From: Anaerofustis stercorihominis DSM 17244 | GTDB taxonomy: Bacteria > Bacillota > Clostridia > Eubacteriales > Anaerofustaceae | Length of the DNA stretch: 64,000 bases | Reading direction: 5' to 3' | NCBI RefSeq assembly: GCF_000154825.1 | Contig: NZ_DS560019.1 | Location: 124,001 to 188,000 of the forward strand | Shown: piece by piece, positions 1 through 64,000 of the stretch | Layout: every line of letters starts with the position of its first letter | Numbering within the stretch: the first letter of the stretch is position 1 | The notes under the pieces: model-generated | Seen by the model: only the letters and a program-made list of their open reading frames with translations | Told to the model about the DNA's origin: nothing | Database searches by the model: none | Translations under genes and position numbers: made by a program

Positions 1-601
1 CCAAAGATATTGCCTCCGATAAATCATGGGTGACCAGTATTGCGGTCTTATGGCTATTCCTTATTGCAAGGCTTATATCCTCACTTACCGCAAGTCTGGT
101 TTGATAATCGAGTGCCGAGAATGGTTCATCTAATAACAGTATATCCGGTTTAAGTGCAAGTGTCCTAATTAGAGCTACTCTTTGTCTCATCCCTCCCGAT
201 AATTGTCTTGGGTATGCGTGCATAAAACTTTCAAGTCCATACATCTTTAAAAGCCCCAAAACATACTCTTTGTCTTCATCATCTATTTTTCCTTTACCTC
301 TTATTTCAAGCCCCAAAAGAGCATTGTCTAATATGGTCCTAAAGGAAAAAAGCTGGTCTTGCTGAAGCATATATCCGATACTGGGATTTTCTTTTTTATA
401 TTCATAGTAGCCCGAACTTGGTTCGATTAATCCTGAAAGCATTGATAGAATCGTACTTTTTCCGCACCCGCTAGGTCCTACGAGTGCGATAAACTCACCT
501 TCATATACATCTAGAGAAAACCCTTCTACTGCCGTAACTACACTTTTTTTAGTATGAAAATTCTTAACTAAATCATTAATTTCTACTATAGGCTTTCTCA
601 T
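1..601 (-). CDS. ABC importer ATPase, nitrate/sulfonate/taurine class (partial)
   Basis: Cytoplasmic ATPase subunit of an SsuB/TauB-class ABC importer. About 200 residues read from the ATG at 601, and the frame is still open at the left edge, so the C-terminus is missing. Visible motifs are Walker A GPSGCGKST (residues 42-50), a Q-loop MLQQDQ, signature LSGGMRQR, Walker B ILLLDEP and the H-loop VTHDLSEA. It lies 19 bp downstream of the binding-protein gene in the same direction, so both belong to one operon; the permease gene is expected beyond the edge. The substrate cannot be read from an ATPase. Confidence 0.93.
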   Translation of the reverse strand, partial: MRKPIVEINDLVKNFHTKKSVVTAVEGFSLDVYEGEFIALVGPSGCGKSTILSMLSGLIEPSSGYYEYKKENPSIGYMLQQDQLFSFRTILDNALLGLEIRGKGKIDDEDKEYVLGLLKMYGLESFMHAYPRQLSGGMRQRVALIRTLALKPDILLLDEPFSALDYQTRLAVSEDISLAIRNSHKTAILVTHDLSEAISL

Positions 602-620
602 AATATCTACTCCTTATAAT

Positions 621-1610
621 CTATTTTGCTTTTTCGGCAAATGTAGTGTTTACTAAATCTTTATAATCCGCTTTTTTATCCAATTGACCTGCTTCACTCA
701 TGATGTCCTGAAGTCTGTCAAAAGAATCTTTTGTTAGTACCGGAGTATCTTTCCAAGCATCTATGTCTTTATATCTGTCTATTACTTTGACCAGTGTTTC
801 TTTATCGTTATCAGGGAAGAAATCTTTGATTTGGTCAGCTATTTCTTCACTGCTTGCAGTCTGAACGTAATCAAGTCCTTTTTGAACCGCATTTGTAAAT
901 TTCTGGATAAGTTCAGGGTTATCCTTTATGAAACTTTTCTTAGCATTGTAAACAGTATATGGGACTTCACCGCTTTCTTCTCCGATCGATTTAAGTACAT
1001 AACCTTGTTTATTAGCTTCAACTTCCGTTGCGCTAGGTTCGAATAAAGCTACGTAATCTCCGGTACCTCCGACGAATGTACCTGCCATTGCAGCAAACTG
1101 AATAGAAGTATCCATTTTCACATCTTTTTTGAGGTCAAGACCGTTTTTCTTTAAAACATATTCAAGAGTCATTTCAGGTACACCGCCCGCTCTGCCTGCA
1201 ATGATATGTTTGCCTTTTAAATCGGAATACTTAAATGATTTAGCATTATCTTTTCTTCCGACCAAGAAAGAACCGTCTCTTTTTGTTATTTGAGCAAAGT
1301 TCACGGGATAATCTTTTTCTCCGCCCTTTTGAACATAAATAGTTGCCTCAGGTCCGCAGAACCCGATATCGCTGTCTCCGCTTAAAACGGCTGCCGTAAC
1401 TTTATCGGCACCTTGAGCGGTAGTAAGTTCGATATCTATTCCTTCATCTTTGAAGTAACCTTTATTTATTGCCGCATACTGCGGAGCGTAGAAAATAGAA
1501 CGAGCGACTTCGCTCACCTTGACCTTTGTAAGGTCTTCACTTTTTCCGCAACCAACAAAACATGTAAGACACATCAGCGCACTAATAGCTAGTGCTATAA
1601 GTTTTTTCAA
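621..1610 (-). CDS. ABC importer substrate-binding lipoprotein (SsuA/NMT1-like)
   Basis: Periplasmic-type binding protein anchored as a lipoprotein, feeding the ATPase encoded just downstream. The start is taken as TTG at 1610 because AGGAGGG (1619-1625) sits 8 bp upstream. This gives a 329-residue precursor opening MKKLIALAISALM and ending its signal at lipobox FVGC. The frame is open to an ATG at 1640, but that start has no such site. The mature part has the NMT1/THI5-like pattern: IFYAPQYAAINKGYFKDEGI near the N-terminus, then a VLSGDSDIGFCGPE segment. Family members bind sulfonates, nitrate or pyrimidine/thiamine precursors; the ligand here is unknown. Confidence 0.9.
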   Translation of the reverse strand: MKKLIALAISALMCLTCFVGCGKSEDLTKVKVSEVARSIFYAPQYAAINKGYFKDEGIDIELTTAQGADKVTAAVLSGDSDIGFCGPEATIYVQKGGEKDYPVNFAQITKRDGSFLVGRKDNAKSFKYSDLKGKHIIAGRAGGVPEMTLEYVLKKNGLDLKKDVKMDTSIQFAAMAGTFVGGTGDYVALFEPSATEVEANKQGYVLKSIGEESGEVPYTVYNAKKSFIKDNPELIQKFTNAVQKGLDYVQTASSEEIADQIKDFFPDNDKETLVKVIDRYKDIDAWKDTPVLTKDSFDRLQDIMSEAGQLDKKADYKDLVNTTFAEKAK

Positions 1611-1635
1611 TATATAATCCCTCCTAAAATTATTA

Positions 1636-1655
1636 TTCACATTATAATATGTGAA
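1636..1655 (-). promoter_or_regulatory. inverted repeat over the -10 region of the SsuA-like operon
   Basis: TTCACAT and ATGTGAA are perfect 7-bp arms around a 6-bp centre. On the minus strand the centre region contains a TATAAT-like -10, 26-45 bp upstream of the TTG start. The layout suits a repressor operator overlapping the promoter. No convincing -35 was found and the regulator is unknown. Confidence 0.45.
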
Positions 1656-1691
1656 ATGACCTTCTTTGGTGAGCCCATGTAAAGTCTTTTA

Positions 1692-1720
1692 TTGAAAATG
1701 TCATAAAAAAATAGTATTAT
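1692..1720 (+). promoter_or_regulatory. sigma-A-type promoter of the DUF554 gene
   Basis: TTGAAA (1692-1697), a 17-bp spacer and TATTAT (1715-1720), ending 28 bp upstream of the ATG at 1749. The gene has a good ribosome-binding site, AAAGGAG, at 1737-1743. Confidence 0.6.
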
Positions 1721-1748
1721 ATACATATGTCATTTTAAAGGAGCAAAC

Positions 1749-2450
1749 ATGGGGACGATCGTAAATATAATAGCGATACTAATTGGCAGCAGCATTGGTA
1801 TGGCAGGTAAAAAAATAGTAGATGATAAAATTGAAGCAAGTATAAAAAATGTATTGGGGCTTTCTACTATTATAGTAGGTATTTTGGGAATTATTACTTC
1901 CAGCATAACAATAAATAAAAACGGTACGCTTCAGTCAAACAGCACACTCCTGCTGGTAATAAGCCTCGTTATAGGTACACTTGTCGGAGAGCTTTTGGAT
2001 ATAGACACAAAAATAACGAATGTGATAAAAAAATTTGAAGAAAAATTTTCCATAGGAGGATTTTCCGACGGATTTATTCCCGCTTCGGTTCTATTTTGTA
2101 CGGGAGCGATGGCAATCGTGGGAGCATTAAACGACGGACTTCTCAACGACCCTACCATTTTATATACAAAATCCATACTGGACGGAGTGGTCGCAATTTT
2201 ATTTACCGCTACCCTTGGGTTTGGAGTGTTTTTCTCAAGTGTGAGCGTGGGAGTTTATCAAGGTTCCATAACACTTCTCGGGATATATTTATCTCCTTAT
2301 TTATCCGATGCTTTGGTAAATAACATATGTTTGGTGGGATATGCAATGGTAGTATCTATTGGGCTGGATCTGATGAAAATAAAAGAGATAAAGGTACTCA
2401 ATATGCTCCCGGGACTTTTGGTACCTATAATATATGCTTTGATATTTTAA
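1749..2450 (+). CDS. DUF554 family membrane protein (YqgA-like)
   Basis: Integral membrane protein of 233 residues, the usual size for DUF554 (E. coli YqgA-like). Six or seven hydrophobic segments are visible, starting with IVNIIAILIGSSIGMAGK. Other family signs are GTLVGELLDID near residue 80 and the glycine-rich CTGAMAIVGALNDGL near residue 120. The family is proposed to contain small transporters but no substrate is established. It is a single gene with its own promoter, transcribed towards putP, with which it shares a bidirectional terminator. Confidence 0.88.
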   Translation: MGTIVNIIAILIGSSIGMAGKKIVDDKIEASIKNVLGLSTIIVGILGIITSSITINKNGTLQSNSTLLLVISLVIGTLVGELLDIDTKITNVIKKFEEKFSIGGFSDGFIPASVLFCTGAMAIVGALNDGLLNDPTILYTKSILDGVVAILFTATLGFGVFFSSVSVGVYQGSITLLGIYLSPYLSDALVNNICLVGYAMVVSIGLDLMKIKEIKVLNMLPGLLVPIIYALIF

Positions 2451-2452
2451 AT

Positions 2453-2478
2453 AAAAAAGACCCTGACGGGTCTTTTTA
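2453..2478. terminator. bidirectional rho-independent terminator
   Basis: Stem AAAAAAGACCC/GGGTCTTTTT with loop TGAC, flanked by an A-run on the left and a T-run on the right. It lies between the convergent DUF554 and putP genes and would serve both. Confidence 0.85.
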
Positions 2479-2493
2479 TTATAAATTTTTACA

Positions 2494-4032
2494 CTATTTT
2501 AAAAGTCTTTGAACTTCGTCGAATTCATCTGTGATTTCTTTTTCAGGTTTTTCCGTAACAAGACTTACCACTACCATAAATACACAAGCCACAATAAAAG
2601 CGGGAAGGAGTTCGTAAATATTAAATGCTCCGCCCAGAGGTCTTACCAAGTATTTCCATACGAAAACCATTACTCCCCCGGATAACATGGAAGCCAAGGC
2701 TCCGTATTTATTACTTCTTCTCCAAAAGAGTGCGAAGAGTACGACAGGACCGAAAGCCGCACCGAACCCTGCCCAGGCAAAGGATACTATCCCGAATACC
2801 GAACTGTTAGGGTCTCGGGCTATAAACATCCCTATAAGTGCAATAATAACCAAACAGCTTCTTGCAACTATCATTCTCTTTTTATCATCAAGTTCTTTTC
2901 CGAAAAATCCGCCTATTATATTTTCCGAAACACTCGAAGACGCAGCAAGGAGCTGTGAATCCGCTGTTGACATGGTTGACGCGATGATACCCGAAAGCAC
3001 TATACCAGCAAGGACCGCAAAGATAAACCCGTGTGTACTCAAATAATGGGAAATCTGTACGATCACTGTCTCGGAACTTGCTCCTTCAAGCATAGGTATT
3101 ACACCTGCTTTTGACATACCGTAACCGATTATACCTATAAACACAGCAACTGCCATTGATATGACTACCCAAACCGAAGCTATCCTTCTTGACACTTTTA
3201 ATTTTTGTTCGTCTTCGATAGCCATAAAACGAAGAAGTATATGAGGCATACCGAAATATCCAAGCCCCCACGCCAAAGTGGAAAATATACTTAAAAATCC
3301 GTATGGAGAAGATGCTCCGCTTGCCATATCATGTGTGGCGGACATGCTTAAATACCCGGGAAGAGCTTTTGCATTGTCTATTACTGCATCCATTCCCCCT
3401 GCGGCACCGATACCGAATACAAAAATAACGAGAAGTGCAACAGACATTATTATACTTTGAATAAAGTCAGTCGTACTTGCGGCAAGGAAACCTCCCAGTG
3501 CGGTATACAAAATGATTATTATCGCACTTACGACCATAGCCAAGGTATAATCCACTCCGAAAAGACTCGAAAACAGTTTACCGCATGCTGCAAATCCCGA
3601 ACCTGTATAAGGGATAAAGAAAATGATGATGACCAAAGAAGCAAGAAGCATCAATAAGTTTTTGTTATCCCTGTATCTGTTGGAAAAGAAAGAAGGAAGT
3701 GTGAACGAATCCTTACATACCGCAGTATACACTCTTATCCTCTTTGCAACCAAAAGCCAGTTTACATATGTACCTATGGCAAGCCCTATAGCCGTCCACC
3801 CCGCATCGGCTATCCCCGAAATATAAGCAAGCCCGGGAATACCCATTAGTAAATAACTGCTCATATCCGAAGCTTCCGCACTCATTGCGGTCACAAAAGG
3901 TCCAAGCCTCCTGCCTCCCAGATAAAAATCATTGGCAGTTTCATTTTTCTTTGAAAACATCGCACCGATTATTATCATCCCTAACAGGTAAATGACGATT
4001 ACCAGCAAAATGCCGATTTGATTTGATTCCAT
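2494..4032 (-). CDS. putP: sodium/proline symporter, SSS family
   Basis: Twelve- or thirteen-helix sodium:solute symporter of 512 residues, the usual length for PutP. It opens with a hydrophobic helix ending LLGMIIIGAMFSKK, followed by the family hallmark NDFYLGGRRLGPFVTAMSAEASDMSSYLLMG in two overlapping parts. The later segment IASTMSTADSQLLAASS is the SSS signature region. PutP-type proteins import proline with Na+ across the cytoplasmic membrane. Proline is the most likely substrate, although related pantothenate or amino-acid symporters share much of this sequence. Monocistronic, with a long hairpin between it and dedA. Confidence 0.88.
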   Translation of the reverse strand: MESNQIGILLVIVIYLLGMIIIGAMFSKKNETANDFYLGGRRLGPFVTAMSAEASDMSSYLLMGIPGLAYISGIADAGWTAIGLAIGTYVNWLLVAKRIRVYTAVCKDSFTLPSFFSNRYRDNKNLLMLLASLVIIIFFIPYTGSGFAACGKLFSSLFGVDYTLAMVVSAIIIILYTALGGFLAASTTDFIQSIIMSVALLVIFVFGIGAAGGMDAVIDNAKALPGYLSMSATHDMASGASSPYGFLSIFSTLAWGLGYFGMPHILLRFMAIEDEQKLKVSRRIASVWVVISMAVAVFIGIIGYGMSKAGVIPMLEGASSETVIVQISHYLSTHGFIFAVLAGIVLSGIIASTMSTADSQLLAASSSVSENIIGGFFGKELDDKKRMIVARSCLVIIALIGMFIARDPNSSVFGIVSFAWAGFGAAFGPVVLFALFWRRSNKYGALASMLSGGVMVFVWKYLVRPLGGAFNIYELLPAFIVACVFMVVVSLVTEKPEKEITDEFDEVQRLLK

Positions 4033-4088
4033 AACAATTTCTCCTTAATATATAACTATGATTTCATATAAATCCGTTGAATATAAAA

Positions 4089-4122
4089 ATTAAGGTACTA
4101 TATCTACTTATAGTACCTTAAT
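4089..4122 (-). terminator. perfect 14-bp hairpin with T-run, dedA terminator or putP leader element
   Basis: ATTAAGGTACTATA and TATAGTACCTTAAT are perfect 14-bp arms around a 6-nt loop. On the minus strand the hairpin is followed by TTTTTATATT. It lies 143 bp past the dedA stop and 57 bp before the putP ATG. It therefore either ends dedA transcription or attenuates putP. A second weaker hairpin (GTATTTTAA/TTAAAATAC) occupies 4207-4234. Confidence 0.65.
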
Positions 4123-4264
4123 AAATATTTTATATTAAATAGAGAAATTTGTCAAGATTACTGAATATTCAATCAATTTAAATCTTACTTATTTATATTT
4201 TTACGGGTATTTTAAAACCGACCCCTTAAAATACACCTTTATATAATATCTCAGAATGAATATT

Positions 4265-4987
4265 TTATAAATCCTCTCCTTTCAAATAAATATCATAATC
4301 CATATCCCTTTCCTTTAAATATATATTTTCCTTTGATATATCCTCTTTTTCGTTTTGGATATACTCCAAACTCCCTTTTTTCTTTTTCTTCCTTTTCTTA
4401 TACATCATTACATATATTATCCCTAAGGTGATCCCTCCGATAATAACGACCTCGGAGTAACCTTTCAAATACGGGAGACAAGCTTCCCATGCTTCTCCCA
4501 TTATACTACCTAGACCTATAAGTATACTGTTCCATATGAGAGTTCCTATCAAACTTAATATCAAAAAGGAAGAAAACTTCATCCTCGATATACCGGCAGG
4601 TATGGAAATAAGACTCCTAGCAACGGGTATGCACCTGCAAATAAGCACCGCTTTCTTTTCATATCTTAAAAACCACCTATAGCTTAAATCTATGTACTCA
4701 GGCTTTAAATGAAGTACTTTTCCGAACTTTCCCGAAAACAACTTCCTCAGTTTTTCTCTTTTTAAGATGTATCCCAAATAATATAAAATAACAGCTCCGA
4801 AGATAGCTCCGACGGTCGCTGAGAATATGACAAGTATCGGGTTCATTCCTGCCGTTGCAGTCAAATACCCTCCGAAAAGCAAAACAACTTCCGAAGGTAT
4901 GGGAGGGAATATATTTTCTATGAGTATCAAAAACATTATACCGATATATCCGTAAACATTTATTATTCCTATCAAACTTTCTTCCAA
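4265..4987 (-). CDS. DedA family membrane protein
   Basis: DedA/VTT-domain integral membrane protein. DedA proteins act in membrane homeostasis, and several are linked to undecaprenyl phosphate or phospholipid translocation. The TTG at 4987 is chosen as start because AAGGAGAG lies 7 bp upstream, giving 240 residues; the longer frame from 5035 has no such site. Family motifs are GYIGIMFLILIENIFPPIPSE near the N-terminus (read as two parts) and the FLRYEKKAVLICRCIPVARS segment with its arginine pair. The C-terminal tail is unusually charged and lysine-rich. It is divergent from the LysR gene. Confidence 0.88.
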   Translation of the reverse strand: MEESLIGIINVYGYIGIMFLILIENIFPPIPSEVVLLFGGYLTATAGMNPILVIFSATVGAIFGAVILYYLGYILKREKLRKLFSGKFGKVLHLKPEYIDLSYRWFLRYEKKAVLICRCIPVARSLISIPAGISRMKFSSFLILSLIGTLIWNSILIGLGSIMGEAWEACLPYLKGYSEVVIIGGITLGIIYVMMYKKRKKKKKGSLEYIQNEKEDISKENIYLKERDMDYDIYLKGEDL

Positions 4988-5048
4988 GATTTCTCTCCTT
5001 TTTATATATACTTCCCAAATATATTTTATCTTCAAATTTTAAGTAATA

Positions 5049-5057
5049 TGTTATAAT
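5049..5057 (+). promoter_or_regulatory. extended -10 promoter of the LysR gene
   Basis: TGTTATAAT is an extended -10 (TGn-TATAAT) 58 bp upstream of the LysR ATG. The -35 is weak, as is usual with extended -10 sites. The 127-bp divergent interval is where LysR autoregulation would be expected. Confidence 0.45.
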
Positions 5058-5114
5058 ATAAAGAAAACTCATTAGATACAAATTAAAAATATGTAAAATA
5101 AAGGTAAATAAATC

Positions 5115-6026
5115 ATGACACTTCAACAGCTAAAATATATAATCGAAATAGTAAACTGCGGTTCCATAAACGAAGCCGCCGGAAGGCTTTTTATAACTCA
5201 GCCCAGCCTTTCAAAATCCGTAAAAGAACTTGAAAACGAACTTGGAATTGAAATATTCGTTCGCTCAAACAGAGGCATATCCCTCAGCGCAGACGGTGCG
5301 GAGTTCCTCGGATACGCAAGACAGGTCGTTGAGCAGTCCGAGCTTTTGGAACAAAGATACTTAAATAAGACTCCTTCAAAAAGGCTTTTTTCCGTTTCCA
5401 CTCAGCATTATGCCTTTTCCGTAAATGCTTTCGTAAATCTCGTCAAAGAATTCGACCAGGACGAATACGAATTCGCCCTCAGAGAAACAAAGACCCACGA
5501 AATAATAGAGGACGTCAAAAACCTCAGAAGCGAAATCGGTGTCATATACCTAAATGACTTCAACGAAAAAGTCATCAATAAGATACTCAAAGACAACGAA
5601 CTTACTTTTACTCATCTTTTCGACGCAAGACCTCATATATTTTTGAGTATAGATAACCCTCTTGCAAAGAAAAAGTCAATCAAAATAGAAGACTTGGAGC
5701 CGTATCCCAGAGTATCCTTTGAGCAGGGCACTTATAACTCTTTCTACTTTTCCGAAGAGATTTTAAGTACTCTCTCCCATAAGAAAAACCTGCTCGTAAG
5801 CGACAGAGCCACCCTCTCAAACCTTCTCATCGGGCTTCACGGATACACAATAACGACGGGTATACTAAGCGTTGAACTAAACGGCAGCAATCTGGTTTCC
5901 ATACCTCTCGAAAGCGATGAAGTGATAAGGCTCGGATATATAAAGCACAAGAACGTGAGCCTCAGTATCCCCGCAAAGAAATATATAGAACAGCTTGAAC
6001 ATTATATAAAGGAATATAAATACTGA
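5115..6026 (+). CDS. LysR family transcriptional regulator
   Basis: DNA-binding regulator of 303 residues, standard for LysR. The winged helix-turn-helix occupies residues 1-60 and includes GSINEAAGRLFITQPSLSKS, with the usual IEIFVRSNRGISLSADG wing after it. The rest is the two-lobed effector-binding domain. It is divergent from dedA. The effector and targets are unknown. Codon use (rich in CTC and AAC) differs a little from the DUF554 and rpoN ends of the window, but resembles the central region. Confidence 0.9.
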   Translation: MTLQQLKYIIEIVNCGSINEAAGRLFITQPSLSKSVKELENELGIEIFVRSNRGISLSADGAEFLGYARQVVEQSELLEQRYLNKTPSKRLFSVSTQHYAFSVNAFVNLVKEFDQDEYEFALRETKTHEIIEDVKNLRSEIGVIYLNDFNEKVINKILKDNELTFTHLFDARPHIFLSIDNPLAKKKSIKIEDLEPYPRVSFEQGTYNSFYFSEEILSTLSHKKNLLVSDRATLSNLLIGLHGYTITTGILSVELNGSNLVSIPLESDEVIRLGYIKHKNVSLSIPAKKYIEQLEHYIKEYKY

Positions 6027-6185
6027 TAAAATATCAATCGGTCTTTTAATTCACCGTAATGAGATGTATGAATATTTAAAATATCCTTATTTATAAGTAT
6101 CAACTCTTCAAAATAACATATTATTATTTACTCTCTAAAATCAATAATTTCATTTTAATTAAAATAGTAAATATGACTTTAACTA

Positions 6186-6217
6186 AAAAATAAAGGCAAG
6201 TATTTACCTTTATTTTT
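6186..6217 (+). terminator. AT-rich terminator after the LysR gene
   Basis: AAAAATAAAGG/CCTTTATTTTT forms an 11-bp stem with a 10-nt loop ending in a T-run. It lies 160 bp past the LysR stop. The stem is AT-rich, so the call is tentative. Confidence 0.45.
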
Positions 6218-6269
6218 ATGATTTTATATTATATACGATTTATATTCTCACATTTTATTTGACACTAAA

Positions 6270-6295
6270 AAAAGACACATCAATATGTGTCTTTT
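6270..6295. terminator. ptsH terminator, potentially bidirectional
   Basis: AAAAGACACAT/ATGTGTCTTTT stem (11 bp) with loop CAAT, flanked by A- and T-runs. It lies 16 bp past the ptsH stop on the minus strand. Confidence 0.85.
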
Positions 6296-6311
6296 AATAT
6301 AAAAAACTTAA

Positions 6312-6575
6312 TTATTCACCGAATCCGTTTTCGATTAATGCAGCTAATGTATCTACAGCTTCTTGTTCGTCAGCACCGTTAGCTCTGATTTCGATTTCTG
6401 TTCCTTGAGATAATCCGCCTGCCATAACACCCATGATTGATTTAGCGTTGATTTCGTTACCGTTCTTTACCAAAAGGATTTCAGATGCGAATTTAGCAGC
6501 TGTTTGAACGAATTGAGATGCTGGTCTTGCGTGAAGTCCTGTAGGATTTGTAATTGTTACATTTTTTGAATACAT
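6312..6575 (-). CDS. ptsH: phosphocarrier protein HPr
   Basis: Small cytoplasmic phosphocarrier of the PEP:sugar phosphotransferase system. The ATG at 6575 is used because TCCTCCT (AGGAGGA on the coding strand) lies 8 bp upstream; it gives exactly 87 residues. With this start the catalytic histidine falls at His15 (TGLHARP) and the HPr-kinase site at Ser46 (AKSIMGV), the standard numbering. The gene is monocistronic, with an extended -10 TGTTATAAT around 6619-6627 and its own terminator. ptsI is not in the window. DhaM, encoded 14 kb away, needs HPr as phosphate donor. Confidence 0.96.
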   Translation of the reverse strand: MYSKNVTITNPTGLHARPASQFVQTAAKFASEILLVKNGNEINAKSIMGVMAGGLSQGTEIEIRANGADEQEAVDTLAALIENGFGE

Positions 6576-6665
6576 TATATAGTTCCTCCTAATTTTTATC
6601 TTTATCAATATTAACTCAATTATAACATAATCTTAATAAATTACTAGTATAATTTTAATAAAATA

Positions 6666-7307
6666 TTATTTTTTTATGCTAATGCTTAACCCGTCGCCGA
6701 TAGGCAGAACAGAGGTAGTAAGTTCACTGTCTTCGCTTATTGCATCTAAAAACATCCTAAGCCTCTTTACAATGGTTATCTTTCTTCTTATAAGAGGAGA
6801 ACTTTTATCTATCATTCCTCTGAAGAGTACGTTATCGCATATCAAAAGCCCGCCGGGTCTCAGTATCCTCTTGCAGTCTCCCAGCATATGGATATAATGT
6901 CCTTTGTTGCCGTCCAAAAACACTGCGTCGTATAATTCATCTTCCCTTTTTAATACTTCCCCCGCATCGTCCATGATAAGGTTTATATTATCATCGTAAC
7001 CGTACTTCTTTATGTTGTTTTTTGCTTCTGTATACCTTATCTCATCTCTTTCAACGGTCTTCACAAAGCTATCCTCACCCATTATATCGGCAAATACACA
7101 GGCAGAATAACCCACCGCCGCACCGACTTCAAAGAGCCTCTTTGCTCCGTGAGACTTTAATATTATTTCAATGAGCCTCTCTACATCTTCCGTTATTATA
7201 GGTATCCTGTTTTCTTTCGCTTCTTTTCTGAAACTCGATAAATGGCTTACTTCACTATTTAAGTGAAGCAAACCATTCAAATATTCTTTGGTTATTTCGT
7301 CTATCAT
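6666..7307 (-). CDS. trmR: O-methyltransferase, TrmR-like (tRNA 5-hydroxyuridine)
   Basis: SAM-dependent class I methyltransferase of 213 residues. The SAM-binding motif is FEVGAAVGYSACVFA, followed by VFLDGNKGHY and ICDNVLFRG, all typical of the YrrM/O-methyltransferase-3 family. B. subtilis TrmR (YrrM) methylates 5-hydroxyuridine at the tRNA wobble position. The gene begins 2 bp after mltG, the same order as yrrL-yrrM in Bacillus, which supports the TrmR assignment over a generic catechol-type methyltransferase. Confidence 0.82.
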   Translation of the reverse strand: MIDEITKEYLNGLLHLNSEVSHLSSFRKEAKENRIPIITEDVERLIEIILKSHGAKRLFEVGAAVGYSACVFADIMGEDSFVKTVERDEIRYTEAKNNIKKYGYDDNINLIMDDAGEVLKREDELYDAVFLDGNKGHYIHMLGDCKRILRPGGLLICDNVLFRGMIDKSSPLIRRKITIVKRLRMFLDAISEDSELTTSVLPIGDGLSISIKK

Positions 7308-7309
7308 TT

Positions 7310-8467
7310 TTAATCCCAGTTCCCGCTGTATTTTTGTATGTTTTTTTCATGCTGATCCAAAGTCTCCGCAAACGCACTGGCTCCCGTTCCGTCGTTCTTT
7401 GTACAGAAGTATATATATTTTGTCTTTTCCGGATATAACGCAGCCTTTAAAGCCGAGGCTCTGAAGTTCGATATAGGTCCCGCAGGAAGTCCCGTGTACT
7501 TATAAGTATTATAAGGAGAATCTATACTCTTCTGTGACTCCGTAAAGGAGAACTGATAATCCTTATATATATACTGAAGCGTAGCGCATGACTGTAACAT
7601 CATACCTTTATCCAGTCTGTTATAAAATACTCCCGCAATTGTCGGAAGTTCGGAGTCCAAAATACCTTCCCTTTCCACTACGGACGCCATAGTCACTATT
7701 TCATCTATGGTCTTACCCATTTCTTTCGTCCTCTTTTTATACTCATCCGTATATTCCTGGTCGAACCTGTCTAACATCTTCGTTATTATATCCCTCGGTA
7801 CGGCTTTTACATATACATTATACGTATCCGCAAATAAATATCCCTCGAGGATATACTCTCTGTCCTTAGGTACGCTGCTTAAGAAATCGTAATTTTTTCT
7901 GTAATAATCCGCATTGTCCTTTATTTCCTTTAGAAATTCCGCTTTGGTAAATATCCCTTTTTTCTCGAATTCGTTTCCTATCCTGTTAAGGTCAAGCCCC
8001 TCTTTTATTGTTATCGAGGTCGTCTTGCTTGTTCCGCCTTTAACCAGAGATTTAACTATTTCACTTGCGGGAAGCTTTTGAGAAAGGGAATAATATCCCG
8101 CTTTCAAATCGTTCGATTTCCCCGTCAATTTAACGTATATCTTGAATGCGGTCTCGTTCTTTATAAGGTTATTTTCCTTAAGTGCGTCTGTTATACCGCC
8201 TAGGGAAGAACCCTCTTCGATCAAAAATTCCTTCGTCTGTCCGTTATTTTTATCGACTGCTCCGAGCATTATATTATAAGTAAGTATCATACCCGCTATA
8301 ACGACAACGACTGCCCCTCCTATTATCATGAACAATGTCTTCTTTTTATTGTTCCTTACCTTAAGCTTATTATCCTTGGGGCTTTTTTCTTCCTTTACTT
8401 TGGTCTTTTTTATGTTAGGTTTTTTTATACTCTTTTTAACTTTTACTGCTCTTTTCTTTTTCTCCAT
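7310..8467 (-). CDS. mltG: endolytic murein transglycosylase MltG
   Basis: Membrane-anchored lytic transglycosylase that cuts nascent glycan strands. 385 residues. An unusually lysine-rich cytoplasmic tail (residues 1-43) precedes one membrane helix (TLFMIIGGAVVVVIAGMIL). A LysM-like segment follows, then the YceG catalytic domain with glutamate in MASVVEREG and the conserved GVFYNRLDKGM and GLPAGPISN motifs. It is first of a two-gene operon with trmR. Confidence 0.93.
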   Translation of the reverse strand: MEKKKRAVKVKKSIKKPNIKKTKVKEEKSPKDNKLKVRNNKKKTLFMIIGGAVVVVIAGMILTYNIMLGAVDKNNGQTKEFLIEEGSSLGGITDALKENNLIKNETAFKIYVKLTGKSNDLKAGYYSLSQKLPASEIVKSLVKGGTSKTTSITIKEGLDLNRIGNEFEKKGIFTKAEFLKEIKDNADYYRKNYDFLSSVPKDREYILEGYLFADTYNVYVKAVPRDIITKMLDRFDQEYTDEYKKRTKEMGKTIDEIVTMASVVEREGILDSELPTIAGVFYNRLDKGMMLQSCATLQYIYKDYQFSFTESQKSIDSPYNTYKYTGLPAGPISNFRASALKAALYPEKTKYIYFCTKNDGTGASAFAETLDQHEKNIQKYSGNWD

Positions 8468-8576
8468 ATGCCCTCTCCTTTTAACATATACTAAATTATA
8501 TCTTGTATTATAAAATAACTCAACATTTTTAACCCTCTTTTAAGAAATTTATCATAATTTCGACAGCGTAAAACAT

Positions 8577-8613
8577 AAAAAAGGGACATATGATTTTCCC
8601 ATATATCCCTTTT
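8577..8613 (-). terminator. terminator of the metal-GTPase operon
   Basis: Fourteen-bp stem with one G-U pair (AAAAGGGAYATATG type) and a 7-nt loop, ending in a T-run on the minus strand, immediately after the stop of the downstream GTPase-like gene. Confidence 0.75.
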
Positions 8614-8617
8614 AACA

Positions 8618-9562
8618 TTACATGAAATATACTATCTCATCTTTTGCTTTAGGTGCTTTTCTTATATTTTCCAGATATAAAACAGGTACGTCCTCTCCGT
8701 ACTCTGTACTGAATTCATACTCCATCCTCGCTTCCACGTCCACCCAGTCTTTCGTCTTAAAATTCAACTTCTTCATTTCATATCTGCAGTCATGCCCCAA
8801 GAACTGGATATCGTCCGCACAGCAAGTCATTGCAAATCTTCCCGGAACAAAAGTCTTTTTCGGAAGATTTGGGTCCAAGAATACCTGAGCTTTGAATTTG
8901 ACTTTCTTCCCCGAGTAGTTTTCCGGGTGGTCAAGAGTATCTATGAACCATACCCCGTAGTCTTCGTCGGAAATATCTATCACATTTTTATTTACATCAA
9001 AAGGAAGGTCTTCTGTCGTTTCCTCTACGATGCTCCCGTCTTCCCTCTCGAAAACTATCTGAGCACCCATATTAAGTGCCTTTATGTTTCTTCTTAGCAT
9101 TCCTCTGTTTACACTGTCATCGCACCTGTTGAATATGATAAGGCTCGACAGAGATATCTGTTCCATGAACATAGATCTCATATTCGTCAAATAAAGTTCA
9201 GCCGTCTTGGAATTTACAAGAGAATATATACTCGCAAGCTCCCAGTTCACAGGCGGCTTTGTATCTAAAAGCACGCTCATCTCCCATGTACCGTTGTACT
9301 CTATCACCACCTGCCTTGGATGATACAAGGCTTCGTAGTTCTTAAGGAGCGAAGGAGTGAATTTTTCTCTTCCCTCTACCACTACTTTCGTGATATTGGC
9401 CTCCGTCAAAAACTCTCTTTCGTATTCCTCTTCCCCCTCTTCGCAGAGTATCAAAAGAGTGGGCCCGCCCGCTTTAAATTCCGGGCTTAAAAACATGTTT
9501 TTGATAAGTGTCGTCTTTCCGCTTTCCAACAGTCCCGATATAACAAATACAGGAGTATTCAT
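8618..9562 (-). CDS. G3E-like P-loop protein fused to a DUF1980-like domain
   Basis: A 314-residue two-domain protein. Residues 1-190 resemble the G3E/CobW GTPase fold but with altered motifs: Walker A GLLESGKTTL (about residues 10-19), VVIEYNGTW where CobW has VIEPSG, and FNRCDD where a GTPase has NKxD. The CxCC metal motif of CobW is absent. Residues about 195-314 resemble DUF1980 (TIGR03943, B. subtilis YcgQ): NYSGKKVKFKAQVF, RFAMTCCADD and VPVLYLENIRKA. It lies 11 bp downstream of the His-rich CobW gene, so a role in the same metal pathway is likely. Exact function and nucleotide specificity are unknown. Confidence 0.75.
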   Translation of the reverse strand: MNTPVFVISGLLESGKTTLIKNMFLSPEFKAGGPTLLILCEEGEEEYEREFLTEANITKVVVEGREKFTPSLLKNYEALYHPRQVVIEYNGTWEMSVLLDTKPPVNWELASIYSLVNSKTAELYLTNMRSMFMEQISLSSLIIFNRCDDSVNRGMLRRNIKALNMGAQIVFEREDGSIVEETTEDLPFDVNKNVIDISDEDYGVWFIDTLDHPENYSGKKVKFKAQVFLDPNLPKKTFVPGRFAMTCCADDIQFLGHDCRYEMKKLNFKTKDWVDVEARMEYEFSTEYGEDVPVLYLENIRKAPKAKDEIVYFM

Positions 9563-9573
9563 ATCCTCACCTC

Positions 9574-10857
9574 TTAACTGAATATTTCTTCCAATTTATC
9601 TTTTTTAAGTTCGGTACCTATTACACAAACTTTTCCGGTATAATCCGCTTTTCTTTCCCTTATTTCGTATTCTCCCGGTACCAAATCGAATTCATACCAT
9701 TTATCCTCTTCACCTTCCAAAACACCCTTGGCTCTTAGTACTACGCCGTACTTACTGCCGTCTGCAAGGACTTCGAGGATATCTTCCAAAGTATCCTTTT
9801 TAAATTTATGAACCGTCTCCATACCGAAACTGGTAAACACTTCCTCTGCATGGTGGTCGTGATGATGATGTTCGTGGTCTCCTCCGCACCCGCAGCTGCA
9901 GCTCCCGCCATGTTCATGATGGTGTTCATGTTCATGGTGATGTTCATGGTGTTCATGTCCGCATTCGAAGCCTTCACTGTGTTCGTGGTGGTGTTCGTGT
10001 TCGTGATGATGTTCGTGTTCGTGATGATGTTCGTGTTTGTGATGATGTTCGTGTCCGCATTCGCAGTTTTCCCCATGATTATGATTGTGTTCATGTTCGT
10101 GTCCGCACTCACAGCCTTCGCCATGTTCGTGATGGTGTTCATGTTTGTGATGATGTTCGTGTCCGCATTCGCAGCTTTCCCCATGATTATGATGGTGTTC
10201 ATGTTCATGGTGGTGTTCATGTCGTGCTTTTAAAACTTCTTCCAAAAGTTCGTTTTCTTCATCGAATTTCGTTACCGCATTTAATACCGCGTCCGCTTCA
10301 AGCTCGTCCCAAGGTGTGGTTATGATATTCGCTTCCTTATTATGTTCCTTTAACGATTTAAGGCACTCTTCGATCTTTTCTTCTTTCATGTCCTGAGTCC
10401 TGCTCATCACTACCACATTTGCACTTTCCACCTGATTGTTGAAGAACTCTCCGAAATTCTTCATATACATCTTTGTTTTCTTTCCGTCCACTACGGTTAT
10501 CTTGCTGTCAAGAACTATATCAAGCTCATCTTTCACGTTTAAAATAGCCTTTTCAACGTCGGAGAGCTTACCTACCCCCGACGGTTCTATGATTATCCTG
10601 TCGGGAGAAAACTTTTCGATTACTTCTTTTAAAGACTTGCTGAAATCCCCTACCAAAGAACAGCAGATACACCCCGAGTTCATCTCCGTTATCTCTATAC
10701 CCGCATCCTTTAAGAAACCTCCGTCTATCCCGATTTCTCCGAATTCATTTTCTATCAATACGATTTTTTCGCCCTTAAATACTTCATTTACCAATTTTTT
10801 GATAAATGTCGTCTTTCCTGCCCCCAAAAATCCTGAAATGATATCTACGTTTGTCAT
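9574..10857 (-). CDS. CobW/ZNG1-type metallochaperone GTPase with long His-rich insert
   Basis: G3E-family GTPase of 427 residues. The GTPase domain shows Walker A GFLGAGKTTF (residues 9-18), the metal-binding motif SGCICCSL (about 62-69) and IIIEPSGVGK. Between the GTPase domain and a CobW C-terminal domain (from about residue 338) lies a region of about 125 residues made of HEHHHEH runs alternating with CECGHEH units (genomic 9850-10230). That is far longer than the usual CobW His tract and should bind many Zn, Ni or Co ions. It is first of a two-gene operon with a promoter/operator upstream. Zinc delivery is likely; nickel or cobalt is possible. Confidence 0.9.
   Translation of the reverse strand: MTNVDIISGFLGAGKTTFIKKLVNEVFKGEKIVLIENEFGEIGIDGGFLKDAGIEITEMNSGCICCSLVGDFSKSLKEVIEKFSPDRIIIEPSGVGKLSDVEKAILNVKDELDIVLDSKITVVDGKKTKMYMKNFGEFFNNQVESANVVVMSRTQDMKEEKIEECLKSLKEHNKEANIITTPWDELEADAVLNAVTKFDEENELLEEVLKARHEHHHEHEHHHNHGESCECGHEHHHKHEHHHEHGEGCECGHEHEHNHNHGENCECGHEHHHKHEHHHEHEHHHEHEHHHEHSEGFECGHEHHEHHHEHEHHHEHGGSCSCGCGGDHEHHHHDHHAEEVFTSFGMETVHKFKKDTLEDILEVLADGSKYGVVLRAKGVLEGEEDKWYEFDLVPGEYEIRERKADYTGKVCVIGTELKKDKLEEIFS
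9850..10230 (-). repeat. coding repeat: histidine/cysteine-rich metal-binding tract
   Basis: Tandem degenerate DNA repeats (CATGATG/TTCATG-rich on the plus strand) inside the CobW-type gene. They encode alternating His-rich blocks and CECGHEH units. In one unit the first cysteine is replaced by phenylalanine (EGFECGHEHH). The long open frames on the other strand and in the +1 frame here are products of this bias. Confidence 0.9.
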
Positions 10858-10945
10858 ATATACCCTTCTTTCGTTTAAAATATTATTATTTTATACCAAT
10901 TCATATAAAATTTCAATATATCCAATGTTTTTAATATTTTACTGC

Positions 10946-10961
10946 GTTAGTTTTAACTAAC
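10946..10961. promoter_or_regulatory. inverted-repeat operator at the start of the metal-GTPase operon
   Basis: GTTAGTT and AACTAAC are perfect 7-bp arms with a 2-bp spacer. On the minus strand the repeat begins 2 bp past the -10 hexamer, at the expected transcription start, an ideal repressor position. It does not match the Firmicute Zur box that I know. A MarR-type or other metal-responsive repressor is possible. Confidence 0.6.
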
Positions 10962-10963
10962 AT

Positions 10964-10992
10964 AGTATAACACCTTATGTAATCTTTTTCAA
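10964..10992 (-). promoter_or_regulatory. sigma-A-type promoter of the metal-GTPase operon
   Basis: On the minus strand TTGAAA (10987-10992), a 17-bp spacer and TATACT (10964-10969), about 107 bp upstream of the CobW-type ATG. The operator at 10946-10961 follows directly. Confidence 0.7.
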
Positions 10993-11133
10993 TAAACTAA
11001 TTAAAATAAAATTTTTTTCACGTTCTGCTTTATTATTTTAAGGATATATCGGTAAAACTTTATTATTATTTATTATATTAACATATTTTTTATTTTTACA
11101 TATTATAATAATGTAAGTGATAAAATATAGTTC

Positions 11134-11192
11134 ATTTACTAAATAAATACTTGCAATATACCTTACTTTATGATAGTATATATTTAGTAAAT
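11134..11192 (+). promoter_or_regulatory. two identical palindromic operators flanking the aminotransferase promoter
   Basis: ATTTACTAAATA (11134-11145) and its perfect reverse complement TATTTAGTAAAT (11181-11192) lie on either side of the promoter: -35 TTGCAA (11151-11156), 17-bp spacer, TAGTAT (11174-11179). Each core ATTTAnTAAAT is itself palindromic, so each copy can bind a dimer. The centres are about 47 bp apart, which would allow a repression loop or side-by-side occupation. A related ATTTACTAAAA occurs next to the -35 of the amino-acid ABC operon near 41380. Confidence 0.65.
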
Positions 11193-11215
11193 CAAAGACA
11201 GTCAAGGAGAAGGTT

Positions 11216-12475
11216 ATGTTTTCAAATAAAGTAACATCCATAGGACAATCTCCCATAAGAGAATTTGCCCCGATTCAGGAAAAAAGAATAGAAGAAGGAA
11301 CGAAGGTTTATCAGCTCAATATCGGACAGCCGGATATCGTGACTCCAAAGGAATTTTTCAGTGCGGTAAACAACTTCGACGAAAGTATACTTGCTTATAC
11401 CAATTCAAAAGGTATACCCGAACTTTTGGAAGCTTTCGAAGATTATTATAAAGAAATCGGTACCGATTTAACCAAGGAAGATATGATAGTTACAAACGGC
11501 GGTAGCGAAGCTATTTCATTTGCCTTCCTCACCCTTTGCAACGAAGGCGACGAGATAATTGTATTCGAACCTTACTATACAAATTACAATATCTTTGCCA
11601 CTCAGGCGGGAATAAACATGGTTTCCATAACCACAAAACCCGAAGAGAACTTCAGACTTCCGAAGAAGGAAGATATCGAAGCAAAAATCACCGATAAAAC
11701 TAGAGCATTTTGTATCACAAACCCTTCAAACCCAACGGGAAGAGTATATACGAGAGACGAGATTGATTTACTTTGCGAAATAGCAAAAGAACATGACCTA
11801 TTCATAGTAGTGGACGAAGTATACAGAGAATTCGTATACGACGGAGAATTCATAAGTTTTTCAAGCGTAAAAGGAATGGAAGACAGAGTGATAATAATCG
11901 ACAGCATCTCAAAGAGATTTTCCGCATGCGGAGCAAGGATAGGACTTATCGCTTCAAAGAACGAAGAATTCATGGCTCACGTATTAAAGCTTGCTCAGGC
12001 AAGACTTTGCGCACCTTACCTAGACCAAGTGGGAGCAGCCGCAGTACTGAAAAACACGAGCAAGGATTACATAAACTCAGTGATCAAAGAATATAAAAAC
12101 AGAAGAGACACCATATATAACAGGCTTAAGAAAATAAAGGGCGTACAGGTAAAGAAGCCTGCGGGAGCATTTTATATGATAGTAAAACTTCCCGTAGAAA
12201 ACGCACACGAATTTTCAAAATGGCTGCTTGAAAAATACGACCATAAAGGCGAAACCGTTATGCTTTGTCCCGCAAGCGAGTTCTACGCAACAAAAGAACT
12301 TGGGATAGACGAAGTAAGACTTGCATACGTCTTAAAAGAAGAAGACCTAATAAAGGCGGTAAATATCCTCGATAAAGGGCTTTTTGCATATCAAAAAGCA
12401 TTGGCGGAAGAAAAATCCGTAAGTATCAATAAAAAGCCGGGCGTGGTTTTAAACAAAGAACAGTACGCAATATAA
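11216..12475 (+). CDS. PLP-dependent aminotransferase, class I/II
   Basis: Cytoplasmic fold-type I aminotransferase of 419 residues. It shows NIGQPDI near the N-terminus, the TNGGSEAISFAF cofactor-binding segment, ITNPSNPTGRVY, VVDEVYREF and the PLP-lysine motif IDSISKRFSACGARIG. These place it with aspartate/aromatic aminotransferases; the exact amino donor is unclear. The C-terminus runs about 25 residues past the usual end. It has a strong site AAGGAGAAGGTT before the ATG and a promoter flanked by paired palindromes, suggesting control by an amino-acid-responsive regulator. Confidence 0.88.
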   Translation: MFSNKVTSIGQSPIREFAPIQEKRIEEGTKVYQLNIGQPDIVTPKEFFSAVNNFDESILAYTNSKGIPELLEAFEDYYKEIGTDLTKEDMIVTNGGSEAISFAFLTLCNEGDEIIVFEPYYTNYNIFATQAGINMVSITTKPEENFRLPKKEDIEAKITDKTRAFCITNPSNPTGRVYTRDEIDLLCEIAKEHDLFIVVDEVYREFVYDGEFISFSSVKGMEDRVIIIDSISKRFSACGARIGLIASKNEEFMAHVLKLAQARLCAPYLDQVGAAAVLKNTSKDYINSVIKEYKNRRDTIYNRLKKIKGVQVKKPAGAFYMIVKLPVENAHEFSKWLLEKYDHKGETVMLCPASEFYATKELGIDEVRLAYVLKEEDLIKAVNILDKGLFAYQKALAEEKSVSINKKPGVVLNKEQYAI

Positions 12476-12534
12476 CAAGTTAGTTTTTCCTTATATATTT
12501 TGCCGAAACACCGTAAAATAAAGGAAAAAAATGC

Positions 12535-12563
12535 TTGCATTTAGTATATTAAAATGATATAAT
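12535..12563 (+). promoter_or_regulatory. promoter of rpsT
   Basis: TTGCAT (12535-12540), 17-bp spacer, TATAAT (12558-12563), close to consensus, 35 bp before the GTG start. Confidence 0.75.
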
Positions 12564-12598
12564 ATCATTCGCGAGACTATAAAGTGGAGGTGTAGCAA

Positions 12599-12862
12599 GT
12601 GGCAAATATTAAATCTGCAAAGAAAAGAGCTATTACAAACGAAAAAAGCAGACTTAGAAATAAAGCTATTAAGACTAATTTAAAGACAGCTCAAAAAGAA
12701 TTCGACCAAGCTATTTTATCTAATGACGTAGAAAAAGCTCAGGAAGCATGCAAAGTTGCAAGCAAGAAATTCGACATGGCTGCAAGCAAAGGTATCATTC
12801 ACAAGAATGCTGCTGACAGAAAAAAAGCACAATTAGCTAAAAAAGTAAATGCTTTAGGTTAG
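12599..12862 (+). CDS. rpsT: 30S ribosomal protein S20
   Basis: Primary 16S rRNA-binding protein of the small subunit. 87 residues, the normal length. It begins ANIKSAKKRAITNEKSRLRN and ends with the basic helix KGIIHKNAADRKKAQLAKKV, both typical. The start is GTG at 12599, with GGAGGTG 7 bp upstream. Codon use is more A/T-ending and uniform than its neighbours, as for a highly expressed gene. Near-consensus promoter; a terminator at 12881-12915 separates it from acpS. Confidence 0.97.
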   Translation: MANIKSAKKRAITNEKSRLRNKAIKTNLKTAQKEFDQAILSNDVEKAQEACKVASKKFDMAASKGIIHKNAADRKKAQLAKKVNALG

Positions 12863-12880
12863 TATGATCATATAGACTAT

Positions 12881-12915
12881 TTAAGGCCTTCCTACGATTG
12901 GTAAGGTCTTTTTGT
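12881..12915 (+). terminator. rpsT terminator
   Basis: AAGGCCTTCC pairs imperfectly with GGTAAGGTCTT, followed by TTTT, 19 bp after the rpsT stop and just ahead of acpS. Confidence 0.7.
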
Positions 12916-12937
12916 AGTATTAAGAGGAAATATTGAT

Positions 12938-13324
12938 ATGGTAGATAAAAAAGCACTCTCCAACGGAGTAGACATAGTAAAAGTAAAAAGGATAAAAAAA
13001 ATCCTTATGGGCACACATAAAGATCTGTTCTTAAGGAAGATATTCAACAAAGAAGAGATATTTTATTTTGAACATAATAATTATAACCCCAAAAGCGTGT
13101 CGGGATATTTCGCCGCAAAAGAGGCTATAATGAAGACTCTCGGAAAAGGTATGGATAAACTCAGTTTCAAAGACATCACAATACTTAAAACGAGAGATAA
13201 CAAACCTTATGTAAAGCTTTCCGGAAAAGCCGAAGATTACATGGAAAGCCTCGGTTTGACCGACTTTAAAATATCCATATCACACGAAGACGAATATGCG
13301 GTGGCATTCGTCATAGCGGTGTAG
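12938..13324 (+). CDS. acpS: holo-[acyl-carrier-protein] synthase
   Basis: Transfers 4'-phosphopantetheine from CoA to apo-ACP. 128 residues, slightly longer than usual. The Mg-binding aspartate is in GVDIVKVKRIKK, the second conserved block is GYFAAKEAIMKTLGKG, and the C-terminal ISISHEDEYAVAFVI is also typical. The start is ATG at 12938 with AAGAGGAA upstream. The lipoprotein gene follows after 2 bp, so they are co-transcribed. Confidence 0.94.
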   Translation: MVDKKALSNGVDIVKVKRIKKILMGTHKDLFLRKIFNKEEIFYFEHNNYNPKSVSGYFAAKEAIMKTLGKGMDKLSFKDITILKTRDNKPYVKLSGKAEDYMESLGLTDFKISISHEDEYAVAFVIAV

Positions 13325-13326
13325 AA

Positions 13327-13839
13327 ATGAAAAGAAATATAATACTTTGCTTGATTATAGTCATGCTTATATCTTTTTCGGGCTGTATAGATAAAAGTAC
13401 AAATAGTAAAGAAGAGAAAACAAACATGAATGATAAAATAACGATCGAAAATATCCCCGACCCTTTCCTTGATTACGACAACGGATTAATGGAACAAATG
13501 GATAAAGAGGGCTACATTGAATTCGAAACTTTTGATGGATTTAAAGACTTCGTAAATAACAATAAAATAGATAATTCTTATCTCCATAAGTTCTCTGAGG
13601 ATTATTTTAAAGATAACGACTTATTTATCACATTCAGGTTTACGTCTTCCTCTATCAAACACAGCATGGAAGGACCCGTAATAAATAAGGGCAGTATAGC
13701 CATAAAAATAAACGAAACACTGCCAAACGGGAAAATGACTATGGATTTGAAATTCAGAGGATATTTCATAAGTATCAATAAGGGATATTTAAAAGACAAA
13801 GAAGTAAACATCATATATACAAAAAAAGACACCCGCTAA
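13327..13839 (+). CDS. small lipoprotein of unknown function
   Basis: 170 residues with a clear lipoprotein signal: MKRNIILCLIIVMLISFSGC, lipobox ISFSGC. The mature part is mostly charged with alternating beta-type segments (YFKDNDLFITFRFTSSS, GSIAIKINETLP). The pattern is faintly like the PrcB C-terminal type of secreted protein, but I do not recognise the family. It is the last gene of the acpS operon. Its stop codon lies in the loop of the terminator hairpin. Confidence 0.75.
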   Translation: MKRNIILCLIIVMLISFSGCIDKSTNSKEEKTNMNDKITIENIPDPFLDYDNGLMEQMDKEGYIEFETFDGFKDFVNNNKIDNSYLHKFSEDYFKDNDLFITFRFTSSSIKHSMEGPVINKGSIAIKINETLPNGKMTMDLKFRGYFISINKGYLKDKEVNIIYTKKDTR

Positions 13840-13851
13840 GGTGTCTTTTTT
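13822..13851. terminator. bidirectional terminator enclosing a stop codon
   Basis: AAAAAAGACACC/GGTGTCTTTTTT, a perfect 12-bp stem with a 6-nt loop CGCTAA that contains the TAA stop of the lipoprotein gene. It also serves the convergent activase gene ending at 13856. Confidence 0.88.
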
Positions 13852-13855
13852 ATTT

Positions 13856-16800
13856 CTATACCATCTCCGGTTCCATAAGCTCCGGTATTTCTTTTAAGTT
13901 CATATTAGCCTGAGAAAGCATAAGTTTTATCCTGTTGAGCTGATTCACTTCGCTTGCTCCCGGGTCGTAATCGATAGCTACGATATTGCTCATAGGATAC
14001 ATCTCTCTTATTTTCTTTATTACTCCCTTACCAACGACATGGTTCGGAAGACAGCCGAAAGGCTGAGCACACACTATATTGTTCACTCCCGTCTTTATAA
14101 GTTCCAGTATCTCTCCCGTTAAGAACCAGCCCTCTCCGGTCTGATTACCTACCGAAACGACATCGCTTGCATAATAAGCGAGTTTATTTATTTCATTTGG
14201 AGAAGTAAAGTGAACACTCTTTGCACATGCGTCTTTATATGCTTTCCTATAAGTTTCAACGAAATTTATACCTATATTGGATATCCTTGCACTCATCTTC
14301 TTCATACCAAGCTTTTCCGATTTAAAGTTGTTGTTGTAGAAGCAGTACAATAAGAAGTCGAGTAAATCGGGCATTACTGCCTCCGCACCTTCTTTTTCAA
14401 TCAAATCCACAAGGTGATTGTTTGCCCCGGGTAAGAATTTAACTAATATCTCTCCGACGATACCAACTTTTGGTTTTACTTCGTTGGTTATAGGAAGCTC
14501 GTCAAATTCTCTTATTATGTTCCTGATGTTTTCATTAAAGAGCTTTTTCGATGACCTAGGTCTTGACAGATCCTCTATACATTTCGCTTCCCATTTTCTG
14601 TGAAGCATATCGGCAGACCCCTTAACGACTTCGTAAGGTCTCATCCTATATAAAACTCTCATGAATAAATCTCCGTACACAACAGCCTGAAGTGCTTTAT
14701 TGAGTAGCTTCGGAGTTATCTTAAATCCTTCGTTGGTTTCTATACCGTTGGCATTGAGTGATACTACGGGGATATGTCCCATTCCCGCATTCTCAAGAGC
14801 CCTACGTATAAAGCCGATGTAGTTTGTAGCCCTGCATCCTCCCCCTGTCTGAGTTATCATTATGGCAACTTTGTCCGTGTCGTATTTACCGGAGTTCAGT
14901 GCTTCCATGATTTGACCCACGACTATCAGTGAAGGATAACATGCGTCGTTGTTCACGTATTTAAGCCCTATATCCACGGCGTGCTTGCTGTCATCTTTAA
15001 GGGCTTCGTATTTATATCCGCATGAGTTAAGTGCGGCTTCAAACAGTGAAAAATGTATAGGAGACATCTGAGGAGAAAGGATAGTATATTCCTTCTTCAT
15101 ATCCTTCGTAAACTCTACTCTTTGGTAACTTGCTTTCTTTACTTTTCTCCTTACTTTCTTTTTATCTCTTATCTTAAGGGTAGCAAGAAGAGAACGTATC
15201 CTTATCCTTGCCGCACCGAGGTTGTTTACTTCGTCTATCTTAAGTACGGTATGTATCTTGCCCGCAGAAGAAAGTATATCTCTAACTCCGTCCACAGTTA
15301 CGGCATCAAGCCCGCAGCCGAAGGAATTTAGCTGTACCAAATCTATATTGTCTTTTGTCTTTATAAAGTTTGCAGCTTTATAAAGCCTTGAATGATACAT
15401 CCATTGATCCGTTACGATAAGCGGTCTTTCGACTTCAGCAAGATGAGATACACTGTCTTCGGTGAGAACTGCTATCCCGTATGAATTTATCATCTTATCT
15501 ATTCCGTGATTTACTTCAGGGTCTATATGATAAGGTCTTCCCGCAAGAACGATACCTCTTTTTCCCGTTTCGTCAAGGTATTTTACGACTTCTTCGCCCT
15601 TCTTTGCTATCTTGTCTCTGACGCTCATGAGTTCAGCCCAAGCTTTATCCACCGCTTTTGAAACTTCGTTCTTATCCAAGTCAAAGCCGGTTTCTCCGCC
15701 TTTTGTGAATTCTCTTACGATACCCTCTTTGGCAGTCTCCTTATTCGTAAATGCTAAGAAAGGATTTAAGAATTTCACATCTTCCGTTTCGATTTCTTCT
15801 ACGTTATTCTTTATGTTTTCCGCATAAGAAGTTACGATAGGACAGTTATAATGGTTCCCCGCGTCGGGTGTTTCGTTCCTTTCGTACGGTATACAAGGAT
15901 AGAATATCGTCTTTATGCCTTTTCTGATAAGATATGTAACGTGCCCGTGAGTAAGCTTAGCAGGATAACATTCCGATTCGCTCGGTATAGACTCTATCCC
16001 GTATTCGTATATCTTCCTCGTAGAAACGGGAGAGAGTTCCACTCTGAACTTAAGTTCTTTAAAGAGTGTAGCCCAGAAAGGATAATTTTCAAACATGTTG
16101 AGGACTCTCGGTATCCCGATAACTCCGTTTACCGCTTCTTCTTCCCTTAAAGGCTCGTATCCGAAAGTTATCTCGTTCTTATAATCGAATAAGTTTATAT
16201 CCTGAGACTTATCTTTATGTATTCCCGCTCCTCTTTCACATCTGTTCCCGGTTATGAATTTTCTCTTTCCTCCGTCGAAACTGTTTATTGTAAGATAGCA
16301 ATTGTTTGTGCAACCCTTACATCTCGTCATCATTGTGGTATAAGTAAGCTTTTCTACCTTCTCCAGATCCAGCATAGTGCTTTCTTTACCCTCTTCGTAT
16401 CTCTCTTTGGCAATAAGTGCCGCACCGAAAGCACCCATTATCCCCGCAATGTCGGGTCTTACCGCAGCGTGTCCGGAAATCTTTTCAAATGCCCTTAAAA
16501 CCGCATCGTTATAGAAAGTCCCGCCCTGAACGACTACGTGTTTACCCAAATCATCGGGATTTGTAAGTTTTATTATCTTGTATAAAGCATTCTTTATTAC
16601 GGAATAAGCAAGCCCCGCCGAAATATCGCTTACGGGAGCTCCTTCTTTCTGTGCTTGCTTTACGTTTGAGTTCATGAATACCGTACATCTCGTTCCGAGG
16701 TCGATAGGATTTTTTGCAAACAAAGCTTCCTTTGCAAAGTCCTCTACGCTGTAGCCGAGAGATTTGGCAAAAGTTTCTATGAATGAACCGCACCCCGAAG

Positions 16801-18136
16801 AACATGCTTCGTTAAGAAGTACGTTGTCTACGGAACCGTCTTTTATCTTGATACATTTCATATCCTGACCACCTATATCAAGTATACAGTCCACCTTAGG
16901 GTCAAAGAAAGACGCCGCATAATAGTGAGCTATGGTTTCTACTTCCCCCTCATCCAGCATGAATGCGGATTTTACCAAATCTTCTCCGTATCCCGTAGAA
17001 CATGAATATACTATCTTCGCTTCCTTTGGAAGCCTTGAATATATATCTTTCAATGCCTTTACGGTCGTTTCCAAAACGGAACCGTTGTTGTTTGAATAGA
17101 AAGAATATAAAAGCTTCCCGTCCTCGGAACATAAAGCGAGCTTGGTCGTGGTGGAACCTGCGTCTATCCCGAGATAACAATTCCCCTTATAATCTTTTAA
17201 ACTTCCTTTTTCAACAGTATGGACCGCATGTTCTTCAGAGAATTTCTTATAATCTTCACTGTCTTCAAAAAGACGTTCCATCCTCTTTATTTCGCTGTTC
17301 AGTTTTATCTTGCTGTCAAGCCTGTTTTTAAGCTGAGATAAAGTTATATTCCCATCTTCTTCTTCGCTGCTTAAAGCAGCACCGATAGCGGCAAACAAAT
17401 GAGGATTCTTAGGAGAAATGACATTTTCTTCCTTTAAGCCAAGTGTCCTAATAAAAGCCTCTTTGAGCTCGCTCATAAAATAAAGAGGTCCGCCTAAAAA
17501 GGCTACATTCCCTCTTATGGGTTTACCGCATGCAAGACCGCTGATAGTCTGATTAACGACTGCCTGAAATATAGAAGCCGCCAAGTTTTCTCTCGTGGCT
17601 CCCTCGTTTATAAGGGGCTGGATATCGCTTTTTGCGAATACTCCGCACCTTGCCGCTATGGGATATATATTTTCATATCCCTTTGCCAGCTCGTTAAGTC
17701 CGTTTGCATCGGTCTTTAGTAAAGACGCCATTTGGTCTATGAACGAGCCCGTGCCTCCAGCACAGATGCCGTTCATCCTTTGTTCTATAGTTCCTTCAAA
17801 ATATATTATCTTCGCATCTTCCCCGCCGATTTCTATAGCCACATCGGTGGTAGGATGAAATTTTCTAAGCACCGTAGAAACGGCAACAACTTCCTGCACG
17901 AAAGGTATATCCAGATATGATGAAAGACTTAAGCCTCCCGAACCTGTGATAACGGGGCATATCTTACAATCCCCGATTATTTCAAGGGCTTCTTTTATCA
18001 TGGATAAAAGGGTGTCCTGAATGTTTGCGAAATGTCTTTCGTATTTAGAATAAAGTATATTATCTTCGGTATCCATAATGGCAACCTTAACGGTTGTCGA
18101 GCCGATATCAATACCAAGTTTATTAATTCTTTCCAT
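13856..18136 (-). CDS. giant 2-hydroxyacyl-CoA dehydratase activase-like protein
   Basis: A 1426-residue soluble protein. The ATG at 18136 is used because GGAGG lies 5 bp upstream; the TTG at 18148 overlaps that site. Two BcrAD/BadFG ASKHA ATPase domains come first: LGIDIGSTTVKVAI near residue 5 and YLGIDAGSTTTKLAL near residue 325. Each has a second motif, EIGGEDAKI and DIGGQDMKC, and the 4Fe-4S cysteine region (ICAGGTGSF, CSSGCGSF). A DUF2229-type region follows (CKGCTNNCYLTI). The C-terminus resembles the HgdB/C dehydratase subunit (NDACYPSL, TGGGCRATNY, FGCLPNHV). The family is common in Clostridia, but its substrate is not established. Monocistronic. Confidence 0.85.
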   Translation of the reverse strand: MERINKLGIDIGSTTVKVAIMDTEDNILYSKYERHFANIQDTLLSMIKEALEIIGDCKICPVITGSGGLSLSSYLDIPFVQEVVAVSTVLRKFHPTTDVAIEIGGEDAKIIYFEGTIEQRMNGICAGGTGSFIDQMASLLKTDANGLNELAKGYENIYPIAARCGVFAKSDIQPLINEGATRENLAASIFQAVVNQTISGLACGKPIRGNVAFLGGPLYFMSELKEAFIRTLGLKEENVISPKNPHLFAAIGAALSSEEEDGNITLSQLKNRLDSKIKLNSEIKRMERLFEDSEDYKKFSEEHAVHTVEKGSLKDYKGNCYLGIDAGSTTTKLALCSEDGKLLYSFYSNNNGSVLETTVKALKDIYSRLPKEAKIVYSCSTGYGEDLVKSAFMLDEGEVETIAHYYAASFFDPKVDCILDIGGQDMKCIKIKDGSVDNVLLNEACSSGCGSFIETFAKSLGYSVEDFAKEALFAKNPIDLGTRCTVFMNSNVKQAQKEGAPVSDISAGLAYSVIKNALYKIIKLTNPDDLGKHVVVQGGTFYNDAVLRAFEKISGHAAVRPDIAGIMGAFGAALIAKERYEEGKESTMLDLEKVEKLTYTTMMTRCKGCTNNCYLTINSFDGGKRKFITGNRCERGAGIHKDKSQDINLFDYKNEITFGYEPLREEEAVNGVIGIPRVLNMFENYPFWATLFKELKFRVELSPVSTRKIYEYGIESIPSESECYPAKLTHGHVTYLIRKGIKTIFYPCIPYERNETPDAGNHYNCPIVTSYAENIKNNVEEIETEDVKFLNPFLAFTNKETAKEGIVREFTKGGETGFDLDKNEVSKAVDKAWAELMSVRDKIAKKGEEVVKYLDETGKRGIVLAGRPYHIDPEVNHGIDKMINSYGIAVLTEDSVSHLAEVERPLIVTDQWMYHSRLYKAANFIKTKDNIDLVQLNSFGCGLDAVTVDGVRDILSSAGKIHTVLKIDEVNNLGAARIRIRSLLATLKIRDKKKVRRKVKKASYQRVEFTKDMKKEYTILSPQMSPIHFSLFEAALNSCGYKYEALKDDSKHAVDIGLKYVNNDACYPSLIVVGQIMEALNSGKYDTDKVAIMITQTGGGCRATNYIGFIRRALENAGMGHIPVVSLNANGIETNEGFKITPKLLNKALQAVVYGDLFMRVLYRMRPYEVVKGSADMLHRKWEAKCIEDLSRPRSSKKLFNENIRNIIREFDELPITNEVKPKVGIVGEILVKFLPGANNHLVDLIEKEGAEAVMPDLLDFLLYCFYNNNFKSEKLGMKKMSARISNIGINFVETYRKAYKDACAKSVHFTSPNEINKLAYYASDVVSVGNQTGEGWFLTGEILELIKTGVNNIVCAQPFGCLPNHVVGKGVIKKIREMYPMSNIVAIDYDPGASEVNQLNRIKLMLSQANMNLKEIPELMEPEMV

Positions 18137-18191
18137 TATATCCTCCAAAATAGTATCCTTTATTATAATTCTTTAAATTTTAAATAGCAAT

Positions 18192-18228
18192 AAAAAAAGG
18201 CGAAAAACATCAATTTTCGACTTTTTTT
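18192..18228 (-). terminator. terminator of the Lrp-type gene
   Basis: Fifteen-position stem AAAAAAAGGCGAAAA/TTTTCGACTTTTTTT with one mismatch and a 7-nt loop, 26 bp past the regulator stop on the minus strand. Confidence 0.7.
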
Positions 18229-18253
18229 GACATAGATTTACATAATTTTCCTA

Positions 18254-18679
18254 CTAAAAAATATTGTCTTTGACATGAGCATACATGACCACGAACGTCT
18301 CCGTAGTACCGAATTGCTGAGCACCTTCAAGAAGTTCCGCAAGGTGAGTGGTACTGGTCACATAGGCTTTTATAATAAGAGAATACTGACCTGTTAAATA
18401 ATAAAATTCGCTTATTTCGCTTGCACCGTTGGCAAACACCTTAAACTCTTCATATTTACTCGCAGGCATATCTATAGTTATGAATACTGTTATGCCCTGC
18501 CCCAATTTTTCTCTGTCTATAATAGCTTTGTAAGCTGTTATTATCCCTTTTTGCTCAAGCCTTTTAACTCTCTCCGCAACCGCAGGCGCCGAAAGATTAA
18601 GCTCGGTCGCAAGGTTTTTCATGGTTATTCTTCCGTCAACGTTTAATCTCTCTAATATTTTTTTATCTATCAAATCCAT
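18254..18679 (-). CDS. Lrp/AsnC family transcriptional regulator
   Basis: 141 residues from the ATG at 18679, chosen because AGGAG lies 8 bp upstream; the frame open to 18721 lacks this. The N-terminal helix-turn-helix opens LIDKKILERLNVDGRITMKN and LSAPAVAERVKRLEQKGII. The C-terminal RAM effector domain includes ITVFITIDMPASKY and FYYLTGQYSLIIKAYV. Such regulators sense amino acids. A perfect 12-bp inverted repeat just upstream is a likely autoregulatory site. The metK gene is the upstream neighbour but has its own riboswitch. Confidence 0.93.
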   Translation of the reverse strand: MDLIDKKILERLNVDGRITMKNLATELNLSAPAVAERVKRLEQKGIITAYKAIIDREKLGQGITVFITIDMPASKYEEFKVFANGASEISEFYYLTGQYSLIIKAYVTSTTHLAELLEGAQQFGTTETFVVMYAHVKDNIF

Positions 18680-18691
18680 AATAAGAACTCC

Positions 18692-18730
18692 TGTAGTAAT
18701 ATGATGATACCTTAAAACCATATTACTACA
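18692..18730. promoter_or_regulatory. perfect 12-bp inverted repeat before the Lrp-type gene
   Basis: TGTAGTAATATG (18692-18703) and CATATTACTACA (18719-18730) are exact reverse complements separated by 15 bp, 12 bp ahead of the regulator ATG. The right arm contains a possible -10 (TAATAT) and the left arm abuts the ribosome-binding site. Lrp autoregulation is the simplest reading; an mRNA hairpin is also possible. Confidence 0.65.
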
Positions 18731-18772
18731 TTTGCTTAAAATAATAAACCTTTTTTTGGCATTTACTTTAAA

Positions 18773-19936
18773 TTATAAATATTTTTTTAATACTTCAGCC
18801 TTATCCAGTTTTTCCCAAGGGAATTCGTTCCTGCCGAAGTGTCCGTAAGCGGCCGTTTTTCTGTAAATAGGTCTTCTGAGGTCAAGGTGTTCGATTATTC
18901 TTGTAGGTCTTAAATCAAAATTTTCATTTATTATTTCAACTATTTTTTCGTCGCTTAGCTTACTTGTCCCGTACGTATTTACATATATAGAAACAGGTCT
19001 TGCAACACCTATGGCATAAGCGACCTCTATTTCTATTTTATCGCAAATACCGCTTGCAACTATATTCTTTGCGATATACCTTGCCATATATGAAGCACTC
19101 CTGTCTACCTTTGTAGGGTCTTTACCGGAAAATGCTCCGCCGCCGTGTCTTGCGTATCCTCCGTATGTATCTACTATTATCTTTCTTCCCGTAAGTCCGC
19201 TGTCCCCCTGAGGTCCTCCGATAACAAATCTTCCCGTAGGATTTATAAAGTACTTTGTGTTCTCATCAAGCAGACTTTCGTCTATAACGGCTTTAACGAC
19301 GTGATTTATCATATCTTCTTTTATGGTATCGAGAGATACTTTCTCATCATGCTGAGTAGATATAACTATGGTATCAACTCTTACAGGCTTATCCCCGTCA
19401 TATTCAACGGTCACCTGAGTCTTACCGTCCGGTCTCAAATAATCGAGAGTGCCATCTTCTCTGACTTCGGTAAGCTTGAATGCAAGCTTGTTTGCAAGAG
19501 ATATGGGAAGAGGCATGTATTCTTCGGTTTCATTGCAGGCAAAGCCGAACATTATCCCTTGGTCTCCCGCTCCGTTCTCTTCTTCAGTGCTGTCGTCTGA
19601 GTCCAAAGATTTATTTACCCCCATTGCGATATCGCTTGACTGCTCATCTATTGAGCTTATTATACCGCAGGTACTTCCGTCAAAGCCGTATTTTGCCCTT
19701 GTATATCCGATATCCTTTATGGTCTTACGAACTATCTTAGATATATCCACATAACCGCTTGTGGTTATCTCACCCATTACGAGTACAAGTCCCGTATTCA
19801 CCGCACATTCACAGGCTACTCTCGCATATGGATCCTGTGCAATGATAGCGTCTAAAACGCTGTCGCTTATCTGGTCACATATCTTGTCCGGATGTCCCTT
19901 TGTTACAGACTCCGATGTAAAAAAATGTTTATTCAT
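18773..19936 (-). CDS. metK: S-adenosylmethionine synthase
   Basis: Makes SAM from methionine and ATP in the cytoplasm. 387 residues, standard length. Diagnostic motifs are [16 protein letters not shown] near the N-terminus, [10 protein letters not shown] (hexapeptide signature) and [16 protein letters not shown]. The site GGAAAGGA precedes the ATG at 19936. Expression is controlled by the SAM-I riboswitch in the leader, a feedback loop since SAM is the product. Confidence 0.98.
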
Positions 19937-19962
19937 TACTATATCCTTTCCATGACCTTAAA

Positions 19963-20104
19963 TAAAAAAATTTCTCATAGGTTCTCCCATGAGATTATCT
20001 TAATACTCATCATTCGGAAAAATCCCGTAGGTATTAGCACCGTACCTTTGCCGGTTGCCGGGTTTCATAGTGCCTATTCACTCCACCGCTCTAAATAAGG
20101 TCTA
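19963..20104 (-). promoter_or_regulatory. SAM-I (S-box) riboswitch with terminator
   Basis: Reading the minus strand from about 20104: AGAGCGGTGGAG, then CACTATGAAACCCGGCAACC, then a hairpin and AAAGGTACGGTGCTAATACC, the conserved S-box core order. It ends in a terminator stem TCTCATGGG/CCTATGAGA followed by seven Ts (19963-19997). SAM binding is expected to favour this terminator and stop metK transcription. Confidence 0.93.
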
Positions 20105-20126
20105 TTTCATTGTAATTTACTCTAAA

Positions 20127-20155
20127 ATATTAACATACTGTATACAGAAAAGCAA
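20127..20155 (-). promoter_or_regulatory. promoter of the metK riboswitch transcript
   Basis: On the minus strand TTGCTT (20150-20155), 17-bp spacer, TAATAT (20127-20132), placed so that transcription starts about 15 bp before the S-box P1 helix. Confidence 0.6.
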
Positions 20156-20219
20156 GATAATTGTCGATATATAATTCAATTATGTATGAGGTGAATACAG
20201 AAGCGTATAAGATACGTCT

Positions 20220-20258
20220 CGGGACACTACACCTGCCTTCGGCAGATTCCGCGCCCCT
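20220..20258 (+). repeat. 39-bp hairpin repeat, copy 1 (degenerate)
   Basis: Intergenic copy between metK and dhaM. It has the family layout of 13-nt left arm, 13-nt inner hairpin and 13-nt right arm. The left arm carries two G-to-A changes relative to copy 2, which break one outer pair. The inner hairpin CTGCC-TTC-GGCAG and the right arm ATTCCGCGCCCCT are intact. Confidence 0.85.
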
Positions 20259-20388
20259 GCACAAAACCACATTTTAAATAAATCCAAGTATATAAATCCT
20301 GCATTTTTAAATTTACTTTTTAATCCACATTATTTTTAAACACTCGATATCGCATTTATCACTTTTAATTCCAATATATAATATAAAA

Positions 20389-20414
20389 TAAAAAAGACCT
20401 ATAAGGTCTTTTTT
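20389..20414. terminator. bidirectional terminator downstream of dhaM
   Basis: AAAAAGACC/GGTCTTTTT stem with loop TATAA, flanked by A- and T-runs, 78 bp past the dhaM stop. Confidence 0.8.
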
Positions 20415-20491
20415 CGATTTAGATTTTATAATTATATTTTTATAACATTTGACCTTAAGTACAAAATCAAATAAGACAATGATAAATACAC

Positions 20492-20869
20492 TTAAAACTT
20501 ATTTATAGTCTTACATTCATCTACAGCCTTTTTGATATCTTCGATACTTCCTCCGCTCATTATAGTAACTGCGGCGGCAATACCTCCTTCGACTACAGGA
20601 CCGTCTATCATAGTTACATCATTTTCCACCATATCTATAGCCATTTCAGTAGTCATTACAGCACTGCCGAGATCCATAAGGACGATAACACCCTCTCCGC
20701 TGTCTGCTTCACTTATACCATTCATTATCTTTTCAAGGTCAGTGCCTATACCCCCGTCGCAAAGTCCGCCCGCAGGGACTATATTTACGTCCTTTGCCAT
20801 TTGAAGAGCTAACTCCCTAACTCCCTCAGCTATCTTTTCACTGTGTGATACTATTACCATTCCTAACAT
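20492..20869 (-). CDS. dhaM: dihydroxyacetone kinase phosphotransfer subunit DhaM
   Basis: EIIA(Man)-type phosphocarrier of 125 residues that passes phosphate from HPr to the nucleotide on DhaL. The phospho-histidine is His9 in VIVSHSEKIAEG; GGLCDGGIGTD and VLMDLGSAVMTTEMA are typical DhaM blocks. It is the single-domain form, without the fused HPr/EI parts of E. coli DhaM, so it depends on separate HPr. GGAG lies 8 bp before the ATG. It has a possible own -10 TATAAT at 20902-20907 and is separated from dhaKL by a surface-protein gene. Confidence 0.94.
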   Translation of the reverse strand: MLGMVIVSHSEKIAEGVRELALQMAKDVNIVPAGGLCDGGIGTDLEKIMNGISEADSGEGVIVLMDLGSAVMTTEMAIDMVENDVTMIDGPVVEGGIAAAVTIMSGGSIEDIKKAVDECKTINKF

Positions 20870-21227
20870 ATTTTCATCTCCGTTACCGATTATTTTTTAT
20901 CATTATATCATAAATAACCAAATGTTAAATAATTCTTATACATAATAACGGTAAATAAATAATATTTAAATAAAATACATTCTCCGTAATCAAATACATA
21001 ATCAATATTAGATATATCTCTTTACAATAAATATTTAAAGAATGCCATATACATTATATACGAAAAGGACATTAATGATTTTTAACCTATAACATCATTA
21101 TTTAAGGACCGATAAACCATAAATCCGCTGTCAAATAGTATTTCAACCTTGATCTATAAAATACCCCCAAAAAAAGAAGCCTTAGTACAGGCTCCTTTTT
21201 ATATCTAATATCTATTACTTCTTTTTC
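20870..21227. other. 358-bp AT-rich intergenic region
   Basis: Holds a possible dhaM promoter (TTTAAC, 16-bp spacer, TATAAT at 20902-20907 on the minus strand) and, at its right end, the surface-protein terminator. Nothing else is visible. Confidence 0.5.
21171..21200 (-). terminator. terminator of the surface-protein gene
   Basis: AAAAAGGAGCCT/AGGCTTCTTTTT on the minus strand, with one G-U pair and a 6-nt loop ending in a T-run. Confidence 0.75.
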
Positions 21228-22829
21228 CTATCTGTTTTCCTTTGCTTCTTCTCTGTTCATCATACATCCAACCGCTATCTGTACCACTGCTATAACTGCC
21301 ATCACTACAGTGAACATATCAGCTATTACCATATTTCCGCTTAAGTCTTGTGTCAAGAAGAATACCGCTACACTTACTATCGCTAAAACGATGCCTGCTG
21401 CTGTCATGCTCATCTTGCCTTCTCTTCTCATTCCCTTAAGTCCCATTACCATTGCTGATATTATACTTAGTACTGCTAACAATATATTTACTAATGCAAA
21501 GCTTCCTGCGTTTGTTTGTTCAGCATTCGCAAGCGGTGTTTCGTTATCATTTATTGTTGTTGCTTCCCCTGCGTTCGCTCCGCTTGCTAACGGTGTTTGA
21601 TTATCATTTATTGCTACGTTATTGTTTACTGCCGTATTATTATTTGCTGCCGCTGCCGGTTGTGCGTTTCCTGTGTTTGCTGCTGATGTTCCAACCGATG
21701 CTCCATCATTATTTCTTTCTACAGTTGTTGTCTTTACTGTTGTAGTCGTTGTAGTTACTACAACATCTTCGCCGTTTGTATTATTTTCATCGTCGGGTGT
21801 TATGAATTCTTCATCATCAGGTGCAGGTGTATTATTTTCATCTTTTGGTTCTTCAGGTACTACAGGTTCAGCCGCTTTCTTTGCTTCGAATACTGCCTTG
21901 TATGTTTCATTACTTCTTACTCTGTGTCCTTCTTCCGGAAGTCCTTCTTCCCAGTGTGAAAATTCATATCCTTCTTCCGCTACGGGTGTCGGAACTTTTA
22001 CTACGTTCTTGAATTCGCTTCCTTTATTGATGTCTTCAAATGCAGTTTGTCCTTCTAATTTTCCGTTTTCTCCTGCTTCGAAGTTTACTGAGTATTTTAT
22101 CGTATAATAAGGTGTAACCAATATCCTGATATTTTGTCCTTCATCGAATGTTGTATATCCGAAACCTTTTCCTTCGCCTTCTGTACTGTAGTTTACTTTT
22201 GCTTCAAAAGTACCGTCATATCTTTCGCTTCTTACAGATACGATAGTTCCTGCAGGGAATGTAACTTTCTTTCCGTTTAATGTTCCTACTGCGTCATTCA
22301 ATAATGTCATCGTTACATCAAACATATATTTGTTTGTTTCTCTGTCTTTATAAAATGCTCCGAAACCTGTTATCCTGTTCTTTTCTTCGGTGTATGTCTT
22401 TGCGTCCGCAGGTCCTTTGTTGAAGCTGTATACATCGAAGTATTCTTTGTCCATCACATAAGTGATAGTACAAGGTTCGCTGGTTTCTTTTGCTTCTTTT
22501 ACGCTTTTTGTACCTTTAACTGCTTTTACTTCTTTTTTTACTTCTTCTTTAGAAGCTTCTTTTTCTTCGCTCTTTGCTTCTTCTTTTACTTCTGCCTTTT
22601 CTTCTTCAGCTTCGGTTTTTTCTTCTTCTTTAGCTTCTGTTGTTTCGGCTTTTTCTTCAGTAGCTTCTTCTTTTACTTCTTTAGCTGTCTTATCCATAAC
22701 TTCTTCGCTTACTTTAGATGTTTCTTCTATTATTTCTTCCGCTGCGAATATAGGTCCGGCACACTGCAGTACAAGTAACACGCTTATCATTATCGCTACT
22801 AAACTTTTCATTCCTTTTCTCTTTTTCAT
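21228..22829 (-). CDS. large surface protein with InlB-type repeat and C-terminal membrane helices
   Basis: 533 residues with signal peptide (KSLVAIMISVLLVLQCAGPIFA). A long Glu/Lys-rich, probably coiled-coil segment (about 30-125) follows, then a beta-rich region. Next is an InlB B-repeat-like module (VKVPTPVAEEGYEFSHWEEG, about 285-305), a Thr run, and an Asn/Ala-rich stalk with two copies of INDNxTPLA. The C-terminus has three hydrophobic helices rather than an LPXTG signal, so it is membrane-anchored. The INDNxTPLA motif recurs in clostridial surface proteins. It probably extends through the cell wall; binding partner unknown. It splits the dha genes. Confidence 0.75.
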   Translation of the reverse strand: MKKRKGMKSLVAIMISVLLVLQCAGPIFAAEEIIEETSKVSEEVMDKTAKEVKEEATEEKAETTEAKEEEKTEAEEEKAEVKEEAKSEEKEASKEEVKKEVKAVKGTKSVKEAKETSEPCTITYVMDKEYFDVYSFNKGPADAKTYTEEKNRITGFGAFYKDRETNKYMFDVTMTLLNDAVGTLNGKKVTFPAGTIVSVRSERYDGTFEAKVNYSTEGEGKGFGYTTFDEGQNIRILVTPYYTIKYSVNFEAGENGKLEGQTAFEDINKGSEFKNVVKVPTPVAEEGYEFSHWEEGLPEEGHRVRSNETYKAVFEAKKAAEPVVPEEPKDENNTPAPDDEEFITPDDENNTNGEDVVVTTTTTTVKTTTVERNNDGASVGTSAANTGNAQPAAAANNNTAVNNNVAINDNQTPLASGANAGEATTINDNETPLANAEQTNAGSFALVNILLAVLSIISAMVMGLKGMRREGKMSMTAAGIVLAIVSVAVFFLTQDLSGNMVIADMFTVVMAVIAVVQIAVGCMMNREEAKENR

Positions 22830-22861
22830 ATCTACACCTCAACGTTTTTCTTTCTCTTTAT

Positions 22862-22946
22862 GTTACCAGTATATGACACTACAGTTACTCACCGGTTACA
22901 TTTTCATCTCTAAGTTACTTTTTTGGGAAATATTTTAAAAAGTTAC
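22862..22946 (-). promoter_or_regulatory. activator-type promoter with repeated GTAAC boxes
   Basis: A -10 TATACT (22868-22873, minus strand) has no good -35. Instead GTAAC boxes in the same orientation lie at 22862-22866, 22884-22888, 22895-22899, 22914-22918 and 22942-22946. The first three are 22 and 11 bp apart, on one face of the helix. A sixth copy lies at 23013-23017. This fits an activator binding direct repeats over the -35. Confidence 0.45.
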
Positions 22947-23231
22947 TTGTTTTTATAACTATTTAGATACTTTTATATTTGTTTTTATGGTTTTCATGTT
23001 ATTTTTATAACTGTTACACAGGAATTTTCATCTTTATCATTTATTTGGATTAAACAATAAAATAAAACATCAAAATACTGCAAAATTGAGATAATAAAAT
23101 AATAAAACAAACTGATTTTATTAATTAGATATAAAAATATATTATTTACTGAGTTAGATTAAAAAAGAGAAATTAATTTTTTAAGAAAATGATTGGGACA
23201 AAACCCTATAATAAAAAATAAAAATCGCAAA

Positions 23232-23264
23232 TAAAAAAGCCCTCATAGAAACCTATGAGGGGCC
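23232..23264 (-). terminator. dhaKL terminator
   Basis: CCCTCATAG/CTATGAGGG perfect 9-bp stem followed by CTTTTTTAT on the minus strand, 5 bp after the dhaL stop. Confidence 0.88.
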
Positions 23265-23269
23265 TTATT

Positions 23270-23884
23270 TTATATAATATCATTTATACATTCCATCATA
23301 TAAGTGAAAGAAGTGGCTCCCGGGTCCTGATGACCTATACTTCTGTCCCCTATATAAGAGGCTCTTCCCTTCGTAGCTTTAATGGTCTTTGTATATTCCA
23401 CTCCGTCCATTGAAGCCTGCAAAGCCTTTTTAATAGCGGATTTGGCTCCGTCACAAAGTCCTTCTTTAAAGGCATCGTAAGCATGTATCATGGCGTCAAG
23501 CATGGTCTTTTCACCAGCTTCCGATTTTCCTCTCATCTTAACTCCGTTTATGGCTTCTTCCATCATCTTGATAAAATCTTCGCCGTTTATTTCTTCTTTG
23601 CCTCCCACTGCCATTCCCGCTTTCATGAAAGCCGTTCCGTACAAAGGTCCAGCGGCTCCGCCGACTGTAGATACAAGGGTCATTCCGACTGTTTTCAGTA
23701 TAGTCCCGCAGTCTTTATCTTCGACGGTTTGAAGTTTTTCTTTTACCGCCGAAAAACCTCTTGCCATATTTATCCCGTGGTCGCCGTCCGCTATGGCACT
23801 GTCCAAATCCGTCAAATAATCTTTATTTTCTTCTATCTTATCCGCTATATCATTTATAAGTTCTATTAATTTTTCTTTTGTCAT
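23270..23884 (-). CDS. dhaL: dihydroxyacetone kinase ADP-binding subunit DhaL
   Basis: 204 residues. Holds the ADP/ATP that receives phosphate from DhaM and transfers it to dihydroxyacetone bound on DhaK. The Mg/nucleotide-binding aspartates are in SAIADGDHGINMARGF, with further DhaL motifs TVGGAAGPLYGTAF and GRASYIGDRSIGHQDPGA. It starts 10 bp after dhaK and ends at a strong terminator. Confidence 0.96.
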   Translation of the reverse strand: MTKEKLIELINDIADKIEENKDYLTDLDSAIADGDHGINMARGFSAVKEKLQTVEDKDCGTILKTVGMTLVSTVGGAAGPLYGTAFMKAGMAVGGKEEINGEDFIKMMEEAINGVKMRGKSEAGEKTMLDAMIHAYDAFKEGLCDGAKSAIKKALQASMDGVEYTKTIKATKGRASYIGDRSIGHQDPGATSFTYMMECINDII

Positions 23885-23894
23885 ACAACTCTCC

Positions 23895-24887
23895 TTATAA
23901 TGCCTTGAAGCCTACGGTATCCGCTTTTGCATCCAGTAATGTCTTGAGTTCCTCATCAAGTTTAAGTAAGCTTATGGAAAATCCCGCCATTTCGATTGAA
24001 GTCATGTAATGTCCAACTAAACTCTTATATACTTTTATTCCTTTTTCTTTTAATATATCAGATACTTTATTTCCTACTATATATAGTTCCATTAAAGGAG
24101 TAGCTCCAGAGTCGTTTATCATTACCGCTACTTCGCTTCCTTCAAAGTCTATATCCTTTAATATACACTCAAGCAAATGAGATGTGATTTCGTCCGCCGT
24201 TGTAAGTTTTTCTTTATGTGTACCTGGTTCTCCGTGAATACCTATACCAACTTCCATTTCATCGTCGTTTATTTCAAAGCCCGGTTTTCCCGCCGCAGGA
24301 ACGGTACATGGAGATATGGCAACGCCCATTGTCCTCACGTTCGCGATTACTTTTTCTGCAACTTCTTTTACTTCTTTTAAACTTCTGCCCTCTTCTGCGG
24401 CAGCTCCCGCGATTTTATGTACGAATACGGTTCCCGCAACGCCTCTTCTTCCTGTTGTATACAGGCTGTCTTTTACCGCAACATCGTCGTTTACCACTAC
24501 TTGTTCCACTTCTATACCTTCCATTGACGCCATTTCAGCCGCCATATCGAAGTTCATTATATCCCCGGTATAGTTCTTTATCACAAGTAAAGTCCCCTTG
24601 CCGTCGTCCACCGCTTTTACGGCTTCGTAAATCTGGTCGGGTGTAGGAGAAGTAAACACAGGTCCCGCAACCGCTCCGTCAAGCATACCGTAACCTACAT
24701 ATCCAGCATGAGCAGGTTCATGTCCGCTTCCGCCTCCGCTTATCAAAGCGACTTTATCTTTCTTTTTTTCGCTCCTTACTATCACATCGAGACCATCGAG
24801 TCTCCTTACATATTCCGGGTGCATTTTTGCTATCCCGTCTAACATCTCGTTTTCTACGTTTTCGGGTTTATTAATAAATTTTTTCAT
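23895..24887 (-). CDS. dhaK: dihydroxyacetone kinase substrate-binding subunit DhaK
   Basis: 330 residues, standard length. Binds dihydroxyacetone covalently through the histidine in GIGIHGEPG. Other motifs are LISGGGSGHEPAHAGYVG and the nucleophile region VMINDSGATPLMELY. AAGGAGG precedes the ATG at 24887. It begins the dhaKL operon with its own promoter. The DeoR gene immediately upstream, same direction, is the likely regulator. Confidence 0.96.
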   Translation of the reverse strand: MKKFINKPENVENEMLDGIAKMHPEYVRRLDGLDVIVRSEKKKDKVALISGGGSGHEPAHAGYVGYGMLDGAVAGPVFTSPTPDQIYEAVKAVDDGKGTLLVIKNYTGDIMNFDMAAEMASMEGIEVEQVVVNDDVAVKDSLYTTGRRGVAGTVFVHKIAGAAAEEGRSLKEVKEVAEKVIANVRTMGVAISPCTVPAAGKPGFEINDDEMEVGIGIHGEPGTHKEKLTTADEITSHLLECILKDIDFEGSEVAVMINDSGATPLMELYIVGNKVSDILKEKGIKVYKSLVGHYMTSIEMAGFSISLLKLDEELKTLLDAKADTVGFKAL

Positions 24888-24907
24888 AAGAAACCTCCTT
24901 TTTTATC

Positions 24908-24936
24908 AGTATATCATACCTTATAAATTTTCTCAA
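24908..24936 (-). promoter_or_regulatory. promoter of dhaKL
   Basis: On the minus strand TTGAGA (24931-24936), 17-bp spacer, TATACT (24908-24913), 21 bp upstream of the dhaK ATG, leaving a very short leader. Confidence 0.65.
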
Positions 24937-24967
24937 AATATGTAAAGATTTTTTATTAAAATAATAT

Positions 24968-24988
24968 AAAAAAGAGCGTATACCGCTC
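24968..24988 (-). terminator. terminator of the DeoR-family gene
   Basis: GAGCG/CGCTC stem around GTATAC, followed on the minus strand by TTTTTTATATT. It separates the regulator from dhaKL. Confidence 0.75.
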
Positions 24989-25012
24989 CTTTCCGTTATT
25001 TATATCGTTTAC

Positions 25013-25771
25013 TTATGCTATTATCACTTTAACGCCCTTTTCTTCATAGGCTTTCTTATCTTCTTCGTCCATTTCATTGGTTATTATGTAGTCAAAATCC
25101 TCTACTTCCGCAAATTTAACAAGCATTTTCTGTTTTAGCTTTGATGAGTCCATGACCGCCGCAACCTTATCCGCATTCCTTATCATAGCTTGTTTTACAG
25201 GCATTTCAGTAAAAGATTTCACGCTGGCTCCGTATTCAATATCCATACCGTCGAGACCTATGAACGCAAAGTCGGCATGGGTGTTTTCAAACAGAGCTTC
25301 CGATGTTGGACCAAGAAGGGAAAATACGGATTTTTCGATATATCCTCCCGCCACCAAAACCTTTGCCTTTGAGTCAAGGGCAAGTTTGTACGCTATTTTT
25401 ACATCGTTTGTTATTACCATTACTTCTTTATCCAAAATATTAGGCACGACATGATAAGGAGTGGAACCGCTGTCTATTATTACGGTGTTTCCTTCTTCGA
25501 CGAGCTTAGCCGCAGCTTTTCCTATTCTTTCTTTTTCTTCTCTGAACGTCTTGTCCTTTTGATAATGTGGAGTTTCCGTAGAAAGGATACTTTCAACGGA
25601 AGTAGCCCCTCCGTGAGTCTTCAATACCTTTCCCATCTTTGCAAGCTCTATCAAATCTTTTCTTATCGTCACATTCGAAACATCAAGCATTTCGGACAAT
25701 TCTTTTACGCTTGCTTCCTTTTTTTCATATACATACTGCAAAATCGCTTCTTGTCTTTGTTCTTTGTACAT
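25013..25771 (-). CDS. DeoR/GlpR family transcriptional regulator
   Basis: 252 residues from the ATG at 25771, which has GGAGG 5 bp upstream; the GTG at 25783 overlaps that site. The N-terminal DeoR helix-turn-helix reads QEAILQYVYEKKEASVKELS and MLDVSNVTIRKDL. The C-terminal sugar-phosphate-binding (ISOCOT) domain includes TVIIDSGSTPYHVV and ITNDVKIAYKLA. Family members repress carbohydrate genes and respond to phosphorylated sugars. Its position before dhaK suggests control by dihydroxyacetone phosphate or a related ligand. Confidence 0.92.
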   Translation of the reverse strand: MYKEQRQEAILQYVYEKKEASVKELSEMLDVSNVTIRKDLIELAKMGKVLKTHGGATSVESILSTETPHYQKDKTFREEKERIGKAAAKLVEEGNTVIIDSGSTPYHVVPNILDKEVMVITNDVKIAYKLALDSKAKVLVAGGYIEKSVFSLLGPTSEALFENTHADFAFIGLDGMDIEYGASVKSFTEMPVKQAMIRNADKVAAVMDSSKLKQKMLVKFAEVEDFDYIITNEMDEEDKKAYEEKGVKVIIA

Positions 25772-25932
25772 ATTTTCCTCCACAACTAAAAAATAAAATC
25801 TTTATAAACCTTTACATTTATAAATGTAACAAAATTAAAACTACTTGTCAATCATAAATCTTCATTTAGTTATTTTTTCTAATCAAAAAGAACATATCTT
25901 TCTTTTGTTTAGAAATGATATGTTCCTTAGAT

Positions 25933-26020
25933 TTAATATAATTTAGGCTCCTCTTTTATCAGTTTTTCGAATTTTTCTTTTTCTGAATTGGCTTCATCCA
26001 TATACTCCAAGTATAAAACT
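25933..26020 (-). pseudogene. possible coding remnant after the broken lipoprotein
   Basis: A short open stretch encoding EVLYLEYMDEANSEKEKFE and ending KLY then stop. Upstream, across an A8 tract, a different frame reads NLFGYDRSVKK, which is in phase with the broken lipoprotein. The stretch may be the decayed 3' end of that gene. It is too short to be sure. Confidence 0.25.
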
Positions 26021-26059
26021 TCTTTTTTTTACACTCCTGTCATATCCGAATAAATTTGT

Positions 26060-26692
26060 TCATCTTTTAATTGATTGGACTAACTTTTTAATTCCCTTTT
26101 TCATCTTACTTCTATAAGTCGACGCTGCCCTATACTCATCTGTAGCCTCGTCACATTTAATATAATAACCGGAAGGAAGTGACTCTAAACTTTCATTTGC
26201 TAATTTAGATAATTCACTTTTTGTTATTTTATTTGATGCATATAATTCAAACCCTTTACTCATATTCTTATTGATTTCATTCAACTTTAATACAAAAGTA
26301 CTATAACTTTCCCGTTCTTTTTCTCTTGTTTTCATAATCTCACTTTGATGTTCTTTGAGAATTTCATCAATTAAAGTATTAAGCTTTTTTACACCCTCAT
26401 CTCCAAGAGTGTGTTTTAATGAAGCACCATAATCTAATTCATATAAAGCTTCTCCATATTCTTTGGTGGCAACATAATACTCACTGCATGCAATATAATA
26501 ATTAAGTTAATCATAAAATCTGCGTTTTTTCAGCTCATCCTTTGCTTTATCATACTTTTGTTCACTTATGTATTCTCTGACTTTTATAAGCTGCTTTTCT
26601 TCACCCGAACCGTTACCGTCATTACCGCAGCCCGATACCAAAACAAGTAAAAACATCAATGACAATAATGAAAATAATACTTTTTTCTTCAT
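26060..26692 (-). pseudogene. lipoprotein gene interrupted by an in-frame TAA
   Basis: The 5' part (26507-26692) encodes a lipoprotein signal MKKKVLFSLLSLMFLL with lipobox LVSGC, then a TPR-like YISEQKYDKAKDELKK, and stops at TAA (26507-26509). The same frame stays open on the far side of this stop as LNYYIACSEYYVATKEYGEA and on to the TGA at 26060, with no frame change. A full-length product would have about 210 residues with helical, charged sequence. A single nonsense change is the simplest reading; a sequencing error cannot be excluded. Function unknown. Confidence 0.75.
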
Positions 26693-26757
26693 GATTTACC
26701 CTCTTTCGTATAATAAGATTTTATACTACCAATATATATCAATATTTAATCCCGGTC

Positions 26758-26790
26758 AAGAAAAAAGCTCCCTTAAAAAAAGAGAGCTTC
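26758..26790 (-). terminator. mntP terminator overlapping its stop codon
   Basis: AAGCTCTC/GGGAGCTT with one mismatch and an A/T-rich loop, followed by TTTTTTC on the minus strand. The mntP stop at 26773 lies in the loop. Confidence 0.65.
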
Positions 26791-27336
26791 CAAAAGTATT
26801 TTAAGACCTATAAGGATAAGTATAACTCCTCCGAATATCTCGGCTTTTTCTTTATACTTGCTTCCGAATATATTTCCTATTATCACTCCTATAAAAGAAA
26901 TCACAAAAGTTATCACCCCTATTAAGAGTACCGATGAAAAGATGGATACATCTAAAAATGCGAAAGTGACCCCAACAGCCAGAGCGTCTATACTCGTCGC
27001 TATAGCTAAAAGGAACAATTCTTTTATATCTATACCCGAACCGCAGGTTTCGCATTCGCTGTCTTCGCTTAACGCTTCATATATCATCTTCCCGCCTATA
27101 AATGCAAGGAGTATAAAAGTTATCCAGTGGTCTACGGTCGTTATATATGTACTGAACTGTCTTCCGAGGAAGAAACCTATAAGAGGCATCACAGCCTGAA
27201 ACACCCCGAAAAACAGTGCCGTTATAATCCCGTAAACGTAGTTTATTTTTCTCATGTTAAGACCTTTGCATATGGATACCGCAAAAGCGTCCATAGCAAG
27301 ACCTATACCGATCAACGATAATTCTAATATCCCCAT
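26773..27336 (-). CDS. mntP: manganese efflux pump MntP
   Basis: Six-helix membrane protein of 187 residues from the ATG at 27336, chosen for AGGAG 5 bp upstream; the frame open to 27390 is longer than the family norm. The paired MntP motifs are visible: GLAMDAFAVSICKGL in the first half and AIATSIDALAVGVTFA in the second, each with the conserved aspartate. MntP exports Mn2+. The usual yybP-ykoY manganese riboswitch was not found in the 131-bp divergent interval. Confidence 0.9.
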   Translation of the reverse strand: MGILELSLIGIGLAMDAFAVSICKGLNMRKINYVYGIITALFFGVFQAVMPLIGFFLGRQFSTYITTVDHWITFILLAFIGGKMIYEALSEDSECETCGSGIDIKELFLLAIATSIDALAVGVTFAFLDVSIFSSVLLIGVITFVISFIGVIIGNIFGSKYKEKAEIFGGVILILIGLKILLEALFF

Positions 27337-27408
27337 AATATCTCCTAAACAAAGTATTCCAATTATAAAACAAAAGGTATTATTTATCAATTATTTTCTT
27401 CATATAGT

Positions 27409-27437
27409 TTGCTATAAAATAAATTTTAATATATAAT
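27409..27437 (+). promoter_or_regulatory. promoter of the rqcH-der operon
   Basis: TTGCTA (27409-27414), 17-bp spacer, TATAAT (27432-27437), ending 30 bp before the rqcH ATG. Confidence 0.7.
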
Positions 27438-27467
27438 TTAGACTATGCTAAAAGTAAGGAGAAAACA

Positions 27468-29216
27468 ATGCCTTTTGATTCTATCACAACTTACGCAATC
27501 ATAAAAGAATTGAACAGTAAGCTCAAAGGAAGTAAAGTCAGTAAAATATATATGCCCACGAAGTATGAAGTAGTCCTCCATACTTTTGACGGCGACAAAC
27601 AAATGTTACTTATAAACGCAGGCTCGTCTACTCCGAGGGTGCACTTTATAGAAGATTACAACGCTTCCATGAACGAACCTTACGGTTTTTGTATGCTGCT
27701 TAGAAAATATCTTTCGGGAGCGGTAATAACCGATATAGAGGGATATGAATTCGACAGGATAATAAAAATCCGTTTTGAAAGTATAAATCTTCTCGGAGAA
27801 TATCAAAACCTGACTTTGACAGCCGAAATAATGGGAAGGAATTCCAACCTTATTTTGATTGACGACGAAAGCGGGAAAATAATAGATTCCATAAAACACA
27901 TCAGACCCGATAATCCGCTTATGAGAGAGGTCATACCCAAAATCGATTATGAATATCCGACAAAAGATAGGCTGAACCCTTTGGATTTCAATGAGTTCGT
28001 TGCGGCGGACAATATAAAAAGTAACGCAGGCAGGACTTTAAAGAGTGCGCTGATGAGTACATTCAACGGCATAAGCCCTATAATCTTCAGCGAAATCACT
28101 TCCGTACTCGATATAGATAATAATGCGGGAGTAAACGAACTGAGCAAAGAAGATATAGAAAACATAATAAAGAGGATAAGAGAATATTTCAGCGGTTTAG
28201 ATGAAAGACTAAAATATAACTTATACAGAAAAGACGGGAATAACAAAGATTATGTCTGCATTGATATATCTTCATACGAGGATATGGAAAAGATGACCTT
28301 TGATACGCCGTCAAAAATGATAGATACGTACTATCACGATATAGACAGGCTAAACAGGTTAAAGGTAGTTTATAAAGATGTGTATAACCTTATAAACCGT
28401 TCTTTGGCGAGAGAACAGCATAAGCTGGAGCTTAGGAGGAAAGACCTTGAAAAAGCAGAAGGAAGCGAGAAATACAATATAAAAGGACAGCTTCTGCTTT
28501 CAAATCTTCATTTAATAAAAAAAGGAGATAAAAGCATAACCGTGCAAAACTTCTTCAAAGAACCATACGAAGATATTACGATATCTCTAAACCCCGCTCT
28601 TTCTCCGAGCGAAAACGCCAATAAGTATTTCAAGAAATACACCAAGCTTGAAAATTCAAAGAAACACCTTGAAAAGCTTATAAAAGACGGGGAAGAAAAT
28701 GTATATTTTCTCGAATCTCAGTCTCTTTATCTGGAAAGAGCCAAGACCTATCCGGAAGTAGAGGATATAAAAAGCGTCATGGAAGAGCTTGGATATATAA
28801 AGAAGAAAAAGAAGAAACACAATCTAAAAAAGGTAAAGAAACTTAAATTTACCACAAGCGACGGATATGAAATATACGTGGGAAGAAATTCACTGGATAA
28901 TGATTATTTAACGAGAAAATTTGCTTTTAAGACGGATTTATGGGTCCATACCAAGGATATCCCCTCTTCTCATGTTATAATAAGGACAAATAACGGAACA
29001 TACTCAAATGAAGCATTGGAACTGGCGTGCAAACTTTGTGTATATTATTCAAAAGCCAAGAACTCTTCAAATGTTCCCGTGGACTATGCTTACATCAAAT
29101 ATGTAAAGAAACCCAGCGGGATGAAAGAAGGAAAAGTGATATATACAAACAACGAGACAGTGGAAGTAACGCTGAGTGAAGACGATATAAAAATGATAGA
29201 TAAACTAAGCAGTTAA
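27468..29216 (+). CDS. rqcH: NFACT-family ribosome quality control factor RqcH
   Basis: Rqc2/NEMF homologue of 582 residues. In B. subtilis RqcH binds stalled 50S-peptidyl-tRNA and adds C-terminal alanine tails. The NFACT-N domain starts PFDSITTYAIIKELNSKLKG and contains GSSTPRVHF. A helical coiled middle follows (about 300-420). The NFACT-R domain near the C-terminus has the diagnostic DLWVHTKDIPSSHVIIR. Older annotations call it fibronectin-binding protein A. der follows 11 bp downstream, so both are co-transcribed. Confidence 0.93.
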   Translation: MPFDSITTYAIIKELNSKLKGSKVSKIYMPTKYEVVLHTFDGDKQMLLINAGSSTPRVHFIEDYNASMNEPYGFCMLLRKYLSGAVITDIEGYEFDRIIKIRFESINLLGEYQNLTLTAEIMGRNSNLILIDDESGKIIDSIKHIRPDNPLMREVIPKIDYEYPTKDRLNPLDFNEFVAADNIKSNAGRTLKSALMSTFNGISPIIFSEITSVLDIDNNAGVNELSKEDIENIIKRIREYFSGLDERLKYNLYRKDGNNKDYVCIDISSYEDMEKMTFDTPSKMIDTYYHDIDRLNRLKVVYKDVYNLINRSLAREQHKLELRRKDLEKAEGSEKYNIKGQLLLSNLHLIKKGDKSITVQNFFKEPYEDITISLNPALSPSENANKYFKKYTKLENSKKHLEKLIKDGEENVYFLESQSLYLERAKTYPEVEDIKSVMEELGYIKKKKKKHNLKKVKKLKFTTSDGYEIYVGRNSLDNDYLTRKFAFKTDLWVHTKDIPSSHVIIRTNNGTYSNEALELACKLCVYYSKAKNSSNVPVDYAYIKYVKKPSGMKEGKVIYTNNETVEVTLSEDDIKMIDKLSS

Positions 29217-29227
29217 GGAGAAAACAA

Positions 29228-30547
29228 ATGAGAGAACCTTTTGTTGCATTAATAGGAAGACCCAACACGGGAAAATCAACGCTTTTCAATAAAATATCCG
29301 GAAAAAGGATTTCTATAGTAGAGGATACTCCCGGAGTTACCAGAGACAGGATAATAACAGATACATCTTGGTCGGGAAACAGTTTCTTCCTTATAGATAC
29401 CGGCGGGATAGAGCCTAAAAGCGATGATGTCATATTAAAACAAATGAAGAGACAGGCAAATCTTGCAATAGATATGGCGGACGTAATAGTCCTTGTTGTG
29501 GACGGAAGAGCGGGAGTTACCGCTTCAGACAGAGAAGTTGCCACGATGATAAGAAAAAGCGGGAAACCATGCGTCCTTGCGGTAAATAAAATCGACTCTT
29601 TCGATATAGATTATCTAAGATACGAATTTTACGATTTAGCCCTCGGTGAGCCTATAGGGATAAGTGCGGAGCATGCCCTCGGTTTCGGAGATTTACTTGA
29701 CGAAGTGGTAAAACACTTTCCCGAAAATAAAAAGGGTGTGGAAGAGGAAGAGAGGACTAAAATTGCAGTTGTTGGGAAACCGAATGCGGGAAAATCCAGC
29801 CTGGTCAATACGCTTCTCGGTGAAAACAGAGTTATAGTAAGTAATATTTCCGGAACGACAAGAGACGCCATAGACACCATATTCAATTATGAAGGGAAGA
29901 ATTATACCCTTATAGATACAGCGGGTATAAGAAGAAAAGCGAAGATATATGACGACATAGAACATTACTCTACCATAAGAGCCATCGGTGCCATAGAAAG
30001 AGCGGATATATGCCTTTTAATGATAGACGCCATGGAAGGAGTTACAGACCAGGACGTCAAGATAGCCGGACTTATAAAAGACAGATATAAAGCGGTGATC
30101 ATAGTAATAAACAAATGGGACTTGGTGGAAAAGGAAACCAATACCATGAAAGACATGGAAAAGAAAGTAAGGAGTTCACTTTATTTCCTTGACTTCGCAC
30201 CTATATTATTTATCAGTGCAACGGAAAAGAAAAGGACTCATAAATTAATGCCTCTTATAGAAGAAGTATTGACCGAGTACGGCAAGAGGATCACAACGGG
30301 ACTCTTAAACGAAATAATGGGCGATGCGGTCATGATGAACAATCCTCCGTCAAAAGGAACGAGAAGGATGAAGATATTCTATACTTCTCAGGTTTCAACG
30401 GCGCCTCCTACTTTCGTGATTTTCGTAAACGATCCGGAACTGGAGCAGGACGCATATTCCAGATACCTTACAAACAAGCTCAGGGAAGCTTTTACCTTCC
30501 TCGGAAGCCCGATAAAATTAATTTATAGAAAAAAACAAGAAAATTAA
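29228..30547 (+). CDS. der: ribosome-assembly GTPase Der (EngA)
   Basis: Tandem-GTPase factor for 50S assembly, 439 residues. The first G domain has GRPNTGKSTLF, DTPGVTRDR and NKID; the second has GKPNAGKSSLV, GTTRDAIDT and NKWD. The C-terminal KH-like domain includes NNPPSKGTRRMKIFY. AAGGAGAAAACAA precedes the ATG. spoIVA follows 61 bp later. Confidence 0.97.
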   Translation: MREPFVALIGRPNTGKSTLFNKISGKRISIVEDTPGVTRDRIITDTSWSGNSFFLIDTGGIEPKSDDVILKQMKRQANLAIDMADVIVLVVDGRAGVTASDREVATMIRKSGKPCVLAVNKIDSFDIDYLRYEFYDLALGEPIGISAEHALGFGDLLDEVVKHFPENKKGVEEEERTKIAVVGKPNAGKSSLVNTLLGENRVIVSNISGTTRDAIDTIFNYEGKNYTLIDTAGIRRKAKIYDDIEHYSTIRAIGAIERADICLLMIDAMEGVTDQDVKIAGLIKDRYKAVIIVINKWDLVEKETNTMKDMEKKVRSSLYFLDFAPILFISATEKKRTHKLMPLIEEVLTEYGKRITTGLLNEIMGDAVMMNNPPSKGTRRMKIFYTSQVSTAPPTFVIFVNDPELEQDAYSRYLTNKLREAFTFLGSPIKLIYRKKQEN

Positions 30548-30608
30548 TGATATTTTTACCTCCAGGCGAATAAGTATAAGTAAGATACTTGAGTTTGGAG
30601 GTTTTCTT

Positions 30609-32078
30609 ATGAATTTAGGAATATACGAAGATATATCAAAAAGAACAGGAAGTGATATATATCTAGGAGTGGTGGGACCGGTTAGAAGTGGAAAATCCAC
30701 TTTTATCAAAAAATTTATGGACGTTTTAGTAATACCTAATATCGAAAATAAATTTAAAAGAGAAAGAGCAGTGGATGAACTACCTCAAAGCGGCTCCGGC
30801 AAAACTATAATGACGTGCGAACCGAAGTTCGTACCCAACACTGCGGCTAACATCAACCTTGGCAGCGGTGTGAATTTGAATGTAAGGCTCGTAGACTGCG
30901 TGGGATATGTTATCCCGGGTGCCGTAGGCGACATGGACGAAAACGAAGAAAGAATGATCAGGACCCCTTGGTCAGACAGTCCTATGCCATTTAAAAAAGC
31001 GGCGGAAATCGGAACGAAGAAAGTAATTGAAAAACATTCGACTATAGGTATAGTTGTGACTACCGACGGGAGCATAAGCGGTATCGAAAGAAACAATTAC
31101 ATAGAAGCGGAAGAAAAGGTAATAAACGAACTTAAAGAAATAAATAAACCTTTTGTTACCATTTTGAATACTACGACGCCTAACAGCAAGGCTACGAGAG
31201 ACCTTGGTTTGGAACTTGAAGAAAAGTACGAGTGTAAGGTCATAGTTCTCGATGTCATGAATATAACTTTGGATGATATAGAAGCTCTTCTTAAAGATGT
31301 ATTGTTTGAATTCCCTATAAAAGAAATCAATTATTCTCTTCCTCTATGGCTTGATTTGGTAAGAGAAGAAAATACTATAAATAATGATATTTATGATTTC
31401 ATCAAATCGAACAGCAACGATAACGATACCTTGAACAAGGTCATTTTCGGAGTTAAAAATTCTTCTTTTGATAAGTTCGGTATGGAAGTTACAAATATAG
31501 ATTTAAGCAGCGGTATCGTTGACGTAGATGTAAAAGTTGAAAACAGTGCATTCTATGATCTTCTCAGCGAAAAGAACGATATCGAAATAAACGGAGAATC
31601 CGACTTATTCGGACTCGTATCCGATTTGACACAAATAAAGAGAGAATACGAAAAAATCGCATCGGCACTGTCTTTGGCAAGAAGCAGCGGATACGGAGTA
31701 GTTATGCCGGAGTTTGAAGATTATAAACTTGAAGAACCGGAAATGATAAGTAAATCATCCCGTCACGGAGTAAAAATAAAAGCTTGTGCACCGGCACTTC
31801 ATATCATATGCACTGATGTGGAAACATCTGTAAGCCCTACAATAGGCTCAGAAGAAGAATGTCAGGTGTTCTACGACAAGCTTATAGATGAATACAAAAA
31901 CGATCAGGATAAGATATGGGAAAGTGAATTCTTCGGACGTAATTTAAAAAATATGATAAGCGATAATATGCAAAACAAACTTATCTCAATAGAAGATGAC
32001 AATAAGATGAAAATCCAAAAGACCCTTACTAAGGTCGTAAATTCCGGCAAAGGCGGGATAATACTTCTTTGGTTATAA
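30609..32078 (+). CDS. spoIVA: stage IV sporulation protein A
   Basis: Morphogenetic ATPase that forms the basement layer of the spore coat on the forespore outer membrane. 489 residues, close to the Bacillus protein. The N-terminal Walker A is GPVRSGKSTFIKKFM, with MTCEPKFVPN and VRLVDCVGYVIPGA following. The C-terminal region ends hydrophobically (GGIILLWL), as expected for membrane targeting. GGAGG lies 7 bp before the ATG. Its presence places the organism in an endospore-forming lineage and it would be under the mother-cell sigma-E; a sigma-E promoter was not resolved. Confidence 0.96.
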   Translation: MNLGIYEDISKRTGSDIYLGVVGPVRSGKSTFIKKFMDVLVIPNIENKFKRERAVDELPQSGSGKTIMTCEPKFVPNTAANINLGSGVNLNVRLVDCVGYVIPGAVGDMDENEERMIRTPWSDSPMPFKKAAEIGTKKVIEKHSTIGIVVTTDGSISGIERNNYIEAEEKVINELKEINKPFVTILNTTTPNSKATRDLGLELEEKYECKVIVLDVMNITLDDIEALLKDVLFEFPIKEINYSLPLWLDLVREENTINNDIYDFIKSNSNDNDTLNKVIFGVKNSSFDKFGMEVTNIDLSSGIVDVDVKVENSAFYDLLSEKNDIEINGESDLFGLVSDLTQIKREYEKIASALSLARSSGYGVVMPEFEDYKLEEPEMISKSSRHGVKIKACAPALHIICTDVETSVSPTIGSEEECQVFYDKLIDEYKNDQDKIWESEFFGRNLKNMISDNMQNKLISIEDDNKMKIQKTLTKVVNSGKGGIILLWL

Positions 32079-32084
32079 AAATGG

Positions 32085-32110
32085 AAACCGCAGAAATGCG
32101 GTTTTTTATT
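32085..32110 (+). terminator. spoIVA terminator
   Basis: AAACCGCA/TGCGGTTT with loop GAAA, followed by TTTATT, 6 bp past the stop. Confidence 0.88.
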
Positions 32111-32125
32111 ATCTACAATGATTTT

Positions 32126-32164
32126 CGGGGCACTACGCCTGCCTTCGGCAGATTCCGCGCCCCT
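32126..32164 (+). repeat. 39-bp hairpin repeat, copy 2 (reference copy)
   Basis: Left arm CGGGGCACTACGC, inner hairpin CTGCC-TTC-GGCAG, right arm ATTCCGCGCCCCT. The outer stem GGGGC/GCCCC is intact. It lies 21 bp after the spoIVA terminator. It also begins a roughly 100-bp block bounded by TTTCGGGG (32123-32130) and CCCCGAAA (32217-32224). Confidence 0.9.
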
Positions 32165-32549
32165 TAGATAACGATACGTCCAATATTTCCTTACGTAATG
32201 AGCATGATACGTTTGTCCCCGAAATTAAATTAAATATTTAAATTATTGCGTGAAAATTATAACAAAAATGTATTATAACGATGCTCATATTTATATATAG
32301 ATAATATTCTATATCTTTTTCACTATATTTTTAATTTTCAAAAGAAATTCAGTAAATTTTTATACCTAATAAATTAAAAAAAAATTGTTTTTTTTAGATA
32401 AAATCACTTAAATACCACCAAATTGAAAATGATTTTATAACCTTTAACAATACTAAATATATTTTTTAGTAACAAAATTTTAGATTATTTAATATCATTT
32501 TTATTATAAAACAAAACCTTATTTCATATATATAAATGAGGTGAGTTAT

Positions 32550-32789
32550 ATGCATTTAGAAGAGTTGAAGAACAGGATAATTGTAAACATAAATAACGGC
32601 GAAAAATTGGGGGTTTTAGGTAATTGTGACTTGAAAATAGATGAAAAACAGGGTAAAATAGAAGCAGTATTAATTCCGCAAGGCAAAGCCAGAAAATTCT
32701 TTTCCGGAGAAGTGGAATATTTAACTATTCCTTGGGACAGTATAGTAAAAATCGGGATGGATACAATAATGGTCAATTTAGAAAAATAA
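32550..32789 (+). CDS. YlmC/YmxH family PRC-barrel sporulation protein
   Basis: 79 residues. The ATG at 32550 is used because GAGGTG lies 6 bp upstream; the GTG at 32541 is part of that site. The PRC-barrel sequence runs from LGVLGNCDLKIDEKQGKIEA to VEYLTIPWDSIVKIGMDTIM, characteristic of YlmC/YmxH. These proteins are conserved in spore-formers and act in sporulation by an unknown mechanism. The aspartate kinase gene follows, as near the Bacillus ymxH-dapG cluster. Confidence 0.9.
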   Translation: MHLEELKNRIIVNINNGEKLGVLGNCDLKIDEKQGKIEAVLIPQGKARKFFSGEVEYLTIPWDSIVKIGMDTIMVNLEK

Positions 32790-32814
32790 TAATATTAGTT
32801 ATAGGGGTCCAAAT

Positions 32815-34005
32815 ATGAAAATTATAGTACAAAAATACGGCGGAACCAGTGTAAACACCGCGAAATCAAGAAGTATGATCATAAAGAACATGATAGACGC
32901 AATTGATGACGGGTTCAAACCTATCATTGTAGTTTCCGCTATGGGAAGAAAACCCGAACCATATGCGACCGATTCGCTGTTAAGCCTTCTTCCCGATATG
33001 AAAAAAGCAAATCTCAGAAACAAAGACTTACTTGCCACCTGCGGAGAAATCATAACTACTGTCGTGGTAAGCGAAGAAATAAGAGCAAAAGGCATAAATG
33101 CAAGAGCTCTTACAGGCGGACAAGCAGGTATCGTAACTAATGAAAATTACGGAGACGGAAAGATCGTCAACATAGATACGAACAGACTCATGGAACTTTT
33201 AAATCAGGATGTAGTTCCCGTAGTCGCAGGATTTCAGGGAATGAGCAAAAGCGGACAGATACTTACCCTAGGAAGAGGCGGAAGCGACATTACCGCTACG
33301 GCTTTGGGTGCGGCATTAAACGCAGATTTGGTTGAAATATACACAGACGTGGACGGAGTCATGACAGCTGACCCTAGAGTAGTTGAAAATGCGGAACTCA
33401 TAGAAACCGTTGATTACGACGAAGTATTCCAGCTTGCGGAATACGGAGCTAAAGTAATTCATCCGAGAGCTGTGGAATACGCAATGAAAGCTGATGTACC
33501 GATTGCTATTTTAAATACGCAAAAAGGAAGATACTACGGAGGAACGAGGATAGAAGATGTTTCTCAGGATATATACAGCGAAAAGAATTTCTCTGCAGTT
33601 ACACAAATAGACGGATGCAGTCAGGTAGATATCAAATTCACCGACCTTAAAAAAGAAGACAAGCTATTCGACTTACTTGCGGAAAAAGAAATATCTATCG
33701 ACATGATAAACATTTTCCCTGACAGAAAAACATTTATCATAGATACGGATAAACAAAACGTAGTTGACGAAGTAATGTCCAAGATAGGTCTTGAATACAC
33801 TATCTGCGACGGATTTACAAAGATAACCATAATGGGAAGAATGAAAGGTGTTCCGGGAGTAGTCGCAAAAATAATCGCAGCACTTTATTCAAACAATATT
33901 TTTGTACATCAGTCTTCCGACTCAAGCACTACGGTATCCGTTCTTGTTGATACAAAACAAGCAAAGGATGCGGTTAACGTATTACATACAAATTTAATAA
34001 AATAA
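32815..34005 (+). CDS. aspartate kinase
   Basis: Phosphorylates aspartate, the first step to lysine, methionine and threonine, and in spore-formers to dipicolinate. 396 residues. It starts IIVQKYGGTSV and has the kinase motif TLGRGGSDITATALGAAL. Two ACT domains follow (from about residues 265 and 335) and end VLVDTKQAKDAVNVL. The neighbours ymxH and tepA match the Bacillus dapG neighbourhood, suggesting the DapG type. No lysine riboswitch was seen upstream. Confidence 0.93.
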   Translation: MKIIVQKYGGTSVNTAKSRSMIIKNMIDAIDDGFKPIIVVSAMGRKPEPYATDSLLSLLPDMKKANLRNKDLLATCGEIITTVVVSEEIRAKGINARALTGGQAGIVTNENYGDGKIVNIDTNRLMELLNQDVVPVVAGFQGMSKSGQILTLGRGGSDITATALGAALNADLVEIYTDVDGVMTADPRVVENAELIETVDYDEVFQLAEYGAKVIHPRAVEYAMKADVPIAILNTQKGRYYGGTRIEDVSQDIYSEKNFSAVTQIDGCSQVDIKFTDLKKEDKLFDLLAEKEISIDMINIFPDRKTFIIDTDKQNVVDEVMSKIGLEYTICDGFTKITIMGRMKGVPGVVAKIIAALYSNNIFVHQSSDSSTTVSVLVDTKQAKDAVNVLHTNLIK

Positions 34006-34033
34006 AAATTACATAAATTTTAAATAAAAGGAA

Positions 34034-34070
34034 AAAATAAGAAAGGACAAAAGTTCTTTCTTATTTTATT
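34034..34070 (+). terminator. terminator or attenuator between aspartate kinase and tepA
   Basis: AAAATAAGAAAG/CTTTCTTATTTT with three more inner pairs (15 in all, one a G-U) around loop AAAA, then TATTTTG. It ends 20 bp before the tepA ATG, so it either ends the kinase transcript or limits tepA. Confidence 0.6.
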
Positions 34071-34089
34071 TTGTTTGAAAGGAAATATA

Positions 34090-34908
34090 ATGAAAAATAA
34101 AGACGAATTAAAAATGAACAATCAAGAAGACTTTGATTTATCTCACGAATCTGATTTTGACGATGAAACTCTGAACAGATTAAAAGAGCTTGGACAGCTG
34201 AACGACGGATATAACAGCGGGATACAGACTATAAGCATTATCGGAGAAATAGAAGGTCATATAGAAGCGGGTTCTCCGAAAAAATCCACTAAGTACGAAC
34301 ATATAATCCCGATGATAATTGACGTGGAAGAAAAAGACGAAATAAAAGGAGTGCTTCTCATTTTAAACACAATGGGAGGAGATGTGGAAGCGGGGCTTGC
34401 TATATCCGAACTTATTTCGGGAATGAGCAAACCATGCGTTACATTAGTCCTCGGAGGGAGTCACAGCATAGGAGTACCTCTTGCGGTAAGCGGAAGCTAT
34501 TCATTTATCGTTCCGACAGCTACTATGATGATACATCCGATAAGGACTACGGGACTTGTGATAGGAGTACTTCAAAGTTTTCTGTACTTCCAAAAAATGC
34601 AGGAAAGGATAACGGAATTCGTAGTGGAACATTCCAATGTGGATAAGGAGTTATTCAATAAAATAATGCTAAATACCGATGAGCTGGTAAATGATATGGG
34701 TTCGGTCCTTGTGGGAGAACAAGCGGTTGAAATAGGACTTATTGATGCTGTAGGTTCTCTTAGCGATGCAAGGAACAAATTATTTGAACTTATCAGAGAA
34801 TACGAACATGAAAAGTGCAAAAGCAAAGAAGATAAAAACAAAAACAGCACTAAGAAAAGCAAGGGCAGCAGTAAAAACAACAAAAAAGAGGATAACGGAG
34901 GTAAATAA
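34090..34908 (+). CDS. tepA: ClpP-family serine protease TepA-like
   Basis: 272 residues from the ATG at 34090, which follows AAAGGA by 6 bp; the TTG at 34075 overlaps that site. The ClpP/crotonase fold shows ILNTMGGDVEAGLAI, the nucleophile region LGGSHSIGVPLA and the catalytic-histidine block MMIHPIRTTG. B. subtilis TepA (YmfB) is a translocation-enhancing protein also linked to degradation of small acid-soluble spore proteins at germination. The C-terminus is a Lys/Ser-rich tail. The order ymxH, aspartate kinase, tepA repeats the Bacillus cluster with genes missing. Confidence 0.88.
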   Translation: MKNKDELKMNNQEDFDLSHESDFDDETLNRLKELGQLNDGYNSGIQTISIIGEIEGHIEAGSPKKSTKYEHIIPMIIDVEEKDEIKGVLLILNTMGGDVEAGLAISELISGMSKPCVTLVLGGSHSIGVPLAVSGSYSFIVPTATMMIHPIRTTGLVIGVLQSFLYFQKMQERITEFVVEHSNVDKELFNKIMLNTDELVNDMGSVLVGEQAVEIGLIDAVGSLSDARNKLFELIREYEHEKCKSKEDKNKNSTKKSKGSSKNNKKEDNGGK

Positions 34909-34911
34909 TCT

Positions 34912-34950
34912 CGGGGCACTATGCCTGCCTTCGGCAGAATCCGCGCCCCT
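34912..34950 (+). repeat. 39-bp hairpin repeat, copy 3
   Basis: Begins 4 bp past the tepA stop. It differs from copy 2 at two positions (ACTATGC in the left arm, AATCCGC in the right) and keeps the outer and inner stems. It is followed by AAC, shared with copy 4. Confidence 0.9.
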
Positions 34951-35310
34951 AACAAGTACTTCTAACAAAATTTCTTATTAATCCCCACACTTTACCATAC
35001 TAACAAAATCTTTAAACAAGATATAAACTATAAAACAAACATGGAACTAAAAAAGACCCATCGGGGTAGGGTCTTTTTTAGGATCGGTGTTTTAAATCTT
35101 ACCTTTATATCAAGATGATTTCTGCTGAGTGAAATCATCCGGGTAACTTTTTCAAATAAATATGTACATATTTATTTTACATCTCTAGCTTATATATATT
35201 TTTATTTTTATATCTTAACTGATTAAATATCTTATTTATTCTTATATATAAGTTGATTGAACATTTCTTTTATATATAAATCTTAGTTAATTATTTATCT
35301 TTTTTACTAA
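34951..35310. other. 360-bp intergenic region downstream of tepA
   Basis: Besides the bidirectional terminator it has an isolated perfect hairpin GATGATTTC/GAAATCATC (35114-35139, 8-nt loop) without a T-run on either side. An AT-rich stretch of repeated TTATATATAA-like runs occupies 35160-35300. No coding signal was found. Confidence 0.55.
35049..35079. terminator. bidirectional terminator between tepA and the LRR surface gene
   Basis: AAAAAAGACCC/GGGTCTTTTTT perfect 11-bp stem with a 9-nt loop. Confidence 0.85.
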
Positions 35311-37443
35311 TTAGATATTCCTCTTCTTGATTTTATATCCCACGGTACTTACCGCTCCCAAAGACACAAAAGACAATAGGGCATATAAAACCATATTCAT
35401 TTCATCAGAAGTCTGAGGATTATTTACCGCTGTTTTATCACTTCCTGTCTTTGTCACGGTACTTCCGTTTGATGTTGAGTCGCCATTGTTATTATTATTC
35501 TTATCTTCTTCTTTTACGATCTTTGGGATAACGACATCTGAACCTTCTTTTTTAGTACCGCAGACGCTGCACTCTGTATGCTTACTTCCTTCTTCTGTAT
35601 ATGTAGCTTCCTTGTCTACCACTTCTTTATCAAAAGTATGAGGTAAAACTCCTATTTTCTCATCTGAATTTTCTTTTTTAGTGTTACAAACACTGCACTC
35701 TGAATGCTTACTTCCCTCTTCAGTACATGTTGCAGGTGTGTCTATTATTTCTGCATAAGTATGAGCAAGCATTGGTATATCTACATCGGAACCGTCTTCT
35801 TTATCCCCGCATACACTGCATTCTCTGTGTTTGCTTCCCTTGACCGTACATGTAGCTTCTTTATCTGTAATATCTTTATAATCATGAGTTCTGCTTACGG
35901 GAAGTACAACACTGACTTGTTCGCTTACTTCATTCCCGCATTCGCATGTTCCAGCTTGATATGTAACACTTCCTGGGGTCAAACATGTAGGTTCAACTCT
36001 CGTCGACGCCACTTCATCCGATCCGTGGCATATGCCGTCGGTTTTAAATACCCAAGAACCATCATTATTATCTTCATAGTATTGATATAATGCACTCTTT
36101 GAAGCCGCGGAGCCTTTATGAGCTATTATGGTAAATCCGTTTATCTTTGAACCGTTACCTTTTTCACCTAAATCACTATCAACAGATGTAATGTTAGGAC
36201 TCGTCATCCTGATAGTCTTTAAATTATCACAATCACCGGATGATATATAATTTATTGAAGTTAAAGCACTTCCTTCTTCGGTATCAATCATTTCCAAAGC
36301 AGAACAACCTGAAAAAGCACTTGAACCCAAAGTGGTAACGTTTTTGGGAATGGTTATACTTTTGATCCCGGAGTCAGAAAATGTCTTAAACCCTATTGAA
36401 GTCAATGCACTGCCCTTTTCAAAAGTAATGGAAGTTAAATCGGAACAATCTGAAAAAGCGCTGTCACCTATAGACTCTACAGATTTTGGTATAGTTATTT
36501 CGGTTATTTTAGACCCACTGAAAGCATAATTTGCAATAGTTTTAATCTTTGAGCCTTCTTCAAAAGCTATACTTGTAATACTACTGGATTTAAATCCAGC
36601 TAAAACTTCCAAGCTTTTAGGTAATACTATTGAAGTTAAGTTAGGACATTCGTCAAAAACAGCACCACTACTTCCCAAAGACTTTAAAGCACTGCCTTCT
36701 TCAAATTCAAAGGAAGATAAAGACGAACAACCAGAAAAAGTATTGTAGTCTATTTTTTCTACTGACTTTGGTATCGTTATACTCTTTATTTTAGATAAAT
36801 AGCAAAAAGCACCTGAACCTATTTCTTTTAAATGACTCCCCTCTTCAAAGGTCACTGTTTCTACATTTTTAAAAGCTTCCCCAAAAGATGCAAATCCAAC
36901 AAATTCAATATTTTTAGGTATTGTCAGATATTTTATTGAAGCAAAAGGAGCCTCATCGAAAAAAGCACCTGTTTCAATAGACGTTACTGTATATTTTTCA
37001 TCACTTCCCGCAACGTTTACTTCCCTTGGTACGGTAAAGCTTTCTTCTGTAGCACTAAAAGTACCGACACCCGTAAGCGCCGCTTCCTTTGTATCCTCAT
37101 CATAACTGAATTTAAACCCTGTTGTTTCATCAAATTGACCCGTAACCACTGCCTTAGATGTCTTTGAAGACGACTTAACCGTTTTAGAAGGCTCATTTGA
37201 AGAAGTATTTTCTTCCGCTTTCACATTCTCTGATGTTTTATCTTCATTAACTTTATCTGTTACAGCTTCATCGTTAGTCTTAACTTCTTCGCTGCTATTT
37301 ACGTCAGTTCCCTGTTGTTCTTCGCTTACTACGGCATTGTCCTTCGTGTTTTCATTCTTTAATTCTTCGGCAAACACAGGTGTCATGCTTCCTAACACCA
37401 TAAACCCGCTCAGCATTACTGCCAGTAATCTCTTACTCTTCAT
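35311..37443 (-). CDS. BspA-like leucine-rich-repeat surface protein with sorting signal
   Basis: 710 residues from the ATG at 37443, chosen because GGGGAG lies 6 bp upstream. A signal peptide (LLAVMLSGFMVLGSMTPVFA) is followed by an acidic Ser/Thr linker. About ten BspA/LRR_5 units come next (about 150-430), of the type SITIPKSVEKIDYNTFSGCS. Four Cys-rich modules of the ATCTEEGSKHSECSVC type follow (about 480-640). The C-terminus NPQTSDEMN, a membrane helix and KKRN make a sortase-type signal, so the protein is probably wall-anchored. BspA-like proteins bind host or matrix ligands; the ligand here is unknown. Confidence 0.85.
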   Translation of the reverse strand: MKSKRLLAVMLSGFMVLGSMTPVFAEELKNENTKDNAVVSEEQQGTDVNSSEEVKTNDEAVTDKVNEDKTSENVKAEENTSSNEPSKTVKSSSKTSKAVVTGQFDETTGFKFSYDEDTKEAALTGVGTFSATEESFTVPREVNVAGSDEKYTVTSIETGAFFDEAPFASIKYLTIPKNIEFVGFASFGEAFKNVETVTFEEGSHLKEIGSGAFCYLSKIKSITIPKSVEKIDYNTFSGCSSLSSFEFEEGSALKSLGSSGAVFDECPNLTSIVLPKSLEVLAGFKSSSITSIAFEEGSKIKTIANYAFSGSKITEITIPKSVESIGDSAFSDCSDLTSITFEKGSALTSIGFKTFSDSGIKSITIPKNVTTLGSSAFSGCSALEMIDTEEGSALTSINYISSGDCDNLKTIRMTSPNITSVDSDLGEKGNGSKINGFTIIAHKGSAASKSALYQYYEDNNDGSWVFKTDGICHGSDEVASTRVEPTCLTPGSVTYQAGTCECGNEVSEQVSVVLPVSRTHDYKDITDKEATCTVKGSKHRECSVCGDKEDGSDVDIPMLAHTYAEIIDTPATCTEEGSKHSECSVCNTKKENSDEKIGVLPHTFDKEVVDKEATYTEEGSKHTECSVCGTKKEGSDVVIPKIVKEEDKNNNNNGDSTSNGSTVTKTGSDKTAVNNPQTSDEMNMVLYALLSFVSLGAVSTVGYKIKKRNI

Positions 37444-37484
37444 TTCTAACTCCCCTTTATTTTTCGACAATAATATCAAAAATC

Positions 37485-37632
37485 GTACTTTTTGTAACGT
37501 AGATAAGAAATCTGTAATATATAGATTTTATTACAAATAATTGTTTACATGTAATAATAATGTGTCGTTATATGTGATTTCTTATATTATTACAATACGT
37601 TTTGAGTATAGCACAAATGTTACAAAAAGTAC
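37485..37632 (-). promoter_or_regulatory. nested inverted repeats upstream of the LRR surface gene
   Basis: Outer perfect 14-bp arms GTACTTTTTGTAAC (37485-37498) and GTTACAAAAAGTAC (37619-37632). Inside lie TGTAATA (37513-37519)/TATTACA (37529-37535) and TGTAATAATA (37550-37559)/TATTATTACA (37585-37594). A possible minus-strand promoter, TTACAA then TATTAT with a 16-bp spacer, lies at about 37470-37497 and shares the outer arm. Several operator dimers are implied; the regulator is unknown. Confidence 0.5.
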
Positions 37633-37783
37633 ACCTTTTTATAGAAATTTTTGGTATTTTTTACTGTTTTTGAAACTTTTATAGGGTATTTAATCGTTAA
37701 GATAAAAAAGTGAGACGTGAGAGTTTTGTTTTGATAAAAATAAGATTTTTAGAATATAGGGTTGATAGATAGTGAATTAAGTT

Positions 37784-37822
37784 AGGGGCGCGGAATCTCA
37801 CGCAGTGAGGCGTAGTGCCCCG
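37784..37822 (-). repeat. 39-bp hairpin repeat, copy 4 (reverse orientation, altered inner stem)
   Basis: On the minus strand it has the same 13-nt left and right arms as copy 2, but the inner hairpin is CTCAC-TGC-GTGAG instead of CTGCC-TTC-GGCAG. Two stem pairs have changed on both sides, so pairing is preserved. On the plus strand it is followed directly by ATTTTTTTTG and could act as a terminator. Confidence 0.9.
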
Positions 37823-37851
37823 ATTTTTTTTGTATAAAAATGAGAGATATA

Positions 37852-37860
37852 TGTTATAAT
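37852..37860 (+). promoter_or_regulatory. extended -10 promoter of the rsgA transcript
   Basis: TGTTATAAT (37852-37860) is an extended -10. The only -35 candidate, TTGTAT (37830-37835), is 19 bp away. The transcript would start near 37867 with a leader of about 135 nt. Confidence 0.55.
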
Positions 37861-37894
37861 ATAAAAACATTTGAAAGAAAGGAGATACTTTTTT

Positions 37895-37954
37895 ATGTTT
37901 AAAACAGTAATCAAAACGGATATTGTGTTATACACGGAGGTATGTGTAAAATAA
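37895..37954 (+). CDS. candidate 19-residue leader peptide of rsgA
   Basis: ATG to TAA encoding MFKTVIKTDIVLYTEVCVK. It follows AAAGGAG (37878-37884) at 10 bp. The last codons (GAG GTA TGT GTA) form the 5' arm of the hairpin at 37936-37973. The peptide has no known homologue that I recognise. The support is the ribosome-binding site and the fit with the hairpin, not sequence similarity. Confidence 0.4.
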   Translation: MFKTVIKTDIVLYTEVCVK

Positions 37955-37973
37955 CATAATACATGATACCTCC
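37936..37973 (+). promoter_or_regulatory. leader hairpin able to sequester the rsgA ribosome-binding site
   Basis: GGAGGTATGTGTA (37936-37948) pairs with TACATGATACCTCC (37960-37973), 13 pairs with one bulged G. The 3' arm TACCTCC (37967-37973) can alternatively pair over 7 bp with GGAGGTA at 37990-37996, the rsgA Shine-Dalgarno. The two foldings exclude each other. There is no T-run, so it is not a terminator. Confidence 0.6.
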
Positions 37974-38003
37974 ATTGGAACAATAATAAGGAGGTAATAA
38001 AAA

Positions 38004-39080
38004 ATGAATAATAGTTTAACAAAATACGGTGCTGACGAAAGGTTTTTAACGTTAGCAAAAGAATATAAAGATTTAAAACTTGCAAGAGTGATTTCTCAGT
38101 ATAAAGGGATTTATAAGATAATCATGGAAGAGGGCGAATGTCTGGCAAAGGTATCGGGAAAATTTATGAATGAGGCATACCATGCATCGGACTATCCCGC
38201 AGTCGGCGACTATGTCATGACTGACGGCTTCAGAAAAAAAGGTGAAACTTCCGTTATACACCGCGTGCTTGACAGAAAAAGCGTATTTAAAAGAAGTGCC
38301 GCAGGTTCTAAAAAAGAAATGCAGATAGTTGCTTCAAACGTCGATATTATATTTATTTGCATGGCTTTAAACAACGACTATAATATAAACAGGCTGGAAA
38401 GATACATGACCCTTTCTTGGGACAGCGGAGCAAAGCCGGTAATAATCCTAACGAAATCCGACTTGTCCGAAAACATAGATAATATCCTGAATGAGGTAAC
38501 TTCCGTCACTTTCACAGACGATATAATCCTTACAACAAACAAAGACGAGAGTTCTTATGAAAAAATATATGAATATTTAAAGCCGGGTATTACAGGCGCA
38601 TTCATAGGTTCTTCGGGCGTGGGGAAATCGACCATAATAAATCATCTGCTGGGCAGAGAGATAATAAAGACTTCCGGGCTTAGAAATGATGATAAGGGAA
38701 GACACACCACCACAACCAGAGATTTGATATTACTGAAGGACGGAGGCATAGTGATAGATACCCCGGGAATGAGAGAACTGGGAACGGGCTTTGCCGAAAC
38801 ATCGAGAGGATTTGAAGATATCGAAGAACTCATTTCAAAATGTAAGTTCTCAGACTGTACTCACACGGGAGAACCCGGATGTAAAGTAAGAGAAGCGATT
38901 GAAAAGGGAACTTTGGATTTAAGAAGATATGAGAACTACGAAAAAATAAAAAGAGAAAATAAATACGCAGGGCTTAATTCCAAGGAAATAGAAAAAGAAA
39001 AATTAAATCAGATGTTTAAAAGCGTCGGAGGAATGAAGAAAGCAAGAAAATATTTAAAAGACAAAGATAAAAGAAAATAA
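38004..39080 (+). CDS. rsgA: small-subunit-dependent ribosome GTPase RsgA
   Basis: Circularly permuted GTPase that acts late in 30S maturation. 358 residues, longer than the usual 290-300 owing to a Lys-rich C-terminal tail. An N-terminal OB-fold precedes a G domain in permuted order: TKSD, then GSSGVGKSTI, then DTPGMRELG. The zinc-binding motif is CKFSDCTHTGEPGC. AGGAGG lies 9 bp before the ATG. The gene is alone on its transcript behind an unusual leader. Confidence 0.95.
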   Translation: MNNSLTKYGADERFLTLAKEYKDLKLARVISQYKGIYKIIMEEGECLAKVSGKFMNEAYHASDYPAVGDYVMTDGFRKKGETSVIHRVLDRKSVFKRSAAGSKKEMQIVASNVDIIFICMALNNDYNINRLERYMTLSWDSGAKPVIILTKSDLSENIDNILNEVTSVTFTDDIILTTNKDESSYEKIYEYLKPGITGAFIGSSGVGKSTIINHLLGREIIKTSGLRNDDKGRHTTTTRDLILLKDGGIVIDTPGMRELGTGFAETSRGFEDIEELISKCKFSDCTHTGEPGCKVREAIEKGTLDLRRYENYEKIKRENKYAGLNSKEIEKEKLNQMFKSVGGMKKARKYLKDKDKRK

Positions 39081-39104
39081 AAAAGACCACTTATGTGGTC
39101 TTTT
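39081..39104. terminator. bidirectional terminator, rsgA and amino-acid ABC operon
   Basis: AAAAGACCAC/GTGGTCTTTT perfect 10-bp stem with loop TTAT between two convergent genes. Confidence 0.88.
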
Positions 39105-39107
39105 TTA

Positions 39108-39836
39108 TTATAAAACTTTATTTAAAAAGTCTTTCGTTCTTTGATTTTGAGGGTTGTTTATTACTTCTTTAGGCGGTCCTTGTTCTATGATAACGCCTTC
39201 GTCCATAAAAATCACCCTGTCCGCAACTTCTCGGGCAAATCCGATTTCATGAGTTACGATAACCATTGTCATACCCTGTGCGGCAAGTTCCTTCATAACA
39301 CCCAGAACTTCCCCTACCATTTCAGGGTCAAGGGCAGATGTAGGTTCATCGAACATCATTATATCAGGCTCCATTGCAAGAGCTCTCGCTATAGCTACCC
39401 TTTGTTGCTGACCTCCGGAAAGCTTCTTTGGATAAACATCGGCTTTTTCTCTTAAGCCTACTCTATCCAGTAGTTCGTAAGCTTTCTTTTCCGCTTCCTC
39501 CGCAGTTTTAAGTTTCAGATCCACGGGAGCAAGCATTATATTTTTCTTTACCGTCAAATGAGGGAAAAGATTGAATTGCTGGAATACCATTCCTATATTT
39601 TCTCTCATTTTGTTAATATCATTTTTCTTGTCTGTAATTAACTGATCATCAATCTCAATTTCGCCTTTAGTCGGAACTTCCAATAAATTTAAACATCTTA
39701 GAAAAGTACTTTTCCCCGAACCCGAAGGTCCGATAATACAAACCACTTCCCCTTCCGTGATTTCAAGATCAATGCCTTTTAATACTTCTAACTTTTTAAA
39801 GGATTTATGTAAATCCGTCACTCTTAATTTACTCAT
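39108..39836 (-). CDS. polar amino-acid ABC importer ATPase
   Basis: 242 residues, GlnQ/HisP class. Motifs are Walker [17 protein letters not shown]-loop [11 protein letters not shown], signature [15 protein letters not shown], Walker [15 protein letters not shown] and [14 protein letters not shown]. It overlaps the permease gene by 8 bp, so the two are translationally coupled. Last gene of the three-gene operon. Confidence 0.96.
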
Positions 39837-40497
39837 TACTTATTCTCCTTTCAATATAATTAGAAAGCGAAGAAAGTAGGGTAACAACGACTAGATACAT
39901 AAGTCCGACAAGAGTCCAAGTAGCAAAAGAATTCATTGTCCTACCGATATAAATATTAGCGGCATAAACGACTTCCGCTAAACTTATGGTAGAAATAATA
40001 GATGTATCCTTTAGTGTAATAATAAATTGGTTTACAAGTGAAGGTATACATATTTTTAGTGCTTGGGGTAAAATAACCTTTATCATGGCTCTGCCTTTAG
40101 GTAGTCCGAGACTTCTTGCCGCTTCCATTTGTCCTTTATCCACCGCTTGGATACCGCCTCTGAATATTTCAGACATATAAGCACCGGCATTTAAAGAAAG
40201 TGTTATGATGCCCGCAGAATATGCGGTTAGTCTGAAATCTATACCGAAAGACTGTATGAGCTGAGGAAGACCGAAGTATACAAAGAAACATTGTACCAAA
40301 AGAGGAGTCCCTCTGATAAGCCATAGATAAAATTTAGAAATGGCTTTGAAAGGCTTAAAGCTGGAAATTCCCATCACGCATGAAAAAAGCCCTAAGAAAA
40401 ACGCTATTATTAATGATATTATAGTAATTTGTACTGTCATCGCAAGCCCTTCCAAAAGAAGAGGCGTTGCACCGGAAAAGACTTCTAAAAAATTCAT
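39829..40497 (-). CDS. polar amino-acid ABC importer permease
   Basis: 222 residues with five membrane helices, HisM/GlnP class. The N-terminal block [20 protein letters not shown] and [19 protein letters not shown] are typical. The EAA loop is [21 protein letters not shown] in part. Only one permease gene is present, so the transporter is probably a homodimer. Confidence 0.95.
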
Positions 40498-40528
40498 TAA
40501 ATCACTCCAACTAATTGTTTATTTATTA

Positions 40529-41302
40529 CTATTTGTTAGCAATATATTTATCTAATATTTTTTGATATTCTCCGCTTGCTTTAATGTTCTTTAAACCTTC
40601 ATCAAACATTTTAAGAAGTTCTGCGTTCTTTCCTTTAAGAACGGCAAATCCGTAAGAAGAACCTTTTTCCATATCTGTTACCATTTTAAGTCCGTTGCCT
40701 TGGCTGATACCGTAACCCATAACAGGATAATCTTCAAAACATGCTACGGTATTACCTGTCTTAACGTCTTCGTACATCTTTGGAGAATCTTTGAAATATG
40801 CTATTTCAAATCCGTATTTGTCTTTGATAGATTCTGCGAATGTAGCACCTTCGGTACCTGTCTTGCAAGCAACTTTCTTGCCATTCAAATCTTCATAGCT
40901 TTTGATTGAGCTGTCATCAGCCTTGATAGCCATAACTACGCCTGAATCGTAATAAGCATCGGAAAAGTCGTATTTTTTTGCTCTTTCGTCTGTAATACTC
41001 ATCCCCGCTATAACTCCGTCAGCCTGACCTGATTCCAAAGCCGCAACCGCAGCATCAAAACCCAAAGATTGAAGTTCATAGTCAAAACCTTGGTCTTTTG
41101 CTATTGCAGATAAGATATCAACATCAATACCCGTAAAGTTATTCTTATCATCTGTGAATTCGAACGGTGCGAATGTTGTGTCGGTCGCGATTATGTAAGA
41201 TTTATCGCCACCCTTTGAGTCTGATTTAGAACCGCATCCCGCAAGTCCTACTATCAAACCTACCGCTAATATACACGCTAAAATTCTCTTTCCTTTTTTC
41301 AT
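40529..41302 (-). CDS. polar amino-acid ABC importer substrate-binding lipoprotein
   Basis: 257 residues, SBP_bac_3 family. The lipoprotein signal is LACILAVGLIVGLAGC. The ligand-binding hallmarks are TDTTFAPFEFTDD, GIDVDILSAIA, GQADGVIAGMSITDERAKKYDFSDAY in parts, and KVACKTGTEGATFAESI. General amino-acid, glutamine or cystine binding is possible. First gene of the operon, behind a consensus-like promoter. Confidence 0.95.
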   Translation of the reverse strand: MKKGKRILACILAVGLIVGLAGCGSKSDSKGGDKSYIIATDTTFAPFEFTDDKNNFTGIDVDILSAIAKDQGFDYELQSLGFDAAVAALESGQADGVIAGMSITDERAKKYDFSDAYYDSGVVMAIKADDSSIKSYEDLNGKKVACKTGTEGATFAESIKDKYGFEIAYFKDSPKMYEDVKTGNTVACFEDYPVMGYGISQGNGLKMVTDMEKGSSYGFAVLKGKNAELLKMFDEGLKNIKASGEYQKILDKYIANK

Positions 41303-41343
41303 TTCTTTCCTCCTTTAACATTAGAATATAGAATATTAATTCT

Positions 41344-41390
41344 ATTATAACTTATAAGCCCCATTTTACCAATACTTTTAGTAAATAAAG
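41344..41390 (-). promoter_or_regulatory. promoter and candidate operator of the amino-acid ABC operon
   Basis: On the minus strand TTGGTA (41367-41372), 17-bp spacer, TATAAT (41344-41349). Immediately upstream of the -35 is TTTATTTACTAAAAG, related to the palindromes that flank the aminotransferase promoter at 11134-11192. Confidence 0.55.
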
Positions 41391-41450
41391 TAAATTTTTT
41401 GTTTCTTTTTATTAAATTAAATAAAAAGTCAATTTGCTCTAAGTCTTTTT

Positions 41451-42365
41451 TTAATAATTAAGTTTATGAGCTATATAATCTCTTCCGAACTTTATACTTT
41501 TTTCAATTGTCTTCTTAAGTTCGTCGATACTTTCAAAAGCTCTTTCTTCTCTTTCGAATTCGAGGAATTCCACCTTTATTTCTTTACCGTATATATCCCC
41601 GTCGAAATCGAATATATTTGTTTCTACTTTCGGCTCTTCGTTAAACGTGGGATTTATCCCTACATTGCTTATCCCATAATATATTTCATCATCTATGGTA
41701 ACTCTTGTTACATACACTCCCCTTTTGGGTATAGCTTTTACGGGGTCGGGGAAAATATTTGCCGTGGGTATACCTATTTGTTTGCCGAGATGTTTTCCTT
41801 CCACGACTTTTCCCGTAATGGAATAAGGTCTTCCCAAAAACTTATTTGCCTTACTGATATTTCCTTCGTATATGAGGTTTCTTATGGCAGTGGAGCAGAC
41901 TCTCTCATCGTCTATTTTATATTCATCGACTACTTCGAGTTCAAAGCCCTCTTCCTTTGAAACCTTTCTTAAGAAGTCGGCGTTCCCTCTTCCGTTTTTA
42001 CCGAAATGGTAATTGAAACCGACTTTCATTTTTTTCATGTTTACATTGTCTATCACGAGACTTATGAACTGCCTGTCGGTAAGGTTCATAAAATTGGAAT
42101 CGAAATGGATTATAAACAAATAATCCACACCCATTTTTTCAAGGTATCCTTCCTTTTCTTCCATGGTCATGAGCATTTTGGGAGACTTGTCCTTGTTTAT
42201 GAGATCCATGGGATGTTTATCGAATGTTACCACACAGTTCTTTAAGTCTTTATTATTTTCTTCGATTATTTTTCTGTGACCCAGATGGATACCGTCAAAG
42301 TATCCGAATGCCAAAGATAATGGTTCATTTTTATCTACTGCGTCAAAAGAATGTACTATCTTCAT
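41451..42365 (-). CDS. ribF: bifunctional riboflavin kinase/FAD synthetase
   Basis: Makes FMN and FAD from riboflavin. 304 residues. The N-terminal FAD synthetase domain has AFGYFDGIHLGHRKII (nucleotidyltransferase motif). The C-terminal flavokinase domain has GRPYSITGKVVEGKHLGKQI, GIPTANIF and GVYVTRV. It starts 3 bp after truB and is last in the nusA-infB operon. Confidence 0.96.
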   Translation of the reverse strand: MKIVHSFDAVDKNEPLSLAFGYFDGIHLGHRKIIEENNKDLKNCVVTFDKHPMDLINKDKSPKMLMTMEEKEGYLEKMGVDYLFIIHFDSNFMNLTDRQFISLVIDNVNMKKMKVGFNYHFGKNGRGNADFLRKVSKEEGFELEVVDEYKIDDERVCSTAIRNLIYEGNISKANKFLGRPYSITGKVVEGKHLGKQIGIPTANIFPDPVKAIPKRGVYVTRVTIDDEIYYGISNVGINPTFNEEPKVETNIFDFDGDIYGKEIKVEFLEFEREERAFESIDELKKTIEKSIKFGRDYIAHKLNY

Positions 42366-42368
42366 TGT

Positions 42369-43277
42369 TTATTCCCCATATAATATCTTTATCGGTCTTA
42401 TTAAAATACCTTCTTCGTCTGTCTTTTTCCCAAGCCCTATGAATTTATCTTCAAGATATAATCTCACTGTAGTCCCGGGTTTTATATCATCGGTGGGAGT
42501 TATGAGATTTTTCTTTATAAGACCATTCCCGTTAAGAAGTATTTTACCGCTTGATGGATTTACGTCCACCCTATGTATATCCGTAAGGAAGTAATCGTCA
42601 CGCTTTATCACTTCATCCACTCTGCCCGATTTTACTTTGTCTTCAAGATTTGATAATGTAATGCTGTCCTCGATGTTAAGCACCCCGTTTTTCGTCCTGA
42701 CCAAGCTATTCATGACGGCAGAAGTACCGAGTGATACGCCTATATCGTGTATAAGGCTTCTTATATAAGTCCCTTTTGAGCATGAGACCTTTATTTTTGC
42801 ACTGTAAGGAAGGTTTGTTTCTATGATTTCTATACTGTCTATACAGACTTCTCTTGAAGGTATTTCTACTTCCTCCCCTTTGAGTGCGTATTTATATAAA
42901 GGTTTTCCTTTTACTTTTATTGCAGAATAAATGGGCGGGGTCTGAGTTATATCCCCCACAAAACGATTTATGACTTTTTTAAAATCTTTCTTGGTAAAAT
43001 CGGGTATGGGCACATCTTTCATATCCGTCCATATATCGTAGCTGTCAGAGTCTTTGCCGAACTTTATACCGGCTATATACTCTTTATCAAAGCTTGTTAT
43101 ATAGCTTGAAAGCTTAGTGCTCCTGCCTACCAAAACACCCATCACACCTTCCGCCATAGGGTCTAATGTACCGCTATGTCCGACTTTCTTTGTACCCAGT
43201 ATTTTTCTTACTTTAAAGCACACATCGTGGCTTGTCATGTCCTGTTCTTTATTTATGCAAATTACGCCGTTTAACAT
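42369..43277 (-). CDS. truB: tRNA pseudouridine(55) synthase
   Basis: Modifies U55 in the T-loop of tRNAs. 302 residues. N-terminal INKEQDMTSHDV and the catalytic aspartate motif VGHSGTLDPMAEGVM are visible, as is the PUA-like C-terminal part. The nrnA stop directly abuts its start (0 bp gap), so translation is coupled. Confidence 0.96.
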   Translation of the reverse strand: MLNGVICINKEQDMTSHDVCFKVRKILGTKKVGHSGTLDPMAEGVMGVLVGRSTKLSSYITSFDKEYIAGIKFGKDSDSYDIWTDMKDVPIPDFTKKDFKKVINRFVGDITQTPPIYSAIKVKGKPLYKYALKGEEVEIPSREVCIDSIEIIETNLPYSAKIKVSCSKGTYIRSLIHDIGVSLGTSAVMNSLVRTKNGVLNIEDSITLSNLEDKVKSGRVDEVIKRDDYFLTDIHRVDVNPSSGKILLNGNGLIKKNLITPTDDIKPGTTVRLYLEDKFIGLGKKTDEEGILIRPIKILYGE

Positions 43278-44219
43278 TTAAACCTCTAAATCAATATCTT
43301 TTATGATAGTCAAAATCTCATTTTTGCTTCCTTTGAAGGTAAAGCCCGCAGCCTTTTTATGTCCGCCGCCTCCGTAGTGATGAGCGATATTCGACACGTC
43401 AACTTCCGATCCTCCGCTTCTAAGGGAAACTTTGAAGCTCTCATCATCTATCCTCTTAACCAACGCAGCGACTTTACAGCCTTTGATATATCTTATGGCG
43501 TCTATGAGCCCTTCGGTATCCGTTTCACCATTGATGTTCTCATCATCAAGCACCATAACAAGGATTTGATTTTCCTTGAAAGCGTAAATGCTCTCCAAAG
43601 ATTTTTTCCTTACAAATAAGCTGGTGATATCTTTGAGCTTCACCATTTCGCTTAATTTACCCTGCTCAACGCCGCATTTCAAAAGCTTAGCTCCTATTAT
43701 GTGAGTGGCGGGAGTAGTGTTTGAATAAGAAAAACTTCCGGTGTCCGTAGATATGGCAACGTATAACAGGCTTGCGATATACTTAGGTATTGTACCGAGT
43801 ATTGCAGAGCTTATCATAAATATAAGTTCTCCGGTAGCGGAAGCCTTTTCGCTTACCATGTTTATATCTCCGTAACGGCTGTTTGTAACGTGGTGGTCGA
43901 TAACGATCATATCCCCGCAGAGGTTTTTTAGGTTCCCTCCGAAAAGATAATCCTCGCTGGAACAGTCGAGGCACAAACAAACGTCATATCCCGTCTTTAG
44001 ATCATCGAGAGAAGTTATATCACTCTCTTTTATCAAATCTTCGAGATTTACGGGGATAGGTGTTTGAGCATACAGATCCACCTCTTTGCCAATAAGTTCC
44101 AATGTCCTTTTAAGAGCAACAGAAGAACCCAGAGCATCACCGTCCGGGTTTTCATGTGTTATTATCAAAAAAGAATTATAGCTTTCAAGTTTTTTTATAA
44201 ATTTATCTATCATATTCAT
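43278..44219 (-). CDS. nrnA: DHH/DHHA1 oligoribonuclease and pAp phosphatase NrnA
   Basis: Degrades nanoRNAs and 3'-phosphoadenosine-5'-phosphate. 313 residues. DHH motifs are THENPDGDALGSS, CLDCSS and VIDHHVTN. The DHHA1 C-terminus ends with the substrate-binding HYGGGGHKKAAG. It overlaps the end of rbfA by 17 bp. This position between rbfA and truB is common in Clostridia. Confidence 0.95.
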   Translation of the reverse strand: MNMIDKFIKKLESYNSFLIITHENPDGDALGSSVALKRTLELIGKEVDLYAQTPIPVNLEDLIKESDITSLDDLKTGYDVCLCLDCSSEDYLFGGNLKNLCGDMIVIDHHVTNSRYGDINMVSEKASATGELIFMISSAILGTIPKYIASLLYVAISTDTGSFSYSNTTPATHIIGAKLLKCGVEQGKLSEMVKLKDITSLFVRKKSLESIYAFKENQILVMVLDDENINGETDTEGLIDAIRYIKGCKVAALVKRIDDESFKVSLRSGGSEVDVSNIAHHYGGGGHKKAAGFTFKGSKNEILTIIKDIDLEV

Positions 44220-44568
44220 CGTCTTTAATGTCTAAACCGGCTAAAACTTCGTCAATATGCATTGCATAATCCAAAGAATTATCCAATTCAAAGATGAGTT
44301 CGGGAGTATTCCTAGTATTCAAAACTTTGGCTATGGATTTACGAAGAAATCCTTTAGCTTTATCCAAAACTCCTATAATCTCCTCTTTCTTATTATTTTC
44401 GCCCATTACGCTTACATATACCTTGGCGTATTTCAAATCGGGAGTGGCTTTTACTCTCACTACGCTTATTATGGCTTCCTTAAGCCTTGGGTCATTGAGT
44501 TCAAGCTCTATCAAAAGCGACAGTTCGTTCTTGATAAGCTCGTTTACTCTTTCAATCCTGTATCCCAT
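44203..44568 (-). CDS. rbfA: ribosome-binding factor A
   Basis: Small KH-fold protein for 30S maturation, 121 residues. It starts MGYRIERVNELIKNELSLL and includes DPRLKEAIISVVRVKATPDLKYAKVYVS in overlapping parts, the family pattern. It follows infB after 5 bp. Its stop lies inside the nrnA start region. Confidence 0.96.
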   Translation of the reverse strand: MGYRIERVNELIKNELSLLIELELNDPRLKEAIISVVRVKATPDLKYAKVYVSVMGENNKKEEIIGVLDKAKGFLRKSIAKVLNTRNTPELIFELDNSLDYAMHIDEVLAGLDIKDDEYDR

Positions 44569-44573
44569 TTAAA

Positions 44574-47033
44574 TTACTCTCTTTCAATTTCTTCCATTTT
44601 GAAAGTTTCGAAAGTATCTCCGACTTTGATGTCATTGAAGTTTTCGACACCGATACCGCATTCGTATCCCGCCTGAACTTCTTTTGCGTCATCTTTAAAT
44701 CTTTTAAGAGATGCTATTTCACTTTCAAATATGACTACACCGTCTCTTATGACTCTTATCTTGTCATTACGGTTTATCGTACCGTCGGTGACGTATGAAC
44801 CCGCAACAAGACCGATGTTCGGAACTTTGAACGTTTCTCTTACTTCCGCATTGCCGACTACGACTTCTTTGAATTCAGGGTCTAATAAACCTTTAAGGGC
44901 TTTTTCGATTTCTTCCATTACATGGTAGATTACGTTATAGCTTCTTATTTCAACTTCTTCTTTCATAGCCATGGCTTTCGCATTGGCGTCAGGTCTTACG
45001 TTGAAAGCGATTATCAGTGCATTGGAAGCCGCCGCCAAGGCAACGTCACTTTCCGCTATCGCACCTACTCCGCCGTGGATAACGCTTACTCTTACGCCTT
45101 CGTCATTGTCGTTTAGTTTTTCCAGTGACTGAGAAAGAGCTTCAAGAGAACCTCTAACGTCGGCTTTTACGATAAGTTTAAGTTCTTTTAATTCGCCTTC
45201 GCTTATTTGATTGAATAAATCATCCAAGCTTACGGGACCGCTCTTCTTAAGAGCGTTTTCTTTCATTATCGCTTTTCTTCTCTCTGCGTATTTTCTTCCG
45301 TCTCTTTCGTTTTCAGCTACGAAGAATTTTTCTCCGGCACCGGGAACTTCGTTGAAACCTAAGATTTCTATGGCAGTGGAAGGACCGGCAACTTTTACTT
45401 TGTTACCTTTATCGTCCATCATCGCTCTTACCTTACCGAAAACGTCGTTGCAGACAACTATGTCGCCGTCGTGAAGTACGCCTGATTTAACGAGAAGTGT
45501 AGCTACAGTACCCTTTTGTTTGTCGAGTCTTGCTTCGATAACGGTACCGATTGCTTTCTTTGTAGGGTGAGCCTTCAAGTCTTCTACTTCCGCAACCAAA
45601 AGTATCATTTCAAGAAGTTCTTCGATACCCTCTCTTTTCTTTGCGGAAATATTTACGCATATAGTATCCCCTCCCCAGTCTTCGCTGACTAAGCCGTACT
45701 CTGTAAGTTCCTGTTTTACTTTATCGGGATTTGCTCCCGGTTTATCTATTTTGTTTACCGCAACTATTATAGGCACCCCTGCGTCTTTTGCATGGTTTAT
45801 GGCTTCTACGGTCTGAGGCATTACGCCGTCGTCCGCTGCTACCACAAGCACCGCTATATCCGTAACGGAAGCACCTCTGGAACGCATAGCCGTAAAAGCT
45901 TCATGTCCCGGTGTATCGATAAAAGTTATCTTTTCGTCTTTTATCATGATAGTATAAGCACCGATATGCTGAGTGATACCGCCGGCTTCTCCGCTTATAA
46001 CGTTCGTGTGTCTTATGGCGTCAAGAAGCGAAGTCTTACCGTGGTCAACGTGACCCATAACCGTGATGATAGGAGGTCTTTTAACCAATTCGTCTTCATT
46101 TTGATAATGTGTATCGAATAGATCGTCCATTGCTTGATTTTCGTCTTCAAGCTCACAGGTAACGCCGAATTCTTCGCATACTATGGAAGCGGTATCGAAA
46201 TCTATAGACTGATTTACGGCAGCCATTACTCCGTAGCCCATAAGTACTTTTATCACTTCCGTAGGAGCTTTATTTAGTTTGGCGGCAAGTTCGCCTACCG
46301 TTACTCCTTCCATGATAGTGATTTCCGTTACTTGTGAATTTTCTAATTGTCTTTCTTCTCTTTCCTGCTTGTTCTTTTTCTTGTAAGTAGCTTTATTTTT
46401 CTTAGACCTCTTTGAGTTATCGATAAACTTAGGAACTACTTCCTTCTTATTATCCTTTTTATTTTTGTTTTTATTCTTTTTCTTGTTGTTATTTTGAGGT
46501 CTTTCGCTTTTATTTGGTGTTTTATTATCCGGTTTTTTCTTTTGGAATTTTTCACCTTTTACATTGGAATCAGACTCTTCTTTTGCGTCGTAGTTATAAT
46601 GTTTGTTTCCCGCATTCGGTTTTTTCTTTGCAGGTTTCTTATCTTTATCGTAAATGACCACTACGCCCGGCTCGTCATTTCCTTTGTTTTCTTTTGGTTT
46701 TACCTGTTTATTTTCGACTTTTTTAGCTTCTTGTTTAAGAGGCTTTCTTTCGGTTATAATTTCGGGTTTTTTATCATTAGGTTTATTTTTTGTCTGCTGT
46801 TCTTTAGGCTGTTTTTTCGGTTGTTCTTTTTTAGGTCCTTCTTTTTTGGAAGGGTTTTTATCATTCAAACTATTTAGATAAGCTTCTTTGTTGAAGTTGT
46901 TTCTAAAATATTTTTCCTGCTGTGCGGTCACTGCGCTCATATGGTTTTTAACGGGTATCCCCATACCCTTCATTATTTCAGCAAATTCTTTGCTTTGAAA
47001 ACCATATTCTTTGGCCATATCATAAACTCTCAT
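44574..47033 (-). CDS. infB: translation initiation factor IF-2
   Basis: 819-residue GTPase that brings initiator tRNA to the 30S subunit. The N-terminal IF2_N domain is [21 protein letters not shown] long Lys/Asn-rich linker follows (about 55-225), then a second IF2_N motif ([16 protein letters not shown]) and the G domain with [20 protein letters not shown] and NKID. Domains II-IV end the protein. It begins 1 bp after ylxR. Confidence 0.98.
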
Positions 47034-47034
47034 C

Positions 47035-47319
47035 CTAATTCAAAACCTCCTCTTTCAAATATTTTTTTATGTCTTCTTTGACGTTTTCCATATCTTCTTT
47101 TTTTACATTCACGTTTAGGATATTATTTATCATCTTAACGTTTCCCAAAGCTTCAATGCATTTGTCACTACCGCAAATATAGGCTCCTCTGCCGTTTGCC
47201 TTTCCGGTTTTGTCAAAAAAGACCGTCTGATTTTCTTTATCTCTTACTATTCTGATAAGCTTTCTCTTTTCTTTTTTTTCTCTGCATACTATGCAGGTCC
47301 TAAGCGGTGTCTTTTTCAT
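47035..47319 (-). CDS. YlxR family RNA-binding protein (RnpM)
   Basis: 94 residues. The YlxR motif [19 protein letters not shown] and [16 protein letters not shown] are present, carrying the paired cysteines. In B. subtilis YlxR/RnpM binds RNase P RNA and modulates its activity. It lies between nusA and infB, the conserved place. The L7Ae-like ylxQ that often follows is missing here. Confidence 0.94.
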
Positions 47320-47337
47320 ATTACCACCCCTTTTAGT

Positions 47338-48522
47338 TTATTCTTCTGTTTCTATAATATCGTCGATGACTTCTATGTCATCCTTGATTTCTTCCTGTAC
47401 ACTGCTCTTGCTTTTGATATCTATCTTCCAGCCGGTAAGTCTTGCCGCAAGTCTTACGTTTTGTCCATCTTTACCTATGGCAAGGGAAAGCTGTGAATCA
47501 TCAACGACTACCGCAGCGGAATTTTTCCCGTCTTCCTCTTCTGTTTGAAGTATGTCTACTCTCAAAACATCGGCGGGAGCAAGGGCATTCTTGATATATT
47601 CCACAGGATCTTCGCTATATTTAATTATATCTATCTTTTCGTCTCCTATTTCGTTGAGTACGTTTTGTATCCTAAATCCTTTAGGACCTATACATGTACC
47701 CACAGGGTCGATTTGGTCGTCTGCCGTATAAACAGCCATCTTGCTTCTGCTTCCGGCTTCTCTTGAAATAGATTTGATTTCAACTATACCGTCCGAGATT
47801 TCCGCAACCTCTTCTTCAAAAAGTCTCCTTATAAGACCGGGATGTGTCCTCGATAAAATGATTTGAGGTCCTTTCGGAGTAAGGATTACGTCGGAAACAT
47901 AAACCTTGAGTCTCATTCCCGGATGATAATGTTCGCTTCTTACCTGATTTTGGCTGTTCATTATACCTTCGGCTTTTCCAAGGTCGATATGGATTATCCT
48001 GTTTTGTTCTTTTATCGGTTCACCGTGAACCATTTTTCTCATTTCTTTATATTCTTCCCTTTGAATAACGCCCGTAACCATTTCATCTTTCTTCTTCATG
48101 AAAGTGTTGCTTATTATATTTCTTTCAGATTCTTTTAATTTTTGAATGATAAGCTGTTTGGCGTTTTGAGTAGCTATCCTTCCGAAACCTTTAGGGTCGA
48201 TATGAGTTACCATGCTCGCACCCAGTACGGCACTCTTATCGAGAACCAATGCTTCGTGAAGAGATATTTCTCTGTCCTCGTCTTCGACTTCCTCCACTAT
48301 TTGTTTTGAGTAGAAAGCATCTATCGCTCCCGATACTCTGTTGATGTTTACAACCAAATCCACGTTTGTCCTGGTATCTTTTTTATATGCGGCCACAAGT
48401 GCCTGCTCCACCGCAACTATTATCTCTTCTTTGTCGATACCTTTTGTTTTATTAATCTCATCTAATGCTTCGATAAAATCTTTAAAAGAATTATCTTCTG
48501 CTTGTTTTTTCTTTCTTGCCAT
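47338..48522 (-). CDS. nusA: transcription termination/antitermination factor NusA
   Basis: 394 residues, the short Gram-positive form without the C-terminal acidic repeats. An N-terminal RNAP-binding domain is followed by S1 (about 135-200) and two KH domains, with VGTCIGPKGFRIQNV and LSLAIGKDGQNVRLAARLTGW in parts. NusA promotes pausing and terminator folding, which is relevant to the hairpin in this operon's leader. Confidence 0.97.
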   Translation of the reverse strand: MARKKKQAEDNSFKDFIEALDEINKTKGIDKEEIIVAVEQALVAAYKKDTRTNVDLVVNINRVSGAIDAFYSKQIVEEVEDEDREISLHEALVLDKSAVLGASMVTHIDPKGFGRIATQNAKQLIIQKLKESERNIISNTFMKKKDEMVTGVIQREEYKEMRKMVHGEPIKEQNRIIHIDLGKAEGIMNSQNQVRSEHYHPGMRLKVYVSDVILTPKGPQIILSRTHPGLIRRLFEEEVAEISDGIVEIKSISREAGSRSKMAVYTADDQIDPVGTCIGPKGFRIQNVLNEIGDEKIDIIKYSEDPVEYIKNALAPADVLRVDILQTEEEDGKNSAAVVVDDSQLSLAIGKDGQNVRLAARLTGWKIDIKSKSSVQEEIKDDIEVIDDIIETEE

Positions 48523-48539
48523 TTTTCCCTTTCTCCTAC

Positions 48540-49001
48540 TTAAAATTTAAAATCAAAACTTAGGTTTACTTTACTTATATCTTTATGAGGAATAACCAAA
48601 TGTTCACCATCAAGGTCGATTAACACATTCTCATTTTCATAGCCCTCTAAAATCCCCGTAAATTGTTTTTTGCCGTTCAAAGGTTTATAAAGCTTCACAT
48701 CAACTTTACTGCCCTTGAATTTAATAAAGTCTTTTTCTTTCTTTATTACTCTGTTTACTCCCGGTGAAGATACTTCTAAAATATATTCTTCTTCTATGAA
48801 GTCCTCTTCATCCAGTAAATCGGAAAGGAGCCTGTTGACCGTACTTATTTCATCCAAACTCACCTTACCCTCTATCCTCTCAATATAAAGCCTCAAGACT
48901 TTATTGTTTCCTTCTTTTTTAAACTCGATATCTATAAGTTCACATCCGTTATCCTTTAAAATATCTTCGCTCAAAGCTTCTACTCTATCAATTACTTTCA
49001 A
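48540..49001 (-). CDS. rimP: ribosome maturation factor RimP
   Basis: Needed for 30S assembly. The TTG at 49001 is chosen as start: AGGAGG lies 7 bp upstream, and it gives 153 residues, the normal length, beginning KVIDRVEALSEDIL. The frame open to 49058 would run through the leader hairpin. Family motifs are CELIDIEFKKEG and EYILEVSSPGVNRVI. First gene of the nusA-infB operon. Confidence 0.93.
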   Translation of the reverse strand: MKVIDRVEALSEDILKDNGCELIDIEFKKEGNNKVLRLYIERIEGKVSLDEISTVNRLLSDLLDEEDFIEEEYILEVSSPGVNRVIKKEKDFIKFKGSKVDVKLYKPLNGKKQFTGILEGYENENVLIDLDGEHLVIPHKDISKVNLSFDFKF

Positions 49002-49033
49002 AAAAGGTCCTCCTGATTTCAACAATATAAAAC

Positions 49034-49059
49034 GATGAGTGGACTTTTGCCCACTCATC
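49034..49059 (-). promoter_or_regulatory. hairpin at the 5' end of the rimP-nusA-infB mRNA
   Basis: GATGAGTGG/CCACTCATC is a perfect 9-bp stem with an 8-nt loop, followed on the minus strand by GTTTTATATT. The predicted transcription start is about 5 bp before it. It may be a weak attenuator, a NusA target, or a 5' stabilising hairpin. Confidence 0.6.
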
Positions 49060-49070
49060 TAACCTAAATC

Positions 49071-49099
49071 ATTATACACCCATAATTTAGAAAATGCAA
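49071..49099 (-). promoter_or_regulatory. promoter of the rimP-nusA-infB operon
   Basis: On the minus strand TTGCAT (49094-49099), 17-bp spacer, TATAAT (49071-49076), close to consensus. Confidence 0.8.
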
Positions 49100-49183
49100 T
49101 AAAATTCACTTATTTTCTTAAATATACCCGATTTTATCAATTAAAAAAGAGTTTATTTATTCTTAATAATAAGTAAATATAAA

Positions 49184-49208
49184 AAAGGACACCATATAGG
49201 TGTCCTTT
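49184..49208 (-). terminator. terminator of the Ig-like surface gene
   Basis: AAAGGACACC/GGTGTCCTTT perfect 10-bp stem with a 5-nt loop, followed by TTTATATT on the minus strand. Confidence 0.85.
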
Positions 49209-49212
49209 AAAT

Positions 49213-50198
49213 TTAGAATTTATATCTTACCCACAATTTATCAAAATTTTTCTTAAAGTAATAATTACTGAAAGATGTCATTCCCTTTGGAGCATAAAAA
49301 ACGGCGTACATTTCTTTATTCACACCATTATATATTTCAAAATTACTTCTGTAATGTTCACTATCCATAGGCTGAGTTTCAATGTCACTGATAGTAGAAC
49401 TGCATGAACTGTTATATAAATCCATAAAATTGATTATATCATACCCCGTCAAAGGATATGAATCAAATCCGCTTATTGCTTTTACGTCATAAGTAAAGAA
49501 CACGGGAGTCGTACCTGCTGGAACCTCATTATAGCTTTCATCCCATTCGTTCATGGCTTTGAGTTTGTTTATTACTTCGTCGCCTTTTACCACGCTTTTA
49601 AGCCTAAAGTAAAACTTACCTTCAAAAGCATCGACGGTTATCCCCTTTGTAGGGTCTGCAGGGTTTGTCCTGCTTCCCACAGGATCTATTACGCTTACCT
49701 TACAGCTGTATGATTTATCCTTTATTTTAGCGGTGATAGTAGCGCTTCCCACTCTTTTTGCGGTTATGACACCTTTGCTCGTAACGGTGGCAACGGAAGT
49801 CTTGCTGCTTTTGAAAGATACTTTCCTCTTTGTACCGCTGAGTTTGAGAGTATATTTGCTTGCAAGGTTCATTGTCCTCTTTGTGGCATTAAGTTTAGGA
49901 GCTTCAACATTTACTTTGCATTTAAGCTTCTTCTTACCGATTTTTGCATATATGTACGCCGCACCTTTTTTCTTTGCGGTTACCTTGCCTTTTTGTTTAC
50001 CACAGCAACGCTTTTCTTGCTTGTAGACCATTTAGCCTTTTTCTTCGTACCTTTTACTTTAAGCTGATAAGTCTTGCCTGCGGTAACGTATACGCTTTTT
50101 GCGGATAATTTCGGCGTTGCGGCACTTACGTTCGCCAAAGGCATTATACTGAACATAAGAAGAGCTGCCAAAACCACGCTTACCAATTTCTTTTTCAT
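49213..50198 (-). pseudogene. Ig-like (Big_2) surface protein gene with a one-base frameshift
   Basis: The first part (from 50198) encodes a signal peptide (KKKLVSVVLAALLMFSIMPL) and half a Big_2 domain ending KWSTSKKSVAVVNKK, then stops at 49980. The second frame continues the same domain as KGKVTAKKKGAAYIYAKI, then another Big_2 unit and a C-terminal domain of about 180 residues that I do not recognise. One extra A in the A5 tract (49990-49994) would join them into about 328 residues. This is inactivation, homopolymer phase variation or a sequencing error. GGGGGA precedes the ATG. Confidence 0.8.
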
Positions 50199-50322
50199 AT
50201 ATTTCCCCCTGTTTTTATTTATATTTAATATTATAGCATAAAATCTTACTTTATTGATACTTTTTAATGGATAGTTCGTAAATGATCCTATTTAAAATAA
50301 AGATATTTCAATAAATATTTTT

Positions 50323-50736
50323 TCATATCACCAAGGAAATAGTTCCGATAACTATCATCATGAGTCCAATAAAAGCCTTTAAAGAAAGCTTCTCCTTCAA
50401 TACTAAACATGAGAATATCACAGTTACGACTATGCTCAGTTTATCTATGGGAACTACCACACTCGCTTCACCGAGCTTCAAAGCAGCATAATAAAAAAGC
50501 CATGAAAACCCCGTGGTTACTCCCGAAAGACATATATAAACATTGTCTTTTTTAGGTACATTTTTTAATCCTTTTATTTCCCCGGTGTAAGTTATAAATA
50601 CAAAAGCCATTATAAGTACTATAACGGTCCTTATAGCCGTACCTAAATTAGAATTTATATCACTTATACCGACTTTTGCAAGTATTGAAGTAAGAGACGC
50701 AAACACAGCGGAAGAAAGAGCATATATGAACCATTT
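50323..50736 (-). CDS. half-size EamA/DMT transporter, start codon unresolved
   Basis: Five-helix single-EamA-domain protein of about 137 residues. Comparison with the upstream paralogue shows that coding resemblance begins at KWFIYALSSAVFASLTSILA (codon TGG at 50731-50733). Where the paralogue has ATG-TGG, this gene has AAA-TGG, and no ATG, GTG or TTG lies in frame before the GTG at 50706. That GTG would remove part of helix 1. The gene is either damaged at its start or uses an unusual one. The upstream stop lies 8 bp away, so coupling is possible. Confidence 0.65.
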   Translation of the reverse strand, partial: KWFIYALSSAVFASLTSILAKVGISDINSNLGTAIRTVIVLIMAFVFITYTGEIKGLKNVPKKDNVYICLSGVTTGFSWLFYYAALKLGEASVVVPIDKLSIVVTVIFSCLVLKEKLSLKAFIGLMMIVIGTISLVI

Positions 50737-50744
50737 GGAATGTG

Positions 50745-51284
50745 TTATCTTTTCTTCTGTTTTGCTTCCGTAATTTTATTTGATACATCATTTGATATAT
50801 CAAAGTTTTCCTCATTTACGGCAATCTTTCCCGGTCTTTTTTCTTTTACCCTAATATCCGTTTCTTCTTTATTTTCTATCATCAAAAACATCCCAAACCC
50901 GATAAATACCAAAGTAAAAAGCTTTATAAAATCAAAACTTTCCCCCAAAAATACCAATGCAAATATCATAGTTAAAATGATACTGCTTTTATCTATGGGA
51001 ACGACTTTATTTACTTCTCCCGCCTCAAGAGCTTTAAAATAAAATATCCATGACAATCCCGTAGCCAAGCCCGACAAAACAAGGAAAAACAAATCTTTCA
51101 AACTAACGTTATTTATTTCTTCGATACCGCCGAAAGCAAATACTATCCCCCATGAAAAAATAAGGATTATCACCGTTCGGATTGCCGTTGCGACATTAGA
51201 AGACGTGTGCTTGATACCTATTTTTGCAAAAATGGCAGTGATTCCGGCAAATATCGATGATAAAAACGCATATAATATCCACAT
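50745..51284 (-). CDS. half-size EamA/DMT transporter
   Basis: 179 residues: five helices of one EamA domain (MWILYAFLSSIFAGITAIFA to FIGFGMFLMI), then a charged tail of about 45 residues ending KQKKR. Short features such as GLSWIFYFKALEAGEVNKVVP mark the single-domain EamA subgroup. Such half-size proteins work as dimers; the adjacent paralogue suggests a heterodimer. Substrate unknown. Confidence 0.82.
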   Translation of the reverse strand: MWILYAFLSSIFAGITAIFAKIGIKHTSSNVATAIRTVIILIFSWGIVFAFGGIEEINNVSLKDLFFLVLSGLATGLSWIFYFKALEAGEVNKVVPIDKSSIILTMIFALVFLGESFDFIKLFTLVFIGFGMFLMIENKEETDIRVKEKRPGKIAVNEENFDISNDVSNKITEAKQKKR

Positions 51285-51407
51285 ATCAAATACCTCTTTA
51301 TCATTATATTATACTATTAATATCTCCCTAAAGTAAAAATTAAAAAATATTTTCTTTTATATCTTTATTTACTTCATTTCATAATGTTTTGTTTTTGAAG
51401 ATAAATC

Positions 51408-52790
51408 TTACTTCCGATTTTTAAGCCTATTATACTGAAGATTTATTTCCTTTTCTGCTTCATAATCCGTTTTCACACTCTCTATTCTATATTTGATTTT
51501 ATCCTTATCGATTATCTTTACTTTTACCTGATAAATCCTTTCGATATCACTTCCAAGTATACTATCATTTGCATATAAGCTATCTTCACCCCCGGAGTTA
51601 TCGGCTTCTATGGATATATTTTTCTTTATCCAAAGGGTCATGGAGTCTTCATTGAGTTGTGTTATGATAGGAAGGAGAGCGTCAGCTTCGATACTCTTGA
51701 TATAAAGTTTATTCATATCTTCGTTCATATTTTTAATGTCTTTTATCTCCTGCTTTATATCACTCTTTGATGAAAGTTTATCGTAAAGGTCTTTATCTAT
51801 TTTGTTTTTAAGCGTATCATCATATCTCTTTGAATATGAATACTTCGCAAGTTTATAAATATCATCTTTTATTTTTAAGATGTCTTTATCTTCCGTATCT
51901 ATCCTTTTATACTTTAAGATATAGTCCAAATGCTCGCTGTATCCGTCTTCAATATCATCGTCAATATCCAATATATCGTCGTAGTACCCTGTCTTTTCTA
52001 TCCTGCCCATGTCTTTTAAACGTTTATGTATCATTTTATTTTCTTTGTAACTTTCCTTTTCGTCTCTGACTCCGATTACTTTATATTTATCACCGATTTT
52101 TTTGTATTTTATTTGTCTGTAGACAGATGTATAGTAACATATACCCTTTTCATTTTCTATGACGTAATGATCCGTACCCACCCATACAGCGGCGTACTTT
52201 TCGTCATAAGAAGTCAGTATGGGTCCCATTTTTTCGTATGTATCCTTAAGCTTCACGTTCCTGTTAAAGAAGCTGTTTTGTTTTTTGTCCATTATAGAAC
52301 CGATATCAAGCTTTTTAAAATCTTCCTCGGATATTATATCCTTATATTTATAATCAAAAGCTCCGTTATTTTCAAAGGAAACGGAAAACATTTCATCGCT
52401 GAGCCTGCAAAGCTTATCCTGCTCACTGCCTTTCTTATAACTTCTTTTTTCATACTGCATGACTATTTGAGCGGGATAGTAATAATTCGTACCGTCGAAA
52501 TTCCCGTACTCGGTATAAGAAAACCACACCGCGAATATCACCGCAAGGAAAATAAGGATGATATCATTTCTTATCATCTTCTTTTTCTTTACCGTATCTT
52601 TATTATAAATATAAATAATGAGCTGTGAAATGATGAATACAGCGAGAATGATACCGAAAAGTACATAAATATTGTTTATGATGTCGGTCATAAAAGGTAT
52701 CATGAAAAAATAAAGACAAAAAATAAAAATGAACCTTAATATAAAACTAAAAGTTTTGTGTTCGTAAAAAAAGTCAAGTATCTTTTTCAT
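51408..52790 (-). CDS. unknown membrane-anchored protein
   Basis: 460 residues from the ATG at 52790, with AAAGGAG 11 bp upstream (rather far). Three N-terminal hydrophobic helices (FSFILRFIFIFCLYFFMIPF, NNIYVLFGIILAVFIISQ, DIILIFLAVIFAVWFSYTEY) precede a large, very charged extracellular part rich in Asp, Lys and Tyr. No family is recognised. The soluble part has repeated EDKDILKIKDD-like helical stretches. Monocistronic, with a terminator at 52892-52920 before it. Codon use is markedly AT-rich. Confidence 0.65.
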   Translation of the reverse strand: MKKILDFFYEHKTFSFILRFIFIFCLYFFMIPFMTDIINNIYVLFGIILAVFIISQLIIYIYNKDTVKKKKMIRNDIILIFLAVIFAVWFSYTEYGNFDGTNYYYPAQIVMQYEKRSYKKGSEQDKLCRLSDEMFSVSFENNGAFDYKYKDIISEEDFKKLDIGSIMDKKQNSFFNRNVKLKDTYEKMGPILTSYDEKYAAVWVGTDHYVIENEKGICYYTSVYRQIKYKKIGDKYKVIGVRDEKESYKENKMIHKRLKDMGRIEKTGYYDDILDIDDDIEDGYSEHLDYILKYKRIDTEDKDILKIKDDIYKLAKYSYSKRYDDTLKNKIDKDLYDKLSSKSDIKQEIKDIKNMNEDMNKLYIKSIEADALLPIITQLNEDSMTLWIKKNISIEADNSGGEDSLYANDSILGSDIERIYQVKVKIIDKDKIKYRIESVKTDYEAEKEINLQYNRLKNRK

Positions 52791-52891
52791 AGCGGTTTGT
52801 ACTCCTTTATTAAATTCCCTCTTATAAAATATTATACTCTTAAATGATATCATTTACAATCATCTAAAATCACATGATTATAAGTAAAATA

Positions 52892-52920
52892 AAAAAACAG
52901 CATAAGAAATGCTGTTTTTT
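52892..52920. terminator. terminator after the Hrb gene
   Basis: AAAAAACAGCAT/ATGCTGTTTTTT perfect 12-bp stem with loop AAGAA, 8 bp past the Hrb stop on the minus strand. Confidence 0.88.
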
Positions 52921-52927
52921 AAATAAG

Positions 52928-53581
52928 CTAAACGATAGCTTCTTCCACTCTTTTGAATTTTTCGGGACCTGCTCCGCATATCGGACATTTATAATTTTCG
53001 GGAAGCGGGTCGCCTTCGTAAACATATCCGCATACAGTGCAGACATATTTTACATTCGATTTGCTCTCTTCTTTTTCTTCCTCTTCGGGGATATAAGTAG
53101 GAGCGTTTTTAGCAGTTTTACCTCTTACCACTTCGTGATAATAAGCATAAGTCATTTGTCTTCGTTTGCCGTAAACTTCCGCTTCCACAACTTTGCCCAA
53201 AAAGACAGTATGGCTTGAAGTCTCCATTTTATCTATCACTTCGCAAACTACATATCCGCATGTATCCTTTACTACGGGAACGCCGCCGACCATTTCATGT
53301 TCCACGTTCTCAAATTTGTCGTTATCGATACCGGATTTAAATCCGAAGTTACCGATAAGAGAAGCGTCGCTGTCTTCAGCTAGTATGGAAAAAGCAAATT
53401 TTCCCGTTTCTTTTATACACTTATTCGTGTAGTTGTCATGGTTGATACTTATAGCAACACTTGCGGGATCCGATGTTATCTGCATTATGCTGTTTGCCGT
53501 ACATCCGGTGGGACGATCCCCGTCCATTGCGCTTACGATATATACTCCGTAAGACATGTTTCTGAAAATATTATTGTTCAT
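52928..53581 (-). CDS. flavoprotein-rubredoxin fusion (high-molecular-weight rubredoxin, Hrb)
   Basis: 217 residues. Residues 1-160 form a flavin-reductase-like FMN-binding domain ([40 protein letters not shown]). A short Glu/Lys linker follows. Residues about 178-215 are a rubredoxin with [20 protein letters not shown] and CGAGPEKF, the two CxxC pairs for iron. Hrb-type proteins pass electrons from NAD(P)H to flavodiiron proteins, protecting anaerobes from O2 and NO. Monocistronic. Confidence 0.92.
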
Positions 53582-53668
53582 TTGTTCACTTACCTTCTGT
53601 TTTTTTAATATACAATATTATATATATTATATTTATCTGTATTTATTACTTTATATCTGCTTTCCTTC

Positions 53669-54412
53669 TTAGCTCATTGCTGCGCCGTCAACGGATAAAA
53701 TCGCACCCGTAACATAACTTGCCATATCGCTTGCGAGGAACAATAAAGCATTCGCTATATCTTCCGGTTCTCCGACTCTTCCCAGAGGAATAGTAGCAAT
53801 CAAAGGTTTTATCATTTCATCGGGAAGTGCCGCTACCATATCCGTCTTTGTAACACCCGGTGCTACAGCGTTTACTCTGATATTGTCTCTTCCCAGCTCT
53901 CTTGCAAGAGATTTTGTAAGTCCGTTTATCGCAAATTTAGATGCCGGATAACCCGAACCTGCGGACTGACCGTAAATACTTACCATAGAGCTTGTATTTA
54001 GTATTACACCGCCGCCTTGTTCTTTCATTATCTTTGCCGCTTCTTTCGAGCAGTTGAATGCCGCAACGACATTTAGATCCATTATTTTTTCAAAATCTGA
54101 AAGTTTATAGTCATAAAGACTGTCTCTTGCTGAAATACCCGCATTGTTTACCAAGATATCAAGGCTTCCGAATTCTTCTTTGATTTCTGCAAATACTTTC
54201 TTTATTTCTTCTTCATTCGTTAAATCGGGATGCATGCCCTTTACAGGATAATCCTTGTTTTCTTCCATCAATTCTTTCAACGCCTTATCCACAGTTTCCT
54301 GTCTAGAACCGAATAAAACGACTTTCGCACCGTTATCCAAATAAGTCTTTACCGTTGCAAAACCGATACCTCTTGTTCCGCCTGTTACTACCGCTACTTT
54401 ACCTTTTAACAT
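53669..54412 (-). CDS. short-chain dehydrogenase/reductase (FabG-like)
   Basis: 247 residues, classical SDR. The NAD(P)-binding motif is TGGTRGIGFATV, NNAG is in ILVNNAGISARD, and the catalytic Ser-Tyr-Lys are in NTSSMVSIYGQ and GYPASKFAING. It ends with the usual YVTGAILSVDGAAMS. It is single, not in a fatty-acid synthesis cluster, so it may be a 3-hydroxyacyl-CoA or sugar/steroid-type reductase. GGAGG lies 9 bp before the ATG. Confidence 0.88.
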   Translation of the reverse strand: MLKGKVAVVTGGTRGIGFATVKTYLDNGAKVVLFGSRQETVDKALKELMEENKDYPVKGMHPDLTNEEEIKKVFAEIKEEFGSLDILVNNAGISARDSLYDYKLSDFEKIMDLNVVAAFNCSKEAAKIMKEQGGGVILNTSSMVSIYGQSAGSGYPASKFAINGLTKSLARELGRDNIRVNAVAPGVTKTDMVAALPDEMIKPLIATIPLGRVGEPEDIANALLFLASDMASYVTGAILSVDGAAMS

Positions 54413-54712
54413 TTTTTTACTACCTCCATTTTAGTTAAACGTTAAAGATATTTTTTTGGCACATTAATGCTCAAATAAAATATTTCAAATCTTAATTTCA
54501 CTATACACCCGTTTCCATTTTTTGTCAAGTAAATTATAATCATTCTAATTTAAACTGTAATCATTCTAAATAATACTTTTTACTTATTTATTTTTAAACA
54601 TACCCCATAAAAAATATGCCGCTTTCGGTCAAAAGGAGGATTTGGATTTGAATACTAAGTAATAGAATCAGTTAATCGAAGCATATTTTAAATCTGCTTT
54701 TAAAACTTCTAA

Positions 54713-54755
54713 TATTTTTGTTGCAATATTGCAATGAATTATCGCAACAAAAATA
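54713..54755. promoter_or_regulatory. palindromic upstream activator site for the abfD sigma-54 promoter
   Basis: TATTTTTGTTGC (54713-54724) and GCAACAAAAATA (54744-54755) are perfect 12-bp arms. Within the left side TTGCAATATTGCAA (54721-54734) is a perfect 14-bp palindrome. The centre lies about 85 bp upstream of the -12 element, the usual distance for a bacterial enhancer-binding protein. Confidence 0.65.
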
Positions 54756-54810
54756 AAAGATATTGTACTTTGTATAATTAAATTGCTTTATTTGAGCCTG
54801 TTATTCAACT

Positions 54811-54826
54811 TGGCACAAGTTTTGCT
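54811..54826 (+). promoter_or_regulatory. sigma-54 promoter of abfD-abfT
   Basis: TGGCAC (54811-54816), five bases, then TTGCT (54822-54826). It matches the -24/-12 consensus TGGCAC-N5-TTGCW exactly, and lies 65 bp upstream of the chosen ATG. Confidence 0.85.
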
Positions 54827-54890
54827 ATATATATTAATAGAAAATTAAACCAAACTACCCCAAATAAAAAAAGAAAGAAGGATAATGATT

Positions 54891-56339
54891 ATGCCACTAA
54901 TGACAGGAAAAGAATATATAGAAAGTATGAGAAAACTTGATTTACAAGTTTATATGTTCGGTAAAAAAGTAGAAAACCCTGTAGATAATCCAATTTTAAG
55001 ACCATCACTAAACTCTGTAAGAGCTACTTATGATTTGGCTCAAATGCCTGAGTATGAAGATTTAATGACGGTTACCCTTGATGATGGAAGAAAAATAAAT
55101 AGGTTTACAAACATACATAGAAACGCTGATGACTTAGTTAAAAAAGTAAAAATGCAGCGTTTATGCGGACAAAAAACAGCATCTTGTTTCCAAAGATGTG
55201 TAGGAATGGATGCTTTTAATGCAGTTTACAGTACAACTTATGAAACAGATGAAGCTTACGGAACAAATTACCATGAAAACTTTAAAAAGTTCATGAAATA
55301 TTGTCAGGATGAAGACCTAGTAATCGACGGAGCAATGACTGACCCTAAAGGCGACAGAGGCTTGTCACCATCTGAGCAAAAAGACCCGGATTTATATTTA
55401 AGAGTAGTTGAGAGAAGAGAAGACGGTGTCATTGTAAGAGGTGCAAAAGCTCATCAAACAGGAATCGTAAATTCACATGAAGTACTTGTAATGCCTACAA
55501 TCAGCATGACTGAAAAAGATAAAGATTATGCAATTTCCTTTGCCGTTCCTACAGATACTAAAGGTATCTTGATGATAGTGGGAAGACAATCTTGCGATAC
55601 AAGAAAATTAGAAAATTCAGATATGGATGTCGGAAACGCAGAATTCGGCGGAATGGAAGCACTTGTTGTATTTGATGACGTGTTTGTTCCAAACGACAGG
55701 ATTTTCATGAACGGAGAATACGATTTTTCAGGTATGCTAGTTGAAAGATTTGCAGGATACCACAGACAGTCTTATGGCGGATGTAAAGTCGGCGTAGGTG
55801 ATGTATTAATAGGAGCATCAGCACTTGCGGCAGAATACAACGGAGCAGCAAGAGCTTCTCATATCAAAGATAAATTAATAGAAATGACTCACCTTAATGA
55901 AACACTTTATTGCTGCGGTATAGCGTGTTCTTCAGAAGGTCAAAAAACCAAATCCGGTAACTATATGATAGATTTACTTCTAGCAAATGTATGTAAACAA
56001 AATGTAACAAGATTTCCTTATGAAATAGCCAGACTTGCAGAAGATATTGCCGGAGGTATCATGGTCACCGCACCATCGGAAAAAGACTTGAAAGACCCTG
56101 TAGTAGGTAAATATGTAGAAAAATACTTAGTCGGTGTAGCAAGCGTATCTACGGAAAACAGGCTAAGAATACTAAGACTTATTGAAAATCTAACTTTAGG
56201 TACGGCAGCAGTTGGTTACAGAACAGAATCGCTTCATGGTGCAGGTTCACCTCAAGCTCAAAGAATAATGATTGCAAGACAAGGCAATATGAATATGAAA
56301 AAAGAACTTGCTAAAGATATAGCAGGAATTAAAGAATAA
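54891..56339 (+). CDS. abfD: 4-hydroxybutyryl-CoA dehydratase/vinylacetyl-CoA isomerase
   Basis: [4Fe-4S]- and FAD-containing radical dehydratase converting 4-hydroxybutyryl-CoA to crotonyl-CoA. 482 residues from the ATG at 54891. This start gives a better spacing from AAGAAGG than the ATG at 54885, and puts the cluster cysteines at Cys99 and Cys103 (TASCFQRCVGMD), the numbering of the Clostridium aminobutyricum enzyme. The remaining ligands are the His and Cys seven apart in AGYHRQSYGGCKVG. GAMTDPKGDRG and ETLYCCGIACS are also conserved. abfT follows in the same operon. Confidence 0.96.
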   Translation: MPLMTGKEYIESMRKLDLQVYMFGKKVENPVDNPILRPSLNSVRATYDLAQMPEYEDLMTVTLDDGRKINRFTNIHRNADDLVKKVKMQRLCGQKTASCFQRCVGMDAFNAVYSTTYETDEAYGTNYHENFKKFMKYCQDEDLVIDGAMTDPKGDRGLSPSEQKDPDLYLRVVERREDGVIVRGAKAHQTGIVNSHEVLVMPTISMTEKDKDYAISFAVPTDTKGILMIVGRQSCDTRKLENSDMDVGNAEFGGMEALVVFDDVFVPNDRIFMNGEYDFSGMLVERFAGYHRQSYGGCKVGVGDVLIGASALAAEYNGAARASHIKDKLIEMTHLNETLYCCGIACSSEGQKTKSGNYMIDLLLANVCKQNVTRFPYEIARLAEDIAGGIMVTAPSEKDLKDPVVGKYVEKYLVGVASVSTENRLRILRLIENLTLGTAAVGYRTESLHGAGSPQAQRIMIARQGNMNMKKELAKDIAGIKE

Positions 56340-56432
56340 AGCTAACTTTTCTTTAAATTGCACTGTTTTGGTTTATTTAACCTCTTCTACATCTTACCAA
56401 AGCAGTGCAATATTTTAATTAAGGAGAGAAAA

Positions 56433-57731
56433 ATGGATTTAAAACAAATATATAATTCTAAAGTTAAAAATGCAGATGATGCAGTTAAGGCTATAAAATC
56501 CGGAAACAGAGTGGTTATTGCTCATGCAGTCGGAGAACCTGTTTACGTAGTAGATAAAATGGTAGAACATCATAAAGATTATAAAGACGTGGAAATAGTT
56601 CAGTTGGTTCCTATGGGACATTCTCTATATGCAAAAGAAGAAATGAAGGAACATTTCAGGCTTAATGCATTTTTCCTCGGAGGGAATACAAGAGATGCGG
56701 TATTTGAAGGCAGAGGAGATTTTACACCTTGCTTCTTTTATCAAATCCCTCAGCTATTCAGAAGCTGTCTTCCCATAGACGTGGCACTTATCACGGTATC
56801 CCCTCCTGATGAAAACGGATTTTGCAGCTTCGGGACTTCATGTGACTATACAAAACCGGCTGCGGAAGCAGCTAAAATAGTAATAGCACAGGTAAATAAA
56901 AAAATGCCGAGGACTTTGGGAGATGGGTTCATACATATAAATGATATTGATATAATAGTTGAACATGACGAACAAGTTCCGGAACTTCCAAATCCTAAAA
57001 TTACGGATGTGGAAATGAAAATCGGAGAAAACTGTGCAAAACTTATAAATGACGGAGATACATTACAACTTGGTATAGGTGCAATACCGGATGCGGTACT
57101 TAAGTTCCTGACTCATAAAAAAGACCTCGGAATACATTCGGAAATGATTTCCGACGGAGTAATGGATCTATATGAAAAAGGTGTAATTACCTGTAAGAAG
57201 AAAAATTTACATAAAGGTAAAATGGTAGTAGCATTTTTGATGGGTACTCAGAAGTTATACGAATTTGTCCATGATAATCCGGCAATAAGTATGATGGATA
57301 TCGAATATGTAAATAACCCTATAGTAATAGGTCAAAATGATAATATGGTTTCCGTTAATTCTGCTCTTCAAGTAGATTTAATGGGTCAGGTGTGTGCCGA
57401 AGCAATGGGACTTAAACAATTCAGCGGCATAGGAGGACAAGTAGACTTTATAAGAGGTGCGGCTTTTTCAAAAGGCGGTAAATCAATACTGGCATTCCCT
57501 TCCACAGCAAAAAAAGGGACTATATCCAAAATAGTTCCATTCCTCACAGAAGGAAGTGCGGTAACAACTTCAAGAACAGATGTGGACTACATAGTAACGG
57601 AACATGGTATAGCACATCTTAAGGGACAGACATTAAAAGAAAGAGCAAGAAGGCTTATAAATATTGCAGATCCGAATTTCAGAGATGGGTTAATAGCCGA
57701 ATTTGAAAATAGATTTAAAGAAAACTTCTAA
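56433..57731 (+). CDS. abfT: 4-hydroxybutyrate CoA-transferase
   Basis: Transfers CoA from acetyl- or butyryl-CoA to 4-hydroxybutyrate. 432 residues from the ATG at 56433, which has AAGGAGAG 5 bp upstream; the TTG at 56358 is an unsupported extension. Family I CoA-transferase motifs are SGNRVVIAHAVGEP, TVSPPDENGFCSFG, the catalytic glutamate region LGIHSEMISDG and FSGIGGQVDFIRGA. The C-terminal TSRTDVDYIVTEHGIAHLKG is typical. Second gene of the sigma-54 operon. Confidence 0.93.
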   Translation: MDLKQIYNSKVKNADDAVKAIKSGNRVVIAHAVGEPVYVVDKMVEHHKDYKDVEIVQLVPMGHSLYAKEEMKEHFRLNAFFLGGNTRDAVFEGRGDFTPCFFYQIPQLFRSCLPIDVALITVSPPDENGFCSFGTSCDYTKPAAEAAKIVIAQVNKKMPRTLGDGFIHINDIDIIVEHDEQVPELPNPKITDVEMKIGENCAKLINDGDTLQLGIGAIPDAVLKFLTHKKDLGIHSEMISDGVMDLYEKGVITCKKKNLHKGKMVVAFLMGTQKLYEFVHDNPAISMMDIEYVNNPIVIGQNDNMVSVNSALQVDLMGQVCAEAMGLKQFSGIGGQVDFIRGAAFSKGGKSILAFPSTAKKGTISKIVPFLTEGSAVTTSRTDVDYIVTEHGIAHLKGQTLKERARRLINIADPNFRDGLIAEFENRFKENF

Positions 57732-57740
57732 TATTATTTT

Positions 57741-57776
57741 AAATAAAGTATCGACTTTAAGTTGGTACTTTATTTT
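57741..57776 (+). terminator. abfD-abfT terminator
   Basis: AAATAAAGTA pairs with TACTTTATTT, with a partly paired apical part TCGAC/GTTGG, ending in TTTATT, 9 bp past the abfT stop. Confidence 0.65.
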
Positions 57777-57992
57777 ATTGCCAAAATGTAATTAAAGCAT
57801 TGTCATAATAATTCTCAAGCTAAACATAACAATAATAAGAAATATTTAAAATCTATATTATCATTTAATATTTTTTATATGCTAAAATCAATTCTTTTCT
57901 AACTTTAAATCATAATGAAAAAACAATAATAGCAAAATCAAGTAAATAACATATTATATTAATAGTATAACAAAAAGGTAAGGTGAGAAATT

Positions 57993-58352
57993 ATGATAGC
58001 GGCAATTATGTTTATAATACTGATACTATTGGTTGTAGTATCAATAAAAAGCTATACAAAAAAACTGACATCAGGATGCTGTGGTAACGAAAATGAAACG
58101 ATACAAAGGATAAAAGTCAAAGATAGAAATAAAGATAATTATAAATATGAAAGACTCGTTAAAATAAAAGGTATGTCATACAGAAACTGTGCAATAAGAA
58201 TAGAAAATGCATTTAACGAACTGGATGGTATATGGGCTAAGGTAAATTTATCAAAAAATACCGCCGATGTTTTGATGAAAGAAGAATTAGATGAAATCGC
58301 AATAGAAAATATTGTATCACAAGCAGGATACATAGTAAGTGAAATAATATAA
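57993..58352 (+). CDS. membrane-anchored HMA-like protein with degenerate metal site
   Basis: 119 residues. An N-terminal membrane helix (AIMFIILILLVVVSIKSY) is followed by TSGCCG and a linker. A heavy-metal-associated (ferredoxin-like) domain starts RLVKIKGMSYRNCAIRIENA. In the family the loop reads GMxCxxC; here the first cysteine is tyrosine, leaving only YxxC. The CCG motif next to the membrane is kept. Related clostridial proteins are thought to handle copper or zinc. AAGGTGAG precedes the ATG. Monocistronic. Confidence 0.75.
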   Translation: MIAAIMFIILILLVVVSIKSYTKKLTSGCCGNENETIQRIKVKDRNKDNYKYERLVKIKGMSYRNCAIRIENAFNELDGIWAKVNLSKNTADVLMKEELDEIAIENIVSQAGYIVSEII

Positions 58353-58358
58353 AAAGTA

Positions 58359-58394
58359 AAAAGGAAGTAATATATTAATTTTTTACTTCCTTTT
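58359..58394. terminator. bidirectional terminator between the HMA-like gene and rpoN
   Basis: AAAAGGAAGTAA/TTACTTCCTTTT perfect 12-bp stem with a 12-nt loop; it overlaps the end of rpoN. Confidence 0.8.
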
Positions 58395-59710
58395 ATTCTT
58401 TCCTATTATACGAAGTCGGAATATTCAATTCTTTTCTGTATTTGCTTACAGTCCTTCTGGAAATATTTATATTTTCGTCATTTAATTTATTAACAATTTC
58501 GTCATCACTATAAGGTTTCTTCTTATTTTCTTCCTCTATTATAACTTTAATCTTTTGCTTTACATCTTCCGGGGTAAGCCTTATATCTTCACCGTAAGAA
58601 ACATAGGATGAAAATAAATCCCTCATATTGATTATCCCTATAGGAGAACTCATATATTTATTTTTGATTGCTCTGCTTACAGTTGATACATTCATATCTA
58701 TTTCATCGGCAACTTCACTTAAAGTCATCGACACGATTTTACCATTTCCTCGGAAATATTTTTCTTGTCTGCGTATTATGACTTTTGTTATATTTAAAAT
58801 AGTATTCCGTCTTTGTTCAAGTGAATTTAATATAAACCTGCATTTGGATAACTTTTCTTTAAAATACATCTTTAAATTTTCATCTTCACTTGTATCAATC
58901 ATTTTTAAATAATAATCGCTTATATAATAATTATTTATCCAATTATCGTTTAATTCTATATTCCATTTATTATTCTCATAAGTCAATAATATATCAGGAT
59001 TAATGTAAACGGGCTCAGACATTTTTATATTTATAAGAGGTTTTGGATTTAAACACTTTATTGAATAAATATATTTTCTAACTTCCAGCCTGCTTATATT
59101 TAATTCTTTTGATATCTTACTCACATTATTTTCGGATACTTCATTTAAATAGTTGATTACAATATTACTTATATTTTCATCAAATATATTATTCTTTTTT
59201 AGTTGAATAAGTAAGCATTCTTTATAAATCCTTGGAAAATATTCCGTAAGGTTGAAGATTTTTTAATACATTAATACATTTTTCTATATCACCTATATTA
59301 TAATCTGAAATCTCCGATATCTCAGTTAATTCATAATTAAAATATCCGTTATTATCCAGACAATCTATCAAAAACTCCATTATTACGAGGTCATTTTTAG
59401 AATAATCGTCGTAATTTAATTGATATAATATATAATGCTTGATATTTATCTCATCAGTGTTAGGTGTTTCCAAATACTTTATATCATCTTTCGAATGCTG
59501 TCTTTTACTTGGGATATCCATATTTTTTATATCTAAAGTAATATCTCTATTATTCTCACATTTATTTTCCAATAGAGGATTTTCCAAATATTCTTTGTAT
59601 AAGAATTCATTTAACTCTAAACTATCCATAGAAAGTATATTGAGTGACATAACTTGAGCCTGAGATAAAGTCTGTACCTGTGATATATTATGTTCTTGTT
59701 TTATATCCAT
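58393..59710 (-). pseudogene. rpoN: RNA polymerase sigma-54 factor gene with a one-base frameshift
   Basis: The N-terminal part starts MDIKQEHNISQVQTLSQAQ (ATG 59710; the frame open to 59758 is longer than usual) and runs to LQPYGIFSKDL, then TAA at 59222. Removing one T (plus-strand 59224) restores KDLKECLLIQLKKNNIFDEN and the rest of the core-binding and DNA-binding domains, about 438 residues. The RpoN box ISRRTVSKYRKELNIP is intact at the C-terminus. Everything outside that one base looks functional, so recent mutation or a sequencing error are both possible. Downstream of etfA. Confidence 0.85.
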
Positions 59711-59727
59711 GAGTCCCTCATTATGAA

Positions 59728-59753
59728 AAAGGAGCATCCTAAGATACCCCTTT
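59728..59753 (-). terminator. terminator of the butyryl-CoA operon
   Basis: On the minus strand AAAGGGGTATC/GATGCTCCTTT with two G-U pairs and loop TTAG, then TTTTTC, 45 bp past the etfA stop and 18 bp before the rpoN ATG. Confidence 0.7.
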
Positions 59754-59797
59754 CTCAAAAGTATTTCTACTTTTCATTATATGATTTTATGATTATA

Positions 59798-60832
59798 TTA
59801 AGCGTTTTTAATAGCTTCTGTTAATAATGGAACTATTTTATTTAAATCGCCAACTACACCATAATCAGCAAAGCTGAAGATAGGAGCAGATTCATCTTTA
59901 TTGATAGCAATGATAAGATCAGATTCTTCCATACCTGCGGCATGTTGAATAGCACCTGAAATACCGATAGCAAAGTAAACGTTAGGTCTAACTGTTTTAC
60001 CTGTTTGACCTACTTGGATATCTTTTGCTACCCAACCTGCGTCAACACAAGCTCTTGAAGCAGAAACTTCACCGCCGATAGCTTCAGCTAAGTCTTCTAA
60101 TAACTTGAAGTTTTCAGCACTACCAACACCACGTCCGCCTGATACTAAGATATTAGCTTCAGAAATATCAACTTTATCTTTTACGGCTTTAACAACTTCC
60201 AATACTTCTACGCATTTGTTGTTTTTAGCAAAGTCGATTTTTACTTCTTCAACGTTAGCTTTTACATCTTTAGGTTCGATTTTTTGCATAACGCCAGGTC
60301 TTACTGTAGCCATTTGTGGTTTGTTATCAGGACAAACGATTGTTGCCATTAAGTTACCACCGAATGCAGGTCTTGTAGCGTTTAAGAAAAGTTTACCTTC
60401 GTAACCTTTGTTTACGTTACCTAGTGCATTTTTAAATTCATCGATTTCAAGAACTGTACAGTCAGCTGTTAAGCCTGTAGCAACTCTTGCAGATACTCTA
60501 GGAGCTAAATCTCTACCGATTGCTGTAGCACCGTAAAGTACGATATCAGGTTTGTAATTTTTAATTATTTCATCCATAGCATGTGCATATGGTTCAGTTG
60601 TATATGTTTCTAAAGCAGGATCATCTACTACTAATACTTTATCTGCACCATATTTAGCTAATTCGTCAGCTAATCCTTTTACATCATGTCCTAAAAGAAC
60701 AGCTGTAACGTCTGTTTTTAAAGCAGCAGCAAGCTTTGTAGCTTCACTTGTTAATTCTAAAGCAACATTGTTGATTACACCATCAACTTGTTGCGCGAAG
60801 ACAAATACGCCTTTATATTCTTCAAAACTCAT
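59798..60832 (-). CDS. etfA: electron transfer flavoprotein alpha subunit
   Basis: 344 residues, FAD-binding subunit of the Bcd-associated ETF. N-terminal FAQQVDGVINNVALEL, middle YGATAIGRDLAPRVSAR, and the FAD-binding C-terminus with SGGRGVGSAENFKLLEDLA and GVVGDLNKIVPLLTEAI. With EtfB and Bcd it probably performs electron bifurcation: NADH reduces crotonyl-CoA and ferredoxin together. Last gene of the operon. Confidence 0.97.
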   Translation of the reverse strand: MSFEEYKGVFVFAQQVDGVINNVALELTSEATKLAAALKTDVTAVLLGHDVKGLADELAKYGADKVLVVDDPALETYTTEPYAHAMDEIIKNYKPDIVLYGATAIGRDLAPRVSARVATGLTADCTVLEIDEFKNALGNVNKGYEGKLFLNATRPAFGGNLMATIVCPDNKPQMATVRPGVMQKIEPKDVKANVEEVKIDFAKNNKCVEVLEVVKAVKDKVDISEANILVSGGRGVGSAENFKLLEDLAEAIGGEVSASRACVDAGWVAKDIQVGQTGKTVRPNVYFAIGISGAIQHAAGMEESDLIIAINKDESAPIFSFADYGVVGDLNKIVPLLTEAIKNA

Positions 60833-60857
60833 TATTTCAATTTCCTTTCCTAATTAA

Positions 60858-61640
60858 TTAGATAATATGTTTTTCCTTTAATTTTCCTACAAGGTATTCA
60901 GAAGCTGCATCAGCATCTAATTCAACCTTTTCACCTGCAGCTTTAACAGCTTTAGGGAATGATTTAGCAACGTTTGTAGGAGAACCGGCTTTACCGATTT
61001 TTTCATCTTCAATATCAACATCTTTTCTTGTAATGATTTGGATGTCTTTCTTGAATGCATCAAAAATTCCGCCCGGTGTCATATATCTTGCTTTGTTTAA
61101 ATCGCCAAGAGCTGTGATTAGGCAAGGCATTTGAGCTTTTTCTACATGATAACCATCATCGTATTGTCTTTCAACAGTGATGCTGTCATCTGTTACTTCA
61201 ACAACTTTTTGAACATAAGAAATGTTTGGAATATCTAAATGTTCTGCAATTTGTGGTCCAACCTGAGCTGTATCACCATCGATAGCTTGTCTACCGGCAA
61301 TGATTAAATCGTAATCCAATGTTTTGATAGCAGCAGCTAATGTATTTGATGTTGCAAGAGTATCAGCTCCACCGAATGGTCTGTCTGTTACTAATACACC
61401 TTTATCAGCTCCCATAGCAAAAGCTTCTCTTAAGATTTCTTCTGCAGCAGGAAGACCCATTGTAATAACAGTTACTTCTGCGCCAGTTTTATCTTTTATT
61501 TGAAGTGCAGCTTCAAGACCGGCTTTATCGTCTGGGTTCATAATAGCAGGAACGCCTTCTCTGATTAGAGTACCTGTTTTTTGATCAATTCTAACTTCAT
61601 TTGTATCTGGAACTTGCTTAGCGCAAACTACAATTTTCAC
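60858..61640 (-). CDS. etfB: electron transfer flavoprotein beta subunit
   Basis: 260 residues, starting at GTG with AAAGGAGAG upstream. KIVVCAKQVPDTNEVRID and the AMP/FAD-site block LIIAGRQAIDGDTAQVGPQ are typical, as is MPCLITALGDLNKARYMT. Partner of EtfA, 25 bp upstream of it. Confidence 0.97.
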   Translation of the reverse strand: MKIVVCAKQVPDTNEVRIDQKTGTLIREGVPAIMNPDDKAGLEAALQIKDKTGAEVTVITMGLPAAEEILREAFAMGADKGVLVTDRPFGGADTLATSNTLAAAIKTLDYDLIIAGRQAIDGDTAQVGPQIAEHLDIPNISYVQKVVEVTDDSITVERQYDDGYHVEKAQMPCLITALGDLNKARYMTPGGIFDAFKKDIQIITRKDVDIEDEKIGKAGSPTNVAKSFPKAVKAAGEKVELDADAASEYLVGKLKEKHII

Positions 61641-61664
61641 TATACTTCTCTCCTTTTCCTCTTA

Positions 61665-62801
61665 TTATAATAAGCTTCCTGAGATTACCATTCTTTGTAC
61701 TTCTGAAGTACCTTCATAGATTTCAGTAATCTTAGCGTCTCTCATCATACGTTCAACATCATATTCTCTTGTGTAACCATATCCACCATGAAGTTGAACA
61801 GCTTTTGTAGTAACTTCCATAGCAACTTCAGCAGCATATAATTTAGCCATAGCAGCCTCAACAGAGAATCTCTTCTTTGTATCTTTAGCTATTGCAGCTT
61901 TGTATACTAAATTTCTTGCAGCTTCAACTTTTGTTGCCATATCAGCAATTTGGAATTGTGTATTTTGGAATTTAGCGATAGGCCTGCCGAATTGTTTTCT
62001 TTCTTTAACAAATTCGATTGTAGCATCTAAAGCACCTTGAGCTAAACCAAGAGCTTGACATGCGATACCGATTCTACCACCATCAAGAGTTTGCATAGCA
62101 ATACCAAATCCTCTACCTTCTTGACCAAGAAGATTTTCTTTAGGAATTCTGCAATCTGTAAAGATTAATTCATATGTAGAAGAACCTCTAATACCCATTT
62201 TCTTTTCTTTAGTACCGAAAGTGAAACCAGGTGTTCCCTTTTCTACGATAAATGCAGAGATACCTTTTGTACCTTTAGACTTATCAGTCATTGCAAATAT
62301 TACATATGTATCAGCTTCTTTACCGTTTGTGATAAAGATTTTTGATCCGTTAAGTACATATTCATCTCCGTCTAAAACGGCTTTTGTTTGTTGTCCTGAT
62401 GCGTCTGTACCTGCGTTTGGTTCAGTTAAACCGAATGCACCAAGTTTTTCGCCACTGATAAGTGGTCTTAAATATTTTTCTTTTTGTTCCGGTGTACCGA
62501 ATTTTTCGATAGGACCAGCACCTAATGATGTATGTGCTGAAACGATAACGCCTGTAGTACCGCATACTCTGGATAATTCTTCAACACATATAGCATATGT
62601 TAATGTGTCACAGCCTTGTCCTCCGTATTCTTTAGGCATAGGAATTCCAAGGAATCCTAATTTTTGCATTTTTGCAACAGTTTCACTAGGGAAAACTTCT
62701 GTTTCATCTACCTCTTGAGCTAGAGGTTTTACTTCTGTTTCAGCGAATTCTCTGAAAAGAGTTCTCGCCATTTCATGCTCTTTACTTAATGTAAAATCCA
62801 T
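61665..62801 (-). CDS. bcd: butyryl-CoA dehydrogenase
   Basis: Acyl-CoA dehydrogenase of 378 residues that reduces crotonyl-CoA to butyryl-CoA with electrons from EtfAB. Motifs are AFGLTEPNAGTDASGQQT (FAD/substrate), FITNGKEADTYVIFAMT and the catalytic glutamate in ITEIYEGTSEVQRMVI. GGAGG lies before the ATG. Between hbd and etfB, as expected for a short-chain enzyme. Confidence 0.97.
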   Translation of the reverse strand: MDFTLSKEHEMARTLFREFAETEVKPLAQEVDETEVFPSETVAKMQKLGFLGIPMPKEYGGQGCDTLTYAICVEELSRVCGTTGVIVSAHTSLGAGPIEKFGTPEQKEKYLRPLISGEKLGAFGLTEPNAGTDASGQQTKAVLDGDEYVLNGSKIFITNGKEADTYVIFAMTDKSKGTKGISAFIVEKGTPGFTFGTKEKKMGIRGSSTYELIFTDCRIPKENLLGQEGRGFGIAMQTLDGGRIGIACQALGLAQGALDATIEFVKERKQFGRPIAKFQNTQFQIADMATKVEAARNLVYKAAIAKDTKKRFSVEAAMAKLYAAEVAMEVTTKAVQLHGGYGYTREYDVERMMRDAKITEIYEGTSEVQRMVISGSLL

Positions 62802-62816
62802 TTGTTTTGAATCCTC

Positions 62817-63653
62817 CTATTTATAATCATAAAATCCTTTGCCAGATTTTTGACCTAATTGACCGCCACGTACCATTTTCTTAAGTAATGTGTGTGGACG
62901 ATATTTAGGGTCGCCAGTTTCAGTGAAAAGTACATTCATAATTGCTAAGCAAATATCAAGACCAATCATATCACCTAATGCCAATGGTCCCATTGGATGG
63001 TTAGCACCAAGTTTCATAGCTGCGTCAATACCTTCTACACTAGCAACGCCTTCAGCATAAATACCGATAGCTTCATTAATCATAGGAATTAAGATTCTGT
63101 TTACTACAAAGCCAGGAGCTTCAGCAACTTCTACCGGAGTTTTACCGATTTCTTCAGAAATTTCCTTAATTTTATCCACTGTTTCAGCCGGAGTATTTAA
63201 ACCTGCGATAACTTCTACTAATTTCATTACAGGAGCCGGATTGAAGAAGTGCATACCAATGATAGGTCTGTTTACACCTGCTCCGATTTCTGTAACGGAA
63301 AGTGATGAAGTATTTGTAGCGAAGATACAATCTTCTTTACAAATTTTATCTAATTCTTTAAATGTGTCTTGTTTGATAGACATAACTTCTAGTACAGCTT
63401 CTACGATCAAATCGCAGTCACCGCAAATATCTTTAACACCTGTTGTGATTTTTCCTAAGATTTCGTCAGCTTTGGCTTGTTCCATCTTGCCTCTTGCTAC
63501 TCTTTTGTTTAAACCTGATTCGATTCTTTTTTTACCGTTTGCTGCAAATTCTTCGTTAATATCACATAAGCAAACTTCATAACCTTCTGTTTGTGCGAAT
63601 GCTTGAGCAATACCTGAACCCATTGCGCCAGCACCAATAATACCTACTTTCAT
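62817..63653 (-). CDS. hbd: 3-hydroxybutyryl-CoA dehydrogenase
   Basis: 278 residues. The NAD-binding motif is [17 protein letters not shown], the catalytic pair lies in [14 protein letters not shown] and [17 protein letters not shown], and the C-terminal domain ends [10 protein letters not shown]. It reduces acetoacetyl-CoA to 3-hydroxybutyryl-CoA. GGAGG lies 6 bp before the ATG, 70 bp after crt. Confidence 0.97.
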
Positions 63654-63723
63654 TCTTATCCTCCGTATTAATTATTATTTATAGTCTAGGAATGATCCTA
63701 GACTATTTTTACTTATTTATAAA

Positions 63724-64000
63724 CTATTTATTTTGGAATTCAGCTTTACCTTTTTCAAGGAATGCTTTCATACCTGCTTTTTGATCTTCACTGTTGAAGC
63801 AGTCTCCGAATAATTTTTCTTCTACTACTATAGCTTGATCCATATCTACTTGTAAACCGTCATTCATAGCCTTTTTACAGTTTCTTACTGCAATCGGAGC
63901 TTGTTTTGCGATCTTTCCTGCTAATTTCATAGCTGCAGGCATTAATTCTTCAGGAGAGTAAACAGCGTTTACTAATCCTACTTCTAAAGCTTTATCAGCT
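63724..64000 (-). CDS. crt: enoyl-CoA hydratase/crotonase (partial)
   Basis: C-terminal 91 residues only; the frame is open at the right edge, so the start lies outside. The visible part reads ADKALEVGLVNAVYSPEEL, then KIAKQAPIAVRNCKKAMNDG and SEDQKAGMKAFLEKGKAEF, characteristic of crotonase. It dehydrates 3-hydroxybutyryl-CoA to crotonyl-CoA and heads the visible part of the butyryl-CoA operon. Confidence 0.95.
   Translation of the reverse strand, partial: ADKALEVGLVNAVYSPEELMPAAMKLAGKIAKQAPIAVRNCKKAMNDGLQVDMDQAIVVEEKLFGDCFNSEDQKAGMKAFLEKGKAEFQNK

Follow-up and report, generated by a model that had tools for sequence, protein, structure and literature searches.

The 64,000-nucleotide stretch of the Anaerofustis stercorihominis DSM 17244 genome that we analyzed (hereafter the window) contains, at 38004-39080 on the forward strand, a gene for an RsgA protein of 358 residues (TIGR00157, 154.6 bits against a cut-off of 100; PF03193 was also matched), a circularly permuted GTPase with a zinc motif. 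Its leader is adjoined by a reverse-strand gene (35311-37479) for a large surface protein with CxCG repeats and leucine-rich-repeat-like repeats, the latter presumably BspA-like as judged by eye. At 37780-37832 there is a strong palindrome (GGGGCGC..CTCAC GCA GTGAG..GTGCCCC followed by a T-run, -21.5 kcal/mol) that is one of a family of dispersed intergenic repeats (about 39 genomic matches), and a 121-nt copy of this repeat at G000:C5:1199134 is 99% identical. The only Rfam match in the window is a SAM riboswitch (RF00162, 67.6 bits) at 20004-20101 on the reverse strand; at the gathering score, neither the rsgA leader nor eight related loci matched any Rfam family.

The genome encodes two RsgA proteins. 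The housekeeping rsgA (296 aa, G000:C2:44329) lies behind the PASTA-kinase gene prkC, its usual place, as judged from the frames just upstream, and the window copy, about 32% identical to it at the protein level, is an accessory paralogue that is absent from both other genomes of the genus searched. The distribution of such accessory genes is patchy, with matches in 53 of 291 class genomes at E<=1e-60 and in 52 of 398 phylum genomes at E<=1e-80. All 44 full-length accessory proteins have kept the RsgA GTPase pattern intact (the P-loop GxSGxGKS, [NT]KxD and DTPG) together with the Cys/His zinc motif, although at this level of divergence the function of the window protein may differ from that of housekeeping RsgA, which binds the 30S subunit and acts in late 30S assembly.

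The features of the leader all lie on the forward strand. A perfect TATAAT with an upstream TG forms a predicted extended -10 promoter (TGT-TATAAT, 37852-37860) by consensus match, with no good -35, and a weak alternative candidate lies at 37871-37899. Transcription likely starts near 37867, upstream of all leader parts, so that the whole leader would be present in the transcript. A Shine-Dalgarno (SD) sequence, AGGAG (37880-37884), precedes a leader peptide frame of 19 codons and a TAA (MFKTVIKTDIVLYTEVCVK, 37895-37954) whose product begins MFKTVIKTD, then IV, with a proposed stall motif at Asp9-Ile10-Val11 (37919-37927) that was identified from motif conservation and a scan of ribosome positions. 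Four arms follow in order: arm 1 (37921 to about 37935/37936), arm 2 (GGAGGTATGTGTA, 37936-37948), which overlaps the end of the leader frame, the anti-SD arm 3 (TACATGATACCTCC, 37960-37973), and arm 4, which is the rsgA SD itself (GGAGGTA, 37990-37996). Arm 3 can pair with either neighbor, with arm 2 in a hairpin of 13 pairs (GGAGGTATGTGTA with TACAT-g-ATACCTCC) or, through TACCTCC (37967-37973), with the complementary arm 4. An initial annotation of this DNA had described the leader SD, the 19-codon frame, the 13-pair hairpin starting in the end of that frame and the anti-SD arm, and its coordinates agree with ours base by base. Its proposal of competing hairpins is supported as well, except that it overlooked a third helix, in which arm 1 pairs with arm 2 (37921-37936 with 37943-37961).

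The third helix changes how the leader is expected to work. In both the minimum free energy (MFE) and the centroid structure, the free window RNA folds as hairpin 1:2 (16 pairs) plus the anti-SD hairpin 3:4, and the 37936-37973 hairpin of the initial annotation is absent; the leader is also more stable than dinucleotide shuffles of itself (z -3.6; 0/200). When the downstream edge of a ribosome was placed 16 nt from the P-site codon and moved along the frame, the predicted probability that the rsgA SD is unpaired rose from 0.01 in naked RNA to 0.47 and 0.51 when the P site held codon 8 and codon 9 (Asp), respectively, and was 0.00 from codon 10 onward. A ribosome with Asp9 in its P site leaves the RNA free from 37935 on, and the MFE structure is then hairpin 2:3 only, with the SD open; with 37938 as the first free base it is 3:4, with the SD closed. 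The ON state of the window leader is thus predicted to be only about 50% open. The same scan of 52 leaders gave a mean unpaired probability of 0.58 at the acidic codon and 0.05 one codon on. As would be expected of an erm-type leader, the target SD is sequestered in ribosome-free RNA by free-energy computation, although more weakly in many relatives, where naked leaders come out half open in the prediction (mean SD unpaired 0.41) and the off state would need ribosome passage or folding kinetics. Also as in an erm-type leader, a ribosome over the upstream arm is predicted to release the target SD by letting an alternative hairpin form, for which the covariation of all three helices described below argues together with the free-energy computation. 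On this modeling, hairpins 1:2, 2:3 and 3:4 make up a predicted four-arm, ermC-like translational attenuator of normal sign. Control by leader translation, as first proposed, is thereby supported. So is the rule given there for a ribosome on the last leader codons, namely that it leaves the 3′ arm available for masking the rsgA SD: with P sites beginning two codons beyond the acidic codon and continuing almost to the end of the frame, the SD had a mean unpaired probability of about 0.01. This is, however, one of two OFF states. The opposite sign to erm that had been suggested is not supported, because the naked leader is already predicted to be off and it is a ribosome halted at Asp9 that is predicted to open the SD.

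Is this architecture conserved? Among 150 distinct regions upstream of accessory rsgA genes, 52 contain the series GGAGG, CCTCC, GGAGG and start codon, versus 7 of 7500 shuffles that preserve the SD, and the attenuator leader precedes 0/21 canonical rsgA genes of the same genomes. With relaxed arms, 57 accessory-rsgA leaders have a leader frame (peptides of 12-23 aa), arm 2 and arm 3, and at these 57 loci the putative frame is kept together with an SD of its own upstream of the target; they are spread over Clostridia, Bacilli (Fontibacillus) and Fusobacteriota (a Cetobacterium plasmid, L180). Among 38 diverse leaders, cognate arms pair better than arms swapped between species for 1:2, 2:3 and 3:4 (z -6.6 to -6.8), no swap in 5000 permutations reached the observed stability, and the advantage persists in the flanks without the GGAGG/CCTCC core, whereas letter-shuffled control pieces gave z of only -1.0 to -1.9. 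Hairpin 1:2, the helix added here, has z -6.7 versus -1.3 in shuffled controls, and the flanks of arm 4 covary as well (z -6.6). Within the 2:3 core, 15 cells of the pair counts have both sides changed versus 6.3 when shuffled, and covariation is 0.130 versus 0.068 (0/500), these pairing and covariation tests controlling for relatedness among the leaders only in part. Conserved pairing in related genomes, which had been named as a check of the original proposal, was found for all three helices and beyond what composition explains.

Not every accessory rsgA has this leader. The closest relative by protein (L009, 56%) is without the arms, and the leaders of L127 (a family member), L158 and L184 keep an EIV peptide with the GGAGG/CCTCC arms absent. 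Genes that lack it frequently have a leader of another kind. At seven other loci (L068, L093, L017, L097, L079, L085 and L154), the switch is replaced by leaders resembling the tet(M) transcription attenuator, with the form GGGCATAG..CTATGCCC TTTTT or TTTTTATGCCC. These other leaders and the EIV-only leaders support a part for accessory RsgA in a translation-stress response. In plasmid and phage searches, accessory rsgA genes also turned up on plasmids, in Cetobacterium (L180) and Peptoclostridium (L181), both with the attenuator; on the Lysinibacillus fusiformis plasmid pMGMM7 (L182) the gene lies directly upstream of the fosfomycin resistance gene FosM and has no attenuator. A link to resistance plasmids is not strong, as the rsgA plasmids examined were all non-mobilizable by PLSDB typing.

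The leader peptides share a motif. Anchored 17 nt before GGAGG, the residue is D or E in 41 of 51 leaders, the next is I, S or L in 50 and the third is V or A in 48. The codons used vary (GAT, GAG or GAA; ATT or ATA; AGT or TCG; GTA, GTG, GTC or GCA), and since they include synonymous codons and both AGY and TCN serine codons, it is the peptide itself that is conserved. Counted from the first base of the acidic codon, GGAGG begins exactly 17 nt downstream in most relatives and likewise in the window (Asp9 to arm 2), such that the motif sits right on the boundary between the on and off positions of the scan, where an erm-type leader would be expected to have its conserved motif. From its conservation and position, we infer that [DE][ISL][VA] stalls ribosomes. 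We also considered the chloramphenicol-type rule of A, S or T at the penultimate residue, which fails across the leaders, with one of these residues preceding D/E in only 20/51. A precedent for an acidic residue in this role is ErmBL, in which stalling with the macrolide erythromycin requires Asp10 in the P site (PMC4935803).

The switch is shared with other genes. A covariance model built from the rsgA leaders only and used to search 398 phylum and 391 class genomes gave 31 matches in the class set at E<=0.001: 13 before accessory rsgA genes, 7 before genes for RNHCP-domain proteins (PF12647), 10 before GNAT acetyltransferase genes (PF13527/PF00583) and one spurious. The phylum set added four GNAT and two RNHCP genes. 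Two matches, L212 and L245, are false positives, and at L204 (G719) the leader stands before a truncated rsgA remnant. RNHCP and rsgA genes can also be neighbors: in G018 the leader is followed by an RNHCP gene and then directly by rsgA (L235, L248), and accessory rsgA lies directly behind RNHCP at L064 and L122-L126 too. Most of the GNAT frames (e.g., MKKNNTLEIVR, MKKNNTLDIVA, MTKYNTREIVG) terminate one residue after [DE]IV; GGGAGG follows the stop codon, and 17-18 nt still separate the acidic codon from GGAGG. As arm 2 there lies past the stop, motif and arm have been kept separately. The scan behaves similarly in these leaders, with SD unpaired probabilities at 0, +1 and +2 codons from the acidic codon of 0.80, 0.57 and 0.02 for GNAT and 0.63, 0.17 and 0.01 for RNHCP. 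The GNAT family found behind [DE]IV attenuators in many Clostridia (L205, L209, L210, L214, L225, L229-L231, L233, L236, L237, L239, L241 and L244) has the motif RE[AS]FWNVYRPGC.EHYV and no NCBIfam equivalog. The window genome itself has no further copy of the leader besides the rsgA one and no RNHCP gene. That the gene is an accessory paralogue, and that the same switch precedes RNHCP and GNAT genes, weakens the ribosome-assembly feedback loop suggested initially; a response to translation stress or drugs fits better than autoregulation by RsgA.

We conclude, with a probability of roughly 80%, that the leader is an ermC-type translational attenuator that allows the accessory RsgA to be made only when ribosomes stall. 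Arms 1 and 2 would pair with each other in free RNA, so that arm 3 is available to mask the rsgA SD, and a translating ribosome past codon 9 would cover arm 2 with the same outcome. A ribosome halted with Asp9 in the P site would instead cover arm 1 and end one base before GGAGG, whereupon arm 2 would capture arm 3 and the rsgA SD would be freed. The stall would probably come from the nascent [DE]-[IS]-[VA] acting with an inhibitor that targets the peptidyl transferase centre or the tunnel, or with another translation stress; the inducer is probably a ribosome-targeting drug. Once made, the accessory RsgA would act on small subunits to rescue, recycle or protect them, with protection or recycling the likeliest conjecture given RsgA biology; the RNHCP-domain and GNAT genes elsewhere under the same switch would form a shared stress regulon with it. 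We see about even chances for a broader proposal, namely that [DE]-[IS]-[VA] near codon 8 is a new arrest motif driving an RsgA/RNHCP/GNAT attenuator regulon in Bacillota and Fusobacteriota, that the three jointly provide an inducible defense against a ribosome-targeting natural product, and that the RsgA paralogue is a ribosome-protection or rescue factor.

What else could account for these observations? In the model of the initial annotation there is no specific stall: translation of the leader covers arm 2 and keeps the gene off, and lost initiation or slow translation lets 2:3 form and turns it on, as a feedback on translation state. It would explain why ribosomes anywhere beyond the acidic codon mask the SD, and since the free RNA of about half of the relatives is predicted to be open, loss of leader translation alone would induce there. 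However, the free RNA of the window is closed (0.01), and a peptide motif that is placed at the switch codon, in different codons and before three gene families, would need explaining, so that we consider this model unlikely.

The other explanations appear far less probable. Codons for Asp or Glu, Ile and Val at the control position would suit an attenuator of the ilv- or trp-leader kind responding to starvation for one of these amino acids, an idea that we regard as highly improbable because D/E, I/S/L and V/A interchange with unrelated codons and without codon runs, and the target genes are not biosynthetic. We hold to be just as improbable that the leader hairpins act through transcription attenuation, mRNA decay or Rho rather than on the rsgA SD: three accessory rsgA genes (L068, L093, L017) do have tet(M)-like leaders with a hairpin and T-run, but no terminator-like element lies within any of the 57 leaders of the GGAGG/CCTCC type, and it is with the SD itself that arm 3 has conserved pairing. 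Chance complementarity, with CCTCC happening to fall between two SD-like sites, might be suspected since GGAGG is common in the leaders of AT-rich Bacillota; its likelihood is practically nil, as it is refuted by the shuffle counts (52/150 vs 7/7500), the 0/21 canonical rsgA genes, the covariation and the restriction of covariance-model matches to a few gene families.

Translational attenuation is itself a known kind of control, and drug-inducible ribosome-GTPase paralogues are known as well (HflXr; Streptomyces RsgA). Our literature search, which covered papers outside subscription, returned none on rsgA with a leader peptide and attenuation, nor on the RNHCP domain, and the leader class, the [DE][IS][VA] motif and the joint use by rsgA, RNHCP and GNAT genes were not found in that literature or in Rfam. 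The locus would place an RsgA paralogue under a hitherto unrecognized inducible control of the drug type, one switch tying in two uncharacterized families, and a shared purpose of rsgA, RNHCP and GNAT becomes testable through that switch. If the inducer is an antibiotic, the three become candidates for a role in resistance or ribosome rescue such as HflXr turned out to have, and [DE][IS][VA] would offer a new arrest sequence with which to study how peptide-bond formation is inhibited in a context-specific way.

Among known systems, the chloramphenicol leaders of cat-86 and cmlA stall ribosomes directly after a short peptide with an acidic end (MVKTD), which the KTD of the window leader resembles. 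The cat-86 leader is a two-arm hairpin, whereas there are four arms here and A, S or T is often missing from the position ahead of D/E. The ermC, ermA and ermB leaders likewise encode a short SD-led peptide (about 19 aa) and have four arms that exclude one another in pairing, and their target SD is masked in free RNA and freed, as predicted here, by a ribosome parked at codon 8-10. They differ in their target, a methyltransferase rather than a ribosome GTPase, RNHCP or GNAT gene, in their motifs (IFVI, IAVV, RLR or VDK rather than [DE][IS][VA]), and in that arm 2 here carries a copy of the target SD. Outside the erm group, the WblC/WhiB7 regulon of Actinobacteria is likewise a drug-inducible set with an RsgA paralogue, GNAT enzymes and rescue factors, and a Streptomyces RsgA paralogue is tetracycline- and WblC-dependent (SCO6149, named beside SCO5211; PMC7157823), although that regulon is run by a transcription factor, without a shared leader switch at each target. 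In Listeria, hflXr (rli80) is also an accessory paralogue of a ribosome-associated GTPase, induced by ribosome-targeting drugs and preceded by a short leader ORF whose RNA can take up alternative structures (PMC6310831). There the control is transcription attenuation with an RLR leader, and HflX splits 70S ribosomes whereas RsgA acts on the 30S subunit.
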